Source of the DNA: Candidatus Rifleibacteriota bacterium | GTDB taxonomy: Bacteria > Muiribacteriota > Ozemobacteria > Ozemobacterales > Ozemobacteraceae | NCBI GenBank assembly: GCA_012517355.1 | Contig: JAAYVD010000126.1 | Location: 1 to 64,000 of the forward strand | Direction: 5' to 3' | DNA length: 64,000 bases | Shown: positions 1-64,000 of the stretch, piece after piece | Position numbering within the stretch: the stretch's first letter is position 1 | Layout of the letters: each line of letters opens with the position of its first letter | Notes under the pieces: generated by a model | What the model was told of the DNA's origin: nothing | What the model saw: only the letters and a program-made list of their open reading frames with translations | The model's database searches: none | Translations under genes and position numbers: made by a program

Positions 1-671
1 CCGACCGGTCGGCCACGCACGGACACCACGTTCCAGACCAGGTGAGCGGGCGCCCCGTTCCAGGTGACCGGGGTCAGGATGCCGGCCTGGTGGCGGCCCA
101 TGACCGCCGGTTCCCCGACCGGGCCGAACAGGCCGGTGGAACGCCGTTTGAGCGATTCGAGCCGTGCCGCGGGAATCTCCCCACCGCCCGCCAGGACCGT
201 GAAATCCTCGATCACCCGGCTCACCAGCCGGGCCTGGCCGGGGGGGGTCCCGGGCCACGGAAGGGGCGCCCATTCCCCCCCCGCCTTCCGCGCCACCAGA
301 AACACCCCCGCCCGCGACCGCCACACCCGCGCATCGAAAGAGGCGCGGGCGACACGCTCCACCAGCCCGGCCGACCACGCCCCCACCCCGTGCCGGAACA
401 CCACCGCTTCGAGGCGGTGCTGGAAGCGGTTCGACATCCGGTCGATCCAGTCCTCCAGGCGCTGCCCGGCGCGGATCCGGCCCACCGCCCGCCGCGCCGT
501 CTCCTCCCACGCGGCCGCCTCCTGCTCCTGGTCGAGGCGCCGGCGCCCGTCCAGGAAGGCCCCCGCCACCAGCAAGGCGACGAGGCTCAGCACGAAAGGG
601 ATCGACAGCGGTCTGAGCAGGCGAAGCCGCCCGCTCAGAGGAAGGTGCTCGTGGCTGGATGGATCGGACAT
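1..671 (-). CDS. Partial membrane-anchored protein, C-terminus beyond window edge
   Basis: The minus-strand frame is open from an ATG at 671 to the window edge (about 223 codons) with no stop. It reads as a real protein: a short basic N-terminus, one hydrophobic segment around residues 26-44 (SIPFVLSLVALLVAGAFLD), then an Arg/Glu-rich helical region and a mixed alpha/beta region containing VWRSRAGVFLVARK and VIEDFTVLAGG. That is the usual layout of the N-terminal half of a membrane receptor or signal-transduction protein, but the output domain lies outside the window, so no function is assigned. No clear Shine-Dalgarno precedes the ATG. A promoter-like TTGGAA-17-TAAGGT at 721-749 gives a leader of about 40 nt. 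The open frame and promoter support it as a gene; its class is a guess. Confidence 0.7.
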   Translation of the reverse strand, partial: MSDPSSHEHLPLSGRLRLLRPLSIPFVLSLVALLVAGAFLDGRRRLDQEQEAAAWEETARRAVGRIRAGQRLEDWIDRMSNRFQHRLEAVVFRHGVGAWSAGLVERVARASFDARVWRSRAGVFLVARKAGGEWAPLPWPGTPPGQARLVSRVIEDFTVLAGGGEIPAARLESLKRRSTGLFGPVGEPAVMGRHQAGILTPVTWNGAPAHLVWNVVSVRGRPV

Positions 672-720
672 GCTGGTCGGAATGTCGTGGAAATCGCCGA
701 TGGGGTGGCGTATCAGAGAT

Positions 721-749
721 ACCTTACCGCGACCGGTGGGTTTTTCCAA
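721..749 (-). promoter_or_regulatory. Sigma70-type promoter of the minus-strand gene at 671
   Basis: Minus-strand -35 TTGGAA (744-749) and -10 TAAGGT (721-726) are separated by exactly 17 bp. The predicted start lies about 43 nt upstream of the ATG at 671. Confidence 0.5.
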
Positions 750-774
750 TCGTTCCCTGAAGGTTCGGGCATCC

Positions 775-935
775 TCCGCGGACCCGACCGACACGATGTC
801 GGAAGTGCCCCTTTGCCGCCACGGATGGCGGCAAAGGGGCCGACCGGCAGAGGTCGGAAGCGCCCCCTGACCGCCACGGATGGCGGCGCGAAACGCCCGT
901 TTCGGGCACCGCAAGGGGGCCATCCGGGGTCCTGC
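775..935. repeat. Dispersed palindromic intergenic repeat (family A), double copy
   Basis: Two related units lie in tandem. Each starts with a CCGAC...GTCGG palindrome. This is followed by a larger palindrome built on CCGCCACGGATGGCGG flanked by GCCCC and GGGGC. In the second unit the region is extended by an inverted GCGAAAC/GTTTCG pair. Related units occur in opposite orientation at about 14150-14275, in the same orientation at about 26370-26465, and more degraded at about 20035-20110 and 16780-16815. All copies are intergenic. This fills most of the gap between the genes at 671 and 1063. Confidence 0.7.
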
Positions 936-1062
936 CCCACCAGGTCCGGAATGGCCTCCGGCCCTCCCCGCCTCGCCGGCGTCCCGTCTTCCCAGCCCGC
1001 CTCCTGCGGGTAGCCAACCGGCGGGATGATCTGCTACCATGGCCCAGCAGGGAGGATCGACC

Positions 1063-1827
1063 GTGGAGAGGCTGAGAGAGTTCTACGCCTGCCAGAACGA
1101 GTGGGCCCGCGCCTACCTGGGCGAGGTTTCCGCCGAACACCGCCAGCGGGCCGGGGAATTGGAACGGCTGTTCCACGGCCCTGACAGCCAGCGCATCCTC
1201 GAACTGGGGTCGGGGGGCGGCCAGATGGCCGTGGCCCTGGCCGGGCGTGGTCACCAGGTCACGGGCATCGAACGGGATGCCGGCTCGGTGGCCAATGCCC
1301 GGACCCTGGCGGCTGGGCTGGCCCCTCACCCCTCCAGCGCCGGCCGGGTGATCTTCCTGGAAGGCGATTTCTACACCGTCGAACCCCCGGGCCCGTTCGA
1401 CCTCGTCCTCTATCTCGACGGTTTCGGCATCGGAACCGACGACGACCAGCGCCGGCTCCTCCGCCGGGCCGCGGGCTGGACCACCCCCACCGGCCAGGCC
1501 CTGATCGAGATCTACGCCCCCTGGTTCTGGGCGGCCATGGCCGGCAACCGGCTGGTCATCGAGCAGGCGGAACGGGAATACGGGTTCGACCCGCACGGAT
1601 GCCGGATGCTCGACACCTGGTGGCACCGCCAGCACCCCGGGCGGCGGGTCACCCAGTCGCTGCGGTGCTACTCCCCGGCCGACCTCACCCTGCTGCTGGA
1701 GGGAACCGGCTGGCGTCTGGCCGATGTCGTCCCCGGCGGGGCCGTCGACCTTCCCCACCATGTCTACCACCGCCAAGTTCCCCTGGCCCAAGCCATGCAG
1801 TATCTCGCCTGCCTCGAACGGGCCTGA
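1063..1827 (+). CDS. Class I SAM-dependent methyltransferase
   Basis: About 254 aa with a Rossmann-type methyltransferase fold. Motif I is ILELGSGGGQMAVALAGRG, followed by the acidic ribose-binding GIERD. A motif II-like FDLVLYLDGFGIG and the later LIEIYAPWFWAAM follow. The substrate cannot be told from sequence. I chose the GTG at 1063 because GGAGG (1051-1055) sits 7 nt upstream. An in-frame ATG at 1039 would add eight residues, but it has no ribosome site and overlaps a -10-like TGCTACCAT. The gene ends 13 bp before the DNA polymerase gene, so the two are probably cotranscribed. Some bacterial methyltransferases of this type act on small molecules, others on nucleic acid or protein; nothing here decides. 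Confidence 0.85.
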   Translation: MERLREFYACQNEWARAYLGEVSAEHRQRAGELERLFHGPDSQRILELGSGGGQMAVALAGRGHQVTGIERDAGSVANARTLAAGLAPHPSSAGRVIFLEGDFYTVEPPGPFDLVLYLDGFGIGTDDDQRRLLRRAAGWTTPTGQALIEIYAPWFWAAMAGNRLVIEQAEREYGFDPHGCRMLDTWWHRQHPGRRVTQSLRCYSPADLTLLLEGTGWRLADVVPGGAVDLPHHVYHRQVPLAQAMQYLACLERA

Positions 1828-1840
1828 CTCCCTGCATGCC

Positions 1841-4800
1841 ATGGAACGGGGTGTGAACCCACCGGCCCAGGCCGGCTGCCCACCGCTCGGCTTTTTCACC
1901 CCCTACTCGTTCGGGGAGGGTGTCTGTCCCCCGGCCCGCATGGCGGCGGCCCTCGCCGCGGCCGGGCAGACCGTGCTCCCCATGACCGACGTGATGGGCT
2001 ACTGGGCCCTGGTGCCCGCCCTGCGGGCCGCGGCCGCCCATGGACTGCACCCCCTGTTCGGTCTGTATGCCCCGCTCGACGAAGGGTTCCTGCTCCTCTA
2101 CCCCGACGACGAGGCGGGGTTCATCGCCCTGTCGCGGGCCGCTTCCGCCTACCACCGGCAAGCCGCCCCCCCCGCCGGCCGGCTGCCGGCCTGGCTGCAC
2201 GGCCTGGCCGGGCGGGGACGGATCGTGGCGGTCGGCGCCGCCTCCCTGGAGACCCTGGCCGATCTTTCCGCCAGCGGCTGGAAGCCATTCTGGGGGGTGG
2301 GGCCCGACTGCTCGCGCGCCCGCGCCGAAGAGGAGGCCCGCCTGGCGGGGCGGCTGGCCGCCCCCCCCGTGGCCGTCGCCCTGCTGCGGTTCGCCGCCCC
2401 TGGCGACCGATTCGTCCTGCGCATCCTGCGGGCCATCCACCAGAACGCGTTGGCCGACCGCGTGGCCGCCCCCCAAGCCCCCATCGCCCTGGACCCCGCC
2501 TCCCTGGCCCGCCCGTTCGCCTGGTTCCCCGAGGCGGTGGCCGGCGCCGCCGCGTTCGCCGCCACCCCCACCTGGGCGCCGGGCCTGGGGACCTTCCACC
2601 TGCCGCGGCTGCACGACGACCCGGACGCTTCGCTGCGGCAGCTGCGCGAGCTGGCCCGCCGCGGGATCCGCGACCGGTTCGGAACACCCCCGGCGCCCGT
2701 CGAGGCCCGCCTCGAAGAGGAGCTGGCGGTCATCGCCGCCCTGGGGTTCGCCGACTACTTCCTGCTGGTCCACGAGATCGTGGTCGCCGCCGAAGCACGG
2801 GGCCACCGCGTCCTGGGCCGCGGGTCGGCGGCCAACAGCCTGGTGAGCTACGCCCTGCGGTTCACCCACGTCGACCCGCTGCGCCACAACCTGTATTTCG
2901 AACGGTTCCTCAACCCCGGCCGCACCTCGCCCCCCGACATCGACCTCGATTTCTCCTGGCGGATCCGCGACGAGATCTACGAGTTCCTGCGCCGGCGCTG
3001 GGGCGACGACCAGGTGGCCCTCATCTCCACCCATGTCACCCTCGGCGGCCGCGGCGCCCTCCGCGAAACCGGCAAGGCCCTGGGCTTTCCCGGCCCCGAC
3101 CTGGGACGGTTCTCCCGCGCCATCGGCCACCTGTCGGTCGCCGATTTCCTGGCCCAGGCCGCCGACCTCCCCCGCGCCCGCGGCCTTCCCCTCGACAACC
3201 CCGCCTTCCGGCGGTGGCTGAAGGTGGCCGAGCGGCTGGAGGGCATCCCCACGCATCTCTCCCTGCACGCGGGCGGGGTGGTGGTCGCCCCGGGCGGCAT
3301 CCACCGGTTCACGCCGGTGCAGCCATCCTCGAAGCCGGTGCCGATGACCCAGCTCGAGATGCACGGCATCGAGGCGGTCGGCCTGGTCAAGATCGACCTG
3401 CTGGCCCAGCGGTCCCTGGGCGTCTTCGCCGACGTCCTGCAGGGCATCACCCCCCCGGCTCCCGTTCGGACGGAAACCCCCGCAACCCCAGGAACTGACC
3501 CGGCCGCCAGCCCCTCCCGCCCGAGCCCCCTCCCGACCACGCCAGGCGCCTCCCCTGAGCCGCCCGGGGCTGTTCCGGCGCCCTGTCAGCCCCGCCAGGC
3601 CCCTGCCGATCTTGCCCCCACGCCCCACGGTGGCCGGTCTCCTTCCTCCCCCACCGGCCTCCCTGCCAATAACGGTACCAGCCCGAAGTCGGCAGGAGGA
3701 CCTCACCCCGGAGCGACCGAGCCGCCGCCCCTCACCGTCCTTCCACCCCTGCCGCCAGACTTCGCCGACGTCGACGCCCTGGCCGCCGACCCGCCCGTGG
3801 CCAAGGCGCTGGCCGAAGGCCGCACCATGGGCGTCTTCTACATCGAGTCGCCGGGCATGCGGTCGCTGCTGGCGAAACTGCGGTGCCGCGGGTTCGGCGA
3901 ATTGACGGCCGCCAGTTCCGTCATCCGGCCGGGCGTCGCCGAAAGCGGCATGATGCAGGCCTACATCGCCCGCCACCGCGACCCGCGCCGCCGGGTGGCC
4001 GTCCACCCTCTGCTCGACGAGGTCCTGCGCGAAACCTACGGGGTGATGATCTACCAGGAGGACGTCATGAAGGTCGCCCACGCCCTGGCCGGGTTCACCC
4101 TGGGCGAGGCCGACCTGTTGCGCCGCGCCATGAGCGGCAAGGAGCGGGGCAGCGAGATCATGGTCCGCAACCGGGCCCGGTTCCTGGACGGCGCGGCGGC
4201 CCGCGGGGTGGCCCCCCCCATCGCCGAAGAGATCTGGCGGCAGATGGAGAGCTTTTCCGGGTATGCCTTCTGCAAGGCGCACAGCGCGTCCTACGCGGTG
4301 CTGTCGCTGCAATTGCTGTGGATGAAGATGCATCACCCGGCGCGGTTCATGGCCGGGGTGCTCGACAACCGGGGCGGGTTCTACGGCCCGCAGGCCTATC
4401 TTTCGGAAGCGCGGCGCCTCGGCGTGACCGTCCTTCCCCCCGACGTCATCGACAGCGGATGGGACTGCACGGTCAGCGGCCAGACCATCCGCCTGGGCCT
4501 GTCGTTCGTGAAGGGCCTGGGCCGGGCATGCCACGACCGGCTGGTGGCCGAGCGGGCCCGCGCCCCCTTCGACGGTCTCGCCGATTTCCTCGGCCGGGTG
4601 CGGCCCGACGAAGGGGAATTCACCGCCCTCAACGGCAGCGGCGCCCTCGCCCGGTTCGGACCGCCGGCCGCCTGCCAGATGGCCCGCATCTTCGACGGGG
4701 CGGCCGGCCTGTTCCCCCGCGAGTTCTCCTTCCCCGCGTTCGCGGCCCGGCAGCCTTCGGCCGCCGAACGGGCCCGCCTCGAACTGGCCGCGATGGGCTT

Positions 4801-5182
4801 GATGGTCTCCGCCCACCCCCTGGATCTCGTCGAGACCCCCGCCGGGGTGACCACCTCGAACCGCCTGGCCGCCGGCGCCGGCAAGGTGGTTCGGATGGCC
4901 GGCTTCCTGATCGCCAGCAAGCCGGTCACCACCAAACGGGGCGACCGCATGCGGTTTTTGACCCTCGAGGACCGGGAAGGCCCCTTCGAGGTCACCGTCT
5001 TTCCCCCGGCCTGGCGCCGGTTCGGGGCCGTCCTCAACGACGCCGGCTGCGTGTTCGTCGAAGGACGGGTCGATGCCGACTGGGAGGTCCCGAGCCTCAA
5101 CGCCAGTCGTCTGGCCCCCCTCCGGCCCCGCCGCGAGCCGGACGGAAGCCCGGCCCCCACCGCCCGGAAAAATTCCGCTTGA
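1841..5182 (+). CDS. DnaE-family DNA polymerase III alpha subunit, DnaE2/ImuC-like
   Basis: About 1113 aa, family C polymerase. The palm carries GRGSAANSLVSYAL and the catalytic acidic motif PPDIDLDF, both closer to DnaE2 than to replicative DnaE1. Fingers and thumb motifs follow (GVFYIESPGMRSL, VIRPGVAESGMM, YGVMIYQEDVMKVAHALAG). A C-terminal OB-fold region reads RMAGFLIASKPVTTKRG...FLTLEDREGPFEVTVFP. The N-terminal PHP region is recognisable but has lost the usual metal ligands: the HxHS motif is replaced by FFTPYS and TDHG by TDVM. A Pro/Ala/Ser-rich insert of about 100 residues (roughly 537-638) lies just before the palm-fingers segment. No imuA or imuB homolog is adjacent. DnaE2 enzymes do error-prone translesion synthesis in SOS mutagenesis; that role is inferred. 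The start at 1841 was chosen because it directly follows the methyltransferase stop. Confidence 0.85.
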   Translation: MERGVNPPAQAGCPPLGFFTPYSFGEGVCPPARMAAALAAAGQTVLPMTDVMGYWALVPALRAAAAHGLHPLFGLYAPLDEGFLLLYPDDEAGFIALSRAASAYHRQAAPPAGRLPAWLHGLAGRGRIVAVGAASLETLADLSASGWKPFWGVGPDCSRARAEEEARLAGRLAAPPVAVALLRFAAPGDRFVLRILRAIHQNALADRVAAPQAPIALDPASLARPFAWFPEAVAGAAAFAATPTWAPGLGTFHLPRLHDDPDASLRQLRELARRGIRDRFGTPPAPVEARLEEELAVIAALGFADYFLLVHEIVVAAEARGHRVLGRGSAANSLVSYALRFTHVDPLRHNLYFERFLNPGRTSPPDIDLDFSWRIRDEIYEFLRRRWGDDQVALISTHVTLGGRGALRETGKALGFPGPDLGRFSRAIGHLSVADFLAQAADLPRARGLPLDNPAFRRWLKVAERLEGIPTHLSLHAGGVVVAPGGIHRFTPVQPSSKPVPMTQLEMHGIEAVGLVKIDLLAQRSLGVFADVLQGITPPAPVRTETPATPGTDPAASPSRPSPLPTTPGASPEPPGAVPAPCQPRQAPADLAPTPHGGRSPSSPTGLPANNGTSPKSAGGPHPGATEPPPLTVLPPLPPDFADVDALAADPPVAKALAEGRTMGVFYIESPGMRSLLAKLRCRGFGELTAASSVIRPGVAESGMMQAYIARHRDPRRRVAVHPLLDEVLRETYGVMIYQEDVMKVAHALAGFTLGEADLLRRAMSGKERGSEIMVRNRARFLDGAAARGVAPPIAEEIWRQMESFSGYAFCKAHSASYAVLSLQLLWMKMHHPARFMAGVLDNRGGFYGPQAYLSEARRLGVTVLPPDVIDSGWDCTVSGQTIRLGLSFVKGLGRACHDRLVAERARAPFDGLADFLGRVRPDEGEFTALNGSGALARFGPPAACQMARIFDGAAGLFPREFSFPAFAARQPSAAERARLELAAMGLMVSAHPLDLVETPAGVTTSNRLAAGAGKVVRMAGFLIASKPVTTKRGDRMRFLTLEDREGPFEVTVFPPAWRRFGAVLNDAGCVFVEGRVDADWEVPSLNASRLAPLRPRREPDGSPAPTARKNSA

Positions 5183-5207
5183 CATACGAATCTAACTTTT
5201 GTATTAT
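5179..5207 (+). promoter_or_regulatory. Strong sigma70 promoter of an orphan RNA gene
   Basis: Consensus TTGACA (5179-5184) and TATTAT (5202-5207) are 17 bp apart, in a short AT-rich stretch that overlaps the stop codon of the polymerase gene. No protein-coding gene follows before the terminator at about 5417, apart from a 4-codon ATG-AAG-GAG-AAG-TAA. Confidence 0.85.
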
Positions 5208-5213
5208 TGTCTT

Positions 5214-5418
5214 AGAAATGAAGGAGAAGTAACACTCGACGAAGACATGGCATCACTCCCGCCCTGGCGGCGGGTTTCCTCCAGATCGTCCCGGCCTCCT
5301 GTCACGTCCTGGCTGGTGGGGTGTCCGATCAGCGTGTGAGCCTGAACCTCCCTCCTTTCTGGTCTGAATCCTCCTCATGATTCCCGACCCGGGTCTCCGA
5401 CCCGGGTTCTTTTTTTCT
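5214..5418 (+). ncRNA. Putative small structured RNA, about 200 nt
   Basis: This stretch runs from a consensus promoter (5179-5207) to a rho-independent terminator (5387-5417) and contains no credible ORF. The ends of the predicted RNA can pair: AUGA (5218-5221) plus GGAG (5223-5226) with CUCCUCAU (5371-5378), leaving one bulged A. Inside, CCCGCC/GGCGGG forms a 6-bp hairpin near 5257, and GAUCG/CGAUC can pair across the middle. A closed rod-like shape of this length recalls 6S RNA, but I do not recognise conserved 6S, SRP, RNase P or tmRNA sequences. The identity is therefore open. Confidence 0.55.
5387..5417 (+). terminator. Rho-independent terminator
   Basis: The self-complementary ACCCGGGT occurs at 5387-5394 and 5400-5407 with a 5-nt loop, followed by a T-rich run at 5408-5417. 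It ends the orphan RNA transcript. Confidence 0.85.
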
Positions 5419-5419
5419 A

Positions 5420-5571
5420 CCGTCCGGTCCAGGACCAACGGACCGCGAAGCGGAGCTTCCGCGAGGTGAACGCGTCAGCGCTCACCTCGCCAGCCGAAAG
5501 GGTCCAGGGCCATCGCCCCTGGTGGGGTGAAGGGGCAAAGCCCCTTCGGCAAGCCTTTAGGCGGATCATTG
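5420..5571 (+). repeat. Multi-hairpin repeat (family B), copy 1
   Basis: About 150 bp nearly identical to 20903-21053. It contains consecutive hairpins: GTCCG/CGGAC; GAGGTGAACGC pairing with GCGCTCACCTC (one mismatch here); an imperfect CCAGGG/CCCTGG stem; and GAAGGGG/CCCCTTC with a CAAAG loop. Like the second copy, it lies upstream of a plus-strand gene for a predicted membrane protein. It may be a structured leader or RNA, or a non-autonomous mobile repeat. Confidence 0.8.
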
Positions 5572-5710
5572 CCTTTTTTGACAAACCCGCCTGTTCCCGG
5601 CTACCATCCGGGCAGACGGACGGACGCGGCGAAGGGGCTTGGGCCAGCCCGCCCAGCCTCCCCAGAATCCCGACGGGGCCGCCGGCCCGGCCGCTGTCCG
5701 GAGGAACGAG

Positions 5711-7087
5711 ATGGCAACCCAGGTATCGACCGGCGTGGGACAGGAGGAACTGGACTTGGCCACCGAGAAACTGAACATCCCTGATTTCCCCGTGATTCCC
5801 GACCCGACCAACCCGCCCACCGCCGCACCCCCGACGGGGACCCAACCCGGTGGCCATCACCCCGCCGATCTTCCGCCCGTCGGCACTCCACCCGCCGCCG
5901 CCCGCGAAACCGGCTCCCTGACCTCCGGCCCGCAACCATCTGCCACCCCGCCCGCCCCCGCCTCCCAGGAACTGCGCGATCTGCAGGCCAGGTTCGCCGA
6001 ATGGCAGGACCGCCTCACCCAGGCGACCGACCGGCAGGATCAGGCCGCCAGCCAGATCGGGTCACGCCTCCAGGCCCTGGAGACCAGCCTGTCCCGCCTG
6101 TCGGCCGATCTCTCCAAAGCCCTGGCCGACCGGCAGGCGGCCGCCACCTCGTCAGGCCAGCGACAGGCAGAAACGGCAACCCTCCGCCACGACCTCGAGT
6201 CCCTCCAGCAGCAGTGTTCCCTCATGGCCAGCCAGGTCGCCGCCCTGCGGGACGCCCCCCCGGTGACGCCCCCGCCCGACGTGTCACCGGCCCTGGCCTC
6301 CCTCGCTTTCCGGCTGCAGGCGATCGAGGCCGGTCTGGTCGGCCACCCTTCCGGGTCCCCGGCCTCCTCCTCGCGGGACGCGGAACTGGCGCAGTCCGTC
6401 GGCGCCCTCGCCCTCCGGGTCCAGAAACTGGAAACCCTTCTGCAGGAGCGGCCCCGTCCGGACCAGGGTCCCGTATCCCTGCAATACGGCGTCCTGGTCG
6501 TCCTGGGCATCGTGGTGGTGGTCGCCCTGCGCTGGCTGTCCACCGGGGTGGCCGACCAGCCCGGCACCACCGGAGGTTCCGGCTCCGCCGTCCCTACCGG
6601 CCGTCCCCGCAAGCGCCCCTTCCAGGGGACCGACTCCCGCGAGGCGTTCGAAGAGGCCGGGCTTTCCTTCCTCCCCACCCTCCGCCAGGCTGCCGAAGAT
6701 GACTGGCGCGACGAATGGATTCCCCTGGTCAGGGAAGGCCTCCGCTCCGTCCTCGAACAGGCCCCGAAGCGGTCGGCCGCCAAGGCCCAGGTCGCGGCCT
6801 TCCTCGCGACCTACTGGATCCCCTACCTCGCCACCTTCGAAGAGACGCCTTCCACGTTCGCCTGGCTCAAAGGCAAAGCCCAGGCCGCCTGCCCGCCCCA
6901 CTGGAAGATCGAATTCCTGAAAACCCCCCTCGTGGGCGACCCGCCCGACCAGCACCCCCCGGATCTGGTCCAGACCTGCGGCCAGGGGGAACGGATCGGG
7001 GAGATCGCCTTCCCCGGCTGCCGCATCCTGGACGACAAGGGCAAGGAACTGCTCGTCACCCCGACCCTGGCCATCCTCGGCGACTGA
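5711..7087 (+). CDS. Unknown membrane protein: coiled coil, one TM segment, C-terminal domain
   Basis: 458 aa; I do not recognise the family. Residues 1-80 are Pro/Thr/Gly-rich and probably disordered. Residues about 80-245 are Gln/Arg/Leu-rich coiled coil (LQARFAEWQDRLTQATDRQ and similar). One strongly hydrophobic helix lies at about 254-275 (GVLVVLGIVVVVALRWLS). A C-terminal domain of about 165 residues follows, rich in Trp and charged residues, ending FPGCRILDDKGKELLVTPT. The start at 5711 has GGAGG 6 nt upstream (5700-5704). Repeat B copy 1 lies about 140 bp upstream. The architecture suggests a membrane-tethered scaffold or sensor, but no catalytic motif is visible. Confidence 0.75.
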   Translation: MATQVSTGVGQEELDLATEKLNIPDFPVIPDPTNPPTAAPPTGTQPGGHHPADLPPVGTPPAAARETGSLTSGPQPSATPPAPASQELRDLQARFAEWQDRLTQATDRQDQAASQIGSRLQALETSLSRLSADLSKALADRQAAATSSGQRQAETATLRHDLESLQQQCSLMASQVAALRDAPPVTPPPDVSPALASLAFRLQAIEAGLVGHPSGSPASSSRDAELAQSVGALALRVQKLETLLQERPRPDQGPVSLQYGVLVVLGIVVVVALRWLSTGVADQPGTTGGSGSAVPTGRPRKRPFQGTDSREAFEEAGLSFLPTLRQAAEDDWRDEWIPLVREGLRSVLEQAPKRSAAKAQVAAFLATYWIPYLATFEETPSTFAWLKGKAQAACPPHWKIEFLKTPLVGDPPDQHPPDLVQTCGQGERIGEIAFPGCRILDDKGKELLVTPTLAILGD

Positions 7088-7347
7088 CTACCGTCCCCGT
7101 CATCGCCGGGCACGGCGGGTCGGCCACGCCGGCTTTCGGCGGTCGCGGTGATCTACGGAAGATCGCGGTGGCCCGGCCCAGTCGCGGCAGGGATGCCGCT
7201 CCACGGAGATGGTCGCCGGGCGCGGTCGGTGGCGGGGAAGCTGCCGTCCCGTGGGGGCGCCCCCTCGTGCTCGGGGTGCCCCGGCCAGCACCGCCGGCAC
7301 GACGCGGACCCCGACACCCCGGGGCGGTATTTCCCCGCAGGAAACGC

Positions 7348-7376
7348 TTGCACCCTCTGGTGAATCTCATTACCAT
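7348..7376 (+). promoter_or_regulatory. Promoter of speA
   Basis: TTGCAC (7348-7353) and TACCAT (7371-7376) with a 17-bp spacer, giving a leader of about 50 nt before the speA ATG. The rest of the 7088-7431 gap is GC-rich and shows no ORF or recognisable element. Confidence 0.6.
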
Positions 7377-7431
7377 GGGGTCTCCAGGGTACCCTCGAGA
7401 TTGACCATCCTTTCCCACCGGAGGCCTTCCC

Positions 7432-9330
<1,899 letters not shown>

Positions 9331-9409
9331 CCCAACCCGCCGCGGGCCGCCCCGGGCCGTTCAGACCGGGCGGCCATCCCGGCGGCACCCGGGTCACGTG
9401 ACGCCCCCC

Positions 9410-9460
9410 CCGCGCCACCCGCCGGCAACCACCCGCCGGCAACCACCCGCCAGGCCATCC
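9410..9460. repeat. Short tandem repeat, 14-bp unit
   Basis: The unit CCGCCGGCAACCAC is repeated directly about 2.5 times, the last copy diverging. The surrounding gap 9331-9778 is extremely GC-rich with small palindromes but no credible gene. The only other signal in it is the fabH promoter. Confidence 0.6.
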
Positions 9461-9709
9461 CGACGGACACCTCCGGCCTCCGGCCTTGGGGCCCGGCCCG
9501 GACCGGACCAGCCCCGACCGGCCGTCGGCTCCGGACTGACCCAGGGGCGGCGGGCCCGCCGCGACCCCGCCCGGGGCCGCTCCTGTTCACCGGGCTTCGC
9601 CGCTGCGGATTTCCCGACCGGCATGCCCAGGACCGGCCGCCGGAAGGACGGGGGCACTCAGTGCCCCGGAGAACCCGCTCCGGATGCTGATTCCGCCGGA
9701 GGCCCGGCC

Positions 9710-9738
9710 TTGACTTTCCGTGGGAATTCGGATAGTGT
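9710..9738 (+). promoter_or_regulatory. Promoter of fabH-icmF
   Basis: TTGACT (9710-9715), a 17-bp spacer, TAGTGT (9733-9738). The predicted leader is about 35 nt and carries TTTGGAGGA before the fabH ATG. Confidence 0.7.
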
Positions 9739-9778
9739 TCTGGAACTTTTCCACCCTGGTTTTGGAGGACTGCCTTTC

Positions 9779-10795
9779 ATGCGATCACTGCGACATTCGA
9801 CCATCCTCGGCACCGGAATGTTCCTTCCCGAAAAGCGCCTGACCAACTTCGACCTCGAGAAGATGGTCGACACCACCGACGAGTGGATCGTCACCCGCTC
9901 CGGCATCCGGGAACGGCGGATCGTCGAGCCTCACCAGAAGCTGTCCGACATCGCCCTGCCGGCCGCCCGGATGGCCCTGCGCAACTCCGGCATCGCCCCC
10001 GAGAAGATCAACGCGGTGATCCTCGCCACCTTCACCCCCGACCGGCCCATCTCGGCCACCGCCTGCATCCTGCAGCACAAGCTGGGCTGCGTGAACGCCG
10101 CCGCCTTCGATCTCGAGGCCGCCTGCTCGGGGTTCGTCTACGGCACCTCGGTCGCCCACCAGTTCATCGCCACCGGGGCCATGGATTACGTCCTGGTCAT
10201 CGGTGCCGACATCCTCTCGAAGGTCCTCGACTTCACCGACCGCAACACCTGCGTGCTGTTCGGCGACGGAGCCGGGGCGGTCGTCCTCGGACCCTCCCCC
10301 GACGAGAAGGAGGGCATCTTCGACACCCTCCTCGGGGCCGACGGCGGCGGGGCCGACTATATCGTGATCCCGGCCGGCGGCACCGAGATGCCCACGACCG
10401 AGGAGACCGTCAAGAACCGCCAGCACTACGTCAAGATCAACGGCAAGGAAGTCTTCAAGTTCTCGACCCGCATCGTCGGCGACATGATCGAGCAGGTGCT
10501 GACCCGCAACCAGCTGACCCTCGACGACGTCAGCCTGATCATCCCGCATCAGGCCAACATCCGCATCATCGAGTCGGCCGCCAAGCGCTTCAACTGCCCG
10601 ATGGAGAAGTTCTTCACCAACCTCGACAAGTATGGCAACACCGTGGCCGGCACCATCCCCATCTGCCTGCACGAGGCGTTGCAGCAGGAGCGCATCAAGC
10701 CCGGCAACCTCGTGCTGTTCGCGGGATTCGGCGGCGGCCTGACCTACGGCCTCGTGGCCCTGCGGATGGGTTCCTACCGGCCCGCCGCGGACTGA
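9779..10795 (+). CDS. fabH: Beta-ketoacyl-ACP synthase III
   Basis: 338 aa, full length. It condenses an acyl-CoA starter with malonyl-ACP to begin fatty acid synthesis. The catalytic triad is visible: Cys in EAACSGFVYG (about C116), His in IPHQANIRI (about H257) and Asn in YGNTVAGTIP (about N287). The N-terminus TILGTGMFLPEKRLTN and DEWIVTRSGIRERR are typical. The ATG at 9779 follows TTTGGAGGACTGCC, a good ribosome site; a longer frame upstream is not supported. It is followed 66 bp later by icmF on the same strand, which suggests the enzyme uses (iso)butyryl-CoA starters. That specificity is inference. Confidence 0.95.
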   Translation: MRSLRHSTILGTGMFLPEKRLTNFDLEKMVDTTDEWIVTRSGIRERRIVEPHQKLSDIALPAARMALRNSGIAPEKINAVILATFTPDRPISATACILQHKLGCVNAAAFDLEAACSGFVYGTSVAHQFIATGAMDYVLVIGADILSKVLDFTDRNTCVLFGDGAGAVVLGPSPDEKEGIFDTLLGADGGGADYIVIPAGGTEMPTTEETVKNRQHYVKINGKEVFKFSTRIVGDMIEQVLTRNQLTLDDVSLIIPHQANIRIIESAAKRFNCPMEKFFTNLDKYGNTVAGTIPICLHEALQQERIKPGNLVLFAGFGGGLTYGLVALRMGSYRPAAD

Positions 10796-10861
10796 ACCGG
10801 CACCTTCTCCAGCGATTCCGCCGTGCGCCCCCCGCGGGCCAGGCGGGGAAAGGGACGCACC

Positions 10862-13800
10862 ATGGCAGACACCCCCAGCTTCCGGCCCCGGAACAAGATC
10901 CGGATGGTGACCGCGACCGCCCTGTTCGACGGGCATGACGCGGCCATCAACCTGATGCGCCGTCTCCTCCAGCAGGAGGGGGCAGAGATCATCCACCTCG
11001 GACACAACCGCAGCGTCGGCGAGATCGTCAGCGCGGCCGTCCAGGAGGACGTGCAGGCTGTCTCGGTCAGCTCCTACCAGGGCGGACACATGGAGTTCTT
11101 CCGGTTCCTGCGCAAGAGCCTCGACGAGCAGGGATGCCCGCACGTGAAGATCTTCGGGGGCGGGGGCGGGGTCATCCTGCCCCAGGAAGCCGCCGAGCTG
11201 CACAAGGAAGGCATCACCCACCTGTATTCCCCCGAGGACGGCCGCCGCCTGGGCCTGCTGGGAATGATCTCCGACATGCTGCAGAAAGCCGATTTCCCCC
11301 TGGCCGACTGGCCGAAGGAACTCGGCGACCAGCCCATCAAGGCGGAGGAGACACGCCGCCTGGCGCGCGCCCTCACCGTGCTCGAAAGCGATTCCCTCAA
11401 GCTGCCGGCCGCCCTGCAGAAGGAGGTCGACCGCGGCCGCCGCGCCGGCGGGCTCGAAAAGGCCGGCCCCGACCACCGCGCCGAGCCGCCCCTGGTGCTC
11501 GGCGTGACCGGGCCGGGCGGGGCGGGCAAGAGCAGCCTGACCGACGAGATCGTCCGCCGGTTCCTGCTCGAGTTCCCCGACCGCCGCTACTGCGTGTTCA
11601 GCATCGACCCCTCGAAGAAGAAGACGGGCGGAGCCCTGCTGGGCGACCGCATCCGCATGAACGCCATCCAACACCCGCACGTCTTCATGCGCAGCTTCGC
11701 CACCCGCGGCAGCCAGACCGAACTGGCCAACGTGGTGACCGACGCCGTCAGCCTGGCCCGCCGCGCCGGATTCGACCTGGTCATCGTCGAGACCAGCGGC
11801 ATCGGCCAGGGCGACACCGGCATCCTCAACATCTGCGACGTGGCCCTCTACGTCATGACCGCGGAATACGGCGCCCCCATGCAGCTCGAGAAGATCGACA
11901 TGCTCGACTACGCCGACCTGATCGCCATCAACAAGTTCGACCGCCGCGGCTCCGAAGACGCCTTCCGCGACGTCGTGCGGCAGCTCCGCCGCACCCGCCA
12001 CGCGGGCCAGCACCGTCCAGACACCGACTACCCGGTCTTCGGCACCATCGCCAGCAAGTTCAACGACGACGGGACCAACGCCCTCTACCGCGCCCTCCTC
12101 GGCCTGCTCAACCGCCGCTCGGGCAAGACCCTGTGGGCCCCCCGCCTCGAGCTGCTGACCGCCCAACGGTCCAGCTTCGTCGCCCCCATCATCCCGCAGA
12201 ACCGCACCCATTACCTGTCCGAGATCGCCGCCACCGTGCGCGCCTACCACCAGGAGACCGCCGCCCAGGCCAAGGCCGCCGCCACCGTCCAGGGCCTCGA
12301 GAGGGCCCTCGAGCTGGCCCGCTCCGAAGCCGCCCGGGAAGAACTGCAGGCCCTGCGCGACGAGCAGTGGGGAAAGGTGCCCCCCTGGCTGCAGCACGAA
12401 CTGGGCCGCTGGCCGGACCTGTGCGCCTCCTACCGCCGCGACGTCTTCCAGTACAGCGTCCGCGGCAAGGTGTTCGAGGTGCCCACCCATACCGTCTCGC
12501 TCGCCGGCACGCGCCTGCCGCGGGTCTGCCTGCCCACCACCGAGGACCGCGGCGAGATCGTCCGCTACCTGCGCGAGGAGAACGTGCCGGGCGCCTTCCC
12601 CTACACCGCCGGCGTCTTCCCCTTCAAACGCTCCGACGAGGATCCCAAGCGGCAGTTCGCCGGCGAAGGCGGCCCGGGACGCACCAACCAGCGGTTCAAG
12701 TACCTGACCCGGGGCGACCCCGCCATACGCCTGTCGACCGCCTTCGACAGCGTTTCCCTCTACGGCGAGGACCCCGACCGCCGGCCCGACATCTACGGCA
12801 AGGTCGGCGAGAGCGGCGTCAGCATCGCCACCCTCGACGACATGAAGACCCTCTTCGACGGGTTCGACCTGTGCGACCCCAACACCAGCGTCAGCATGAC
12901 CATCAACGGGCCCGCCCCCATCATGCTCGCCTTCTTCTTCAACACCGCCATCGACCAGCAGCTCGCCGCCGCCGAAAAGGCGAAGGGCGGCCCCCTGACC
13001 CCCGACGAGGCGGCCGCGGTGCGCGCCCGCACCCTGCAGACGGTGCGCGGCACCGTGCAGGCCGACATCCTGAAGGAGGACCAGGGCCAGAACACCTGCA
13101 TCTTCTCGACCGACTTCGCCCTGAAGATGATGGGCGACATCCAGGAATTCTTCATCCGCACCGGCGTCCGGAACTACTACTCGGTCAGCATCTCCGGCTA
13201 CCACATCGCCGAGGCCGGCGCCAACCCGATCTCCCAGCTCGCCTTCACCCTGGCCAACGGGTTCAGCTTCGTCGAATACTTCCTCAACCGCGGCCTGAAG
13301 ATCGACGAGTTCGCCCCCAACCTGAGCTTCTTCTTCAGCAACGGCATGGACGCCGAGTACACCGTCATCGGCCGCGTCGCCCGCCGCATCTGGGCCATCG
13401 CCATGAAGAACCTCTACAAGGGCAACGACCGGTCGCAGAAGCTGAAATACCACTGCCAGACCAGCGGCCGTTCCCTGCACGCCCAGGAGATCAACTTCAA
13501 CGACATCCGCACCACCCTGCAGGCCTTCCTCGCCATCAGCGACAACGCCAACTCCCTGCACACCAACGCCTACGACGAGGCCATCACCACCCCGACCGAG
13601 GAGAGCGTGCGGCGCAGCATGGCCATCCAGATGATCCTCAACCGCGAATACGGCCTGAACAAAAACGAGAACCCCCTGCAGGGCTCGTACTTCGTCGAAT
13701 ACCTGACCGACCTCGTCGAGGAGGCCGTGCTGCAGGAATTCGAGCGGCTGTCCAGCCGCGGCGGGGTGCTCGGGGCCATGGAGACCCAGTACCAGCGCGA

Positions 13801-14155
13801 GAAGATCCAGGACGAGAGCATGCACTACGAGATCCTCAAGCACAACGGTCAGTTGCCCATCATCGGGGTCAACACCTACCTGAACCCGAAACAGGACGAA
13901 CTGGCCGGCCAGGCCGTCACCATCCAGCTGGCCCGCGCCACCTACGAGGAGAAGGACGACCAGCTCGCCCGCCTGCAGGCCTTCCGGCAACGGCACGCCG
14001 ACACGGCCGCCGCCGCCCGCCAGCGCCTGGAGGACGTCGCTCTCGCCAACGGCAACATCTTCGAGGAACTGCTCAACACCACCCGGCACTGCACGCTCGG
14101 CGAGATCACCCGCACCCTGTACGGCATCGGCGGCCAGTACCGCCGCGCCGTCTGA
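10862..14155 (+). CDS. icmF: Fused isobutyryl-CoA mutase with G-protein chaperone
   Basis: 1097 aa, matching the usual size of IcmF. In order: a B12-binding domain (residues 1-150) with the cobalt-ligand His in LFDGHDAA (H25) and a glycine-rich KIFGGGGGV; a MeaB-like P-loop GTPase with GVTGPGGAGKSSL from about residue 214, FSIDPSKKKTGGALLGDRIRM and INKFD; and a C-terminal acyl-CoA mutase TIM barrel (SVSISGYHIAEAGANPISQ, QTSGRSLHAQEINFNDIRTT, NENPLQGSYFVEYLTD). It isomerises isobutyryl-CoA and n-butyryl-CoA using adenosylcobalamin, and its G-domain guards the cofactor. It sits directly downstream of fabH. A cobalamin-riboswitch-controlled importer lies at 58-61 kb. Related CoA esters cannot be excluded as substrates. 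Confidence 0.96.
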   Translation: MADTPSFRPRNKIRMVTATALFDGHDAAINLMRRLLQQEGAEIIHLGHNRSVGEIVSAAVQEDVQAVSVSSYQGGHMEFFRFLRKSLDEQGCPHVKIFGGGGGVILPQEAAELHKEGITHLYSPEDGRRLGLLGMISDMLQKADFPLADWPKELGDQPIKAEETRRLARALTVLESDSLKLPAALQKEVDRGRRAGGLEKAGPDHRAEPPLVLGVTGPGGAGKSSLTDEIVRRFLLEFPDRRYCVFSIDPSKKKTGGALLGDRIRMNAIQHPHVFMRSFATRGSQTELANVVTDAVSLARRAGFDLVIVETSGIGQGDTGILNICDVALYVMTAEYGAPMQLEKIDMLDYADLIAINKFDRRGSEDAFRDVVRQLRRTRHAGQHRPDTDYPVFGTIASKFNDDGTNALYRALLGLLNRRSGKTLWAPRLELLTAQRSSFVAPIIPQNRTHYLSEIAATVRAYHQETAAQAKAAATVQGLERALELARSEAAREELQALRDEQWGKVPPWLQHELGRWPDLCASYRRDVFQYSVRGKVFEVPTHTVSLAGTRLPRVCLPTTEDRGEIVRYLREENVPGAFPYTAGVFPFKRSDEDPKRQFAGEGGPGRTNQRFKYLTRGDPAIRLSTAFDSVSLYGEDPDRRPDIYGKVGESGVSIATLDDMKTLFDGFDLCDPNTSVSMTINGPAPIMLAFFFNTAIDQQLAAAEKAKGGPLTPDEAAAVRARTLQTVRGTVQADILKEDQGQNTCIFSTDFALKMMGDIQEFFIRTGVRNYYSVSISGYHIAEAGANPISQLAFTLANGFSFVEYFLNRGLKIDEFAPNLSFFFSNGMDAEYTVIGRVARRIWAIAMKNLYKGNDRSQKLKYHCQTSGRSLHAQEINFNDIRTTLQAFLAISDNANSLHTNAYDEAITTPTEESVRRSMAIQMILNREYGLNKNENPLQGSYFVEYLTDLVEEAVLQEFERLSSRGGVLGAMETQYQREKIQDESMHYEILKHNGQLPIIGVNTYLNPKQDELAGQAVTIQLARATYEEKDDQLARLQAFRQRHADTAAAARQRLEDVALANGNIFEELLNTTRHCTLGEITRTLYGIGGQYRRAV

Positions 14156-14275
14156 CGGCCCCTTGGCGATGCGCGAAACCCACGTTTCGCGCCGCCATCC
14201 GTGGCGGCTGAGGGGTATGGCCGACATCGTGCCGGTCGGCCCCCTGGCGATCCGCGAACCGGCGTTTCCCGCCGC
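14150..14275. repeat. Family A dispersed repeat, inverted copy
   Basis: Starting at the icmF stop codon, this stretch resembles the reverse complement of 775-935. It carries GCGAAAC...GTTTCGCG, CCGCCATCCGTGGCGG and GCCGACATCGTGCCGGTCGG, then a second degraded unit. Confidence 0.65.
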
Positions 14276-14276
14276 C

Positions 14277-14350
14277 AGGCGTCTGATCGCCACCGAACGG
14301 AGGAGCCCGCCATGCGCCTGATCACCGTCGAACGGAGGAGTCCGCCATGC
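14277..14350 (+). repeat. 35-bp tandem duplication of a ribosome site and start codon
   Basis: A 35-bp unit containing GAACGGAGGAG, CCGCC and ATGCGCCTGA occurs twice, at about 14280-14315 and 14316-14350, with few differences. The first ATG (14312) opens a 14-codon ORF whose TGA (14354-14356) lies inside the start region of the next gene (ATG 14347). Confidence 0.8.
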
Positions 14351-14356
14351 GCCTGA
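14312..14356 (+). other. 14-codon leader ORF overlapping the metallo-hydrolase start
   Basis: Encodes MRLITVERRSPPCA and ends 10 nt inside the following gene in another frame. It exists because the translation start region was duplicated. Both copies keep CGGAGGAG at good spacing, so both starts could be used and translation could be coupled. Whether the peptide matters is unknown. Confidence 0.4.
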
Positions 14357-15195
14357 CCGCCATCGAAGGGAACCGGCAACGCCTCGACGGCGGCGCCATG
14401 TACGGCAACGCCCCCCGCGAGGTCTGGAAGGGCTGGTCGCCGCCCGACGACCGCAACCGCATCGACCTGGCCTGCCGCGCCCTGCTCGTCGAGACCGACG
14501 ATGGCCGCCGCCTCCTGTTCGAGACCGGCATCGGCAACTTCTTCGACGACAAGTTGAAGGAACGCTACGGCGTGACCCCGCCCGAACACGCCCTGCTGGC
14601 CGGCCTGCGCCAGCACGGGATCAGCGACGCCGACATCGACGCCGTAGTGCTGTCGCACCTGCACTTCGACCACGCCGGCGGCCTCGTCGAGATGGACGGC
14701 GACCAGCCCCGCCTGCTGTTCCCGAAGGCGACGTTCCACGTCGGCCGCACGCAATGGGACCGCGCCCTCCACCCGCACGCCCGCGACAAGGCATCCTACA
14801 TCTCCCCCATCAACCAGCTGCTCGAAAAGTCGGGCCGGCTGGTGCTGGTGGCCGACGACGGCAAACCCGACCTGGCGCCGCTGGTGACCTTCCGCTTCTC
14901 GAGCGGCCACACCCCCGGCCTGATGCTGTCGACCCTGCATCTGCCCAAGGGCCCGCTCGTCTTCGTCGCCGACCTCGTCCCGGCCGCCCCCTGGGTGCGC
15001 ACCGCCATCACCATGGGCTACGACCGGTTCGCCGAACTGCTCATCGACGAGAAGCAGCGCTTGCTCGAGGAACTCGCCGCCACCAACGGCGCCGTCTTCT
15101 TCACCCACGACCCCACCTGCCCCGCCGCCCGCATCGTCCGCGACCCCAAGGGCCAGCCCACCGCCCAGCCCGTGGCCCTGGACGCCCTGCTCTGA
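14347..15195 (+). CDS. MBL-fold metallo-hydrolase
   Basis: 282 aa, metallo-beta-lactamase fold. The metal-binding HxHxDH motif is VLSHLHFDHAGG, with further ligands likely in SSGHTPG and FFTHDPT. A conserved GNFFDDKLKERYG and YGNAPREVWKGW near the N-terminus resemble hydrolases of the lactonase-like branch, but the substrate is unknown. No signal peptide, so it is probably cytoplasmic. The start at 14347 is the second of two duplicated translation start regions. It follows icmF by 190 bp, separated by a family A repeat, so cotranscription is uncertain. Confidence 0.9.
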   Translation: MRLTAIEGNRQRLDGGAMYGNAPREVWKGWSPPDDRNRIDLACRALLVETDDGRRLLFETGIGNFFDDKLKERYGVTPPEHALLAGLRQHGISDADIDAVVLSHLHFDHAGGLVEMDGDQPRLLFPKATFHVGRTQWDRALHPHARDKASYISPINQLLEKSGRLVLVADDGKPDLAPLVTFRFSSGHTPGLMLSTLHLPKGPLVFVADLVPAAPWVRTAITMGYDRFAELLIDEKQRLLEELAATNGAVFFTHDPTCPAARIVRDPKGQPTAQPVALDALL

Positions 15196-15506
15196 ACCAG
15201 CCCGCAGCCAGCCTGGAGATCCTTCGTCCCGGACCTCCCGGCATCAACCGACGACCCCAGCGGACACGCCCCCCTCCTCGTCGAAGCCCCATCCACGGCG
15301 GTTCCCGCAAGCACGGGCAACCGCCTCCCATCACCTTCCCGCTTCAGGCTGCGCCCCGTGATGACCATCAGGCCGGACGGGGCCGATCACCTTGGCGGAT
15401 CCCTTGGTGCGGACCGGATCGGCCGCTGATCCGGAAAGTGTTGGCGACCGCCCCCCGCTCCCTGGTCGCGTCGGCCGGCGGCCCGTGGTGACCGCCCCGC
15501 CCGGCT

Positions 15507-16715
15507 TCAGTCGAGACTGAGTCCGAACGGCTTGATCGCCTCCTCGAGGACCCCGTGCAGGTGGGCGATGAGGATGCCGTAGTTGGTGATGGGCACTCCG
15601 GCCGCCTGGCAGGTGGCGATGTGGTCGAGGACCGTGCGGCGGTTCACCATGCACCCCCCGCACTGGATGACCAGCCGGTATTGGGCGAGATCGGCGGGCA
15701 GGCTGGCCCCCTGCGAGAACTCGAACTTCAGGTCGCCGCCGTAGGTCTGGCGCATCCAACGGGGGATCTTGACCCGGCCGATGTCGTCGGCCACCTGGTG
15801 GTGCGTGCAGGTCTCCGACACCAGGATGCGCGACCCCGGGGTCAGCCCCTTCAGGGACCGGATGCCGTCGAGGTAGGCGCTCAGATCGCCCTTGTAGCGG
15901 GCGAACAGGACCGAGAAGCTGGTGAACGGCACCCCGCGCGGCACGTCGCCCGCCACTTTCAGGAAGGCCTGGGAATCGGTGACGACCAGGGCAGGGGGCC
16001 GGCGCAGCATTTCCAGGGCGGCCCGCAGTTCGCGTTCCTTCACCACCACCGTGAGGCAGTCGGCGTCGAGCAGGTCGCGGATGGTCTGCACCTGCGGCAG
16101 GATCAGCCGTCCCTTCGGGGCGGCCAGATCGATGGGCACCACCAGGATCACCACTTCGCCGGGGTGGACGAGATCGCCCAGGATCGTGCCGGCGTCGAAA
16201 TCCTTCAGCCGGGCCTGGATGTGCCGCCCCCGCAATTCTTCGATGCCCGCCCCGGTCTTCGCGCTGACCGCGACCGGGGCGATGCCCATCCCCTTGAGTT
16301 CCTCGAGGAGATGGTCCGGAAGTTCGGCGGTGTCGCACTTGTTGACCACCACCAGGAAAGGGGTCCGCCCGTGCCGGAGGGTGTCGAGCAGGGTGCGCTC
16401 GCTCTCCTTGAGTTCCTTGCGGGGTTCGAGCACCACCAGGGCGAGGTCGGTCTTGCGCATCACCTGCCGGGTGGCTTCGACACGCAACTGCCCGAGCTCG
16501 CCGACGTCGTCGAGACCGGCGGTGTCGATCATCACGACCGGCCCCAGCGGCAGCAGTTCCATGTTCTTGTAGACGGGGTCGGTCGTGGTGCCGGGGGTGT
16601 CGGACACCAGGGCCACCTGCTGCCCGGTCAGGGCGTTGATCAGCGAGGACTTGCCGACGTTGCGGCGGCCGAACAGGGCGATATGGGGTCGGATGCTGCG
16701 TGGGGTCGATTCCAT
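15507..16715 (-). CDS. hydF: [FeFe]-hydrogenase maturation GTPase HydF
   Basis: 402 aa. HydF is the scaffold on which the 2Fe subcluster is assembled before transfer to [FeFe]-hydrogenase; HydE and HydG, the radical SAM partners, are not in the window. The N-terminal GTPase has LFGRRNVGKSSLINAL, SDTPGTTTDPVYK, MIDTAGLDDVGELG and NKCD. The C-terminal cluster-binding domain has ETCTHHQ and IQCGGCM; the residue before the second cysteine group is Gln where many HydF proteins have His. The start at 16715 was chosen for the AAGGAG 6 nt upstream; the frame extends further but without signals. It is transcribed alone, convergent with the metallo-hydrolase and divergent from moeA. The 15196-15506 gap holds nothing recognisable. 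Confidence 0.95.
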   Translation of the reverse strand: MESTPRSIRPHIALFGRRNVGKSSLINALTGQQVALVSDTPGTTTDPVYKNMELLPLGPVVMIDTAGLDDVGELGQLRVEATRQVMRKTDLALVVLEPRKELKESERTLLDTLRHGRTPFLVVVNKCDTAELPDHLLEELKGMGIAPVAVSAKTGAGIEELRGRHIQARLKDFDAGTILGDLVHPGEVVILVVPIDLAAPKGRLILPQVQTIRDLLDADCLTVVVKERELRAALEMLRRPPALVVTDSQAFLKVAGDVPRGVPFTSFSVLFARYKGDLSAYLDGIRSLKGLTPGSRILVSETCTHHQVADDIGRVKIPRWMRQTYGGDLKFEFSQGASLPADLAQYRLVIQCGGCMVNRRTVLDHIATCQAAGVPITNYGILIAHLHGVLEEAIKPFGLSLD

Positions 16716-16826
16716 GGGCTTCTCCTTGTTCCCGCCCGGTCCGGAAGGGGCATTCGCGCGGCCCTCCCTGGCGGTATGGGGGCGCCTCGACATCGTGTCG
16801 GCCGGGACGGTCCGGGGCGGGAGACG

Positions 16827-16835
16827 TGCTATACT
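16827..16835 (+). promoter_or_regulatory. Extended -10 promoter of moeA
   Basis: TGC-TATACT at 16827-16835 is an extended -10 element with a poor -35. The leader is about 30 nt and has no ribosome site. The same GTGCTATrCT core appears before the genes at 19502 and 61662. Confidence 0.5.
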
Positions 16836-16870
16836 ATATCACCGCGCCCCCACCTGCCACCCCCATCACC

Positions 16871-18112
16871 ATGAGAACCATCCCCACCGCTTCCGACCGC
16901 CGGGCCGCCAGCCCTTCGCCCGTCACCCTCGAGGAGGCCAGGCGCCTCATCGGGTCCCACCTCGCCCCCCTCCCCGCCGAGGCCGTCCTCCTGCACCAGG
17001 CCCTGGGCCGCGCGGCGGCGGAACGGGTCACCGCTCCTGCCGACATCCCCCCAGTCCGCAATTCCGCCATGGACGGATATGCCCTTCCCAACGAGGGAAG
17101 CCGGGCCGACGGCTACCTGCTGCTCGAACCCGACCACCCCGACCCCGCCCGTCTCGAAGGCCGCACCCGCCGCGTCCTGACCGGCCAGCCGGTGCCGCCC
17201 TGGGCCTTCTGCGTGGCCGCCGAGGAGCATTGCCGGGCGCGCGGCCAGGTGGTCTTCCCGCAAGGGACCTGGCCCGAGGGTTTCAACATCCGGGCCGCCG
17301 GGGAAGACGCCCGCCGGGGTGACATCCTGATCGAGATGGGCCACCCCCTCGGAGCCGCCGACCTGGCCCGGGCCGCGACCGCCGGCCGGCACCGGATCCG
17401 GGTCGGACGCCGGCCCCGGGTGCGGCTGATGACCACGGGCAACGAGCTGGTCCGCCCCCCGACCCGGCCGGGAACCGCCTGGCACCGCCACGAGTGCAAT
17501 GCGGTCATGCTGGCGACCCTGCTGGCGGCGGCGGGGTGCCGGGCCGATCCCCTTCCCCACCTGCCCGACCGGCCCGAGGCCGTGCGGGATGCCCTGCAGG
17601 GGCTGGGGCCCTGCGACCTGCTGATCACCATCGGCGGGGCTTCCAACAGCGAGGCCGACCTCAGCCGGCCCCTGCTGCGGGAACTCGGCGCCACCTTCCT
17701 GTTCGAGCGGGTCCACATCAAGCCGGGTCGCCCCACCGCCTTCGGCCTCTGGCGTGGCCGGCCGGTGTTGTGCCTGCCCGGCAACCCGGTCGCCGCCTTC
17801 GTGACCGCGCTTCTTTTCGCCCTTCCCGTCGTGCGGGGGCTGGCGGGCTTTGCCCCGACCGCGCCCTGCCCCTTCCGGGTCCGCTTCCAGGGCGAGATCC
17901 TGCCCGACCGGCAGCGGGTCCAACTCTTCCCCGTCCGCCTGCGGGCGGCCGACGACGGCATCCCGGTCGGCATCCCCTTCCCCGAAACCGGTTCGGGCAT
18001 CCTGCGCAGCCTGACCGCCGCCGACGCCCTGGTCGAGGTGCCGGCCGACACGCACGTCAAACCCGGCAGCCTGCTGGCCGTCCGCTGGCTCGGCCCCGGC
18101 GCCCTGCCGTGA
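16871..18112 (+). CDS. moeA: Molybdopterin molybdenumtransferase MoeA
   Basis: 413 aa. MoeA inserts molybdate into adenylated molybdopterin to give active molybdenum cofactor. Landmarks are the N-terminal PPVRNSAMDGYALP, MTTGNELVRP, the MoaB/MogA-like core ending HIKPGRPTAFG, and LPGNPVAAFVTALLF. The core loop reads TIGGASNSEADL, whereas the usual form is GGVSxGxxD, so the acidic pattern is shifted. The domain order is otherwise normal. The ATG at 16871 has no Shine-Dalgarno but is preceded by a close extended -10 promoter. It overlaps the following ferredoxin gene by 4 bp (GTGA), indicating translational coupling and a link to a molybdenum enzyme. Confidence 0.93.
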   Translation: MRTIPTASDRRAASPSPVTLEEARRLIGSHLAPLPAEAVLLHQALGRAAAERVTAPADIPPVRNSAMDGYALPNEGSRADGYLLLEPDHPDPARLEGRTRRVLTGQPVPPWAFCVAAEEHCRARGQVVFPQGTWPEGFNIRAAGEDARRGDILIEMGHPLGAADLARAATAGRHRIRVGRRPRVRLMTTGNELVRPPTRPGTAWHRHECNAVMLATLLAAAGCRADPLPHLPDRPEAVRDALQGLGPCDLLITIGGASNSEADLSRPLLRELGATFLFERVHIKPGRPTAFGLWRGRPVLCLPGNPVAAFVTALLFALPVVRGLAGFAPTAPCPFRVRFQGEILPDRQRVQLFPVRLRAADDGIPVGIPFPETGSGILRSLTAADALVEVPADTHVKPGSLLAVRWLGPGALP

Positions 18113-18708
18113 CCGGCAGCCCGCCCCCCACCCGCCGCCTGACCCGGAAGGAATTCTTCCGCGAGACCTGGCGCGGGCTGGCCACCTTCCTCTACGAACT
18201 GTTCGGCGACTCCCTGGACGCCGTCGAGCAGGTCTTTCCCGAGGTCATCCGCCCGCCGGGCGCCCTTCCCGAGGCGGAGTTCCTGCAGCGCTGCACCCGT
18301 TGCGGGGCCTGCCGGGCCGCCTGCCCCCATTTCGTCATCCGGCCGGTCACCCGCCCCGGCTCCTTCGAGGAGGGAACCCCGCAGATCGTGCCGACGGAAG
18401 CCTGGTGCCGCCTGTGCCCCGACTTCCCCTGCCTCGCCGCCTGCCCCACCGGCGCCCTGCGCCGGGATCCCGACCACCCGCCCCGGATCGGCTTGGCCGT
18501 GGTCGACCCGCGCGCCTGCCTGCGCCCAGCCGGCACCTCCTGCGCCGCCTGCCAGACGGCCTGCCCGACCCGGTTCCGGGCCATCTCCTTCGCCGACCCC
18601 GATGCCGCGCCCTCGGTCGCCGAGGACCGCTGCACCGGCTGCGGCGCCTGCGCGGCCGCCTGCCCGGCCCTGCCCGCCCGGGCCATCCGCATCCATCCCC
18701 GCGGTTGA
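18109..18708 (+). CDS. Polyferredoxin-type 4Fe-4S protein (NapF/NapG/MauM-like)
   Basis: 199 aa, soluble. Cysteine clusters appear in order as CTRCGACRAACP, CRLCPDFPCLAACP, a looser group around CAACQTACP, and CTGCGACAAACP. This is enough for about four [4Fe-4S] clusters, as in ferredoxin-type proteins that serve periplasmic nitrate reductase or methylamine dehydrogenase systems. It starts with GTG at 18109, overlapping the moeA stop. No twin-arginine signal or membrane helix is visible, so it more resembles the cytoplasmic NapF type. The coupling to moeA suggests it helps mature, or passes electrons to, a molybdoenzyme encoded elsewhere. That role is inference. Confidence 0.85.
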   Translation: MTGSPPPTRRLTRKEFFRETWRGLATFLYELFGDSLDAVEQVFPEVIRPPGALPEAEFLQRCTRCGACRAACPHFVIRPVTRPGSFEEGTPQIVPTEAWCRLCPDFPCLAACPTGALRRDPDHPPRIGLAVVDPRACLRPAGTSCAACQTACPTRFRAISFADPDAAPSVAEDRCTGCGACAAACPALPARAIRIHPRG

Positions 18709-18798
18709 CGCCCCCGGCAACCGCACGGCAACGGCACGGCCAGCCGTGGGCTGCCTGATGCGGGCAGCGAATTGAGATCTGGTTCGGCGGGCGCCAGC

Positions 18799-19332
18799 CT
18801 ATGAGGCCTTCTTGTATTCCCAGGCCAGGTCCATGTAGTGCCGGGCCGAATCCTTGATCTGGGCGAGCCGCTCGTCGGAGACGGAGCCCTTGACCACGGC
18901 GGGGAGGCCGACCACCAGTGAGCGGGGAGGCACCTTCTGGCCTTCGCGCACCAGCGCTCCCGCGCCCACGATGCACCCGTCGCCGATCTCGGCGCCGGAC
19001 AGGATGATGGCTCCCATGCCGATCAGGCAGTCGTTGCCGATCCGGCAGGCATGCAGCAGGGCACGATGCCCCACGGTGACCCGCTCGCCGATGATCGTCG
19101 CCCCTTTCTCGGGGTCGGCGTCCTCGGTGGCCGAATCCACGTGGATGACCGTCTGCTCCTGGATGTTGGTGTCGCGGCCGATCCGGACCCGGTTGATGTC
19201 GCCCCGCACGCTCACGCCATACCACAGGCTGACGTTCTCACCGATTTCCACCTGCCCGATGACCACCGTGTTCTCGGCCAGGAAGGCCGAAGGATGGATG
19301 GTCGGACCTGCCCCCTTGTACTTTTTGATCAT
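18799..19332 (-). CDS. Gamma carbonic anhydrase family protein
   Basis: 177 aa, left-handed beta-helix made of hexapeptide repeats (IHPSAFLAENTVVIGQVEIG, NVSLWYGVSVRGD). The three zinc-ligand histidines of the family are present: VIHVDS and GHRALLHAC. These proteins form trimers and either hydrate CO2 or act as acyl-transfer or structural relatives (YrdA, PaaY). The start at 19332 has GGGAGGATACC directly upstream, much better than the longer frame beginning at 19356. Its leader faces the divergent TPR gene at 19502. Confidence 0.92.
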   Translation of the reverse strand: MIKKYKGAGPTIHPSAFLAENTVVIGQVEIGENVSLWYGVSVRGDINRVRIGRDTNIQEQTVIHVDSATEDADPEKGATIIGERVTVGHRALLHACRIGNDCLIGMGAIILSGAEIGDGCIVGAGALVREGQKVPPRSLVVGLPAVVKGSVSDERLAQIKDSARHYMDLAWEYKKAS

Positions 19333-19420
19333 GGTATCCTCCCTCGGAATTGTCACTCAAAAGGTACCTGAAAACGCAGGGAAAAGAAAGGCCCCCAGAG
19401 GAAGAGACCCTTTCGTCCCA

Positions 19421-19449
19421 TTGTAGAAACGGTGCATACGTGCTATGCT
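19421..19449 (+). promoter_or_regulatory. Promoter of the TPR / Cys-rich gene pair
   Basis: TTGTAG (19421-19426), a 17-bp spacer, TATGCT (19444-19449), with an extended TGC before the -10. Confidence 0.65.
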
Positions 19450-19501
19450 GTTGCCCTCTTCGACCGCGGGCAACGCACGCCGATGATATGAATGGACTGT
19501 C

Positions 19502-19870
19502 ATGGACCAGGACCGCGAACATATCGAGCAGGAGGGGTGGCGCCTCTACCAGCGCGGCGTCGATCTCGACGCCGAGGGAAAGGCTGAGGATGCCATTTCC
19601 GCCTACCGCGAAGCCGTGCGCGTCTGCCCGACCCTTCCCCAGGCCCATTTCAACCTGGGCGTCGACCTCGCCCTCCAGGGGCAATCCGACGAAGCCATCC
19701 GGGCCCTGCAACGGGCGGTGTGGCTGAAGCCCGAATTCATGAACGATCTCATGGAAGCCCTCGATCTCGATTACGAACAGCGGGAGACCGTGATCAATCC
19801 AGGCTGGGCCCCTGCCCTGCCGCCGCGGGTCCCCTCGCTGTTCGGCATGAAACGCGGAGGCAATGCATGA
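19502..19870 (+). CDS. Small TPR protein
   Basis: 122 aa, cytoplasmic. Residues about 8-80 form two tetratricopeptide repeats (GWRLYQRGVDLDAEGKAEDA, AHFNLGVDLALQGQSDEAI), followed by a short tail with LDYEQRETVINPGWAP. TPRs bind partner proteins; the partner is not evident. The gene overlaps the following Cys-rich gene by an ATGA junction, so the two are likely made together. Confidence 0.8.
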   Translation: MDQDREHIEQEGWRLYQRGVDLDAEGKAEDAISAYREAVRVCPTLPQAHFNLGVDLALQGQSDEAIRALQRAVWLKPEFMNDLMEALDLDYEQRETVINPGWAPALPPRVPSLFGMKRGGNA

Positions 19871-20034
19871 CCTGCACCAACACCAACAACCACAAGAACT
19901 ACTGCTGGGACGTCTTCAAGAAATCGGAATGCGAGACCTGCCCGTATTTCGTTTCCTACCAGGCGGGCACCGCCGACCTCGAGGCGATCAAGGAAATCGT
20001 CCTGATCGACGACGAGACCACCGGCGCGGACTAG
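19867..20034 (+). CDS. 55-aa Cys-rich protein
   Basis: 55 aa starting at the ATG that overlaps the TPR gene stop. It begins MTCTNTNNHKNYCWDVF, then has SECETCPYF and an acidic tail ending in DDETTGAD. The C...CWD...C..CPYF pattern resembles short metal-binding knuckles such as the two-CW type found near signalling proteins, probably binding zinc or iron. The codon usage and the ATGA overlap support it as a real gene. Function unknown. Confidence 0.7.
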   Translation: MTCTNTNNHKNYCWDVFKKSECETCPYFVSYQAGTADLEAIKEIVLIDDETTGAD

Positions 20035-20110
20035 CAGCGGCCCGACCGCCGCGAGGTCGGAAGGTCTCCCCTTGGCCCGCCACCGATGGCCACGCGGAAC
20101 CGTGGGATCG
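20035..20110. repeat. Degraded family A repeat
   Basis: Just after the Cys-rich gene, CCGACCGCC...GGTCGGAAGG, CCCCTTGG and CCGCCACCGATGG match the order of family A units at 775-935 but are eroded. The rest of the 20035-20378 gap shows no gene or clear signal. Confidence 0.4.
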
Positions 20111-20378
20111 CGCGGCGCCGAGCCCCCACCCCTGACCCCGATTCCCCCCGGTTTTCCTGACGAGGGAAATCCTGGAGCGCCCGGTTCCGTGTCCTCCTGC
20201 ACAGTGGCTTGGTCAGGGAACGACCGCGAACGTCCGCGGCCATCCGCGGCCAGCGGTCCTCTGCGCCCACGCCGGAATCAACAATCGGCGAGCAGGCGAC
20301 CCCGGGTTGGTCCCCGGGTCGCCCGTCCGATCTCTCGCTTTGTCCCCAAACCAGGGGCGGCCCGCGGCCGCCCGCCGG

Positions 20379-20765
20379 TCACATCTCGGTGTGTTGCCGC
20401 CGCAGTTTGTGCGGCTGGAACCATCGCTCGAGGAGGGAAAACCTCCCGAACCAGGAATCGTCCAGCGGCGGGTAATCAGGCGTCCAGGCCTTGACGGGCT
20501 TGGGGGGGGCCATCAGCAGGAGCCGCTGGGGAATGGTGTTCTGGAGAGCCACCGATTGCCGCTCGATGACCACCTCCAGCGACTTCATCCGCGACTCCAT
20601 CTCCTCCATGCGCCGGTTGATGTTCTTCAACAGGGCCTGGTTGGCCGCCAGCACCTGCCCGATGTCGACCGACACCTCGCCGGAATAGGGCTGCAGGCTG
20701 GTGTTCTCACCGCCCACGGCGGGATTTTCTTCGCGGTTTTCTTCGACCCTGATCTCGAACTTCAT
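20379..20765 (-). CDS. Small coiled-coil protein, unknown
   Basis: 128 aa, no signal peptide or membrane segment. The middle (about residues 38-80) is a coiled coil (ANQALLKNINRRMEEMESRM). The C-terminus is Trp/Pro-rich and basic (WFGRFSLLERWFQPHKLRR). The ATG at 20765 has AAGGAG 9 nt upstream. It is divergent from the TPR membrane protein at 21128 across a family B repeat. I do not recognise the family. Confidence 0.7.
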   Translation of the reverse strand: MKFEIRVEENREENPAVGGENTSLQPYSGEVSVDIGQVLAANQALLKNINRRMEEMESRMKSLEVVIERQSVALQNTIPQRLLLMAPPKPVKAWTPDYPPLDDSWFGRFSLLERWFQPHKLRRQHTEM

Positions 20766-20902
20766 CCGTTCGCTCCTTGCTCAGGACTGCCGGGACCCCC
20801 GGCGCCCATCTGTCTCTCAACCTATCGGCCAATCCGCCCGGATCCTTGAGAGGACATCCCGGAACCCTCGATCGCTTTCCGACGGTTCATGGAAAAAACT
20901 CC

Positions 20903-21053
20903 CGTCCGGTCCAGGGCTAACGGACCGCCAAGCGGAGCTTCCGCGAGGTGAACGCGTCAGCGTTCACCTCGCCAGCAGAAAGGGTCCAGGGCCATCGGCC
21001 CTGGTGGGGTGAAGGGGCAAACCCCCTTCGGCAAGCCTTTTTGCGGATCATTG
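20903..21053 (+). repeat. Multi-hairpin repeat (family B), copy 2
   Basis: About 150 bp, matching 5420-5571 over the full length with scattered substitutions. The hairpins are perfect here: GAGGTGAACGC/GCGTTCACCTC (11 bp, GTCA loop), CCAGGGCC/GGCCCTGG (8 bp, ATC loop) and GAAGGGG/CCCCTTC. It lies between divergent genes, ending about 40 bp before the -35 of the next promoter. Confidence 0.85.
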
Positions 21054-21092
21054 AAAAATCAAGGGATTGCCGGTCGAGGAAAGCCGTTCCGG

Positions 21093-21121
21093 TTGCCCTG
21101 GCCCGGGAGGTATGTTAGGTT
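21093..21121 (+). promoter_or_regulatory. Promoter giving a leaderless mRNA for the TPR gene
   Basis: TTGCCC (21093-21098), 17 bp, TAGGTT (21116-21121). The expected transcription start falls on or next to the ATG at 21128, and no ribosome site is present. Confidence 0.55.
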
Positions 21122-21127
21122 TTCTGC

Positions 21128-22927
21128 ATGGAAGGGTTGAAGGTCCCGATTTTGCTGTTGGCGTTGATCCTGGCCGCCTTCCTCTTGGTCTACGCCCCCT
21201 GGAAGCCCCGCACGGACAAGCCTTCCGGGCCCCGCCCGGAAAAACTCCCCGACATCGCCACCCAGGTCAGACTGGCGCGCAGCGCCTTCGAGAAGAACAA
21301 CTTCGCCGAGATGGTGAAACTCCTCGAACCGGTGCGGCTCGCCGACGACCCCAATGTCCAGTCGTTGCTGGGTTTCGCGTACGCCGGCCTCAAGGACTTC
21401 CCCGCCGCCATCGAGGCATTCGAAAAAGCCCTGGCCAAGAAGCGCGACGTTTCCTTCGGCTACTCGCTGGCCTTCCTCTACGAAAACATCCTCGACATGG
21501 AAAAGGCCCGCGCCCTCTATCTCGACCTGGGCACGGCCCCCCTGGGCAAGCAGATGGTCGTCAAGGTCAAGCTGGGAGCGGCCCGCTGCTCGCTCGCCCT
21601 CGGCGACCAGGCCACCGCCCTCAAGTGCTTCAAGGAGGTCCTGGCTCTCGACCCCACCCGCGAGGAACCCTACGTCGAGATCCTGAAGCTGATGCGACTG
21701 GCCCGCAACGGGAAGGACATCGACAAGCTCCGCGAAACGGGCGACCTGTTCCACAGCAAGAGCTTCCAGTACCAGTTCGCGCTGGGAACCCTGTATTACG
21801 AACTGGGCGATTTCCCCAAGGCCACCAAGGCCATCCAGGCCGCCATGGCGCTGAATCCCAAGAACTCATCGCCCTTCTATTTCCTCTACCAGATCCTGCG
21901 CAAGTCCAAGAAAGTCGAAGAGGCGGTCGCCGAGCTCGAGAAATTCTACGCGGTCAACCCCTTCCTCCCCTACATCTTCTTCGAAGCCGCCCTCGATGCC
22001 AAGGACCAGGGGCGCCTCGACCTCGCCTTCAAGTTCTTCCGTTCCTCGGTCACCATGGACCGCTCGCTGCTCGGCCGCGAAGACCGCGGCACCCTGTACG
22101 CCATCGAGCAGTATCTGAAGGAAAAAGGCACCCCGGTCGAACGCGAGTTCTTTCAGGCCCTGTTCGACTTCGCCAACGGCGATTTCCAGAAGGCCATGAA
22201 CAAGGTCAAGGTGGTCCTGCCGAAGATCCGTGACCCCCGCCTGAAAGACGATGCCGAGCGCATCGCCCGGGAGAGCTACGCCATCCTCCACCGCGAGGAC
22301 CAGTACAACGCCTACCAGGCCCGCCTCCGCCAGGAGCAACAGATGGCCATGTCGGCCCTCCAGGCCTCGATGAACGCCCGCCGCAACAACGTCCAGCAGC
22401 AACCTTCCACGGGCAGCCCGGCCGCCAGGGCCGAGGAACTGAAGCGAACCGCGATGCTCAACCCCAACGACGTCAAGCTGCAGTACAGCACCGCCCTGCA
22501 GCTGTCACGCCTCGGCGATCTCGAGGGGGCCAAGCTGTTCCTGCGCGAAACCATCCGGCTCGACCCCAACATTCCCGAAGCCTACTATTCGCTGGCCCGG
22601 CTGTCGCATCACCAGGGGAAGTCGGAAGAGGCCGCCGAACACCTCGCCGAAGCCCTGCGCCGCAGTCCGAACAACAGTCAGGCCCTTTCCTTCTCCGCCC
22701 TGATCCACAGCGAACTCGGCGACACCGACCGGGCCCAGAAGGAGGCCGAGGGCGCCATCGCCTCCAACCCGAACAACGGTGAGGCGCGGCTGGTGCTGGC
22801 CCGCCTCTATGCCTCCTCCCAGCCCGACAAGGCCCTGACCGAGGTCACCTTCGGCCTCGCCGTCGAAACCGACCCGCGCCGCATCGCCGAGTTCAACCAG
22901 CTCAAGGCCCGCCTCGGAAGCCACTGA
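21128..22927 (+). CDS. Membrane-anchored TPR protein
   Basis: 599 aa. An N-terminal hydrophobic helix (residues 4-22, LKVPILLLALILAAFLLVY) anchors or exports the protein. The rest is repeated TPR units in two blocks (about 40-330 and 430-590), e.g. FEKNNFAEMVKLLEPV, YYSLARLSHHQGKSEEAAEH and ALIHSELGDTDRAQKEA. A Gln/Asn-rich linker around 400-425 separates them. Such proteins act as scaffolds for envelope complexes; no enzymatic domain is seen. The promoter spacing implies a leaderless mRNA. It is convergent with mazG, 21 bp away. Confidence 0.85.
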   Translation: MEGLKVPILLLALILAAFLLVYAPWKPRTDKPSGPRPEKLPDIATQVRLARSAFEKNNFAEMVKLLEPVRLADDPNVQSLLGFAYAGLKDFPAAIEAFEKALAKKRDVSFGYSLAFLYENILDMEKARALYLDLGTAPLGKQMVVKVKLGAARCSLALGDQATALKCFKEVLALDPTREEPYVEILKLMRLARNGKDIDKLRETGDLFHSKSFQYQFALGTLYYELGDFPKATKAIQAAMALNPKNSSPFYFLYQILRKSKKVEEAVAELEKFYAVNPFLPYIFFEAALDAKDQGRLDLAFKFFRSSVTMDRSLLGREDRGTLYAIEQYLKEKGTPVEREFFQALFDFANGDFQKAMNKVKVVLPKIRDPRLKDDAERIARESYAILHREDQYNAYQARLRQEQQMAMSALQASMNARRNNVQQQPSTGSPAARAEELKRTAMLNPNDVKLQYSTALQLSRLGDLEGAKLFLRETIRLDPNIPEAYYSLARLSHHQGKSEEAAEHLAEALRRSPNNSQALSFSALIHSELGDTDRAQKEAEGAIASNPNNGEARLVLARLYASSQPDKALTEVTFGLAVETDPRRIAEFNQLKARLGSH

Positions 22928-22948
22928 GCTCCGCCACGGACCAACGGC

Positions 22949-23824
22949 TCAGAGAACCGGCTCCCGCTCCGACGACGGCGACGCTTGGGCGGCGGCCTTC
23001 TCCTCCCGCTTGATCGCGTCCCAGATCGCGTCCAGGTCCTGGATCGTCTTGCCGGTGAACCCGCCGGCGGGTTCGAGCCGGTCCTCGAGCTGACCGAACC
23101 GCCGGATGAACTTGGCGTTGGCCTGCCGCAGAGCCTGCTCCGGATCGAGTCCCAGCACCCGGGCGACGTTGACGATCGAGAACAGCAGGTCGCCCAGCTC
23201 GGCCTGCTGGGCGGCAGCGGTGCCCGACTCCACGTCCTGCCGGAACTCGGCGGCCTCCTCCCCGATCTTGGCCACGGCCGCCGCCCGGTCGGGAAAATCG
23301 AACCCGACCGTGGCCGCCTCGGCCTGGATCTGCCAGGCCGCCCGCAGGGCCGAGGCGAACTTCCCCGCTTCCTCCATGCGCGAGGAGAGGCGGTTCCGAA
23401 GCCGCTTCTCCTCGACCTTCAGCTTCCCCCACATGTCGACCACCTGGTCGGGGTTCAAGCCCCGTTCGACGTCGCCGAACACATGCGGGTGCCGGCCGAT
23501 CAGCTTGTCGGCGATGCCGCGCAGGACCTCGGCCATACTGAAGGTTCCTTTCTCCTCGGCGATGCGGGCGTGCATCGCGATGATCATGGTCACGTCGCCG
23601 AGTTCCTCGCAGACATGCAGGGGATCCTGTTTGCCGATCGCCTCGGCCACCTCGTTGGCCTCTTCGAGGAGGAATTTGCCCATCGTTTCGTGGGTCTGCT
23701 TGCGATCCCAGGAGCAGCCGTTCGGCGAGCGCAGGGCGCGGATGATGCCCATCAACCGGGCGAACTGGTGGAGTTCTTCGGATTGTTCCGATGGAGTGGA
23801 GGCGGGAGAACCTGTTTCCTGCAT
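22949..23824 (-). CDS. mazG: Nucleoside triphosphate pyrophosphohydrolase MazG
   Basis: 291 aa, two tandem MazG domains as in full-length MazG, which hydrolyses NTPs and dNTPs to the monophosphate and limits ppGpp or damaged nucleotides. The first domain has LRSPNGCSWDRKQTHETM, LLEEANEVAEAI and EELGDVTMII, with the metal-binding EExxE and ExxD pattern. The second has KIGEEAAEFRQDVE and ELGDLLFSIVNVAR. The start at 23824 fits MazG N-termini (FARLMGIIRALRSPNGC) and has a GAGGTC ribosome site 10 nt upstream. It follows aroK by 29 bp on the same strand. Confidence 0.95.
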   Translation of the reverse strand: MQETGSPASTPSEQSEELHQFARLMGIIRALRSPNGCSWDRKQTHETMGKFLLEEANEVAEAIGKQDPLHVCEELGDVTMIIAMHARIAEEKGTFSMAEVLRGIADKLIGRHPHVFGDVERGLNPDQVVDMWGKLKVEEKRLRNRLSSRMEEAGKFASALRAAWQIQAEAATVGFDFPDRAAAVAKIGEEAAEFRQDVESGTAAAQQAELGDLLFSIVNVARVLGLDPEQALRQANAKFIRRFGQLEDRLEPAGGFTGKTIQDLDAIWDAIKREEKAAAQASPSSEREPVL

Positions 23825-23853
23825 GGCTGGATGACCTCGAAAGGGGGGTGGGT

Positions 23854-24396
23854 TCAGGCGGAACGCAGAAGCCGGCGGGCCAGGCGTTCCACCAGGGATT
23901 CGATGGAATGGGAACCGGTCACGGTCCACGCCGCGACCTCCCGGTAGAGAGGCCGCCGGGCCCGCCAGCGCTCGCGCAGCGCACGGTCGGTGGCCCCATC
24001 GGCCAGGGGGCGGCCCGGTCCGGCCAGCCGGATGCGGCCGAGCAAAGCCCGAAACGGCGGATCGAGGAAGATGGTGGTGCCGTGCTCCCGCAAGGCCAGC
24101 CGGTTGGCCGGGTCTTCCACCACGCCGCCGCCCGTGGCCAGGACCGCCGGACGGTCGGGCCGGGCCAGGAATTCCGCCAGGATCGACCGCTCCTGCTCGC
24201 GGAAGGCCGGTTCCCCAGCCGTCTGGAAGATCTCGGCGATTGGGCACCCGGCACGGCCCTCGATGACCTGGTCGAGGTCGTGGAACCGGGCTCCCAGGCG
24301 GCGGGCGAGGTGCCAGCCCACCACCGTCTTGCCCGCGCCCATGAACCCGACGAGCACCACGGGAAACCGCAGGCCGCCTTCCCTCTTGGTCATCAT
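23854..24396 (-). CDS. aroK: Shikimate kinase
   Basis: 180 aa. It phosphorylates shikimate at O3 in aromatic amino acid synthesis. The P-loop is LVGFMGAGKTVVG; DLDQVIE provides the metal and shikimate-binding acid; ATGGGVVED is the shikimate-binding glycine loop; and RPLADG is the lid arginine motif. Start is the ATG at 24396, or the adjacent one at 24393. The mazG gene follows closely, so the two likely form an operon. No other aro genes are nearby. Confidence 0.94.
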   Translation of the reverse strand: MMTKREGGLRFPVVLVGFMGAGKTVVGWHLARRLGARFHDLDQVIEGRAGCPIAEIFQTAGEPAFREQERSILAEFLARPDRPAVLATGGGVVEDPANRLALREHGTTIFLDPPFRALLGRIRLAGPGRPLADGATDRALRERWRARRPLYREVAAWTVTGSHSIESLVERLARRLLRSA

Positions 24397-24523
24397 GGCA
24401 ACCCTGCCGGCAACCGTTCGGGCAGAGCCCGCTCACCCCTGGCGGCAGGGGAGAGCGGCGAGAGGGTGGAAGCGGGGGAAAGGGGCATGGAGAAAGGAAC
24501 CAGTTCGACCGTCCGGAATGACA

Positions 24524-24551
24524 ACGGGCGCAATCCGGAGACTGCGCCCGT
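24524..24551 (-). terminator. Hairpin downstream of the secreted protein gene
   Basis: A 9-bp stem ACGGGCGCA/TGCGCCCGT with a 10-nt loop lies 16 bp past the stop of the minus-strand gene ending at 24567. It has no T-run, so it may be a weak or rho-assisted terminator. Confidence 0.5.
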
Positions 24552-24566
24552 GGTTCGCGACGAAGG

Positions 24567-25130
24567 TCAGTTGACGGGCACGCCAGGGGCTCCCACGCTG
24601 GGAACCGGGATCTGCGAGCCGCCACCGGGGGCGCCGACCGGGATCTCGGGGGGCTTGATCGGAGTCGGGGTGAAGTTGGTGCCGCCGGTGCCGAAGGTGC
24701 CACCGTTGTAGCCGGAGCCGAACCCGTAGGTCGTGGTCTGGCCGGTGGTCACGCCCAACAGGTTGCGGATCAACCCGATCAACTGCGACAGGCGCATGGT
24801 GACCCCATTGAAATCCTGCATCAGGAGGTAAAACTTGATCTTGCCGGTGCGGTCGAGGATTTCCTCGATCAGGGGCAGGTAGGCGGGGTCGAGGTTCGCC
24901 TTCTTCAGGGCCGACTGGGCGTTGTTCAGATGGCCGAGGGCGGAAATCTCGTCGCGGATGCTGGGCTGCAGAGAGCGGCCGCACATCTCCAGGTCGGAGG
25001 CGACCATGGTCAGAAGGCTGATCAGCACGTGGTCGTTGGGATCGATCTTGTAGCCCCGCAGCTCGAAGGCCATCACGGGACCGAGAACGGCGGCGGACAA
25101 AATCAAGGCGAGTACGAGAGCGCGTTTCAT
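24567..25130 (-). CDS. Secreted protein of unknown function
   Basis: 187 aa. A clear signal peptide (MKRALVLALILSAAVLGPVMA) is followed by a helical domain (residues 25-125; SLLTMVASDLEMCGRSL, ILDRTGKIKFYLLMQDF) and a Gly/Thr/Pro-rich tail (TYGFGSGYNGGTFGTGG, then repeated VGAPG). The domain is unfamiliar. A GGAGGAG ribosome site precedes the ATG. It is divergent from the membrane protein at 25266. It could be a small periplasmic or surface protein. Confidence 0.75.
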   Translation of the reverse strand: MKRALVLALILSAAVLGPVMAFELRGYKIDPNDHVLISLLTMVASDLEMCGRSLQPSIRDEISALGHLNNAQSALKKANLDPAYLPLIEEILDRTGKIKFYLLMQDFNGVTMRLSQLIGLIRNLLGVTTGQTTTYGFGSGYNGGTFGTGGTNFTPTPIKPPEIPVGAPGGGSQIPVPSVGAPGVPVN

Positions 25131-25224
25131 GAAAGGGACTCCTCCTCGTTCGCAAAATTCCGAGTCAACATGTCAACTATACCACATTTTCCCAAGACCG
25201 GGAAGGGACACCCCGGCCGGGGAC

Positions 25225-25253
25225 TTGCACCCCCTGGGGATTCCCACTATACT
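25225..25253 (+). promoter_or_regulatory. Promoter giving a nearly leaderless mRNA
   Basis: TTGCAC (25225-25230), 17 bp, TATACT (25248-25253). The ATG at 25266 is only 12 bp past the -10, so the leader is at most about 6 nt. Confidence 0.65.
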
Positions 25254-25265
25254 CGCCGTGACCCT

Positions 25266-25772
25266 ATGAAAACCCATGCCCCCCACCTCGATTCTGCCTC
25301 CCCGAGAAACGGGAAGATCCATCCGCAGGTGGTGGCCTTGCTCGCTCTCGGCCTGGGAGTTTCCCTGATCCTGTCCGCGTGGCGGTCGCTCGGCCGCGAG
25401 TTCTCGGGCGTGGTCGTCGAAAAACGGGCGGAAGCAGGCTATTCATCGAGCTACTGGGTCTACCTGGTCTCGTCAGACTTCCTCAAAACCCCGGTCGCCC
25501 ACGAATCCCTGGTCAAGAAGATGACGGAAGCCGGACGACGGCGGGTCGGGATCTCCCGGGTCGTCTTCGGAGAGACCAGGGAACTGCAGACCATCTCCAA
25601 GGCCGCTTTTTCCCCATTCATCTACCTCGATGAAGACCGGCATCTCGACCTTGGTGTGCAGTGGTTGTTCTGGGGGATCATTTCCATCGCCGTTTCGATC
25701 TTCACGTTTCGGTCTGGCCAGAAACCCGCTCCTGAAGAAGAAGAAAGCATGGAGGCCCCTCTCGCGGAGTGA
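25266..25772 (+). CDS. Small membrane protein with two TM helices
   Basis: 168 aa. Hydrophobic helices at about residues 21-39 (VVALLALGLGVSLILSAW) and 128-148 (VQWLFWGIISIAVSIFTF) enclose a loop of about 90 residues (FSGVVVEKRAEAGYSSSYWV) that is probably extracytoplasmic. The tail is acidic (PEEEESMEAPLAE). I do not recognise the family. No Shine-Dalgarno is present; the promoter spacing implies near-leaderless translation. Confidence 0.7.
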   Translation: MKTHAPHLDSASPRNGKIHPQVVALLALGLGVSLILSAWRSLGREFSGVVVEKRAEAGYSSSYWVYLVSSDFLKTPVAHESLVKKMTEAGRRRVGISRVVFGETRELQTISKAAFSPFIYLDEDRHLDLGVQWLFWGIISIAVSIFTFRSGQKPAPEEEESMEAPLAE

Positions 25773-26035
25773 ACTTTCCGCACCACATCCGCGTGCGAGA
25801 AATTCACTCGATCCGACTGCCCAATTTTTGTTCAGAAAAAGCACATGCCTGTTTACTTTTCTAGCACGTGCGGCAGCCCGGTCTTGCCGCCATTTTCCAG
25901 GCGCGGGAAGGCGAAAACACGCTCAGGAAGAGTGTTTGAGGGAAACCGCCGTCATGGCCGGCGGATGCCCCTGATAAGTGGCACGATTGTTGCTGAATCT
26001 ACGTTGGAATGGTTTTCAACAGGATAAGTGACAAA

Positions 26036-26143
26036 ATGTTCAACACAAAAATTCTCGCCACCTATCAGGACTACGTCCTGATCCGGATTGACCCGAAGAG
26101 CAATCTCCAGGTCTGGGTGAAGCTGCCTCCGCAAGGCCGCTGA
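26036..26143 (+). CDS. 35-aa small protein, unknown
   Basis: A 35-residue ORF (starts MFNTKILATYQDYVLIRID, ends VKLPPQGR) lies in a stretch poorer in GC than its surroundings. An AGGA is 11 nt upstream of the ATG, and a strong rho-independent terminator begins 15 bp after the stop. That layout is typical of a genuine small transcript, but the peptide is unfamiliar. The RNA itself could instead be the functional product. The region 25773-26035 upstream has no longer ORF. Confidence 0.5.
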   Translation: MFNTKILATYQDYVLIRIDPKSNLQVWVKLPPQGR

Positions 26144-26158
26144 GCGCGACACTCCAGA

Positions 26159-26196
26159 AAACCTGAAGGCCTGACCGGGTCTTCAGGTTTTTCTTT
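26159..26196 (+). terminator. Rho-independent terminator of the 35-aa ORF
   Basis: AAACCTGAAG (26159-26168) pairs perfectly with CTTCAGGTTT (26181-26190), followed by TTCTTTT. Confidence 0.9.
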
Positions 26197-26369
26197 TCCC
26201 CGGATTTTCCCTAACCCTGTCTCCCTGTTTGGCACGCCGCACCGGCGTGCATATTGCCCCAACCGGTACTCCTGTTTTCTGGGAACTCAGCAGGGCCATG
26301 ATCGGGAAGGTCGGGAAGGTCGGGAAGGCCAGCCGACCAAACAAGGTCAATCCCGGATCGAAAGAAACG

Positions 26370-26465
26370 ACCCCGACCGCCCCGATGTCGGAAACGCCCC
26401 TTTGCCACCATGGAGGCGGCACGAAACGCCAGATTCGCGCTTCGCCCAGGGGCCGCCCCGTTCCC
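26370..26465. repeat. Family A dispersed repeat, single copy
   Basis: CCGACCGCCCCGATGTCGG, GCCCCTTTGCC, GGCGGCACGAAACG and CCCAGGGGCC follow the same order as in 775-935. The remaining part of the 26197-26578 gap has only a CCCCGGGG-type palindrome at about 26538-26570, just past the M23 gene stop, which may serve as its terminator. Confidence 0.6.
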
Positions 26466-26578
26466 CCTCGTCGAAAAATCCACCGGTCAAACGGCTGCTT
26501 TGGAAGGGGCTTGGGGGCCGAACCATGGGAACGGGAATCCCCGGGGAGGAATCGGCCTCCCCGGGGGTAGCTTTTCCG

Positions 26579-27280
26579 TCAGCGGGAGAGGAAACGCATC
26601 GGGTCGACCACCGCCCCTTTGCGCCGCACCTCGAAGTGAAGATGAGAGCCGGTGGTGATTCCCGTCCGGCCGACCTGGCCGACCGACTGGCCGTTTCCAA
26701 CCGTCTGGCCGAGTTTCACCGACAACCGAGAACAATGGGCATAGACCGTGGACATCCCGTTGCCGTGGTCGACTTCCACCATCAACCCATACCCGGACCG
26801 CCATCCCGAGTAGATGACGCGCCCCGCGGCCACCGAACGGATGGGGGTCCCGGTGCGGGCCGGGATGTCGACACCCGTGTGGAAGGTCCGGGAGATGCGC
26901 CGGTAGGGGTGCTTCCGGTAGCCGAAATAGGAACTGATCTTGCCCGAGACAGGCATCATGAATGTCCCGAGAGGACCGGCCGCCTGGAAATCGGCGGGAA
27001 GGCGGAGGGTGGAACCGACCGCGCGCGAGGGCTGACGACGCTTGGCGGGGCTGACATTGAAGGATCTCACCGCCCCCCGGTCCGAACCGTGAGTGCCGAG
27101 GGTATCGAAGAACAGGCCTTTGTCCTGGACGGGAGGGGCAACCCTCAGGCCAGGATCGGCGACCTTGCCGCCAGCGGGGAACGGAACCTGGACCCCGGCT
27201 TGGGCGCCGGGCAGAAGAACACCAACGAACAGGGTGATGAAAACGATCGTACGCAACCGGGAAACCGTGCGCATTCTCAT
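26579..27280 (-). CDS. M23 family metallopeptidase (peptidoglycan hydrolase)
   Basis: 233 aa from the ATG at 27280. A signal peptide (RLRTIVFITLFVGVLLPGAQA) is followed by an unstructured stretch and a C-terminal LytM/M23 domain from about residue 115: MMPVSGKISSYFGYRKHP, the zinc motifs HTGVDIPA and SHLHFEV, and VYAHCSRL. It should cleave peptide cross-bridges in the cell wall. A longer frame with a TTG at 27307 exists, but that codon lies inside a leader hairpin. The gene is preceded by a ydaO-type c-di-AMP riboswitch with its own promoter, which fits the known control of wall hydrolases by c-di-AMP. Confidence 0.93.
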   Translation of the reverse strand: MRMRTVSRLRTIVFITLFVGVLLPGAQAGVQVPFPAGGKVADPGLRVAPPVQDKGLFFDTLGTHGSDRGAVRSFNVSPAKRRQPSRAVGSTLRLPADFQAAGPLGTFMMPVSGKISSYFGYRKHPYRRISRTFHTGVDIPARTGTPIRSVAAGRVIYSGWRSGYGLMVEVDHGNGMSTVYAHCSRLSVKLGQTVGNGQSVGQVGRTGITTGSHLHFEVRRKGAVVDPMRFLSR

Positions 27281-27282
27281 TT

Positions 27283-27319
27283 TTGCCGATTTCGCCCGTC
27301 CGGCCAAGGCCGGAAATCG
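27283..27319 (-). promoter_or_regulatory. Leader hairpin between riboswitch and M23 start
   Basis: GCCGATTTC pairs with GAAATCGGC around an inner CCGGCC-TT-GGCCGG stem. It is placed just after the riboswitch and ends next to the ATG. A GGAG lies 5' of the hairpin, so folding would bring it near the start codon. This is a possible expression platform without a terminator. Confidence 0.5.
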
Positions 27320-27335
27320 GCGTCTCCTTCCTGCT

Positions 27336-27456
27336 GCCTACGAGGTTAGCTGACGGGTTCGGAGTCTGGAAGGCCCCCTACCCTGGACTGAACCAGGGAT
27401 TCACCCCTAGGACCTGGGTCCCCCGCTCTCGATGGGCCATCGAGATTCGGCGAATG
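27336..27456 (-). promoter_or_regulatory. Cyclic di-AMP riboswitch (ydaO/yuaA type)
   Basis: On the minus strand the order is CGCCGAATCTCG, GGGGGACCCAGG, GGGGTGAATCCC, GGTAGGGGGCCTT, CCGAACCCGTCAGC, TAACCTCGTAGGC. These are the conserved blocks of the ydaO-yuaA leader. It lies between a consensus promoter (27463-27491) and an M23 wall peptidase, its classic target. Confidence 0.92.
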
Positions 27457-27462
27457 GTTGCA

Positions 27463-27491
27463 TTTATACCTCTTCCCCCACCACTTGTCAA
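27463..27491 (-). promoter_or_regulatory. Consensus promoter of the riboswitch-M23 transcript
   Basis: Minus-strand TTGACA (27486-27491), exactly 17 bp, TATAAA (27463-27468). Transcription would begin just before the riboswitch. Confidence 0.85.
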
Positions 27492-27585
27492 CCCAGCTTT
27501 TCGCGAACGCGGCAGGTGCCTTGAAGAACCGCCATGGTGGCCCGTATAGGAGGGGTTCTGGCGGGCGGATCCCTACCCTGGAATG

Positions 27586-27614
27586 TTGACTTGTCTCCCA
27601 GGCTGGGGCATGCT
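27586..27614 (+). promoter_or_regulatory. Promoter of the ABC exporter operon (leaderless)
   Basis: TTGACT (27586-27591), 17 bp, CATGCT (27609-27614). The expected start is about 27621, three bases from the ATG at 27624. No ribosome site is seen. Confidence 0.6.
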
Positions 27615-27623
27615 GTCGCCACC

Positions 27624-28649
27624 ATGACCGCCCCCACCGCCATCCGCACCTGCGCCCTTCACCGGGATTTCGTCGTCACCCCGAAAGACGAGGGACTCCT
27701 GGCCAGTTTCCGCAACCTCTTCTGGCCCCGCCAGGAAACCCTGCAGGCCGTTCGGGGACTAGACCTGGAGATCCAGGCCGGCGAGATGGTGGGCTTTCTG
27801 GGACCCAACGGGGCCGGCAAGACCACCACCCTCAAAATGCTCTCCGGCCTGATCCCTCCCACCTCCGGGACCATCGAGGTGGCCGGCCACCAACCCTTCC
27901 ACCGCGAGGCCGCCTTTCTCAACCAGATTTCCCTCGTCATGGGACAGAAGCAGAACCTCTGGTGGGATCTGCCGCCCGCCGAAACCCTGGCCATCCACCG
28001 GGAGATCTACGGGCTCTCCGCCGAGGAGTTCCGGCAGCGCCGCGACGAGCTCGTCGAGATGCTCGAGATCGGCCCCTGCCTGACCATCCAGGCCCGCAAG
28101 CTCTCTCTCGGGCAACGCATGCGCTGCGAACTCGCCACCGCGCTCCTGCACCGCCCCGGCATCCTGTTCCTCGACGAGCCGACCATCGGCCTCGACATCC
28201 TGATGCAGAAACGGATCCGGACCTTCCTCCTGGACTACCATGCCCGCTTCGGCACCACCGTCCTGCTGACCTCGCACTACATGGACGACGTCGCCGCCCT
28301 CACCCGCCGCGTCATCGTCATCAACCGGGGCCGCAAGGTGTTCGACGGCCCGCTCACCGCCCTGACCGCCAGGGCCCGTCCCGAGCGCATCCTGACCGTC
28401 ACCTTCCAGGCGGTGCCGGCGGGGTTCTCCCCAGAGAACCTCGGGCGGGTGCAGGAACAGGAGGGCCCCCGGTTCCGGATCATCATCGCCCGCGAACGGG
28501 CCCCCGAGATCGCCGCCCACCTCTATGCCACCGGGGCCGTCAGCGACCTGACCCTCGAGGAACCGCCGCTCGAGGAGGCCATGGCCGATCTGTTCGCCGG
28601 CGATGCCACCCCAGGGCCGGAGAGCTCCTCAACCCCGGACCGGGCATGA
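27624..28649 (+). CDS. ABC transporter ATP-binding protein (ABC-2 type exporter)
   Basis: 341 aa. Walker A is LGPNGAGKTTTLKML, the Q-loop region is LVMGQKQNLWWDLP, the signature is KLSLGQRMRCELA, Walker B is ILFLDEPTIGLD, and the switch His is in LTSHYMDD. A C-terminal extension of about 90 residues follows. The NLWWDLP segment and the pairing with two DUF990-type permeases are typical of the YhaQ/NatA-like exporters whose substrates are unknown. The next gene starts at the ATGA overlapping this stop. The start at 27624 fits the promoter; an earlier in-frame ATG at 27534 lies upstream of it. Confidence 0.92.
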   Translation: MTAPTAIRTCALHRDFVVTPKDEGLLASFRNLFWPRQETLQAVRGLDLEIQAGEMVGFLGPNGAGKTTTLKMLSGLIPPTSGTIEVAGHQPFHREAAFLNQISLVMGQKQNLWWDLPPAETLAIHREIYGLSAEEFRQRRDELVEMLEIGPCLTIQARKLSLGQRMRCELATALLHRPGILFLDEPTIGLDILMQKRIRTFLLDYHARFGTTVLLTSHYMDDVAALTRRVIVINRGRKVFDGPLTALTARARPERILTVTFQAVPAGFSPENLGRVQEQEGPRFRIIIARERAPEIAAHLYATGAVSDLTLEEPPLEEAMADLFAGDATPGPESSSTPDRA

Positions 28650-29554
28650 TCACCTCCCCCGAAGCCCTCAGGGGACCGCCTGGCCCCACCCCGACGAGCC
28701 CACCTCCCGAAACTCCCCCGGGCCCGGTCGCCTGGGTGGTCCGGGCGACACGCCGCCGGTGGCGGATCGGCAGTCGGCTGGTGTCGGCCAACTGGCAGAT
28801 GGCGCTGGGATACCGCGGCATGCTGCTGGTCGATTCCTTTCGGGCCATGCTCAACCCGCTGGTGCTCGTGCTGGCCTGGCTGTCCGTGACCCGCCAGGCC
28901 GGTGGGGAATTCTCCGACGGAGACTACCTGTTGTATTACCTCGCTCTCCCCGTCGTGACCAAGGTCAGTGAATGCTGGACGGTTTTCACCCTGTCGGAGG
29001 AGATCCGCACCGGCACCCTCAACCGCCACCTGCTCAAGCCCCTGCACCCGCTCTGGTTCCATGTCGCCGAGCATCTGACCCAGAAGATCCTGCAGTTGTT
29101 GCACCTGGTTCCCGTGGTGGCCACCCTGGCCTGGGCGGTCGGCCCCCGCCTGCCGGCCCTGGACCTGTCCTGGCCGCGCCTGGTGGTGATGGGCGCCGCC
29201 CTGGCCCTGGCCACGATCCTGCGGTTCACGATGACCACCACCATCGCCATGACCGGGTTCTGGATCGAGCGGGTGGAAAACCTGAACCTGGTCTTGAACG
29301 CCGCCATCTTCGCCCTCATGGGCGGCATGGTGGTTCCCCTCGAGACCCTCCCTTCCTGGATGCGGTGGGTGACCGACTTCCTGCCCTACCGCTACACCCT
29401 CAGCTTCCCCCTCGAAATCCTGCGCGGGAGGATCACCCCGGGCCAGGCCGCGGGCGGGTTCGGAGTGGGGGCGATGTGGTGCCTGGCCTGGTTCGTCGTG
29501 GGCCAGCGGTTGTGGCGGCGCGGCCTTCTGGCCTATACCGCCCATGGCGGGTGA
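28646..29554 (+). CDS. ABC-2 family permease (first of two)
   Basis: 302 aa. A Pro-rich N-terminus of about 40 residues is followed by six hydrophobic segments: MLNPLVLVLAWLSVT, DYLLYYLALPVVTKV, LLHLVPVVATLAWAVG, LVVMGAALALATIL, LVLNAAIFALMGGMVVPLE and FGVGAMWCLAWFVVG. LSEEIRTGTLNRHLLKPLHP matches the DUF990/PF06182 pattern in which the loop after TM2 contains G-L/LLKP. It pairs with the next permease and the preceding ATPase to form an exporter. ATGA overlap upstream, 11-bp overlap downstream. Confidence 0.88.
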   Translation: MITSPEALRGPPGPTPTSPPPETPPGPVAWVVRATRRRWRIGSRLVSANWQMALGYRGMLLVDSFRAMLNPLVLVLAWLSVTRQAGGEFSDGDYLLYYLALPVVTKVSECWTVFTLSEEIRTGTLNRHLLKPLHPLWFHVAEHLTQKILQLLHLVPVVATLAWAVGPRLPALDLSWPRLVVMGAALALATILRFTMTTTIAMTGFWIERVENLNLVLNAAIFALMGGMVVPLETLPSWMRWVTDFLPYRYTLSFPLEILRGRITPGQAAGGFGVGAMWCLAWFVVGQRLWRRGLLAYTAHGG

Positions 29555-30347
29555 GGCCGTGGGAAAGCATCTTCGCATCCTTCTCCAGTTCTGGCGGGCC
29601 TCGCTCATCCAGGCCATGGAGTACCGGACCAGCTTCTTCTTGTCGATGCTGGCCAACACGATCGATTTCACCGTCGGCCTGGCCCAGTATGCCCTCTTCT
29701 TCACCGTTGCCGAAACGGTCGCCGGGTGGGAGATGCCCCAACTGCTGGCTTTCTACGGGGTCTTCATGACCGTCTTCTCCCTGCATTTCATCTTCCTCTA
29801 CCCCAACCTGGCGGCCATCAGCCGGCTGGTCAACACGGGGACTCTCGACCTGGTGCTGGTCAAGCCGGTTTCGGCCCAGGTCCTGCTCTCCTTTCGCGAA
29901 CTGTCGTTCGAGGAGGTCGGCAGCTTCCTGGCCGCCCAGGCCCTGCTGGCGGGATTGTGGGCCACCGGCCGGATCGCCCCGGGCCCCGCCGAGTTCGCGG
30001 GGTTCCTGCTCGCCCTCCTCATCAGCCTCACCCTGATCCACGCCCTTTTCCTGTTCCTCCTGGGGCTGGCGGTCTGGTTCGAGAAGCTGGAAAACACCTC
30101 GGACCTCCTGTGGACGATCTTCGGCCTGTGCCGGTACCCCACCGACGTCTTCCCGCGCCGGTGGCGGTGGGTGTTCACCGCGGTCGTCCCCATCGCCTTC
30201 GTCGCCACCACCCCGGCCGCCATCCTCTGCCGGGGTCCGTCCCTCGACAGCCTGGGCCTCGGCCTGGCGATGGCCAGCCTCTTCGGCCTCATGGCCCGCG
30301 CCTTCTGGCGGTGGGCGCTGCGGGGCTACACGTCCGCGGGAGGCTGA
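29544..30347 (+). CDS. ABC-2 family permease (second of two)
   Basis: 267 aa, six TM segments. It shares with the preceding permease the motif NTGTLDLVLVKPVSAQ after TM2, and has SMLANTIDFTVGLAQYALFF at the N-terminus. Two different DUF990-like permeases with one ATPase make a heterodimeric exporter. The substrate is unknown. Start ATG 29544 lies 11 bp inside the preceding gene. Confidence 0.88.
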   Translation: MAGEAVGKHLRILLQFWRASLIQAMEYRTSFFLSMLANTIDFTVGLAQYALFFTVAETVAGWEMPQLLAFYGVFMTVFSLHFIFLYPNLAAISRLVNTGTLDLVLVKPVSAQVLLSFRELSFEEVGSFLAAQALLAGLWATGRIAPGPAEFAGFLLALLISLTLIHALFLFLLGLAVWFEKLENTSDLLWTIFGLCRYPTDVFPRRWRWVFTAVVPIAFVATTPAAILCRGPSLDSLGLGLAMASLFGLMARAFWRWALRGYTSAGG

Positions 30348-30378
30348 GACCGGCCGGGGGGCCCCCCTCGAAATCGGG

Positions 30379-30408
30379 TTGACCCCAGGGGAGAGGTCCG
30401 GGTATCAT
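30379..30408 (+). promoter_or_regulatory. Promoter of the nqr-like operon
   Basis: TTGACC (30379-30384), 18 bp, TATCAT (30403-30408). The leader of about 45 nt carries AGAGAGGAG. Confidence 0.65.
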
Positions 30409-30459
30409 CGCTTCTGACCTCATCCCGGCCTCCAGAGAGGAGCTGCTTCCGCCCGCGCC

Positions 30460-31527
30460 ATGCTCAAAGACTACGTCCAGTGGCAGAAACCCCAGGTGGA
30501 TATCCTGCTGGCGCTCTGCCTTCCCCTCCTGGCGGGGGTTTTCACCTTTGGCTGGCGGGTGGCCCTGGTCAGCCTCTTCAGCATGGTCGTCTGCTGGGCC
30601 GTCGAATTTGCCTTCACCCGGAAGGAAGGGAAGCCCGCCTCGACCGCCGCCCTGGTGACGGGCATGCTCCTCGGGCTGATCGTGCCGCCCAACATCCCCT
30701 TCTGGCAGGTCGGGGTCGGCGGGGCGTTCGCCCTGGTGTTCGCCAAGATGGCCTTCGGCGGCTTCGGCCGGAACGTCTTCAACCCCGCCATCGCCGCCCG
30801 CTGTTTCCTCTACATCTGCTTTCCCGCCACCATGGCGGCCACCTGGTTTGCCCCGTTCCAGGGCGGACCGGCGGGTTTCGCCCAATACACCCCGCCCGCC
30901 CCCGAGGCCCGGGTGAAGGATGTCGAAACCAGCCTGTTCGAGCTCGACGGGGTGACCAGCGCCACCACGTTGACCGGCACCAAGCGCCTGAACCAGGTCG
31001 CCCGCCTGGCCCTCGCCCATGGCCGCCAGGCCGAGTACGACAAGGCCGTCGCCGCCTACCGGGCGGTCGACCTGCAGCGCCTGTTTTTCGGAACCATCAA
31101 CGGGTCGGCCGGTGAGACGAACAAGCTGGCGATCCTGCTCGGCCTCGTGTTCCTGCTGGTGCGCGGCGTGGTGGCCTGGCCGCTGGTCGTCGGCCCGCTG
31201 CTGGGCATGGCCGCCAGCAAACTGCTGCTGCACGCCACCGGGTTCGAGGTCATGCCCCTCGGCCAGGGGCTGGCCATCTCGGTGCTGGGCGGGGGCACCC
31301 TGTTCGCCTGCGCCTTCATGACCACCGAACCGATCACCGCCCCCACCGTGCCCGCCGCCCGCTGGGTCTACGGGCTGCTGATCGGGTTCCTGGCCGGCCT
31401 CATCCGGTCGATGTCCGCCTTCAACGCCGGCTTCATGTTCGCCATCCTGCTGGGCAACACCTTCGGCCCGGCCATCGAGATCGGCCTCACCCGCCTGACC
31501 GCCCCACCCAAGGCCCCCGCCGCATGA
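30460..31527 (+). CDS. nqrB: NqrB/RnfD-type subunit of an ion-translocating oxidoreductase
   Basis: 355 aa with about nine TM helices, shorter than most NqrB and near RnfD in length. The covalent flavin site fits DGVTSATTL (about residues 164-172; acceptor probably T170), where the family has SGAT or similar. GGFGRNVFNPAIAARC and SAFNAGFMFAILLGN are well conserved. In NQR and RNF this subunit helps carry electrons to quinone or NAD while ions are pumped. The position in the order B-C-D-E-F and the NqrF-like gene at the end favour the Nqr name. It overlaps the next gene by 4 bp. Calling it rnfD would be equally valid by homology. Confidence 0.85.
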   Translation: MLKDYVQWQKPQVDILLALCLPLLAGVFTFGWRVALVSLFSMVVCWAVEFAFTRKEGKPASTAALVTGMLLGLIVPPNIPFWQVGVGGAFALVFAKMAFGGFGRNVFNPAIAARCFLYICFPATMAATWFAPFQGGPAGFAQYTPPAPEARVKDVETSLFELDGVTSATTLTGTKRLNQVARLALAHGRQAEYDKAVAAYRAVDLQRLFFGTINGSAGETNKLAILLGLVFLLVRGVVAWPLVVGPLLGMAASKLLLHATGFEVMPLGQGLAISVLGGGTLFACAFMTTEPITAPTVPAARWVYGLLIGFLAGLIRSMSAFNAGFMFAILLGNTFGPAIEIGLTRLTAPPKAPAA

Positions 31528-32165
31528 GACAGCGCCTCGGGGTCGTCCTGTTCACCCTCGCGGTCACGGTGGTCTGCGGCGGCCTGGTCTGCGGGGTCAA
31601 CGCCCTGCTCGCCGACCGGACCGCCAGCAATGCCCAGGCCGCCCGCCAGCGCGTGATCCTGCGCCTGCTGCAGGGCACGGCCGAGGCGGACGGACTGCCG
31701 GGCGACCGGGTGGCCGCCCTGTTCCAGGATCGGGTCGACACGGTCACCCTCCAGGCGCCCGGCCAGGCACCCCTCACCGCCTTCCGCCCGAAGGGGACGG
31801 CCGCCGCGCCGATCGTCTTCCCCTTCCGTGGCCAGGGTTTCTGGGACGCCATCGCCGGCTTCCTCGCCATCGATCCCGCCGCCAAGAAGATCGTCGGCAT
31901 CGAGTTCACCGAGCACGCCGAGACCCCCGGCCTGGGCGGCCGCATCAGTGAACCCGCCTTCCGCGCCCGGTTCGCCGGCAAGCCCCTCGACCAGCCCGGC
32001 CCCGACGGCCGCCGCCTGCGCCTCGTTTCGGAGGGAACCGCCGCCCAGCCCACCGAGATCGACGGCATCACCGGCGCCAGCGAGACCTCGCGCGCCGTCG
32101 AGCGCATCGTCAATCGGGCCGCCGACACCATCCTGGCGCTCCTCGCCGCCGGAGGCCAGCCATGA
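31524..32165 (+). CDS. nqrC: NqrC/RnfG-type flavoprotein subunit
   Basis: 213 aa. One N-terminal TM helix (VLFTLAVTVVCGGLVCGVN) and a periplasmic FMN-binding domain. GIEFTEHAETPGLGGRISEP is the family hallmark. The flavinylation motif reads DGITGASETS (from about D180), so the expected acceptor is Ser186 where Thr is usual. ApbE-type transferases attach FMN here; none is in the window. ATGA overlaps on both sides show tight translational coupling. Confidence 0.88.
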   Translation: MRQRLGVVLFTLAVTVVCGGLVCGVNALLADRTASNAQAARQRVILRLLQGTAEADGLPGDRVAALFQDRVDTVTLQAPGQAPLTAFRPKGTAAAPIVFPFRGQGFWDAIAGFLAIDPAAKKIVGIEFTEHAETPGLGGRISEPAFRARFAGKPLDQPGPDGRRLRLVSEGTAAQPTEIDGITGASETSRAVERIVNRAADTILALLAAGGQP

Positions 32166-32806
32166 GCCCCGCCCCCCTCACCCCCCGCCAGGCCTTCACC
32201 CGCATGCTCTGGGAGGAAAACCCCGTCCTGGTGCAGATTCTCGGCATCTGCTCGACCCTCGCCGTCACCAACCTGGTGAAGAACACCCTGATCATGTGCG
32301 TGGGTCTCACCCTCTGCACCGCCTTCTCCGCACTGACCATCTCCCTGCTCCGCGACCGCATCCCCCGCCAGGTCCGGATGATGGTGCAGGTGCTGATCAT
32401 CGCCGCCTGGGTCATCGTCCTCAAGATCGTCCTCGACGCCTTCCTGCCCGAGATCAGCCGCGAGCTGGGCCCCTACGTCGGCCTGATCATCACCAACTGC
32501 ATCGTGATGGGCCGCACCGAAGGGTTCGCCATGGGCAACCGTCCGCTGACGGCCTTCTGCGACGGACTGGGCGCGGGAGTGGGCTACTCCCTCGTGCTCC
32601 TGGTCATCGCCGCCGTGCGCGAACCCCTAGGCCTCGGCAGCTTCTTCGGCATCCCCGTCCTGCCCTCCGACTGGACCCGCTGGAACCTCATGGTCATCGC
32701 TCCCAGCGGCTTCTTCGCCCTGGCCACCTTCATCTGGGTGGCCAAGGCCTTCAAGGGCGGAACCCCACGCCCCGCCGCCCCGGCCGGGGCAAAGCCGGCC
32801 GCCTGA
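32162..32806 (+). CDS. nqrD: NqrD/RnfE-type membrane subunit
   Basis: 214 aa, six TM helices. Conserved features are LWEENPVLVQILGICSTLAV, LKIVLDAFLPEISRELGPYV and LIITNCIVMGRTEGFA. NqrD and NqrE are inverted homologs that together hold the membrane 2Fe or Fe centre via cysteines in their half-helices (here GICST and TNCIV). The C-terminus is short and basic. Confidence 0.92.
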   Translation: MSPAPLTPRQAFTRMLWEENPVLVQILGICSTLAVTNLVKNTLIMCVGLTLCTAFSALTISLLRDRIPRQVRMMVQVLIIAAWVIVLKIVLDAFLPEISRELGPYVGLIITNCIVMGRTEGFAMGNRPLTAFCDGLGAGVGYSLVLLVIAAVREPLGLGSFFGIPVLPSDWTRWNLMVIAPSGFFALATFIWVAKAFKGGTPRPAAPAGAKPAA

Positions 32807-32828
32807 ACGCCGCGGAAGGAGGACGACC

Positions 32829-33428
32829 ATGGACGTGCAGGCCATCTCCCCCCTGGTGATCTTCGTCGCCGCGATCACCACCAACAACATCCTGCTGACC
32901 AACTTCCTGGGCATGTGCTCGTTCCTGGCCATCTCCAACGACCTGGGCAGTTCGCTGGGCCTGGGCGCGGCCGTGACCTTCGTCTCGCTCTGCACCGCCC
33001 CCCTCAACTGGATCGTCTACCACTGGCTGCTGGTGCCCTTCCACCTCGAATACCTGCAGTACATCGTGTTCATCCTGGTCATCGCCGCCTTCACCCAGAT
33101 CGTCGAGATGATGATCGAACGCCTCAGCACCCCGCTCTACCTGACGCTGGGCATCTTCCTGCCGCTGATCACCGTCAACTGCTGCATCTTCGGCTGCGCG
33201 TTGTTCCTGGTCATCCGCGGCTACACCTTCCTGCAGTCGGTCGCCTACGGGGCCGGTTGCGGCGCGGGCTGGGCCCTGGCCATCGTCGCCCTGGCCGGCC
33301 TGCGCGAACGCATGCGGAAACGGTCGAAGGTCGTCCCCGAACTCGAGGGTCCGGGCATCGCCCTGATCCTGACCGGGTTCATGGCCATGGCCTTCGTCGG
33401 GTTCTCCGGCATCGTCCGCATCAACTGA
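32829..33428 (+). CDS. nqrE: NqrE/RnfA-type membrane subunit
   Basis: 199 aa, six TM helices. NNILLTNFLGMCSFLAIS and LGIFLPLITVNCCIFGCALF hold the conserved cysteines of the half-helices that bind the intramembrane iron centre with NqrD. The ribosome site AAGGAGG is 7 nt before the ATG. The topology is opposite to NqrD. Length and sequence are typical. Confidence 0.93.
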   Translation: MDVQAISPLVIFVAAITTNNILLTNFLGMCSFLAISNDLGSSLGLGAAVTFVSLCTAPLNWIVYHWLLVPFHLEYLQYIVFILVIAAFTQIVEMMIERLSTPLYLTLGIFLPLITVNCCIFGCALFLVIRGYTFLQSVAYGAGCGAGWALAIVALAGLRERMRKRSKVVPELEGPGIALILTGFMAMAFVGFSGIVRIN

Positions 33429-33447
33429 GGCAGGGAAGGGGCATCGC

Positions 33448-34548
33448 ATGTCCGAGGTGGTGACGGGGGTCGGAGTCCTGAGCGCGGTGTCGGTCGGCCT
33501 GACCGTCCTGCTGCTCGTCGCCGAGGCCATCTTCGCCACCTACGGCGAGTGCGAGATCGACATCAACAAGGGCGAACGCACCTTCAAGGTCACCGGGGGC
33601 GGCAGCCTGCTGCGCACCCTCGCCGGGCAGAAGCTGTTCCTGCCCTCCGGCTGCGGCGGTCGCGGCAGCTGCGGTACCTGCAAGTGCAAGGTGCTCGACG
33701 GCGGGGGCCCGGTGCTGCCCACCGAACTCCCCTACCTGAACCCCGAGGAGCGGCGCACCGGCATCCGCCTGGCCTGCCAGCTCAAGGTCAAGGAAAACGT
33801 CCGGATCGAGATCCCCGCCGACCTGCTCAGCGTGCGCGAGTTCCAGGCGGTCACCGAACGCATCACCCCCCTGACCCACGACATCCGCGGCCTGCGGTTC
33901 CGGCTGCCCGAAGGCGAGACCGTGAGGTTCAAGGCCGGCCAGTTCGTCAACCTCGTCTCCAAGCCCTACGGCGACGTGACCGAGCCCACCTCCCGCGCCT
34001 ACTCGATCTCATCCGCCCCTGCCGACAACCGGGCCCTCGAACTGGTCATCCGTCTGGTGCCCAACGGCCTGGTCACCACCTGGGTCTTCAACCACCTGAA
34101 GGAAGGCGAGACCGCCACGCTGATCGGCCCCTACGGCGAATTCTTCCTGCGCGACTCGGCCCGTGAGATCATCTTCATCGCCGGCGGCTCCGGCCTGGCC
34201 CCCATCCGCAGCATCGTCCTCGACATGATCGAGCGCGGCATCACCCACCGCCCCGCCACCTTCTTCTTCGGGGCCGTCAAGTTGCGCGACCTCTACTACG
34301 TCGAGGAGTTCCAGGCCATCGCGGCGAAGCACCCCTGGTTCCGGTTCAAGCCGGCCCTGTCGGGCGACGAGACGGGCCACCCCTGGGAACGCGGCCTGAT
34401 CACCGACGTGGTCGCCCGCTCCTACGGCACCCTCGACAACCACGAGGCCTATCTGTGCGGCAGCCCCGGCATGATCGGCGCCTGCGTGAAGGTGCTGACC
34501 GGCAAGGGACTTCCCGAAAACCTCGTGTTCTACGACAAGTTCTCCTGA
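33448..34548 (+). CDS. nqrF: NqrF-like NADH:acceptor reductase subunit
   Basis: 366 aa, slightly shorter than Na+-NQR NqrF. An N-terminal TM helix is followed by a [2Fe-2S] ferredoxin domain (LPSGCGGRGSCGTCKCKV and RLACQL), an FAD-binding domain (AYSISSAP) and an NAD-binding domain (FIAGGSGLAPIRSI, YLCGSPGM). It takes electrons from NADH into the membrane complex. NqrF replaces RnfB and RnfC in NQR, which is why I name the operon nqr. No nqrA, rnfB or rnfC gene is present on either side. Confidence 0.92.
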   Translation: MSEVVTGVGVLSAVSVGLTVLLLVAEAIFATYGECEIDINKGERTFKVTGGGSLLRTLAGQKLFLPSGCGGRGSCGTCKCKVLDGGGPVLPTELPYLNPEERRTGIRLACQLKVKENVRIEIPADLLSVREFQAVTERITPLTHDIRGLRFRLPEGETVRFKAGQFVNLVSKPYGDVTEPTSRAYSISSAPADNRALELVIRLVPNGLVTTWVFNHLKEGETATLIGPYGEFFLRDSAREIIFIAGGSGLAPIRSIVLDMIERGITHRPATFFFGAVKLRDLYYVEEFQAIAAKHPWFRFKPALSGDETGHPWERGLITDVVARSYGTLDNHEAYLCGSPGMIGACVKVLTGKGLPENLVFYDKFS

Positions 34549-34574
34549 CAGCCGATAACAGGAGAGAGAGAGAG

Positions 34575-35048
34575 ATGAAACAGACCCCGGAACTCGACCG
34601 CATCCAGGCCCGGATGCAACCGGGAATCCTCACCATGAAAGGATTCCTGGGCTCCGACCCGCGCCCGCTGGCCGAGATCCTGGCCGAAGACCTGGCGGCC
34701 GTCACCGCCGCCGGCGTCACCCACGCCCAGATCGCCGACCGGCTCGCCGCCATCACCCGCCAGGGGACCGACCTGATGGAACGCGAAGTGAAGGTGGAAG
34801 ACCGGTTCCAGGTGACCGTCCGGGACGACCGGGGCCTGTTGCCCAGCCCGTTCGGCGACGGACGTTTCGCCAAGGGCGACACCGAGGTCGCCGACCCCCG
34901 GACGGGCCGGACCTTCCGCTGGAACGACCTGACCCTGCACCTCATCCGGGATCACGGGTTCTACAACGGCCGCGGCAGTGACTACCGCCTGGAGCCGGGG
35001 GAACTCGTCACCGTGTTCGGAATCGCCCCCGCCGCGCCGGGAGCCTAG
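34575..35048 (+). CDS. Conserved unknown protein in the nqr operon
   Basis: 157 aa, soluble. I recall similar unnamed proteins with a GxLTMKGFLG start and a WNDLTLHLIRDHGFYNGRGS end, but know no function. Here LTMKGFLGSDPRPLAEI opens the protein, TRQGTDLMEREVKV follows, and LPSPFGDGRFAKG is conserved-looking. His and Asp residues in LIRDHGFYNG could bind a ligand. It begins 26 bp after nqrF with a GGAGAGAGAG site, and ends 11 bp before the cyclase gene. Cotranscription suggests a link to the pump or its signalling neighbour. Confidence 0.75.
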   Translation: MKQTPELDRIQARMQPGILTMKGFLGSDPRPLAEILAEDLAAVTAAGVTHAQIADRLAAITRQGTDLMEREVKVEDRFQVTVRDDRGLLPSPFGDGRFAKGDTEVADPRTGRTFRWNDLTLHLIRDHGFYNGRGSDYRLEPGELVTVFGIAPAAPGA

Positions 35049-35059
35049 GAGAAGAAACC

Positions 35060-36310
35060 ATGGGCAAGACCGTGAAGTCCCGCAACCTGTCGATCATGAT
35101 GACCGACATCCAGGGATACACGTCCACCAGCGCCACCAGTTCCCGCCAGCAGAACATCGACCTGATCCGACGCCACAACCAGCTGATGGTGCCGGTCATC
35201 GAGTTCTACGGCGGCACCATCGTCAAGTCGATCGGAGACGCCTTCCTCTGCACCTTCGACAGCTCGACCGATGCCGTCATCTGCGCCATCATCATCCAGC
35301 TCCTGCTGCGCGAGTACAACCAGAAGGCCAAGGACCCCTCGCAGAAGCTGAACCTGCGCGTGGTCGTCAACTCGGGCGACGTCACCCTCGAGAACAACGA
35401 CATCTTCGGCACCGCCGTCAACATCACGGCGCGCATGGAGGCCCTGCCCTGCTTCCCGGGCGGCTCGATTGGCATCAGCGAGTCGACCTACCTGCTGATG
35501 GACAAAGGCGAGATCGTCGCCGAGAAGATCGGGCCACAGCAACTGAAGGGCATTCCCGACCCGATCACGGTGTTTTCGGTGCCGCTCGACAAGCAGAAAC
35601 TGACCAGCCTGCCCGTCAACCTGATGGAACTGGTCGAGCAGGTTGTGTCGGGCAAGGTGGCGCCCGGCAAGCCCGGGTCCGACGCCCTCGTCACCTGGAA
35701 CCAGTCGGTGCAGACCTACCTCAAAGAAAAGAACTGGGGGGAAAACATCTCCCAGATGGGCAAGAACCTGGGACAGAACCTGGGCAAGGTCCAGGCCCAG
35801 ATCGGCAAGAACATCTCCCAGATGCAGAAGTCGGTCGCCGCCACCCTGGCCGGCAAGACGGTGGTGGAAGCCGGCAACCAGGCGGAGTTCCGCCCTGTAG
35901 GGCCGGGAACCCGGTTCGGCTGCTTCCTGATCGACTTCGGGGTCGGGGTCGTCGGCGGGGTCATCCTGCAGGCCGCCTGGTGGATCGGGGGCGGCGTTCT
36001 CGGCACCGTGCTTCCTCCCTTCCTGATGAGCCTGCTGCACGTGCTGTTCGCCTTCCTGTTGATGCTCTTCAGCTTCGCCTACTTCGCCATCTTCTGGAAA
36101 CTGCGCGGAGCCACGATCGGCCAGATCTACGGCAAGTGCGGCGTGGTGAAGAAGGACGGCTCGCCCCTCGACTGGGGTTCCGCCTGCCTCCGGAGCGCCC
36201 TGTTCCTCGTTTCCTGCCTGTTCTTCGGGATCGGGGCCTGGTTCATCCTGCTGGGCAGCGAACGGGAAGCCCTCTACGACAAGTTCTCCGGCACCAAGGT
36301 GGTGGAGTGA
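35060..36310 (+). CDS. Class III nucleotide cyclase fused to an RDD membrane domain
   Basis: 416 aa. Residues 1-180 are an adenylate/guanylate cyclase catalytic domain, with metal aspartates in MTDIQGYTS and KSIGDAFLCTF and ITARMEALP near the end of the domain. A linker of about 90 residues follows, with repeated amphipathic segments (KNLGQNLGKVQAQIGKN). The C-terminal RDD domain (from about 275) starts RFGCFLIDFGVGVVGG and has RGATIGQIYGKCGVVKKDG. RDD domains are membrane modules with unknown, possibly transport, roles. Such a cyclase-RDD fusion is uncommon. It may make cAMP or cGMP, or be a degenerate sensor. Confidence 0.88.
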   Translation: MGKTVKSRNLSIMMTDIQGYTSTSATSSRQQNIDLIRRHNQLMVPVIEFYGGTIVKSIGDAFLCTFDSSTDAVICAIIIQLLLREYNQKAKDPSQKLNLRVVVNSGDVTLENNDIFGTAVNITARMEALPCFPGGSIGISESTYLLMDKGEIVAEKIGPQQLKGIPDPITVFSVPLDKQKLTSLPVNLMELVEQVVSGKVAPGKPGSDALVTWNQSVQTYLKEKNWGENISQMGKNLGQNLGKVQAQIGKNISQMQKSVAATLAGKTVVEAGNQAEFRPVGPGTRFGCFLIDFGVGVVGGVILQAAWWIGGGVLGTVLPPFLMSLLHVLFAFLLMLFSFAYFAIFWKLRGATIGQIYGKCGVVKKDGSPLDWGSACLRSALFLVSCLFFGIGAWFILLGSEREALYDKFSGTKVVE

Positions 36311-36939
36311 CCCTTCCCCGGCCCCGACAGCCGGCGGTGGTCAGCCCCGCCCCGGCCCCGGGACCGCCAGGCAGCCAACCCGGGCGCCTGGGAACCCCTT
36401 CCCCCCGCCTCGCCGTCGGGCTGGCCGCCCTGATCTGGCTGGTTCCCGCCACCGCCTGGGCGGGCCCCTATACCCAGGACGCCTTCGGCATGCTGGGCCT
36501 GCTGGTCTTCTTCTTCGGGCTCCCCCTCTGCCTGGGAATCCTCTCCATCAGCAAAGCGGTCTTCTGGTGCCGGCTGCCCCATCAGCCCGGGGTCGACCTG
36601 GCGACCGGCTGGCGGATCGGCGGGGCGATCCTGGTCTCCCTCGTCGAGATCGTGGTGGCGGTACATGTCCTGTGGGGATTCGCGGCCGTCGCGTACGCCG
36701 TGCCCACGGTCTCGCACCAGTTGCGGACCAACGGGTGGGTGGCCCTGCCCGCCTGGTTCGCCTTTTTCGGCGGGCTGGCCGCCCTCGACGTGGCCCACAA
36801 CCGGTGGCTGCTGCGGCGCGCCGCACAGCGCCACCCGGGCCTGGAGGTTCCTCTCTGGCATACGTCCTGGGGGGCGATGGTCATCGGCGGCCTCCTGGCC
36901 ACGTGGTTCCTGCTCGCCGTCTTCGACATCCACCGGTAA
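36307..36939 (+). CDS. Membrane protein, about five TM helices, unknown
   Basis: About 210 aa from the GTG at 36307, which overlaps the cyclase-RDD stop (GTGA). The first 40 residues are Pro-rich. Hydrophobic segments include LAVGLAALIWLVPATAWA, MLGLLVFFFGLPLCLGIL, ILVSLVEIVVAVHVLWG, LPAWFAFFGGLAALDVA and MVIGGLLATWFLLAVF. A later start would remove part of the Pro-rich lead. I do not recognise the family. It is the last gene of the nqr-like operon. The 36940-37269 gap after it shows nothing recognisable. Confidence 0.7.
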   Translation: MTLPRPRQPAVVSPAPAPGPPGSQPGRLGTPSPRLAVGLAALIWLVPATAWAGPYTQDAFGMLGLLVFFFGLPLCLGILSISKAVFWCRLPHQPGVDLATGWRIGGAILVSLVEIVVAVHVLWGFAAVAYAVPTVSHQLRTNGWVALPAWFAFFGGLAALDVAHNRWLLRRAAQRHPGLEVPLWHTSWGAMVIGGLLATWFLLAVFDIHR

Positions 36940-37269
36940 GCCGGGCCTTCCCGGAGGACACCCGACCACCGACGCCCCCTCGTCCGCCCGCGGCAGGCCG
37001 CTTGCCGCTTGCCCCCACCGCCGGGCAGCACGCCAGCCTTCACCGGAAACAGCAAAGACGGTTCCTGGAGAGATCCCCGGTCGGGCTCCGAACGGGCAGG
37101 CGACCTTCCGGACAGGCCACCCAGCACCGCGACCGACGGTCGTAAACCAAGGGTGGAGGCTTTCAAGGGGTCTCCCGGAGCAACCTGCTCTTCCCCGTGG
37201 TCGCTTGGAAAAGGCCTGAGGATGGGCGGTCCGATCCTCCCCGTCGGCCAAGGCGGGGCAACGGAAACC

Positions 37270-37737
37270 CTACTTTTTCAGGGTCTTGGTGCCGGAAGCC
37301 CCGGGCAGCGGCTCTCCCGGAAAGGTCTTCTGGAACTTCTGCTGGAGGCTTTCCGTCAGGATGGGCGTCCATTGGAGGGAGAGCTGGTTCTGCTTGAAGG
37401 TTCCCTTCACCACGTAGCCGCCGCTGACCTCGAACTCGCATTGGCCTTCCTTGGTGCGGAAGACGAACCCGCGCCGGCTGGACATGGTTCCGAAGAAGGT
37501 GTTGACCTGATCGGGGGAAACCTCGATGTCGAGGAGCGCCTTGCCCTTCAGATCATCGACAGGGGGGTCGACCCGGCGGGTGAAAGGCGGAATATCGATG
37601 TAGCGGACCATTTCGCCGTCGTACAGGGCGATATAGTATTTCTCGTTGTACCGGTTGTACCCGTAGACGATGGCCACCACCACCCCTGCCAGCAACAGCA
37701 GGAACAGGATGGTGCCAAATCCCTTTCTCGGCTGCAT
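37270..37737 (-). CDS. Small membrane-anchored protein, unknown
   Basis: 155 aa. One N-terminal TM helix (TILFLLLLAGVVVAIVYGY) and an exposed beta-rich domain of about 120 residues (MVRYIDIPPFTRRVDPP, GFVFRTKEGQCEFEVSGGYV). The frame extends further upstream, but the ATG at 37737 has GGAGG and CGAGGA nearby and gives the natural N-terminus. A -10 like TATAGT lies at about 37771. Function unknown. Confidence 0.72.
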   Translation of the reverse strand: MQPRKGFGTILFLLLLAGVVVAIVYGYNRYNEKYYIALYDGEMVRYIDIPPFTRRVDPPVDDLKGKALLDIEVSPDQVNTFFGTMSSRRGFVFRTKEGQCEFEVSGGYVVKGTFKQNQLSLQWTPILTESLQQKFQKTFPGEPLPGASGTKTLKK

Positions 37738-37916
37738 TCCTCGCCAGTCCTCCTGTCGGATCCACCCTACTATACGCCCGGCCCCCTGACAAGTCGGTCC
37801 TTGCGCAGCGTGACCGCGGATCCTGGCGGCGGCCGTCCCGGCCAGGGGTTCGGCGCGACCGCGGCCTTCCCGGAACCGGGCCACCCGGGGGGACCTTTTT
37901 TCCGCCCATGCGGCAA

Positions 37917-37946
37917 GAGGCCGGTTCCCTTGAGGGAACCGGCCTC
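37917..37946 (-). terminator. Strong hairpin after the GH13 gene
   Basis: A perfect 13-bp stem (GAGGCCGGTTCCC and its complement) with a 4-nt loop starts 20 bp past the GH13 stop. On the minus strand it is followed by TTGCC rather than a long T-run. Confidence 0.7.
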
Positions 37947-37966
37947 GGACGGACGGGGAAGGGCGG

Positions 37967-40222
37967 TCAGCGGTTCTTCAGGATGACAGCGGTGCGGGGC
38001 GGCACGCGATAGTCGCCGGTCGCGCTGCCGAGCGCCCCGGAGTCGTCGACCTTGTCGCCGTTGCAGACGACCTTCCAGGGAATGCCGTCTGGGAGGCCGA
38101 AGGTGATCCACTCGTTGCTGTCGCTGTTGAGCAGCACCAAAAAGTCGGTCTGCCCCTTCAGCCGGTAGCCAAGCGCACGCTGGTTGGCGGGCTGGATCCA
38201 GTCGAGGCTCTGGTTGTTGAGGGCGGTGGCATGCCGGAAGTTGGGATACTTCTTCCGCAGGGCGATCAGGCCTTTGTAGAAGGCATACAAGTCCTTGTTC
38301 GCGTCCTTGACCGACCAGTTGATCCAGTTGATCTCGTTGTCCTGGTCGTAGGAGTTGTCGTTGCCCTTCTTGTTCTTGTTGAATTCCTGGCCGGCATGCA
38401 GCATGGGAACGCCCTGGGCGGTCAGCAGGGCGACCGCCCCGAGCTTCAGGCTCTGGTGGTTGCCGCCGAACAGGTCGGAGACGGTGGCCCCGTCGTGGCA
38501 CTCGATGTAGTTGACGCTCTCGGTGGGCTTGGCCGTCCACCAGAAGCAGGAGCCGGCCAGCACGGTCATCAGTTCGTTGCGGTCGAACTGGCCGCGCATC
38601 AGGCCCCGCACCTTCTCACGGAAGTCGTCGTTCCACTTGGCCCACTTGGTATTGCGGAAGTCGGTCTTGCCCCACTGGTTCCGCGACCAGTCGGCCGCCC
38701 ACGGCTCGGCGATGAGGACCGTCTCGGCGGGCAGCTCGTTCATGATGGCGGTCATCGTCTGCTTGTCGAGGATGGTACACAGGTCGAACCGGAACCCGTC
38801 GACGTGGTAATCCTTCACCCAGTATTTCAGGCTGTCGACGATGAGCTTGCGGGTCATCGGATTCTCGCTGCGGAATTCGTTTCCGCAGCCCGTCCCGTTC
38901 CAGTAGTATTTCTTGTCGTCCATCAGGCGGTAGTAGCCGGGGTTGTCGAGGCCCTTGAAGTTGATGGGAACGCCCTTCTCGTTGCCCTCGGTGGTGTGGT
39001 TGAAGACGACGTCCATGATCACCGCGATGCCGGCCTTGTGCAGGCCGTTGACCATCTGCTTGAACTCCTTGACCGCCTCGCCGTTTTTGCCGCTGGCATA
39101 GGAGCACTCGGGGGCGAAGAAGTGGGAGGTCATGTATCCCCAGTGGTTGGGGTGGCCGGCGAAGTTGTTGTCGAACTCGTGGCAGGGAAGCAGTTCGACG
39201 GCGGTCACCCCGAGGTCCTTGAGGTGCTCGATGCCCTTGCCCTGGATGAACCCGAGGTATTTCCCCTTGTTGGCCGCGGGGACTCCGGAGGACGAATGGG
39301 CCGAGAAGTCCTTCACATGGACCTCGTAGACGATCAGGTCTTCCATCTTCGGGGTTTTGAAGCCCTGGTCGGTCCAGGCAAAGTCACGCTTCACGACCAG
39401 GCTCTTGCCGTTGTGGTCGGCGTTGGCGAAGGCGTAGGGATCGTTCATCAGCCGCCTGGGATCGAACAGGTAGCCGTTGTTCACCGGGCCGTTCGCCGAG
39501 AAGGCATACCAGGTGCCCGTCAGGTCGGCGGCCACCGAGCAGTTCCAGATGCCGTCGGCGTTCTTCTTCATCGGGTACCCCTTGCCGGTGGTGTCTTCGG
39601 GGTTCTTGAACAGGACCACGTTCACCTCGGTGGCCGCGGGGGAGTAGACCGAGAATGAGGTGCTGGTGCCGGCCACGTGGGCGCCGAGCAGGCCGTCGGT
39701 CCGGGCCGCCCGACGGGCGGGCCCCTGGTCGGCCATCTGGCGGACCCGGCTGCCGGGGGCGGCGGTGACACCGACCTGCTTCCCCTCGAGTTCGGCGGCC
39801 AGGGCGGCAACCTTGTCGAGATAGGAGGCGAACGACGGATCTTCGCTCTGGGCCAGGAACTTCAGGCGCCGCTCGAATTGCGCCAGACCGATCTGGGCGG
39901 CCTTCTTCTGGGCCCCGTTGGTGACCCGGTAGCTGAACTGCCGAAGCGTGTCGAGGGCGGCGTCAGCCTCTTCGGCGGAGCCGATGCCGGAAAGGTAGCG
40001 CTGCAACTCGTCGGACGAGGCGGCCTCGCGGGTCAGGGCGGCGACCGTCCCCTCGCTCGAGCTTCCCTCGGTCGCCATCACCTTCTGCGTGGCATGGACG
40101 TCCCGCGCCATCCGGTCGATGCGGTCGAGGAGGGGGTTCGCTTCCGAACCCGCCCAGACGGAACCCGTGAGAAGAAGGACCATCCCGACAACCAGGAGCA
40201 TCCGTTGCAGTCGCCAAGTCAT
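37967..40222 (-). CDS. Secreted GH13 alpha-glucan debranching-type enzyme
   Basis: 751 aa. A signal peptide (RMLLVVGMVLLLTGSVWAG) is followed by a helical region of about 170 residues, a CBM48-like domain (TSFSVYSPAATEVNVVLF) and a GH13 barrel. Catalytic motifs are VIMDVVFNHTT, DGFRFDLCT (nucleophile), LIAEPWA (acid/base) and IECHDG. The resemblance is to the pullulanase/isoamylase/GlgX branch, which cuts alpha-1,6 bonds in starch or glycogen. Exact specificity is uncertain. The start at 40222 is set by the signal peptide and GGAGGCAGGAC. A TATAAT lies at 40256-40261. Both the export signal and the extra N-terminal helical domain point to an extracytoplasmic enzyme. Confidence 0.92.
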   Translation of the reverse strand: MTWRLQRMLLVVGMVLLLTGSVWAGSEANPLLDRIDRMARDVHATQKVMATEGSSSEGTVAALTREAASSDELQRYLSGIGSAEEADAALDTLRQFSYRVTNGAQKKAAQIGLAQFERRLKFLAQSEDPSFASYLDKVAALAAELEGKQVGVTAAPGSRVRQMADQGPARRAARTDGLLGAHVAGTSTSFSVYSPAATEVNVVLFKNPEDTTGKGYPMKKNADGIWNCSVAADLTGTWYAFSANGPVNNGYLFDPRRLMNDPYAFANADHNGKSLVVKRDFAWTDQGFKTPKMEDLIVYEVHVKDFSAHSSSGVPAANKGKYLGFIQGKGIEHLKDLGVTAVELLPCHEFDNNFAGHPNHWGYMTSHFFAPECSYASGKNGEAVKEFKQMVNGLHKAGIAVIMDVVFNHTTEGNEKGVPINFKGLDNPGYYRLMDDKKYYWNGTGCGNEFRSENPMTRKLIVDSLKYWVKDYHVDGFRFDLCTILDKQTMTAIMNELPAETVLIAEPWAADWSRNQWGKTDFRNTKWAKWNDDFREKVRGLMRGQFDRNELMTVLAGSCFWWTAKPTESVNYIECHDGATVSDLFGGNHQSLKLGAVALLTAQGVPMLHAGQEFNKNKKGNDNSYDQDNEINWINWSVKDANKDLYAFYKGLIALRKKYPNFRHATALNNQSLDWIQPANQRALGYRLKGQTDFLVLLNSDSNEWITFGLPDGIPWKVVCNGDKVDDSGALGSATGDYRVPPRTAVILKNR

Positions 40223-40346
40223 CTTGTCCTGCCTCCAAGCAATGATATTTGTGAAATTATACCTGATGGAGGCATGGGGCCGGAAGAGAGGTGATGTGCC
40301 CATTCTTCCCCGGCCCCCCTTCTCGCCCGGCAAACGGAGGAACCCG

Positions 40347-40500
40347 AGGCCGGGGCACGGGTGGACCCGCTCGACGAGGTGACGGTTACCGTAGGCGTCG
40401 GGCCTGAGGCGGGCGCGAGGAAGGACCCGCTCGACGGGGGTACGGCTACCGTGGTCGTCTGACCGGAGGCGGGCGCGCGGATGGACCTCTGGCTGCGGGC
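40347..40500. repeat. 60-bp imperfect tandem repeat
   Basis: Units start with GAGGC at 40347, 40407 and 40466, about 2.5 copies. Shared blocks are GAGGCGGGCGCG, GGACCCGCTCGACG and TACCGT. They lie in the gap between the divergent GH13 gene and the membrane protein gene at 40548. Confidence 0.8.
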
Positions 40501-40532
40501 TTCCGGATGAAACCACGCTTCCCCTGGATCAA

Positions 40533-40541
40533 TGATAGAAT
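40533..40541 (+). promoter_or_regulatory. Extended -10 promoter, leaderless
   Basis: TGA-TAGAAT at 40533-40541; the ATG at 40548 is 6 bp past the -10, so transcription would start at the start codon. The -35 is poor. Confidence 0.45.
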
Positions 40542-40547
40542 CGAGGC

Positions 40548-41396
40548 ATGGAACGCCCGGATCCCACCGTTTCGGTGATCTGCCTCGTGGTGGCCTGCCT
40601 TTCTCTTCTCGGGGTGACCGGCCTGACCTTTGACCTGAGCAACGAGTCGCCCCTGAACTGGAGATTCCGGCAGATCCAGATGGGGTGGAAATCGTTCCAG
40701 GACCAGTGGGAAGGCCTGGAGGCCGAACATCCGGGCCCGGTCCCCCCCTACCCGCGCCTCCTCCTGGACGGAACGACCATTTTTCCCGCCCGTTCCAGTC
40801 CCCTGGCAAAAGGGCCGGTCACGCTCGCCTTCCCCTATCTCGACCCCTACGGGTTTCCCCTGGTGCCGGTCACCAGCCCGGAGATCCTCCTCGCCGCCTG
40901 GGGAAACCCCGGTGCCACCTTCCCCTGGGGTGATCGATCAGAGAAAACCACCCTCAGGGAACTGTGGGACCACCTCCAGGTCCGCGACTCCGCCATGGGG
41001 CTGTATTCCTTCGCCTTGGCAGGGCGGTTGGCCCGCCTGGCCGACCAGGCCCGGGCGCGGCACCGGCGGCGGATGTGGCGTCTCGCACTTGTGGTGGCCG
41101 GCCTCCTGGCCGGCCTGGGCATGCTGCTCACGCAGGTTCCGGGGACTCCCCTGTGGCCCGTCCTGCTGGTGGTGACCCTTCTGGTGGGGGTCGCCATGGT
41201 CCTGGGGATCCCGAACTTCCGTGATCCAAGCCACCTTCCCGATGCGGAGACCCTTGACCAACAGGAACGGGCGGACCTGCGTCAGGCCTTGCGGGCATTC
41301 CTGGAGAACCAGGGGAATGGCCAGGACTGGCCACCGGAGACCCGAAAGCGTCTGCAGGAAGTCCTGGAAGACCCCCGAGCCGCCCTGGTCCGCTGA
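40548..41396 (+). CDS. Membrane protein, three TM helices, unknown
   Basis: 282 aa. TM1 at about residues 6-26 (VSVICLVVACLSLLGVTGL). A loop of about 150 residues may be extracytoplasmic (PYPRLLLDGTTIFPARS, PYLDPYGFPLVPVTS). Two close TM helices at about 183-225 follow (LALVVAGLLAGLGMLL, VLLVVTLLVGVAMVLG), then a charged cytoplasmic tail. The loop phrase PYLDPYGFPLVPVTSPE resembles protein parts near type II secretion and pilus genes, but this is not firm. No ribosome site, and the promoter predicts a leaderless mRNA. Confidence 0.7.
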   Translation: MERPDPTVSVICLVVACLSLLGVTGLTFDLSNESPLNWRFRQIQMGWKSFQDQWEGLEAEHPGPVPPYPRLLLDGTTIFPARSSPLAKGPVTLAFPYLDPYGFPLVPVTSPEILLAAWGNPGATFPWGDRSEKTTLRELWDHLQVRDSAMGLYSFALAGRLARLADQARARHRRRMWRLALVVAGLLAGLGMLLTQVPGTPLWPVLLVVTLLVGVAMVLGIPNFRDPSHLPDAETLDQQERADLRQALRAFLENQGNGQDWPPETRKRLQEVLEDPRAALVR

Positions 41397-41424
41397 TTCC
41401 GGCAAGGGGCGACCGGCTAGTGGC

Positions 41425-41518
41425 CTGTCACAGTCGAGTTTGCACCCGACCGAGGTTGGAGGTTTCCGCCCCGCTGTCGATGGCCCACCACTTCATCATT
41501 CAAATTCGATCGTGACAG
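41425..41518. mobile_element. MITE-like element with 18-bp inverted ends
   Basis: CTGTCACAGTCGAGTTTG (41425-41442) and CAAATTCGATCGTGACAG (41501-41518) are inverted copies with two mismatches, about 94 bp in total with no ORF. They lie between copies of a GCGACCGGCTAG sequence: one copy before, three partly tandem copies after (41525-41562). The size and ends fit a remnant of a transposon. Confidence 0.5.
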
Positions 41519-41524
41519 AGTACC

Positions 41525-41562
41525 AGGGCGACCGGCTAGGGCGACCGGCTAGGGCGACCGGC
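41525..41562. repeat. 13-bp tandem repeat
   Basis: CGACCGGCTAGGG-type units repeat directly about 2.7 times (41529-41562), with one more unit at 41410-41420 on the other side of the MITE-like element. Confidence 0.75.
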
Positions 41563-41570
41563 GGGAAGCC

Positions 41571-42983
41571 CTACCCGGAGACCGGGCGGAACCGGGCGGG
41601 TTCGAGGCCGAGCTTCTTCAGCCGGTCGTAGAGCGTGCGACGCGGGATGCCCAGGTCGCGGGCCACGGCGACCACGTTGCCGCGGTGCTTCTCCAGGGCC
41701 CCGACCAGCACCTGCCGCTCCGACTCCTCGAGCCGGTCGGTCAGGCTGCCCCCTTCCTCGCGTCCGGCCGCGGGGGGGATGGCCATCCCCGGCCCGGTCG
41801 TGGAGCAGGCCAGGCGCGGCCCCGCCGGGGGCGGCCCGGCCGGTTCCAGGTCGTCCAGGCCGATGGTCCCGTCCTCGTCGAGGATGGTCGCCCGTTCGAG
41901 GAGATTGCGCAGTTCCCGGATGTTGCCGGGCCAGGGCTGTTCCCGCAGCCATTGCAGGGCGGCGGGGTGCAGGGTCGGAGGGTCGCGCCCCTGTCCGGCG
42001 GCCAGCTCGCCCAGGATCTGGGTGGCAAGGGCGGGGATGTCCTCGGGCCGGTCGCGCAGGGGTGGCAGCCGCAGGGGAAAGACGTTCAGCCGGTAGAAGA
42101 GATCCTGGCGGAAGGTGCCGGCGGCGACCATGCGGGTCAGGTCCTGGTTCGTGGCCGACACCAGCCGCACGTCGACCCGGATCGGCCTGACCCCGCCCAC
42201 CCGCTCGATCTCCTGTTCCTGGACGGCCCGCAACAGCTTGGCCTGCAGTTCGAGCGGCAGCTCGCCGACCTCGTCAAGGAACAGGGTCCCCCCCGAGGCC
42301 AGTTCGAACTTGCCCAGCTTGCGGCCGTCGGCGCCGGTGAAAGCGCCCTTCTCGTGGCCGAACAGCTCGGACTCGAGAAGGTTTCCCTGCAGGTTCGCAC
42401 AGTTCACCGCCACGAAGGGCTTTTCCTTGCGGGGGCTGTTGAGGTGGATGGCCCGGGCCACCAGTTCCTTGCCGGTACCGGTCTCGCCGTGGATGAGCAC
42501 GGTGGTCGAGAGCGCGGCAACCCGCCGGATCAGATCCTTCACCTTGCGCATCGAGGGGTCGGCCGCGACGAACATCTCGTCCTCCGGCCCGGTGGGGGCC
42601 GACAGACGGGCCAGGCGGGACATCACGGCGGCTTGCACGACAAGGTCGAGGAGGGCCGTCAGGCGCGACTCCTCGACCGGCTTGACCAGGAAATCGAAGG
42701 CCCCGCGCTTCATCGCGTCGACGGCGGTATCGATGGTGCCGTAGGCGGTCAGGATGACGATGCGGGCCTCGGGCCGCAGGTCGATGGCCCGCTTCAGGAT
42801 GGTCAGGCCGTCGAGACCGGGCATGCGCATGTCGAGCAGGGTCAGGTCGTAGGCCTCGGCATCGAGGGCGGCCAGGCCCTGCACCGGATCGACCCGGTAG
42901 GCGGGCTGGTGGCCGAGCCGCTTGAGGAGAGCGGCCAGGTTCTCGGCCTGCTGGCGGTCGTCGTCGATGATCAGGATCCGCAT
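41571..42983 (-). CDS. NtrC-family sigma54-dependent response regulator
   Basis: 470 aa. The receiver domain (1-120) has acidic IIDDD, the phosphorylation Asp in TLLDMRMPG and the Lys in LVKPVE. The AAA+ domain (about 145-365) has the Walker A GETGTGKEL, the sigma54-contacting GAFTGA and Walker B GGTLFLDEVGEL. A C-terminal Fis-type HTH reads RGNVVAVARDLGIPRRTLYD. It should activate sigma54 promoters when phosphorylated by the histidine kinase encoded upstream (43480-44742), from which it is separated by about 500 bp of tandem repeats. Its targets are not evident. Confidence 0.95.
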   Translation of the reverse strand: MRILIIDDDRQQAENLAALLKRLGHQPAYRVDPVQGLAALDAEAYDLTLLDMRMPGLDGLTILKRAIDLRPEARIVILTAYGTIDTAVDAMKRGAFDFLVKPVEESRLTALLDLVVQAAVMSRLARLSAPTGPEDEMFVAADPSMRKVKDLIRRVAALSTTVLIHGETGTGKELVARAIHLNSPRKEKPFVAVNCANLQGNLLESELFGHEKGAFTGADGRKLGKFELASGGTLFLDEVGELPLELQAKLLRAVQEQEIERVGGVRPIRVDVRLVSATNQDLTRMVAAGTFRQDLFYRLNVFPLRLPPLRDRPEDIPALATQILGELAAGQGRDPPTLHPAALQWLREQPWPGNIRELRNLLERATILDEDGTIGLDDLEPAGPPPAGPRLACSTTGPGMAIPPAAGREEGGSLTDRLEESERQVLVGALEKHRGNVVAVARDLGIPRRTLYDRLKKLGLEPARFRPVSG

Positions 42984-43060
42984 GGCGCGCCTATTTTAGC
43001 ACGAACGACCCCGGAAGGGGAAAAAGCGGCCGGGGAAGGAAAGAAGGGAAAGGCGGGAGG

Positions 43061-43385
43061 GGAAATACTACGGGAACGCAGGATAAGGAGAAGGGGAGAA
43101 ATGGGGGAAGGGGCGAACGGGGTGGTCGAGGAACGGGGCTGACAGGTGGGGTGGGAAGGAGAGAGGGCGAGGCGGGGAGGGCAATACTTTGGGAACGATA
43201 GGAGAAGGGGAGAAACGGGAGAAGGGGCGAACGGGGTGGTCGAGGAACGGGGTGACAGGTGGGGTGGGAAGGAGAGAGGGCGAGGCGGGGAGGGGAAATA
43301 CTTCGGGAACGCAGGTTAAAGAGAAGGGGAGAAACGGGGGAAGGGGCGAACGGGGTGGTCGAGGAACGGGGTTGACAGGGCAGCT
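43061..43385. repeat. About 115-bp purine-rich tandem repeat, nearly 3 copies
   Basis: Units begin at 43061, 43181 and 43294 (periods 120 and 113) with shared blocks GGAAATACTNCGGGAACG, GAGAAGGGGAGAAA, GGGGCGAACGGGGTGGTCGA and GGTGGGGTGGGAAGGAGAG. One strand is almost purely G and A. No CRISPR spacers. It fills the gap between the kinase and regulator genes. Confidence 0.9.
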
Positions 43386-43479
43386 GGGGAGGCAATGGGC
43401 GCGGGAATGTGGCCAGAAAAGGAAGGAAGCCACAACCACTGCGGGAAGAGAGGCGGGAAAGGGAGGAGCCGGGAGGGGG

Positions 43480-44742
43480 TCACCCGAGGGGGAGGGTGAT
43501 GATGAAGCGGTTCCCGTCGTCGAGCGGTTCGACCCAGGCCCGGCCGTTCATCATCAGGATGAACTGGCGGACCAGGTACAGGCCCAGGCCCGTTCCGGGC
43601 ACGTCGGGGCCATCCTCGCGTCGGAAGAACTTTTCGAAGATCCGGTCACGGTCGGCCGGCGGAATGGGGATGCCGGTATTCTCGACCCGTATCTGCACGA
43701 GGTCTCCTTCCTCGACCATGGCCACGGTGATCCGGCCGCCCTCGGGAGAGTACTTGGTGGCGTTGACCAGCAGGTTGTCGAGGATGCGCTCGAGCAGGTA
43801 GGGGTCGTGGTTGACGGGCGGGGTCGGCGCGGTGTCCAGTTCGAGGGTCAGCCCGCGGGTGGCGGCCACCGGCCGGATCCGTTCGGCCACCGTCCGGACC
43901 AGGCCGTCGATCTGGCCGAGGGTCAGGCGGGCGGCCAGATCCTCCGACTGCAGGCGGGTGAGATCGAGGGCGTTCTTGGTCATGCGGCCCAGTTCCTCGA
44001 TCTCGACGGCCATTTCGGCGAACCGCTTCCGCAGATCCTCGGGGAGTTCCTCCGCCCGCTGGCGGATGAGGTTGGCGTGGCCGACGAGGCGGGCCAGCGG
44101 AGTGCGCAACTCGTGCGAGACGAGGGCGAGGAAGTTGCTCTTCAGGCTCCCGAGCTCCTCGAGGTTCCGGTTGGCCCGCTCCAGTTCCTGGTTCTTCACC
44201 TCCATCTCGAAGAACACGTCGGACAGCTTGCGCGCCAGGTAGACGAACAGCAGGAAGACCCCGCCGATCAGCAGCAGGCCGGCCGTCCAGACCAGGACCC
44301 GGAACGACTCGAGGCGGGCGTAGAAGGTGCGTTTGCTCTGCAGGGCGACCCGGGCCCCCGCCCCGACCGGGACCACCCAGACGATGACCGGCCCCGAGGC
44401 CCCGCCCGCCAGTTCCAGGCCGGCTTCGGCCGTCGATCCGTAGGACTGCCGGATGGCCTGGATCCTGCCGACATCGAAATCCGCCGGCCAGTCCGGGCTG
44501 CAGTCGAGCAGCGAAGCCCCATCGCTGGCCAGGAAGGCGGTGGCGTAGGACCGTGCCCCGCTGGCGACGGCTTCGGCGAGCGGGGGCGGCACGGCGCGGA
44601 GGGCGGCGGCGCGCTGCCCGTGGAGACTTTCGCGCATGCCCTCGGTGAGGGCGTGGTAAGCCCAGAAGGTGAGCAGCAGCAGGATGGCGGGGAACGCCGC
44701 CATCAGGATGAGCAGGAAGGTGGGGGGCCCCCGCCCGTTCAT
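43480..44742 (-). CDS. Membrane sensor histidine kinase
   Basis: 420 aa. Two TM helices (FLLILMAAFPAILLLLTFW and VLVWTAGLLLIGGVFLLFVY) enclose a periplasmic sensor of about 130 residues. A coiled coil leads to the DHp domain with the phospho-His in LVSHELRTPLARL, then the ATPase domain with ILDNLLVNATKYSP, NTGIPIP and GTGLGLYLVRQF. It probably phosphorylates the NtrC-type regulator at 41571-42983. It overlaps the MFS gene by 4 bp (ATGA), so the transporter and kinase are made together. Confidence 0.93.
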   Translation of the reverse strand: MNGRGPPTFLLILMAAFPAILLLLTFWAYHALTEGMRESLHGQRAAALRAVPPPLAEAVASGARSYATAFLASDGASLLDCSPDWPADFDVGRIQAIRQSYGSTAEAGLELAGGASGPVIVWVVPVGAGARVALQSKRTFYARLESFRVLVWTAGLLLIGGVFLLFVYLARKLSDVFFEMEVKNQELERANRNLEELGSLKSNFLALVSHELRTPLARLVGHANLIRQRAEELPEDLRKRFAEMAVEIEELGRMTKNALDLTRLQSEDLAARLTLGQIDGLVRTVAERIRPVAATRGLTLELDTAPTPPVNHDPYLLERILDNLLVNATKYSPEGGRITVAMVEEGDLVQIRVENTGIPIPPADRDRIFEKFFRREDGPDVPGTGLGLYLVRQFILMMNGRAWVEPLDDGNRFIITLPLG

Positions 44743-45956
44743 CCCCCCTCCGCGGCGTCGATGGACGACAGGCCCCGGATGCGGGCGAACCGCCAGGTCA
44801 GAACCAGGGTTCCCACCCCACAGATGCCGTAGCACCATGGCACCCCGATGGCGTCGGACAGGCTGCCGGCCCCGGCCAGGGCGATGGGGAACAGGGCATA
44901 GCAGACCACTTCGACGAGGGCGAAGAAACGGCCCTTCATCTCGGGGGCCACCGCCCGCTGGAAGAGGGTCAGCACGGCGACGTTGACCCCGGTGAAGCAG
45001 CCCCCGAGCAGAAACAACATGGCCAGGAACAGCCCGAACACCGGGTTGACGGCGAACAGCAGGAACAGCAGGCCCGAGAAGCCGACGATGCGCACCAGCA
45101 ACACCGAGGTGCGGACCTCCCCGAACATCTGGGGGAACAGCAGGCCGGTCACCACCGAGCCGAAGGCGAGGGCCCCCTCGCTGAGCCCCAGTTCGAACGA
45201 TCCGAGGTGGAAGACCTTGGCCACCGACAGGGGCAGCAGGACGATGATGGGCACGACGAACAGGTTCAGCGCCCCGAAGCCGACCAGGACCTGCAGCAGC
45301 ACCGACTGGCTGCGAACGTAGCGCAGGCCGGCCCACAACTGCTCGAAAACGCCTTCGCGGGTCTCGCCGCCCTCGCGCTCGCCGATCGTCATGAGGCCCA
45401 CGCAGCAGGCGGAAAAGACCAGGCACCCCGCGTGCGAGGCGAACGCCTCGACTACCGACCAGCGGGCGATGATCAGGCCGCCGATGGAGGGGCCGACCAG
45501 CTTGGAGATGTCGCGCACGATGGTGTGCAGGGCCATGGCCTCATCGAGGCGGTCGGGCGGCACGACCCGCGGGATCACGGTCAGGGTGGTCGGGCTGTGG
45601 AACACCCCGGCGGTGGCCAGCAGGCCGCACAGCACGAACAGGTGTTTGACGGCCAGGGCGTCCTGCTGGGCAAGCCAGGCGAAGAAGACGATGAGGACGG
45701 CCCGGAAGAGGTCGGCCCCGATCAGCAGCACCTTGGCCGGAAGCCGGTCGGCGAGGGTGCCGGCGAAGGGGCCGATCAGGATGGCGGGCAGGAAGCTGAC
45801 GCTCATGATGAAACCGACGATGGTGCCCGACCCCGTCTTCTGGATCAGCCACCAGAGCATGGCCGTGGTGAAGATGCCGTCACCGATGAAGGTGATCAGC
45901 TGCGCCATCCACAACAGGCGGAAATCGCGTCGTTCCTGAAGAATTGCCAGTCCCAT
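44739..45956 (-). CDS. MFS transporter
   Basis: 405 aa, about 12 TM helices. The first loop has GPFAGTLADRLPAKV, the usual MFS signature position. FIGDGIFTTAMLWWLIQKTG opens TM1-2. The family is like the macrolide-efflux/MefA-type and lysophospholipid-exporter branches, but the substrate is unknown. The promoter TTGAAA-17-AATACT lies at 46013-46041. The kinase overlaps its end, suggesting that the transporter and signalling system belong together. Confidence 0.9.
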   Translation of the reverse strand: MGLAILQERRDFRLLWMAQLITFIGDGIFTTAMLWWLIQKTGSGTIVGFIMSVSFLPAILIGPFAGTLADRLPAKVLLIGADLFRAVLIVFFAWLAQQDALAVKHLFVLCGLLATAGVFHSPTTLTVIPRVVPPDRLDEAMALHTIVRDISKLVGPSIGGLIIARWSVVEAFASHAGCLVFSACCVGLMTIGEREGGETREGVFEQLWAGLRYVRSQSVLLQVLVGFGALNLFVVPIIVLLPLSVAKVFHLGSFELGLSEGALAFGSVVTGLLFPQMFGEVRTSVLLVRIVGFSGLLFLLFAVNPVFGLFLAMLFLLGGCFTGVNVAVLTLFQRAVAPEMKGRFFALVEVVCYALFPIALAGAGSLSDAIGVPWCYGICGVGTLVLTWRFARIRGLSSIDAAEGG

Positions 45957-46012
45957 AGCGGTTCGGGGGGGCCACCGGCGCGCCTCGCGGCACCCGACGG
46001 CCAGGTCCGACC

Positions 46013-46041
46013 AGTATTGCCCATCCGGGGGGATCTTTCAA
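46013..46041 (-). promoter_or_regulatory. Promoter of the MFS-kinase operon
   Basis: Minus-strand TTGAAA (46036-46041), 17 bp, AATACT (46013-46018). Confidence 0.65.
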
Positions 46042-46317
46042 GCAAAATCGGCCCGGAATGGGCAGGTGAGGGTGGAGAGCAGGATTCCTGGCGGCCACGG
46101 TCGCCCCCGCGGCAACATGGGCGGCTGGCACCCGCGATGGGAAAAGGATGCACGGAGGACCGGGCCCGGTTTCGTCCGGGAAAGGGGACCGGGCGGAGGC
46201 CTTCCGGGTGAAGGGCCCGGCTGGGCCCCCTGGCCGGGCGCCGAACGGGTGTTCCCGTCGGCCCACCGGGGTGGCTGGGGAGGTCCTTCCGACCCCGGGT
46301 CGGCGCCGCCGCCCCCC

Positions 46318-46400
46318 GGCAGCCGACGCCCGCCGGTCAGCCGCCGCCCCCCGTCAGCCGCCGCCCCCCGTCAGCTGACGCCCGCCGGTCAGCCGCCGCC
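46318..46400. repeat. Short GC-rich tandem repeat
   Basis: Units of about 17 bp, built on CAGCCGCCGCCCCCCGT and a variant with GACGCCCGCCGGT, repeat four to five times just downstream of, and slightly into, the radical SAM gene end. The rest of the 46042-46388 gap has no gene. Confidence 0.65.
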
Positions 46401-47504
46401 GGCCAGGGGCGGGTTCCAGGCCTCGACCAGGCTGCGGGCGGCCCGGGCAACGTTCTCGAGGAGGGTGGGCCGGTCGAAACACTGCGGGTCGGCCCCGAAG
46501 GGGTCGCCCGTCACCGCCAGGGCCACCCCCCGGCAGCCGCCGCACCGCCACCGGATCAGGCACCGGCCGCACCGGCCCCGGAGCCGGTCGCGGTCGCGCA
46601 ACCGGACCATCAGGGGGTGGTCCCACAGGTCGGCGAGGCTTGTCTCGTAGGCGTTCCCGAGGGGCAGCGGCAGCCGGCGGCAGGGATACACCGTGCCGTC
46701 GGCCTCCACGCAGATACCGGACTGGCCGGCCGAGCACCCCGCCGCATACGGTGAGGGACACCGCTGGCCGACGAACACGTTCCACAGCGGGTCGCGCCGG
46801 GGAAGCCCCAGCCCCGGAAACCGGCCGGCCGCGGCCTGGACGGCCCCAAACGCTTCGGCCAGACGGGCGGCCGGCAGGACGGTGGCTGCCCGGTCACCAC
46901 CCCGTCCACACGGGACGAACCGGCTGAACCCGAACCGGTCGGCTTCGCGGGCGGCCAGGGCCATCACCCCGTCCAGGTCGGCGAGATTGGCCGACGACAG
47001 GCACATGGCCACGGTCGTCGACACCCCGGCAGCCCGCAGGTGACGCAGCCCGGCCAGGGCCCGGCCGAAAGCCCCCGGGCCGCGCAGACGGTCGTGGGTC
47101 TCTTCGAGCCCGTCGAGGCTGACCTGCACGATGGCCACCCCGGCGGCGGCCAGGGCCCGCGCCTCCGCCGCCCCGACCAGGGTTCCGTTCGTCAGGATCC
47201 GCACGGGGAGGCCTTCCCCCCTGATCAGGGAAAGGATCTCGAACAGGCGGGGCGCCAGCAGGGGCTCGCCACCGGCCAACTGGACCCGCGCCGGCAGGAA
47301 CGGGGCCCGGGGCCGCAGGGACCGGAACCCCGCCAGGACCTGCCTCACCTGTTCACGATCGGGCCTGGGTGACCGCCCGTCCCCTTCGCCGGGCTGGTAA
47401 CAGTGGCCGCAGCGGAGATTGCAGGCGGAAGTCAGGTGCCATTGCAGGAAAAAGGGCTCTCCCGGGCGAAACCGCCGTGGCCATGGATGCCGGATCCTGG
47501 GCAA
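46389..47504 (-). CDS. Radical SAM/SPASM peptide-modifying enzyme
   Basis: 371 aa. The [4Fe-4S] SAM-binding motif is SACNLRCGHCY, followed by VQLAGGEPLL, and ILTNGTL and VSLDG as in the radical SAM barrel. The C-terminal SPASM/twitch domain has CSAGQSGICVEADG, VYPCRRL, and a dense CGRCLIRWRCGGCRG ending DPQC, enough for two auxiliary clusters. SPASM enzymes often modify ribosomal peptides, e.g. by cross-linking Cys. It starts with TTG at 47504, three bases after the stop of the Cys-Ser-tailed protein, implying translational coupling and that this protein is its substrate. The substrate assignment is inference. Confidence 0.93.
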   Translation of the reverse strand: MPRIRHPWPRRFRPGEPFFLQWHLTSACNLRCGHCYQPGEGDGRSPRPDREQVRQVLAGFRSLRPRAPFLPARVQLAGGEPLLAPRLFEILSLIRGEGLPVRILTNGTLVGAAEARALAAAGVAIVQVSLDGLEETHDRLRGPGAFGRALAGLRHLRAAGVSTTVAMCLSSANLADLDGVMALAAREADRFGFSRFVPCGRGGDRAATVLPAARLAEAFGAVQAAAGRFPGLGLPRRDPLWNVFVGQRCPSPYAAGCSAGQSGICVEADGTVYPCRRLPLPLGNAYETSLADLWDHPLMVRLRDRDRLRGRCGRCLIRWRCGGCRGVALAVTGDPFGADPQCFDRPTLLENVARAARSLVEAWNPPLAGGG

Positions 47505-47507
47505 GGG

Positions 47508-48344
47508 CTAACCCCCGCAGGACCCGCAAGAGGAGCAGCTCGAACAACTCGAACAGCTCGAGCAACTCGAGGAGGACGAGGAATCGGAGGAGGAATACGA
47601 AGAGTCGGCAGACGAGGAATCGGATGAGTAGGACGCATCGGCCTCCGCCTGCATCGGGGTCCGGCTGCAGGAGGCGAGCCAGTTCAGACCGCCCAGGAGG
47701 GCCATCAGGAGGCAGCCGACGGCACACCCGGATTCCCCGCAACTGCCGGCCCGGCCGGGGGCCGCCACCGGCGAGTCGATCCAGCCGGGGGTGAACTCCA
47801 GCCGCAGGGCGGGGTACGGAGGGGTCTCCCCCGACCAGACCTCGGCGATCCGGCCGTCAGGACCGGGCTGGGCGACGAACCCCGGCCAGTTGCCGGTCAC
47901 CTGGCAGGAGGGAAGTTCGGCCGGCAGCAGGACCCGGACCGAAACATTCTGCACGGGAACGCGAAACTTCCCCACCCAGTCGAGGTCGAGCCGGTTCTTC
48001 GCCCGCGACCCCGAAAGCGCGCGCGCGATCCGGAAATCGGCCACGATCGTCTGGCTGGCCCCGGCGGATACGGCCGGGAATTTCCAGGTGATCTGCTCCT
48101 CGCGCAGGTGCGACAGGTTCCACTGGAGGGGTTTCCCGTCGCCATCGGTGACCGCCGCGACCGTCACCGGGTTGGTGCCGACGAATTTGAACCCCCCGTC
48201 TTTCGAGCCCTGGAGGATCTCGTAGGTGATGAGCATCCGCACCTGCAAGTCGATCATCAACCCGTTCTGCCCCGCCACCGGTTGCAGGGTCAGGTCATAC
48301 CGGGAGATCTTCGTGGTCAGGTCGGGGGTATCGAACAACGCCAT
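47508..48344 (-). CDS. Membrane protein with C-terminal Cys-Ser-Ser repeat, probable radical SAM substrate
   Basis: 278 aa. Residues 1-195 form a beta-rich domain (ISRYDLTLQPVAGQNG, MIDLQVRMLITYEIL) somewhat like DUF2207-type extracellular domains. One TM helix at about 208-226 (CAVGCLLMALLGGLNWLAS) follows. The tail of about 45 residues is Ser/Asp/Tyr-rich, ending in six Cys spaced every third residue (CSSCSSC... then CGSCGG). No N-terminal signal peptide is seen. Such a regular Cys tail beside a SPASM enzyme is the pattern of thioether-forming peptide systems, but here it is attached to a large protein. The promoter TTGGTC-17-TACTCT lies at 48368-48396. The opposite strand also has an acidic frame here, which lacks support. 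Confidence 0.8.
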   Translation of the reverse strand: MALFDTPDLTTKISRYDLTLQPVAGQNGLMIDLQVRMLITYEILQGSKDGGFKFVGTNPVTVAAVTDGDGKPLQWNLSHLREEQITWKFPAVSAGASQTIVADFRIARALSGSRAKNRLDLDWVGKFRVPVQNVSVRVLLPAELPSCQVTGNWPGFVAQPGPDGRIAEVWSGETPPYPALRLEFTPGWIDSPVAAPGRAGSCGESGCAVGCLLMALLGGLNWLASCSRTPMQAEADASYSSDSSSADSSYSSSDSSSSSSCSSCSSCSSCSSCGSCGG

Positions 48345-48367
48345 GGCAATTCCTCTCCGTCACGGGA

Positions 48368-48396
48368 AGAGTAGCACATCCAGGCGGACGGACCAA
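48368..48396 (-). promoter_or_regulatory. Promoter of the Cys-tail / radical SAM operon
   Basis: Minus-strand TTGGTC (48391-48396), 17 bp, TACTCT (48368-48373). The leader is about 17 nt with GGAGAGG before the ATG at 48344. Confidence 0.6.
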
Positions 48397-48567
48397 CCAC
48401 TGGAACTCGTGGTGGCACAGGGTGGAGAATCCACCCCTGGGTGGTGACGTATTCCCGGGGGGGGAGAGCGGAGCGCCAGCGGGCCGGTCGAGGGGTGGCC
48501 GGCCACCCGGATCCATGGTATGGTTTTTCCAGGGGGTCGAACCCCGGAATCTTTTCGGAGGAAGCAG

Positions 48568-49125
48568 ATGAAGAAACTCAGCCCCGTTCTTTTGGTCCTG
48601 GTGGTGGTCCTGCTGTCGGCCCCGGCCGGGTTCGCCCAGGAGAAGGTCGACAACCCGGTCTACCAGAACTGGGCGAAGTTCAAGCCGGGCACCATGGTCA
48701 AATACGCCCAAACCTCAGAAATGATGGGCAACAAGACCCAGTCCGAGGTCGCCTATACCCTCCTCGAGGTCACCCCGGAAAAAGTCGTCATCGAGATGGG
48801 TGGTTCCACCGTGATCATGGGCAACCAGACCGAGATGCCCAAGACCCGGATCGAGTATCCGGCCAAGGCCGATGCCGCCGATCCCAACGTGAAGAGCGCC
48901 ATCAACGCCAAGACCAGCCAGTCGGAAGAAGAGATCGAGGTGGCCGGCGGCAAGATCAGGTGCAAGGTCTTCGAGACCACCGTCGAGCAGCAGGGCAGCC
49001 AGATCAAAAGCAGATTCTGGAGCTCCGACGACGTGCCCGGAACGCTGGTGAAGTCGGAAACCACGATGGAAAAGCCAGTCCAATCGGTGACCGTCCTGGC
49101 TCTGGTGGAGAAGGTCATCAAGTAG
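48568..49125 (+). CDS. Secreted protein of unknown function
   Basis: 185 aa. A signal peptide (LSPVLLVLVVVLLSAPAGFAQ) is followed by a beta-rich domain (YQNWAKFKPGTMVKYAQTS, VAYTLLEVTPEKVVIEMG, WSSDDVPGTLVKSETTM) that resembles lipocalin-like or lipoprotein-sorting periplasmic proteins. No lipobox. The ATG at 48568 has CGGAGGAAG upstream. It is separated by 2 bp from the phosphofructokinase gene, so they are likely cotranscribed. Confidence 0.78.
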   Translation: MKKLSPVLLVLVVVLLSAPAGFAQEKVDNPVYQNWAKFKPGTMVKYAQTSEMMGNKTQSEVAYTLLEVTPEKVVIEMGGSTVIMGNQTEMPKTRIEYPAKADAADPNVKSAINAKTSQSEEEIEVAGGKIRCKVFETTVEQQGSQIKSRFWSSDDVPGTLVKSETTMEKPVQSVTVLALVEKVIK

Positions 49126-49127
49126 AC

Positions 49128-50468
49128 ATGATCTACGCCGACGTCATCAACCATCCCGAGCAGTTCGATTTCACCATCCCGACCCTGGGCCGGTGCGCAC
49201 TCGACTCCCCGGTGAAGGGACGCGACTTCGTCGACGACGACGAGCAGATCGTCTTCGCCAGCCAGGTCAAGAACATCCTCAAGCTGCAGCAGAGCGGCAA
49301 GCCGTTCCCCGCCTTCCAGAAGGCGGGCCCGCGGGCCCGCATCTTCCACGACCCGGCCTGGAGCCACGCCGCCATCCTGACCTGCGGCGGCCTCTGCCCC
49401 GGCCTCAACAACGTGATCAAGGGCGTCGTCAACGTGTTGTGGCACGACTACGGGGTGAAGACCATCTTCGGGGCGAAGTTCGGCTACCAGGGACTGGTGG
49501 CCCGCTACGGCCATTCCCCGCTGCACCTGACCCCCGAGCTGGTCGACGAGATCCACGAGGAGGGCGGCACCATCCTGGCCAGCTCGCGCGGCAACCAGAA
49601 ACCCGAGGAGATGGTCGACACCCTCGAGCGCATGAACATCAACCTGCTGTTCTGCATCGGCGGTGACGGCACCCTGCGCGGCGCCCGCGACATCGCCGAG
49701 GAGGCGGCCCGCCGCAACCGCGCCATCAGCGTCATCGGCATCCCCAAGACGATCGACAACGACCTGAGCTTCATCGAAAAGTCGTTCGGGTTCGAGACCT
49801 CGGTGCACGCGTCATTCGAGATCATCAGTTCGGCCCACAACGAGGCAGAAGGCGCCTACAACGGCATCGGCATCGTCAAGCTGATGGGCCGCGACTCCGG
49901 GTTCATCGCCGCCTCCGCCACCCTGGCCAACTCGGTGGTCGACTTCTGCCTGGTGCCCGAGGTCGAATTCACCATGGCCGGGGAACGTGGCCTGCTGGCC
50001 GCCCTCGAGCGCAAGCTCGAGAAATTCCACCACGCCGTCATCGTCGCCGCCGAGGGCGCGGGGCAGAACCTGTTCAATAGTGCTGAAGTCAAGAAGGACG
50101 CCTCGGGCAACATCCTGAAGAACGACATCGGACTGTTCCTGAAAGACGAGATCAACGCCTGGGCCAAGAAGCAGGGCATCGAGGTGGCCGTCAAATACCT
50201 CGACCCCAGCTACCACATCCGCAGCGTGGCCGCCATCTCGCCCGATGCCATCTTCTGCTACCTGCTGGCCGAGAACGCGGTGCATGCCGCGATGGCGGGC
50301 AAGACCAACATGGTGATCGGCAACTGGAACAACTATTTCACGCACGTGCCGATCTCCCTGGCCACCCGCCAACGCCGCAAGATCGACCTCGACGGGGCCA
50401 TGTGGAAGGGCGTCCTGAGCGCAACCCGGCAGGAAGACTGGTTCGCCGGCAACCCCGACCGGAAGTGA
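49128..50468 (+). CDS. 6-phosphofructokinase (ATP-type, plant/trypanosome-like group)
   Basis: 446 aa. It phosphorylates fructose 6-phosphate in glycolysis. GGLCPGLNNVI is the nucleotide-binding start. The donor-determining positions read GGDGTLRGA and PKTIDND. The Gly after GGD favours ATP, while Lys in PKTIDND is common in PPi enzymes and in ATP-using plant/protist PFKs. GRDSGFIAA, PEVEFTM and DPSYHIRS are conserved. The protein is longer than bacterial PfkA because of an N-terminal extension of about 75 residues. The donor is likely ATP but should be tested. No other glycolysis gene is adjacent. Confidence 0.92.
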   Translation: MIYADVINHPEQFDFTIPTLGRCALDSPVKGRDFVDDDEQIVFASQVKNILKLQQSGKPFPAFQKAGPRARIFHDPAWSHAAILTCGGLCPGLNNVIKGVVNVLWHDYGVKTIFGAKFGYQGLVARYGHSPLHLTPELVDEIHEEGGTILASSRGNQKPEEMVDTLERMNINLLFCIGGDGTLRGARDIAEEAARRNRAISVIGIPKTIDNDLSFIEKSFGFETSVHASFEIISSAHNEAEGAYNGIGIVKLMGRDSGFIAASATLANSVVDFCLVPEVEFTMAGERGLLAALERKLEKFHHAVIVAAEGAGQNLFNSAEVKKDASGNILKNDIGLFLKDEINAWAKKQGIEVAVKYLDPSYHIRSVAAISPDAIFCYLLAENAVHAAMAGKTNMVIGNWNNYFTHVPISLATRQRRKIDLDGAMWKGVLSATRQEDWFAGNPDRK

Positions 50469-50472
50469 CATC

Positions 50473-51081
50473 ATGAGGTGCCGGTGGCGGGCGTCCCTGG
50501 CCCTTCTCTTCTGCCTGGCGGCCCTTGCCGTGGTAGCCCAGGAAGCCGCTCCCGGCGATCCGCCCACCGCCACGTCATCCCCTGCCGCCACGGTCGCTCC
50601 TGCCGCCCCCACCCCGCCCCCCACCTGGAATCTCTGGGATCTGGCCCGGGACCGGGCCGGCACCCTCCTGAAGGAGAAGGCCGCTGACGCCGTGCGGTCG
50701 GCCGGGGACGCGCTCCTGTCGGGCAGGAAGCGGGCCGCCGGAACCTGGCAGGGAATGATCGGCCCCTCCGGCGATCTGCTCGTGCACCTCGGCGGCGTCC
50801 TGGCCTCGTACACCCCCGATCTCCTGAGGTGGGCGGGGTCCCTGTCCCTCGACCCCTACTACCTCGACCGCTGGGAATACCAGGTGGCCACGGCGTCCCT
50901 GGCAGCTCCTCAGGAACTCCAGGCCTGCCTGAACGAGCAGGCGCAGCAGGGCTGGACGCTCGACACCCTGACTCCGGGCCAGGGCACCCTTCTCGTGGTG
51001 TTCCGGCGCCGCCCACCGGGAGCGCAGAAGGCCTACGTCCTCCTGCGCCAGCTCCTCCCCAACCTGTATCGGGTGCCATGA
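50473..51081 (+). CDS. Secreted protein with DUF4177-like C-terminus
   Basis: 202 aa. A signal peptide (LALLFCLAALAVVAQ) and a Pro/Ala/Thr-rich stretch lead to a helical middle and a C-terminal segment (about 132-180) with RWEYQVATASL, LNEQAQQGWTLDTLTPGQG and LLVVFRR. This matches the short DUF4177 pattern (W-E-Y...GW..) found in many small bacterial proteins of unknown role. It starts 4 bp after the pfk stop, likely in one operon. Confidence 0.78.
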   Translation: MRCRWRASLALLFCLAALAVVAQEAAPGDPPTATSSPAATVAPAAPTPPPTWNLWDLARDRAGTLLKEKAADAVRSAGDALLSGRKRAAGTWQGMIGPSGDLLVHLGGVLASYTPDLLRWAGSLSLDPYYLDRWEYQVATASLAAPQELQACLNEQAQQGWTLDTLTPGQGTLLVVFRRRPPGAQKAYVLLRQLLPNLYRVP

Positions 51082-51363
51082 CCAACTTCGCCGGGGGGCC
51101 TCCCGCCGCACCCCCGGCCGGGGGGCAGTTGCCGCCCGACCCGGCGGTTACCCCCACCGAGGGCGGGCGGCGGCCGGACCCCGCGACCACCCAGGGCGAC
51201 GGCGGGCTTTCCCCAGACACGACGGGCCCCCCGGCCGGTGGACGCACGGAAGCCCTCTCCCGGAAAAGAGAGGTCGGCCAGCTTCAGTGGACCAGTTTCA
51301 TTCGACCCGCTTCCGAACGGCCCGGCCCATCCGGGATCCACCCGGCTTTTTCGGGAGCCCGGT

Positions 51364-52926
51364 TCAGGGAGCGGGGGCGACGGGGGTGAAATCGCCGTCG
51401 AATGGCGAGTTCGAGGCCGGGGCCGGGCCTGCCGGGTCGAGGGCGACGAAGGCGGCCAGGCGTTGCAGGGAGTCGAGGCCGAGCAGAGGGGGGTGGGCGG
51501 CGACGGCGGCCAGCATGGACTTCCCGACCGCCTGCAGGCGGCGGACCCGGACGGGGCTGGGAGTGCGGGCGGCCAGTTGCCAGCGGCCGAGGGCGGCGAT
51601 CTCGCCGGCGGCGCGATCCAGGCTGAGGCGGGCATAGCGGAGGTTGAGGTAGGGGAAGTATTTCCCCGTCTCTCGGGCCAGCCACAGCAGCCGTTTGGCG
51701 AGGGGGCTGCCGGTGCCGCAGAGGGCCGGGTCGCGCCCCAGGCCGAGAACGGGCGGCAGGGCGGCCTGGATGGCGTTGCGCTCGGCCCGCTCGGCCTCGG
51801 TCAGCAGGAGCGGCCCGGCGTCGGGAATGGCCGAGCCGCGGGTGACCTCGTGGATGAACCGGGCCCCGGCCCGCCAGGCGTGGTCCTTCCCCACCATGAC
51901 GAAATTGTTGTCGGCGCCGGGGTTGCCGTAGGACCAGGTCAGCAGTCCGGCATAGCCTTTCCGGGCCTCGCGCAGGTAGGCCCGCCAGTTCTTCTCCTGC
52001 AGGGCGAAGCCGGCGTCGGGTGTCTCGGTCTTGGGCCCGCATTCACCGATGATGACCGGCTTGTCGAGCCCCAGGTCGCGGGCATGCGGCAGCACCGGCG
52101 CGTCGCGGTAGGAGTGCCAGTCGTAGAAATCGAGGCCGAGGCCGGAGAACCGGCCGGCCTTCAGGTTACGCTCCTCGTTCCAGCCGCTGGTGCAGGTGAC
52201 CTTGAGGCCGGGAACAGCCGCGTGGAAGGCGTCGGCGCAGGCCTTGATGAAGACCCGCATCTGTTTCCAGGAGCAGCCGAGGCGCGGGTCCTTGCCGCCG
52301 GTCAGGGCGTCGGTCCCGCCGACCGCGCCGTCGGCCTCGTTGATGATGTCGACCGCGAAGAAGGCCGGGTGCGAGGCGAACTCTTTCAGGAAGGGGACGG
52401 CCGCGTTGTTCAGATAGGAGGCCCGCACCTTGGGGTCGGTGATGATGCGCATGTGGCGCCCGCCCTGCTCCTCGCGGATCAGGTGGTTGAGGAGCGACCA
52501 GTAGACCATGACGTGGTGCCGGGCGGCCGTGTCCATCAGGATGCGGGCGTTGGCGAGGAAGACCGGGTCGAGGCCGGTGACCTCGTGGTAGGGATACTTC
52601 GGGTCGGTGGTCAGGTCGGGGGTGAAGGTCAGCCCTTCCTGGCGTTCGAAGGCCCAGACGCGCACCACGGGGCAGCCCATCTTTTCGAGGTTGGCGAAGA
52701 CCTTCTCGCACAATTCGGGTGTGAAGACCGGGTTCCAGCCCCCCTCGGCATGGTTCACCCCGATGTCGGCTCCGTAGTTGCCATTGAACCAGGCGAGGTT
52801 GGTGCCGAACACGAACCACCGGTCGAGCCGCTCGATGGGCCCGGCGGCGCCGGCGGGGGCGGCCGTCGCGGCCACGAGGATGAGGACGGCGAGCAGAAGG
52901 GGCTTGCAGGAACGAAGGTTCGGCAT
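51364..52926 (-). CDS. Secreted GH5-like glycoside hydrolase
   Basis: 520 aa. A signal peptide (LLLAVLILVAATAAPAGAA) leads to a clan-A TIM barrel resembling GH5 mannanases and cellulases. The acid/base is Glu in DIINEADG and the nucleophile is Glu in VIIGECGPK. VFGTNLAWFNGNYGADIG and VRVWAFERQEGLTF mark the start. After the barrel, about 180 residues are helical (WLARETGKYFPYLNLRYARL) and do not resemble a known carbohydrate-binding module. The ATG at 52926 has CGGAGGAA 7 nt upstream; a TATAAT lies at 52963-52968. The actual sugar is not determined. The convergent gap 51082-51363 shows nothing recognisable. Confidence 0.88.
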   Translation of the reverse strand: MPNLRSCKPLLLAVLILVAATAAPAGAAGPIERLDRWFVFGTNLAWFNGNYGADIGVNHAEGGWNPVFTPELCEKVFANLEKMGCPVVRVWAFERQEGLTFTPDLTTDPKYPYHEVTGLDPVFLANARILMDTAARHHVMVYWSLLNHLIREEQGGRHMRIITDPKVRASYLNNAAVPFLKEFASHPAFFAVDIINEADGAVGGTDALTGGKDPRLGCSWKQMRVFIKACADAFHAAVPGLKVTCTSGWNEERNLKAGRFSGLGLDFYDWHSYRDAPVLPHARDLGLDKPVIIGECGPKTETPDAGFALQEKNWRAYLREARKGYAGLLTWSYGNPGADNNFVMVGKDHAWRAGARFIHEVTRGSAIPDAGPLLLTEAERAERNAIQAALPPVLGLGRDPALCGTGSPLAKRLLWLARETGKYFPYLNLRYARLSLDRAAGEIAALGRWQLAARTPSPVRVRRLQAVGKSMLAAVAAHPPLLGLDSLQRLAAFVALDPAGPAPASNSPFDGDFTPVAPAP

Positions 52927-52968
52927 GGCGTTTCCTCCGTGGATCTCGAAACGTATTTTCTCATTATA

Positions 52969-53415
52969 CGCAGCCCTCCCTGGGGTCAGGGCCTCCCGAG
53001 TCATCGCCCCAGGGCAAAGGCCAACCTTGGAGCCCCTGTCAGAGCGGAAGGAGCCGCTCCTCCCGACCACCTCGCCGGGGCCACCGGTCCCTGGCCCCCG
53101 TTTTCCGCCTGCCGCGTCCCTCTGCTGACAATGGGGGTTTCAACCGTGCGTTTGTCCTGGTCACCGCCCTGGATGGGTGACGGTTTTGGAAATCCCGGTT
53201 CCCACACCTTGCTCGTCTGATCCCCTCAAGATCAAAGATGTCGACACTCCCGCATCTCGACTGACGCATCCATTCCTCGTTCTGCGTCAACCCATCGATT
53301 CTGACTATGCCGATCGTGCTTCCGCCCCCCTTCGCCACTTCCCCCTCCGCTCTCCCTTTCCCCTGCCGTCCTCGAGGTTTCTGTCGAAATGCGGAAGTCT
53401 CAAGACGTCTGCGGC
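52969..53415. other. Gap without recognisable genes
   Basis: Between the SPFH operon end and the GH5-like promoter. It contains a GTCACC/GGTGAC inverted repeat near 53160-53180 and TGACGCA/TGCGTCA with a 14-bp spacer near 53264-53291. Short ORFs here (e.g. minus 53039-53338) are Arg-rich and unconvincing. Confidence 0.5.
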
Positions 53416-54399
53416 CTACCGCCGCTTGGGAGAACGGGTGGGGGCGGGGTCGGGCGGGCGATCCGCCTCCCGGGCGGCTTCATCGGCGGGAACGGGCTCG
53501 GCAGGGGCTTCCAGGGCTCGGCTGGCCAGCATCTCGCGCAGGAGGGGGGTGCCCGGGGGGATCATGGTGATGCGGGCCTGGCTCTCGGCGAGCTTCTGGG
53601 CCTCGAGGATCTCGAACATGGCGGCGGCGATCTCCGGGTCCATGGAGATCTCGCGCAGGGCCTCGCCGACGATCTTCGGGCGGACGGCGGCGGCCTTGGC
53701 GAACTCGGCGGCGGCCTGGTTTTCGGCGGTGCTGGTGATGATGCTGACCTGGTTGGCGCCGTCCTGCTTGATGGCCGAGGTGACCTGGCGGAGGCGGTTG
53801 ACGACCTTCTCCTGGATCTGGCCGATCATGCGGGCGTCACGGAAGTGGACCTTGCGGATGTAGACGGAACCGACGCGGTAACCCCAGTCGGCCGACTGCG
53901 AGGAGACCTCCTGGCGCACCCTCTGGCTCATTTCGTGGCGGTCTTCGAGCATGTCGCCCAGCTTCATGTTGCTGAGGCAGCGCACGGTGGCGCTGCAGAC
54001 GTTGGCGGCGAGCGAGGCCTGGGGGTTGGCATTCTTGAACAGGAAGGCGACGGGGTCGGTGATGAACATCTCGTACCAGATGCCGATGCCCATGGGGGCG
54101 CCTTCCTCGGAGTTGACCGGCTGACTGCGCAGGTATTCCTGGTCGATGCGCATGTCGACCTCGTAGCAGGTGCCGAGCAGGTGGATGACGGGGGCCATCA
54201 TGCCCAGGTGCCAGGGCAGGAAGTAGATGCCCGGCTCCTTGAGCACGGCGAGGATCTTGCCGAACAGCACGTAGACGTGGCACCGTCCCTCGCGGACGAT
54301 GGCGTAGAACCCGAAGGCTCGGGCCAGCCAGAGCAGGAAGGGCATGCCGAGGAAGCAGCCGAAGAAGGTGGCGAGGAAGCCGGTGACGAACTGTTCCAT
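53416..54399 (-). CDS. SPFH/stomatin-like protein (second of pair)
   Basis: 327 aa. An N-terminal TM helix (FLATFFGCFLGMPFLLWL) anchors an SPFH domain (YVLFGKILAVLKEPGIYFLP, MRIDQEYLRSQPVNSEEGAP, WGYRVGSVYIRKVHF), then a helical region with Ala/Glu repeats (AENQAAAEFAKAAA) and a disordered Pro-rich tail. SPFH proteins form large membrane rings that organise membrane domains or bind proteases. The ATG at 54399 overlaps the stop of the first SPFH gene (TGATG), so the pair likely forms a heteromeric complex like HflK/HflC. Confidence 0.88.
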   Translation of the reverse strand: MEQFVTGFLATFFGCFLGMPFLLWLARAFGFYAIVREGRCHVYVLFGKILAVLKEPGIYFLPWHLGMMAPVIHLLGTCYEVDMRIDQEYLRSQPVNSEEGAPMGIGIWYEMFITDPVAFLFKNANPQASLAANVCSATVRCLSNMKLGDMLEDRHEMSQRVRQEVSSQSADWGYRVGSVYIRKVHFRDARMIGQIQEKVVNRLRQVTSAIKQDGANQVSIITSTAENQAAAEFAKAAAVRPKIVGEALREISMDPEIAAAMFEILEAQKLAESQARITMIPPGTPLLREMLASRALEAPAEPVPADEAAREADRPPDPAPTRSPKRR

Positions 54400-55364
54400 C
54401 ACTTCTCCTCCTCCATGATCACCTGGCGCACCTTGCTGTAGAGCGCGAGCTTGACGTTGCGCACGTAGGCCCGCAGGACGTCCGGTCCGCTGCGTTTCAG
54501 CTCCAGGAGCTGCTGGAACAGGCTCTTGAGCGGCTCGATCTCGGACCGGGCGCGCAGGGTCTCGATCTCGGTGGCCCGCCTCGACTGCACGATCTTCTGA
54601 TCGGCGGCGGCCTGGGCCAGGCTGATCTCGGAGCTGACCTCGTTGTGCGCCGTGTTGATGGCCGCCAGGGCGCTCTCGACGTCGTCTGGCGGGTCGATGC
54701 TGGTGATCAGCGAAGCCTCGAGGGTGATGCCGTAGCGGCCCACCGACTGCTGGCACTCGCGCACCATGTGCTCGTTGATCTCGTGGAGGTTCTTGCGCAG
54801 GTCGTTGATCGAGATACCGCTGGCCGCTCCAGCCTCGTCGGCCTTCTTGGCCTCATAGTTGGCGATGCGCTCGCGCAGCACCGAGACGAAATAGCCCATG
54901 ACGTGCACCAGCGGATTCTTCACCCCGAACAGGTAGGCGTAGAGGTTCTGTTCGCTGACCCGGTAGCGGATCTGGCCGCCGAGCCGCGTGTTGAGCTGGT
55001 CCTTGGTGACCGCGTCGAGGAACTGGCCGTGGTGGTTGGCTTCGGGGTCCTCGAGATCCTTGGCCATGTTGATGGTCTGGGTGGCCAGCGACACCTTGTG
55101 GATCTCCTCCCAGGGGAACTTGAAGTAGGGTCCGCCGGGGGGGATGGTCACCAGCTGCGGATAGGCATACCGCTCCCGCTCGTCCTCCATCATGCCCAGC
55201 GCCAGCGGCGAGCTGAGCGTGGTCCTGCCCTCGATGCGCTGGGCGCGCCCGAAGACGGTCTTCACCGCCCGCTCGTTCTGATCGACCGTGTAGATGCCCG
55301 CCCACAGGTAGTTGAGCAGGAACCAGACCACGAACCCGGCCCCGCATCCCATCAGGAATTCCAT
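54399..55364 (-). CDS. SPFH/stomatin-like protein (first of pair)
   Basis: 321 aa. An N-terminal TM helix (GAGFVVWFLLNYLWAGIYTV) and an SPFH domain (DQNERAVKTVFGRAQRIEG, GGQIRYRVSEQNLYAYLF, YGITLEASLITSIDPPDD) are followed by a helical Gln/Ala-rich segment (ISLAQAAADQKIVQSRRATE). It pairs with the next gene and follows the GAF/PAS cyclase gene by 40 bp, so all three are probably one operon. The pair may scaffold the cyclase or an envelope process; this is inference. Confidence 0.88.
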   Translation of the reverse strand: MEFLMGCGAGFVVWFLLNYLWAGIYTVDQNERAVKTVFGRAQRIEGRTTLSSPLALGMMEDERERYAYPQLVTIPPGGPYFKFPWEEIHKVSLATQTINMAKDLEDPEANHHGQFLDAVTKDQLNTRLGGQIRYRVSEQNLYAYLFGVKNPLVHVMGYFVSVLRERIANYEAKKADEAGAASGISINDLRKNLHEINEHMVRECQQSVGRYGITLEASLITSIDPPDDVESALAAINTAHNEVSSEISLAQAAADQKIVQSRRATEIETLRARSEIEPLKSLFQQLLELKRSGPDVLRAYVRNVKLALYSKVRQVIMEEEK

Positions 55365-55404
55365 TGTTCCCTCCCGTTGTCGGTCGCGGCCCCGGCGGCC
55401 GGGG

Positions 55405-57756
55405 TCACTTTTCCTTCATGGTCCAGACGCCGTCCCAGTCCGCGGGGGGCGGATGGTCGACGAAGATCTCGCAGCGCTCGAGGTACATCTTGACGAGGTG
55501 GTCGTCGGGCCGGATCTTTTCGGCTTCGAGGAAGGCGCGGCCGGCGCCGGGGAAGTCGCGGCCGCGGTAGGCCTGCTGCCCGCGCCGGTAGTGGCCGAGG
55601 AAGTCCTGGAACCCGCTGCCGGGAACGGCTTCGGGGTCGAACACCTCGTGGACCCAGACCGGCTGCTGCTTCCCCTTCACCCGCAGGCAGTCGACCTCGC
55701 GGGTCAGGTAGGACCGCTTCAGCTGGCGCAGGGTCAACTCGCTGACCAAAATGCCGGCGTGGTAGAACTTGCAGGCGCTCTCCAGGCGTGAGGCCAGGTT
55801 CACGCCGTCGCCGATCACCGTGTAGTCCATGCGCTTGAGGGAACCGATGTTGCCGACCAGCACCTTGTCGGTGTTGATGCCGATGCCGATGCCGAGCGGT
55901 GGCTGGCCGGCCTCGGCCCGCGCGACGTTGAGGGCGCGCAGAGCCCGCATCATCTCGACGGCGGTGGTGACGGCGCGGTCGGCGTCCTCGCCCGAGGGGA
56001 ACGGCGTGCCGAACACCGACAGGATGGCGTCGCCGATGTACTTGTCGAGGATGCCGCCGTTCTTGAAGATGATCTCGACCATCTCGGTGAAGTAGGCGTT
56101 GAGGAAGGCGACCGTCTCCTGCGGCCCGATGGCCTCGGAGATGCTGGTGAAGCCGCGGATGTCCGAAAACAGCACCGACACCTCCTGGATCTGGCCGCCC
56201 AACACCGCCTCGGCGTCGGCGAGCCGCTCGGCCACCTCCTTCGGCATGTAGCGCGAGAGGGCGCCCCGCAGGCGCTTCTCCTTGGTCACGTCCTCGACCA
56301 CGACCAGGGCGCCCATCGGTTCCTGCTTGGTGTTGTGCAGGGGGACGCCGCTGAAGTTGACGAAGGCGGTGCGGTCGCCCGCCTGGGCGATCTCGGCATC
56401 GAGCGACAGGTCGGTCTTGCCGGAGGCGAGCACCCGCTCGACGCGCTCGGCGATCCAGTGGTTGCGGCCGGCGAAGAACTCCTCGGCCCCCTTGCCGATG
56501 ATCTGGGCGCGGTCGACCGCGAAGGTGCGCAGGGCGGCCGTGTTGGCCGTCTCGATGCGGCGGCGCTCGTTGAGGGTGACGACGCCGGTGTTGAGGCTCT
56601 CGAGGACGCTCTCGTTGTAGTTCTTCATGTTGAGGACGTCGTCGAACAGCTTGGCGTTCTCGATGGCCACCGCGGCCTGGGCCGAGAAGGCGCGCAGCTT
56701 CTTCTCGTCGCGACGGTTGAACGGCCCTCCCTTCTTGTTCAGCACCTGCGACACGCCGATGATGCGGGAATGCCGGTTGACCACCGGCATGCACAGGATG
56801 GAACGGGTCTGGAAGCCGGTCTTGCGATCGACCTCCTGGTTGAAGCGCGAATCGGCGTAGGCGTCGGGGATGTTGATGGTCTCGCCGGTCTGGAAGACCG
56901 ACCCGGCGATGCCGACGGTGCAGGGGATGCGGATCTCGCGGTTCTCCAGGCCGGTCGCGACGCTCGACCACAGTTCCCGGTTCTTCTCGTCGAACAGGAA
57001 CAGGGTGGCCCGCTCGGCATCGAGGATCGAGACGATCGATTCCATGATCTTCTGCAGCAGGGGCTTCAGCTGCAGCTCGGAGGAGATGGCGGTGGTGACC
57101 TCGAGCAGGTAGGTCTCCTCGTTGCGGGCCCGCTGGACCTGCTCGTAGAGGTGGGCGTTCTGCAGGGCGGCGGCGGCGTGCGAGGTGATGACCTCGAGCA
57201 GGCTGAGGTCCTCCTGGGTGAACCCGCCGGTCGCCTTGTTCAGCAGTTGCAGGGCCCCGATGACCTGGCCGCCGCGGGTCTTGATGGGGGCGCAAACGAT
57301 GGTGCGGGTGCGGAACCCGGTCTTCTGGTCGATCTCGCGGTTGAAGCGGGCGTCGGCGTAGGCATCGTCGATGATCACCGCGGTGCCGGTCTGGAAGACG
57401 CTGCCGGCGATGCCTTGCCGTGCCGGGAACCGGATCTCGGTGATTTCCGCGCCCTGGGTGACCCGGGAGAACAGTTCGTCGTTCTCGCTGTCGTACATGA
57501 ACAGGGTTCCCCGCTCGGCGTGGACGGTTTCAGAGGTGATCTGGATCATCAGCGCCAGCAGGTTGTTGAGCGAGCTGGTGTCGACCATGCGGGTCGAGAC
57601 GTCCAGGATGGCGGCGACCTTTTCGAGGATCTCGGCCAGGAGCGTGAGGAACTCCTCCCGCTCCTCCTGCGACAGGAAGCCGAAGATCTTGACGATGTCG
57701 TCCTGCTGGAGGCGGTGCGACAGGATCCGGTTGACGATATCGATGGTCTGGTTCAC
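55405..57756 (-). CDS. GAF-GAF-PAS class III adenylate/guanylate cyclase
   Basis: 783 aa. After a short N-terminal helix, two GAF domains (about 60-200 and 230-390) share RNEETYLLE-type linkers and TGIAGSVFQTG / DAYADxRFN motifs. A PAS domain (about 410-515; ESLNTGVVTLNERRRI) leads to a cyclase domain (about 540-700) with metal aspartates in VLFSDIRGFTS and KYIGDAILSVFG, and GDGVNLASRLES. The C-terminus has short TPR-like helices (GQQAYRGRDFPGAGRAFLEA). It should make cAMP (or cGMP) in response to a small ligand. The GTG at 57756 has GAGGAACC 9 nt upstream. No membrane helix. Confidence 0.93.
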   Translation of the reverse strand: MNQTIDIVNRILSHRLQQDDIVKIFGFLSQEEREEFLTLLAEILEKVAAILDVSTRMVDTSSLNNLLALMIQITSETVHAERGTLFMYDSENDELFSRVTQGAEITEIRFPARQGIAGSVFQTGTAVIIDDAYADARFNREIDQKTGFRTRTIVCAPIKTRGGQVIGALQLLNKATGGFTQEDLSLLEVITSHAAAALQNAHLYEQVQRARNEETYLLEVTTAISSELQLKPLLQKIMESIVSILDAERATLFLFDEKNRELWSSVATGLENREIRIPCTVGIAGSVFQTGETINIPDAYADSRFNQEVDRKTGFQTRSILCMPVVNRHSRIIGVSQVLNKKGGPFNRRDEKKLRAFSAQAAVAIENAKLFDDVLNMKNYNESVLESLNTGVVTLNERRRIETANTAALRTFAVDRAQIIGKGAEEFFAGRNHWIAERVERVLASGKTDLSLDAEIAQAGDRTAFVNFSGVPLHNTKQEPMGALVVVEDVTKEKRLRGALSRYMPKEVAERLADAEAVLGGQIQEVSVLFSDIRGFTSISEAIGPQETVAFLNAYFTEMVEIIFKNGGILDKYIGDAILSVFGTPFPSGEDADRAVTTAVEMMRALRALNVARAEAGQPPLGIGIGINTDKVLVGNIGSLKRMDYTVIGDGVNLASRLESACKFYHAGILVSELTLRQLKRSYLTREVDCLRVKGKQQPVWVHEVFDPEAVPGSGFQDFLGHYRRGQQAYRGRDFPGAGRAFLEAEKIRPDDHLVKMYLERCEIFVDHPPPADWDGVWTMKEK

Positions 57757-57859
57757 GTGCTCGGTTCCTCGATGGTTCGGATGCAGTTTCCCGCATTGTA
57801 GCGGAACCCCTCCGGAAAGGGAACCCTTGTCCGGTTCCCGTGTCCTGTGAAGCAGGGGT

Positions 57860-57888
57860 TTCCGGCTTCGGGGGAAATCTGGTATGCT
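57860..57888 (+). promoter_or_regulatory. Promoter of the B12 riboswitch transcript
   Basis: TTCCGG (57860-57865), 17 bp, TATGCT (57883-57888) with an extended TGG. Transcription would begin right at the riboswitch. Confidence 0.5.
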
Positions 57889-57892
57889 GGCG

Positions 57893-58036
57893 GCGGACCG
57901 GTGAACGGAAAACGGTGGGAAGCCGTTGCGAGTCCGTCGCTGTAGCCGGGGACGACCCCCGCGGGAAGCCACCGCCGGAAGGCGGGAAGGCGCGGGGGAA
58001 GGGTGATCCGGGAGCCAGAAGACGTTGCCGGTCCGT
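57893..58036 (+). promoter_or_regulatory. Cobalamin riboswitch
   Basis: Conserved blocks appear in order: GGGAAGCCGTTGCGAGTCCG, CGCTGTAGCC, GGGAAGCCACC, GGGAAGGCGCGGG, AAGGGTGATCCGGGAGCCAG and AAGACGTTGCC (B12 box region GCCAGAAGAC). The outer stem is CGGACCGG (from 57894) with CCGGTCCG (58028-58035). It precedes the B12-type binding protein gene by about 35 nt, in which AGGAG would be the controlled ribosome site. Confidence 0.96.
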
Positions 58037-58071
58037 AACGAAACGCGATCCTCGCCGACAGGAGTTGAAGC

Positions 58072-59337
58072 GTGTCAAGCTTTCATCCACGCCGTTTTTC
58101 CCTTCCCTTCCCCTTCCCCTGCCCCTATCTCGTCCGCTTTCCTTCCACCTGCCCCGCCTGGCCCCTGGTCTTGATCGCCGTCTGCCTCCTGGCCCCATCG
58201 GCCGTGTCGGGGCCAGCGTGGTCCGAACCGTTCATCCCGCCGCCCGCAGGTTCGGAAACGCTTCGGTGCCCCACGCCGAACGCACCCCCGGCACACAGTC
58301 AGATCCTGGCCGTTATGCCGGAGGGAACGCCCCTCACCCCATCGCCTGCCATCCCGTCGCCGGCCCCGGCCCCTGGCCCGGCCCAATCGCGGCCGGAGGG
58401 CCCCGCTGTCACCGCCCCCGCGCCACGCCCGGCCCAATCGCTGCCGGAGAGCCTCGCGGCCGCGGCCCCCGCGCCAGACCCGGCCGGGACACTTCCGGAT
58501 GGGATGGCCGTCCCGGCCGACCTGACCCTTCCCGCGCCAGGGTCCTTCAGCCGGATCGTCTCGCTGGCTCCCAGCCTGACCGAAACCCTCTTCGCGCTTG
58601 GCCTGGGCAACCAGGTCGTGGGTGTCACCGATTTCTGCTCCTTCCCTCCCGAGGTGAAGACGAAAACCCGGATCGGAGGATTCATCGACCCCAACATCGA
58701 ACTCATCCTCGGCTTGCGGCCGGACCTGGTGGTGATGCTCCCCGACCATCGCGAGATGAGGACCCGCCTGGAGGGGATGGGACTCCGGTGCCTCGCCGTC
58801 CCTCAGTACACGGTCCACGACATCCTGGCCAGCCTGATCATCGTCGGGACGGCCTGCGGAGTGCGTGACCACGCCCGGGATGTCCGCCGGGCCATCGCGC
58901 ACGATCTGCACCTGGTCCGTCAGCGGATCAAGGACCGGCCCCCGGTGCGGGCCGTGCTGTCGGTCGGCCGTGACCTGACGGGGGGACGCCTCGACCAGGC
59001 CTGCCTGGCCGGGCCCAAGGGGTATCTGAGCGATCTGCTGGCCCGGGCCGGGGGCACCAATGCCGTCACCGAGTCGGTCCTCACCTATCCATCCGTGTCA
59101 CGTGAAGGCCTGGCCGCCCTCGCCCCCGAAGTGGTGATCGATCTGATCCCAGACCCGGACCGGCAAGGAAAGTCTCTCGAAACCATCCGGCGGGCCTGGC
59201 AGGAGGTCCCCGGGTTGCCTGCCGCCCGCACCGGGCGCATCCACATCCTCGACACGGATTTCGCGGCCATTCCCGGCCCGCGGGTGGCCGAGGTGGTCCG
59301 CACCTTCGCCCGCCTGCTCCATCCCGAACCGGAATGA
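58072..59337 (+). CDS. btuF: Vitamin B12 ABC transporter substrate-binding protein
   Basis: 421 aa from the GTG at 58072 (ACAGGAG 9 nt upstream). A hydrophobic signal segment at about residues 32-48 is followed by an unusual Pro/Ala-rich, repeated linker of about 110 residues (repeats like PAQS-PE). The BtuF/FecB-type periplasmic domain follows (RIVSLAPSLTETLFALGLG, VVGVTDFCSFPPEV, NIELILGLRPDLVVML, AGGTNAVTESVLTYP). A cobalamin riboswitch directly upstream identifies the ligand as B12 with good confidence. The ATPase and permease genes follow. Confidence 0.92.
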   Translation: MSSFHPRRFSLPFPFPCPYLVRFPSTCPAWPLVLIAVCLLAPSAVSGPAWSEPFIPPPAGSETLRCPTPNAPPAHSQILAVMPEGTPLTPSPAIPSPAPAPGPAQSRPEGPAVTAPAPRPAQSLPESLAAAAPAPDPAGTLPDGMAVPADLTLPAPGSFSRIVSLAPSLTETLFALGLGNQVVGVTDFCSFPPEVKTKTRIGGFIDPNIELILGLRPDLVVMLPDHREMRTRLEGMGLRCLAVPQYTVHDILASLIIVGTACGVRDHARDVRRAIAHDLHLVRQRIKDRPPVRAVLSVGRDLTGGRLDQACLAGPKGYLSDLLARAGGTNAVTESVLTYPSVSREGLAALAPEVVIDLIPDPDRQGKSLETIRRAWQEVPGLPAARTGRIHILDTDFAAIPGPRVAEVVRTFARLLHPEPE

Positions 59338-59505
59338 CCCCGCGTCTCACCAGCCGGTGGCCTCCGTGCCCCCTGCCCACCCCGGTTCCATCGCCGCCTC
59401 GACGGCTTGCCGCCTGCCTGCCCATTCCGCCGTCGTCCATCACCACGCTTTTTATCATTGAAAAATTTGGATTAGATGATTAGCTTTGATTATTATAACA
59501 CATGA

Positions 59506-60381
59506 ATGAATATTACTGATAACAAAAACGCGGCCATTGGCAACCCCTCCGCCTCCACCCTTCTCCCGGCCGGGCACCCCGATACCCCTCCTCACCCCAT
59601 CCTGATCGTCGAGGGCTTGTCGGTCCGGGTGGGTGGGTCGACCCTTCTTTCCGACATCTGTTTGCGCCTCGAGGAACGGGAGCGGGTGGCGGTCATCGGC
59701 CCCAACGGGGCCGGCAAGACCACCTTGTTGCGGGTCCTGGCGGGGTTCCTGCCGGGGGGGGAAACCGCGGTCCGCTGGCAGGGGCGGCCTCTGGGAGAGT
59801 GGCCCCGCCGGGACCTGGCCCGCTGGCTGGCTTTCGTCCCCCAGATGTCGGAGCGGCTTCCGCCATGCCCCGTCTTCGATTTCGTCCTGCTGGCCCGCTA
59901 TGCCCACGGAGAACGCTGGTTTGGCGGGGCGGACCGCCGGGACCGGGCGGCGGCAGGCCTGGCGCTCGAGGCCGCGGGGATCACCCACCTCGCGGAACGG
60001 GACCTGTCGACCTTGAGCGGCGGCGAGCGGCAAAAGGTGCTGATCGCGGCGGCCCTGGCCCAGGAGGCCCCCGTCTGGTTCCTCGACGAGCCGGCCGCCT
60101 TCCTCGACTACCGACAGGAACTGGAGGTCCGCTCCCTCTTGACGCGCCTCCAGAAAGAGGCGGGAAAGACGGTGGTCAGCGTCGTCCATGACCTGAACCG
60201 GGGGGCGCTCGACGCCGACCGGGTGATCGCCCTCCAGGGAGGCCGCCTGGTCTTCGACGGGCCGCCGGCCGCCCTCGCCGATCGGGCCCGCCTGCGGTCG
60301 ATCTTCGCGACGGAGTTCGACATCCTCACCCACCCCGGCACGGGAAAGGTTCTGGTGGTGGCCAGGGAGGGACAGCCGTGA
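59506..60381 (+). CDS. btuD: ABC transporter ATP-binding protein (BtuD/FecE-like)
   Basis: 291 aa. Walker A is VIGPNGAGKTTLLRVLAG, the Q-loop is LAFVPQM, the signature is LSGGERQKVLIAAAL, Walker B is VWFLDEPAAFLD, and the switch His is in SVVHDLN. The C-terminal DILTHPGTGKVLVVARE is typical of the cobalamin/siderophore class. It probably powers uptake of B12. A very AT-rich stretch of about 60 bp (59455-59515) just before the start is unusual for this genome and may hold a promoter (TATTATAAC at 59491-59499). The ATG at 59506 was chosen, but another ATG at 59502 is out of frame. Confidence 0.92.
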   Translation: MNITDNKNAAIGNPSASTLLPAGHPDTPPHPILIVEGLSVRVGGSTLLSDICLRLEERERVAVIGPNGAGKTTLLRVLAGFLPGGETAVRWQGRPLGEWPRRDLARWLAFVPQMSERLPPCPVFDFVLLARYAHGERWFGGADRRDRAAAGLALEAAGITHLAERDLSTLSGGERQKVLIAAALAQEAPVWFLDEPAAFLDYRQELEVRSLLTRLQKEAGKTVVSVVHDLNRGALDADRVIALQGGRLVFDGPPAALADRARLRSIFATEFDILTHPGTGKVLVVAREGQP

Positions 60382-61373
60382 CCCCCCGCCGGTTCCTCCT
60401 TCTCACCGCCGGGATCGCCCTCGTCACCCTTGTCCTGGCCCCTCTGTTCGGGGCCCAGCCCCTCGACTGGCGTGCCCTGTTCCACGCGTCGGAAGGGGAC
60501 CCTGCCCCCCTCCTGTTCTGGCAGGTCCGGGTGCCCCGGGTGGCCACCGGCTTCCTGGCGGGAGCCGCCCTGGCCGTGGTGGGGGCGGCGTTCCAGGCCC
60601 TGTTCCGCAACCCCCTGGCCACGCCCTTCACCCTCGGGGTTTCCAGCGCCGCCTCCCTGGGCGCGGCCCTGCACGTCCGCCTGGGCCTGGCCTTTCCCTT
60701 TTTCGGCCTCCCCGACGTCTGCCTGACCTCGTTTCTGGCCGGTCTGGGGGCGATCCTTTTGGTCTATGGCCTGACCCGGCTGCGCGGGGGCTTCTCGACG
60801 GCCCGCCTGCTGCTGGCCGGGGTGGCGGCGAGCTTTCTGTTCTCGAGCCTGATCATGGTGGTCCACTACACCACCGACGCCTACGACGCCTTCCGGTTGC
60901 TGCGCCGGCTGATGGGAAGCCTGTCGGCGAGCGGCACCGACACGTTGTGGGGCCTGGTGCCGATCACCCTCCTGGGGGCCATCTACCTGGCCAGCCTGTC
61001 CTGGGAGCTCGATCTCCTGGCGCTCGGGGAGGAACTGGCCCTGAGCCGCGGCGTCGACGGCCAGGGGATCCGGCGCCGGCTGTTCTTCGCCACCTGCCTG
61101 ATGGAAAGCGCGGTGGTGGCTTTGTGCGGGCCGATCGGCTTCGTCGGCCTGATGGTGCCGCACATCTGCCGGCTGATGATCGGCAACACCCACCGGTTTC
61201 TCCTGCCCGCCTCGTTCCTGGTCGGAGGAACCTTCCTGACCATCTGCGACACGATGGCCCGCACCCTGTTCGCCCCCGCCGAGATGCCGGTCGGGGTCAT
61301 CACCTCGCTGCTCGGGGGGCCGTTCTTCCTGTGGCTCCTGCTCGGACCCCGGTCCCACGAACTGGAGGTCTGA
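60378..61373 (+). CDS. btuC: FecCD-family permease (BtuC-like)
   Basis: 331 aa, about 10 TM helices, as in BtuC/FhuB permeases. RVPRVATGFLAGAALAVVG, FRNPLATPFTLGVSSAASLG, LLMVVHYTTDAYDAF-like loops and GPIGFVGLMVPHICRLMIG are family signatures. GTG start at 60378 overlaps the ATPase stop (GTGA). With btuF and btuD it makes a complete cobalamin importer. After it, 61374-61661 shows no gene except the next promoter. Confidence 0.93.
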   Translation: MTPRRFLLLTAGIALVTLVLAPLFGAQPLDWRALFHASEGDPAPLLFWQVRVPRVATGFLAGAALAVVGAAFQALFRNPLATPFTLGVSSAASLGAALHVRLGLAFPFFGLPDVCLTSFLAGLGAILLVYGLTRLRGGFSTARLLLAGVAASFLFSSLIMVVHYTTDAYDAFRLLRRLMGSLSASGTDTLWGLVPITLLGAIYLASLSWELDLLALGEELALSRGVDGQGIRRRLFFATCLMESAVVALCGPIGFVGLMVPHICRLMIGNTHRFLLPASFLVGGTFLTICDTMARTLFAPAEMPVGVITSLLGGPFFLWLLLGPRSHELEV

Positions 61374-61624
61374 GAGCCCACGCTCCCGGGGCGCCTGGTT
61401 GGCGGCCCTGGAGAGTCCGGCCAGGCACCCTCGGCAGAACGACGAACCCGGGCGGAGGCAGCGGGTGGTTGGGGTGCCACGCCCGGCGCCCCCCCCCCAG
61501 AGCCCGGCGGAACCAGCCACGGAGCGGCACCTTTCCGCCCCCCTTTCGAGGCCTTGCCCGCCTGCCAATGGCCGGTTCCGGGCATACCTGGTTCCGGGTC
61601 AGACGAGCCCGATCGGGCCGACCG

Positions 61625-61633
61625 TGCTATACT
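61625..61633 (+). promoter_or_regulatory. Extended -10 promoter of the HEAT/TPR gene
   Basis: TGC-TATACT at 61625-61633, the same GTGCTATACT core as upstream of moeA. Leader about 22 nt without a ribosome site. Confidence 0.5.
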
Positions 61634-61661
61634 GGCGGCAACCCGTGCCCGGGCTCTCCTC

Positions 61662-63869
61662 ATGACAAGCATTCCCACCCAACTGCCGACCCTGTTCCAG
61701 CGCCTCCTCGGGCTGCTGACCGGTCCCGACTACGAGGTTCGCCGCGCCGCCCTGGTGGCCTTGTCGAAACTGCGGGGCCAGATGGCCGCCGAGGTCGTCT
61801 TCGACCGGTTCAAGAGCGACAACCTCGAAGACTACCTGGTGTTCGCCATGCAGACCATGGACGCCGAAAGGACCGCCCGCCTGCTGGTCACCGCCCTCAA
61901 CGACGCCCACCTCGAGGTGCGGGTGCGGGCGGGGGAGGCCCTGGCCCGACGGCCCACCGACGAATCGGTCTTCGCCCTGACCCAGGCCGTGGAGACCTAC
62001 CTCAACCGCAACAAGCTGACCGAATCGGGCCAGGCCGCCCTGGTCACCGAGGAGGGGTTGCTGGGGGCGGCGCGCGCCCTGGGTGAGATCGGCAACCCCA
62101 TGTGCCTGGGCCTTCTGCGCAAGCTCGTGCTGCAGGAGACCAACGCCAGGATCCGCGCCACCGCGGTGGCCGCGCTCTGCCTGAAGCCAACGGACGCCCT
62201 GATGCCCATTCTGCAGGGGCTGCTGAAGGATCCCGACGCCCGGGTCCGGGCCAACGCCATCGAGGGGATCCAGCGGCTCGACAAGGCTTCGGCCATCGGC
62301 ATCCTCCAGCCCTACCTGTACGATGCCCACCAGCGCGTGCGGGCCAATGCCGCCAAGGCGATCTGGAAATTCGGCGACTACGAGGTGAGCAGCACCATCC
62401 GCGAAATGCTGGCCAACAAAGACAAGCGGCAGGTGGTGTCGGGCATCTACGCCATCGGGGAGATCCGTCAACCCACCTTCTTCAAGAACCTGACCGGCTA
62501 CTTGGGCCATGCCGATGCCGACGTGCGTCGGAACGCGGTGATCGCCCTGAAGAAATTCGCGAAGCCCGAGTCCGCCCCCGACCTGGCCCGGATGGTGGCC
62601 GACGCCGCCCCCGAGGTCCGCATCCAGGCCGCCGGGGCCCTGGCCGAGATCGACGCCACCCTCGCCCGCGACACCCTCACCGCCCGCCTCGCCGTCGAAC
62701 CGGAGGCAGGCGTCCGGGCGGTGCTCATCGGCCACCTCGGGCGTCTCGGCGGAGACAAGGGCCCCGAGGCCCTGGCCCGTTACCTGGACGACCCCGACGA
62801 ACGGGTGGTCATGGCCACCATCGAAACCCTCGCCCGGCTCATCCCCCGGGATCCCTCACCCACCGTGGTCCTCGGCATCGAGAAATACCGGGCGGGCAAG
62901 GACCGCCCCCTCATGCGACGGGCGGTCTGGGCCTTGTGGCATTGGGGATTCCTGGACGCCCTGGACACGGTGGCCCGGGAGATGGGTTCATCCGACCCGG
63001 AAAGCCAGATCAGTGCTCTGCAGACCGCGGGGGAGATCTTCGCCGAGGTGTCGGAACGCGGCCCCGAAATCCTGGCCGGGTTCGACCAGTGCCTGCGCCA
63101 GACCCTCGATGAGTTCCGGCGGACCCTGAACAAGGCCAGTTCCGAAGCGGCCGAGAAGGAGATCCAGGAGTTGTTCCAGAAGGTCCAGGAGGACATCAAG
63201 GAAAAACGGCTGGTCGAGGCCCGGGCGGGGCTGGCCCGGATCCTCGGGATGGTCCCCGATCACCTTCCCGCCTGGCAGGCCCAGGGAGAACTGTTCCTGG
63301 CCGCCAACGAACTCGAGGAGGCCGAACGCAGCCTCCTGCGCGCCCTGGAAATCGGCCCCAACACGGTCAAGGCCCAGTTCGCCCTCGGCCAGGTGTACTG
63401 CCGCCGCGGAGACTGGGCGAGGGCGGTGGCCCCCCTGGAAACCACCATCCGCCTGTATCCGAAGCTTCCCCAGGCCTACCTGCTGCTGGTCGACTCCCTG
63501 GAAAACCTCGGCCGGTATCCCGACGCCCGCGAGGTCCTGCGGCGCCTGATGGCCCTCACCGCCCCCCACCCCGTCATCCAGCAGCGGTATGCCCGCGTCT
63601 GCTTCCTGGCCGGCGCGGTCGGGGAAGGCCTGCAGGTCGTCCGGCCCCTGGCCGGCCAGGCCGGTCTCGACCTCGGAACCCAGGTGATCCTGGCCCTGGG
63701 AGAGGCCCTCGACGGCCAGAGCCGCCAGGCCGCCCAGACCCTGTTGCGGCTGCTGGCCGTGGCCACCGACCCCCGCGCGGGCCGGCTGCCAGCCTGGTTG
63801 CCCCGGCTGGCCCAGATCTCCGCCGAGGCCCTGGCCCGTTCTGCCGCATCGGAACCCCCTGCCCCGTGA
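61662..63869 (+). CDS. HEAT-repeat and TPR scaffold protein
   Basis: 735 aa, soluble. Residues about 10-470 are HEAT repeats (DYEVRRAALVALSKLRGQ, HLEVRVRAGEALARRP, DARVRANAIEGIQRLD, DERVVMATIETLARL). About 480-530 is a helical linker, and 530-720 carries TPRs (LFLAANELEEAERSLLRALE, VYCRRGDWARAVAPLE). Such proteins organise complexes, and no enzyme motif is visible. The ATG at 61662 follows an extended -10; no Shine-Dalgarno is seen. Many similar scaffold proteins occur in this window. Confidence 0.85.
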   Translation: MTSIPTQLPTLFQRLLGLLTGPDYEVRRAALVALSKLRGQMAAEVVFDRFKSDNLEDYLVFAMQTMDAERTARLLVTALNDAHLEVRVRAGEALARRPTDESVFALTQAVETYLNRNKLTESGQAALVTEEGLLGAARALGEIGNPMCLGLLRKLVLQETNARIRATAVAALCLKPTDALMPILQGLLKDPDARVRANAIEGIQRLDKASAIGILQPYLYDAHQRVRANAAKAIWKFGDYEVSSTIREMLANKDKRQVVSGIYAIGEIRQPTFFKNLTGYLGHADADVRRNAVIALKKFAKPESAPDLARMVADAAPEVRIQAAGALAEIDATLARDTLTARLAVEPEAGVRAVLIGHLGRLGGDKGPEALARYLDDPDERVVMATIETLARLIPRDPSPTVVLGIEKYRAGKDRPLMRRAVWALWHWGFLDALDTVAREMGSSDPESQISALQTAGEIFAEVSERGPEILAGFDQCLRQTLDEFRRTLNKASSEAAEKEIQELFQKVQEDIKEKRLVEARAGLARILGMVPDHLPAWQAQGELFLAANELEEAERSLLRALEIGPNTVKAQFALGQVYCRRGDWARAVAPLETTIRLYPKLPQAYLLLVDSLENLGRYPDAREVLRRLMALTAPHPVIQQRYARVCFLAGAVGEGLQVVRPLAGQAGLDLGTQVILALGEALDGQSRQAAQTLLRLLAVATDPRAGRLPAWLPRLAQISAEALARSAASEPPAP

Positions 63870-63949
63870 CCCCGCCGGAACCGCTCACCGTGCCACCCTT
63901 TCCTCCCCTTGAATCCCGGGAAACCACTCCCTCCTGGAGGACCAACCAC

Positions 63950-64000
63950 ATGAGCGTGTTCGTCAGCGTATTCCTGGTGAAGACCAGGCGACCTCGAGAA
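63950..64000 (+). CDS. Partial gene start, truncated by window edge
   Basis: ATG at 63950 with TGGAGGACC 6 nt upstream, then MSVFVSVFLVKTRRPRE in frame to the window end. The hydrophobic start may be a membrane segment. Too short for a call. It follows the HEAT/TPR gene by 80 bp. Confidence 0.5.
   Translation, partial: MSVFVSVFLVKTRRPRE

What the first reader, a model, noticed from the sequence alone, without database searches (positions are those of the whole stretch)
46389..48396. Radical SAM/SPASM enzyme coupled to a membrane protein with a repeating Cys-Ser-Ser tail
Seen: one promoter drives a 278-aa protein with a beta-rich domain, one TM helix and a Ser-rich tail ending in six Cys at every third residue. 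Three bases later begins a SPASM-type radical SAM enzyme. Known: SPASM enzymes often cross-link Cys in ribosomal peptides. Inferred: the tail of a large membrane protein is modified, forming e.g. a thioether- or metal-bearing surface stalk. This differs from usual short precursor peptides, has no visible leader peptide or export gene, and may be a new modification system.
Basis: partly seen in the sequence, partly recalled or inferred. Interest (0 to 1): 0.82.

Follow-up and report, generated by a model that had tools for sequence, protein, structure and literature searches.

The report
Cysteine-tailed membrane protein with its maturase
A two-gene unit, found in bacteria of several phyla and in archaea, pairs a radical-SAM enzyme with a membrane-anchored protein whose tail repeats cysteine every third residue; the pairing is conserved widely enough that the enzyme very probably modifies that tail, though the chemistry and purpose are still unknown.

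Summary
At 46389-48344 (minus strand), a 278-aa protein with a beta domain, one hydrophobic segment and the tail CSSCSSCSSCSSCGSCGG lies 3 bases upstream of a radical-SAM/SPASM gene. The proposed promoter was not supported. The seven closest distinct homologues of the enzyme (two Elusimicrobia, Auribacterota, Lentisphaerota, Muiribacteriota, Undinarchaeales, Lokiarchaeota) all have a Cys-repeat tail gene immediately upstream. The rest of the partner varies: a shared beta domain in some, only a membrane helix plus tail (57 and 71 aa) in others. More distant enzymes of the same clan sit beside TIGR04222-domain or TPM-domain membrane proteins with GCGG/SCSSCGG tails, or beside ACGX peptides. So the tail is the constant element and the likely substrate. 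The nearest named families (ACGX, SbtM, TIGR04222) are not met at their cut-offs. TIGR04222 Cys tails are known only as putative MNIO-enzyme substrates (PMC12452194); I found no description of radical-SAM pairs with such tails. Most likely chemistry: several Cys-to-carbon thioethers per tail (inferred; moderate confidence). Function: possibly metal handling (speculative). Rating: new variant of a known kind, with a real cross-domain substrate-enzyme pairing.

The parts
47508..48344 (-). Tail protein, 278 aa, probable substrate of the enzyme
   Evidence: ORF; 32-35% identical to proteins in the same position in Elusimicrobia, Auribacterota and Lentisphaerota, 22% to a Lokiarchaeal one
47790..48314 (-). 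Beta-sandwich domain (residues 11-185), resembling the N-terminal beta domain of M1 aminopeptidases and ribophorin-like proteins
   Evidence: AlphaFold2 model, pLDDT mostly 66-94 in this part; Foldseek best hits M1 aminopeptidases/OST subunit, E about 1e-7, TMq 0.4-0.47; fold similarity only, no catalytic domain
47673..47729 (-). Predicted hydrophobic (membrane) segment, residues 206-224
   Evidence: Kyte-Doolittle mean 1.75 over 19 residues; relatives 1.88-2.58
47565..47633 (-). Ser-rich linker, residues 238-260
   Evidence: sequence; pLDDT below 50
47511..47564 (-). Cys-repeat tail CSSCSSCSSCSSCGSCGG, residues 261-278
   Evidence: sequence; equivalent tails in all close relatives
47505..47507 (-). 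3-base junction between tail gene and enzyme gene; the tail's last Gly codons (GGGGG) are placed to serve as ribosome site for the TTG start (inference)
   Evidence: sequence; in relatives similar G-rich codons precede or overlap the enzyme start
46389..47504 (-). Radical-SAM/SPASM enzyme, 371 aa, probable tail maturase
   Evidence: PF04055 and PF13186 above cut-offs; TIM-barrel model, best structural hit SkfB 6efn
47400..47423 (-). CxxxCxxC motif (C28, C32, C35) for the SAM-binding [4Fe-4S] cluster
   Evidence: invariant in alignment A1
46479..46736 (-). SPASM region with seven invariant Cys (257, 275, 312, 315, 321, 324, 342) and the clan motif CRR

Best explanation
The two genes form a substrate-enzyme pair. 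The radical-SAM/SPASM enzyme binds the Cys-repeat tail of the membrane protein made just before it from the same mRNA and modifies it. The protein body (beta domain, or in relatives only a membrane helix) acts as carrier, in the place where a RiPP has a leader peptide. Most likely chemistry: a SPASM cluster holds a tail Cys thiolate, the 5'-deoxyadenosyl radical takes a hydrogen from a nearby Ser/Gly, and a thioether forms, losing 2 Da; repeated along the tail this gives a multiply cross-linked, membrane-anchored Cys segment. Shown: gene order, conservation, tail constancy with body variability, enzyme family. Inferred: that the tail is the substrate (about 0.85), thioether chemistry (about 0.45), a metal- or redox-related role (about 0.3).
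For: (1) The seven closest distinct enzyme homologues (37-49% identity, at least 236 bits; the next best is 184) all have a Cys-tail ORF immediately upstream. By a strict automatic criterion 6 of 7 pass against 3 of 101 other radical-SAM loci (Fisher p = 3e-7); the seventh, Lokiarchaeal, fails only because it has three Cys instead of four. (2) Tails are alike but bodies are not: beta domain (L032 twice, L033, L034, L035, L036), helix plus tail only (L037, L052), TIGR04222 (L004, L013, L206), TPM (L068). (3) Starting from the tail rather than the enzyme: in 40 own-phylum genomes the C-terminal CxxCxxCGG tails on real ORFs are the window, G028 (both beside this enzyme) and one SlyD-like soluble protein; in 248 Elusimicrobia only the two genomes with the enzyme have such tails on real ORFs. 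(4) All three TIGR04222 proteins above cut-off in the phylum carry Cys tails and lie at a locus of this enzyme clan. (5) The enzyme tree puts the Cys-tail, TIGR04222, TPM and ACGX enzymes on one side, SH-aLRT 82, and the window with four Cys-tail enzymes at 96. (6) SkfB, a sactisynthase, is the best solved-structure hit by sequence and by fold; SkfB and CteB have an auxiliary cluster with an open site able to bind a substrate Cys (PMC8326336), and this enzyme has seven invariant SPASM Cys, one short of two full sets of four.
Against: No modification has been measured. The enzyme has no RRE domain, usual in RiPP radical-SAM enzymes. Deep tree branches have only moderate support (82-91) and long branches meet. 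TIGR04222-type tails in two genomes of the L035 phylum have no radical-SAM gene within 1.5 kb, so such tails can exist without it. The tail offers only Ser, Gly and Cys as acceptors, unusual for known ranthipeptides. The sampled group is small: seven loci besides the window.
Confidence: 0.8

Rival explanations
1. The tail is a plain metal- or Fe-S-binding Cys tail (like the SlyD tail), unmodified; it supplies metal or clusters to the radical-SAM enzyme or tethers it to the membrane, and the enzyme acts on another molecule.
For: Cys-rich tails without radical-SAM neighbours exist: a SlyD-like protein (L180) and TIGR04222-type proteins L201 and L205. Free thiols at this spacing would bind soft metals.
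Against: No other conserved candidate substrate gene lies beside the enzyme in the window, L034, L037 or L052. Related enzymes sit beside short Cys-repeat peptides with no other role in sight (ACGX).
Confidence: 0.13
2. The enzyme modifies the tail but not by thioethers: for example Cys or Ser oxidation, thio-heterocycle formation as proposed for SbtM, or epimerisation.
For: SbtM (annotated thio(seleno)oxazole modification maturase) is among the two closest named families (155.4 bits; best for L037 at 189.9 bits). MNIO enzymes turn Cys of bufferins into thiooxazoles, and TIGR04222 Cys tails are putative MNIO substrates (PMC12452194).
Against: The best solved-structure relative is the thioether enzyme SkfB. 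The SbtM model is far from met (155 against 350 bits).
Confidence: 0.35
3. The neighbourhood is an accident of operon structure and the Cys repeat is drifting low-complexity sequence.
For: Part of the tail-coding DNA forms an imperfect 9/18-bp tandem repeat. The same-genus genomes lack both genes.
Against: Same order and tail in six other phyla including archaea, with divergent bodies; mixed synonymous codons.
Confidence: 0.02

Closest known systems
ACGX system (TIGR04340 radical-SAM enzyme, acgM, with ACGX-repeat peptide)
   Same: Same clan on the enzyme tree; substrate gene just upstream carries regularly spaced Cys; shares the DxLW and CRR motifs. Best NCBIfam match of the window enzyme (162.9 bits).
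   Different: Far below the family cut-off of 400 bits. ACGX substrates in L041, L043, L056, L062, L063 and L066 are short peptides with ACGx units, not a membrane protein with CSS units.
TIGR04222 membrane proteins with C-terminal Cys/Gly/Ser tails, putative MNIO substrates (PMC12452194)
   Same: Membrane protein ending in a low-complexity tail interspersed with Cys, next to a putative tail-modifying enzyme. In the window's own family, true TIGR04222 proteins lie beside radical-SAM enzymes of this clan.
   Different: The window protein has no TIGR04222 domain and the partner is radical-SAM, not MNIO. The words DUF2207 and SPASM do not occur in that paper's main text.
SbtM thio(seleno)oxazole maturase (TIGR04082)
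   Same: Second-best NCBIfam model of the window enzyme over residues 11-343 (155.4 bits).
   Different: Cut-off 350 bits; the match begins at model position 192, so the N-terminal part of SbtM is absent.
SkfB (sactisynthase, PDB 6efn)
   Same: Best PDB match by sequence (E 2.6e-19) and by fold (E 3.5e-15).
   Different: SkfB has an RRE and a short secreted peptide substrate and a twitch-type C-terminal domain (PMC8326336); this enzyme begins at the radical-SAM core and has a SPASM Cys set.
DUF2207 membrane proteins (PF09972/PF20990)
   Same: A DUF2207_C protein is the first gene of the operon in L032, L033 and L035; the window beta domain gives a weak DUF2207 signal.
   Different: Window protein 13.2 bits against a 24.4 cut-off, and no DUF2207_C protein found in the window's genome.

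Membership tests
Radical SAM superfamily with SPASM domain | PF04055 and PF13186 above gathering scores; CxxxCxxC; SPASM Cys set | tested here: met
   79.4 and 43.7 bits; invariant C28/C32/C35 and seven SPASM Cys
ACGX system | Enzyme above the TIGR04340 cut-off (400 bits) | tested here: not met
   162.9 bits; the more distant L068 enzyme does meet it, 460.4
ACGX system | Short peptide with ACGx repeats beside the enzyme | tested here: not met
   278-aa protein with CSS repeats
SbtM / selenobacteriocin system | Enzyme above the TIGR04082 cut-off (350 bits) | tested here: not met
   155.4 bits
TIGR04222 membrane proteins | TIGR04222 domain above 43 bits | tested here: not met
   no NCBIfam match to the window protein; none in the genome
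TIGR04222 membrane proteins | Membrane segment followed by a Ser/Gly tail with Cys | tested here: met
DUF2207 | PF09972 above 24.4 bits | tested here: not met
   13.2 bits, E 0.1
RiPP (broad sense) | Adjacent dedicated enzyme and a core region that varies around fixed target residues | tested here: met
   adjacency and tail alignment
RiPP (broad sense) | Leader peptide recognised by an RRE and later removed | tested here: inconclusive
   core lies at the C-terminus of a full protein; the enzyme starts at the radical-SAM core with no RRE
Sactipeptides / ranthipeptides | Cys-to-carbon thioether in the product | not testable with these tools
   needs mass spectrometry or NMR

The most novel reading that the evidence does not exclude
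A transferable protein-tail modification system shared by bacteria and archaea: a radical-SAM/SPASM enzyme installs serial Cys cross-links on a modular C-terminal CxxC...CGG tag that evolution attaches to unrelated membrane proteins, making a mature membrane-anchored stalk instead of a released peptide.
Probability: 0.35. Interest if true: 0.82.

Novelty: new variant of a known kind. Interest (0 to 1): 0.64.

Why it matters
It would extend radical-SAM modification from short secreted peptides to tails of membrane proteins, with the tail acting as a transferable tag recognised in bacteria and archaea. It also links three poorly understood groups (ACGX, TIGR04222 and DUF2207-type Cys-tail proteins) through one enzyme clan, and it suggests that radical-SAM and MNIO enzymes may be alternative partners for similar tails, which is directly testable.

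Tried and rejected
Single-sequence search of 57 relatives with the tail protein found only the window itself. A profile search added one weak hit, L175. A loose Cys-tail DNA pattern was useless: hundreds of chance hits; a stricter pattern worked. Plasmids hold only distant radical-SAM relatives. In viral contigs the best hit (33%) has no Cys tail beside it. No Rfam family in the neighbourhood. Export gene: an MFS transporter (44739-45956) follows about 430 bases downstream on the same strand, but I saw no sign of it beside the pair in relatives (ORF lists, not all annotated), so I do not count it. Anaerobic sulfatase-type Cys-to-formylglycine chemistry was considered and set aside: from memory, those enzymes carry a catalytic Asp after the second SPASM Cys, where this clan has Arg (CRR). 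Papers: no hit for TIGR04340 or for DUF2207 with radical SAM; open-access library only.

Full report
OBSERVATION. The tail protein (47508-48344, minus strand) has a Shine-Dalgarno-like GGAGAGG before its ATG and ends CSSCSSCSSCSSCGSCGG, Cys at 261, 264, 267, 270, 273 and 276. The enzyme starts with TTG 3 bases after the tail gene's stop. It passes the Pfam cut-offs for Radical_SAM and SPASM. The only unsupported detail is the promoter: a sigma-70 consensus scan finds none there.

A scan of 84,980 species genomes for the enzyme gave seven distinct loci well separated from the rest (37-49% identity, 236-341 bits; next 184): Elusimicrobia L032 and L033, Auribacterota L034, Lentisphaerota L035, Lokiarchaeota L036, Muiribacteriota L037 (the same contig as L003, whose genome the tools place in the window's phylum) and Undinarchaeales L052. 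In every one the gene just upstream ends in a Cys repeat. A strict automatic criterion gives 6 of 7 against 3 of 101 other radical-SAM loci, Fisher p = 3e-7; the Lokiarchaeal tail (GGCGGGCGGCGG, three Cys) misses the criterion by one Cys. The three others that pass are themselves clan members: L004 and L013 (TIGR04222 protein with GCGGGCGG tail) and L068 (TPM protein with SCSSCGG tail, whose enzyme meets the ACGX model at 460 bits).

TAIL CONSTANT, BODY VARIABLE. Window, L032 (two copies in tandem), L033, L034 and L035 share the beta domain (32-35% identity to the window); the Lokiarchaeal one is remote (22%) and has an N-terminal signal-like segment. L037 and L052 are only 57- and 71-aa ORFs: helix plus tail. 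Shared by all is the C-terminal C-x-x or C-x-x-x repeat rich in Ser and Gly, mostly ending in CGG. This is what is expected if the tail is the enzyme's target and the body is cargo or carrier. In L032, L033 and L035 a DUF2207_C membrane protein precedes the tail gene(s), making a three- or four-gene operon; the window's genome gave no DUF2207_C match.

TAIL-FIRST SEARCHES. To avoid starting from the enzyme I searched DNA for CxxCxxCGG tails. In 40 genomes of the phylum the tails that end real ORFs are the window, G028 (both beside this enzyme) and one SlyD-like protein. In 248 Elusimicrobia only the two enzyme-bearing genomes have them. In 388 genomes of the L035 phylum there are L035's own genome and two TIGR04222-type proteins without a radical-SAM gene in 1.5 kb flanks (the TIGR04222 assignment of these two is by eye). 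So the beta-domain tails seen here always come with the enzyme, whereas TIGR04222 tails need not, in keeping with PMC12452194, where TIGR04222 genes are linked to MNIO enzymes or to neither. Within the window's phylum, though, all three TIGR04222 proteins above cut-off have Cys tails and lie at a locus of this enzyme clan; in G014 the two genes are about 2 kb apart on opposite strands.

ENZYME CLAN. A tree of 110 sequences groups the window with the four beta-domain enzymes (SH-aLRT 96) and places the Cys-tail, TIGR04222, TPM and ACGX enzymes on one side (82); support at depth is moderate and several long branches meet. Members of this side share a CRR motif in SPASM, and many share a DxLW motif before it, which the other radical-SAM enzymes aligned lack. 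The subfamily itself is rare: 2 of 40, 2 of 248 and 1 of 388 genomes at over 500 bits. The same-genus genomes have neither gene, so lateral transfer or repeated loss is likely (inference).

STRUCTURE. The tail protein model shows a mostly confident beta region (residues 11-185), a short helix and a disordered tail. Its fold resembles the N-terminal beta domain of M1 aminopeptidases (TMq about 0.45). The enzyme model is a radical-SAM barrel; the best solved relative by fold and sequence is the sactisynthase SkfB. Both models rest on only 7-8 sequences.

MECHANISM. Established for relatives: SkfB and CteB carry an auxiliary cluster with an open coordination site that can hold a substrate Cys (PMC8326336). 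The enzyme here has seven invariant SPASM Cys, one short of two full sets, compatible with such an open site. I therefore favour serial thioether formation between tail Cys and Ser/Gly carbons. This is inference; thio-heterocycles and other oxidations remain open. Tail location is also open: PMC12452194 predicts periplasmic tails for TIGR04222, while the positive charges after the helix in L036, L037 and L052 suggest a cytoplasmic side (sequence inspection). The enzyme, which has no signal peptide in sight, would act in the cytoplasm in any case.

NOVELTY. Named families were tested and not met (ACGX, SbtM, TIGR04222, DUF2207). Radical-SAM enzymes paired with Cys-repeat substrates are a known kind. 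A Cys-repeat tail on a membrane protein as the substrate, in bacteria and archaea and with exchangeable bodies, is a variant I found no description of in the open-access library; subscription journals were not searchable.

Noticed in passing
46389-47504 and L032, L033, L034, L035: The enzyme's own C-terminus is Gly-Gly-Gly in the window and its four closest relatives, although the residues before it differ; none of the other 105 homologous loci examined ends in GG. The tail proteins also mostly end in GG. Unexplained.
   Followed up: partly
L209 (G038:C391): A 790-aa reading frame with a weak TIGR04222 match ends in a (CHSA)n repeat...CHSACHSACHDAC..., and radical-SAM similarity begins about 1 kb downstream of that match: a Cys/His version of the same theme in the same phylum.
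   Followed up: partly
46301-46404: G+C-rich tandem repeat (17- and 35-bp periods, about 6 and 3 copies) spanning the end of the enzyme gene and the region after it.
   Followed up: no
L152 (1141-1434) and L153 (1162-1422): Elusimicrobial radical-SAM relatives preceded by short peptides with irregular TGC/GCSSC units and an MSLKNL/MSLSNL-type start like the ACGX-type peptide in L158; possibly further peptide families.
   Followed up: no
L038 (8089-8487): Planctomycetal relative of the enzyme has a 132-aa ORF ending TCSGGGCSSCKGCSS about 1 kb downstream instead of upstream.
   Followed up: no
L180 (G013:C105): SlyD-like peptidyl-prolyl isomerase (by eye) with a short C-terminal SCAGSCGSCGGCGG tail; a possible unmodified metal-binding comparison.
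   Followed up: no
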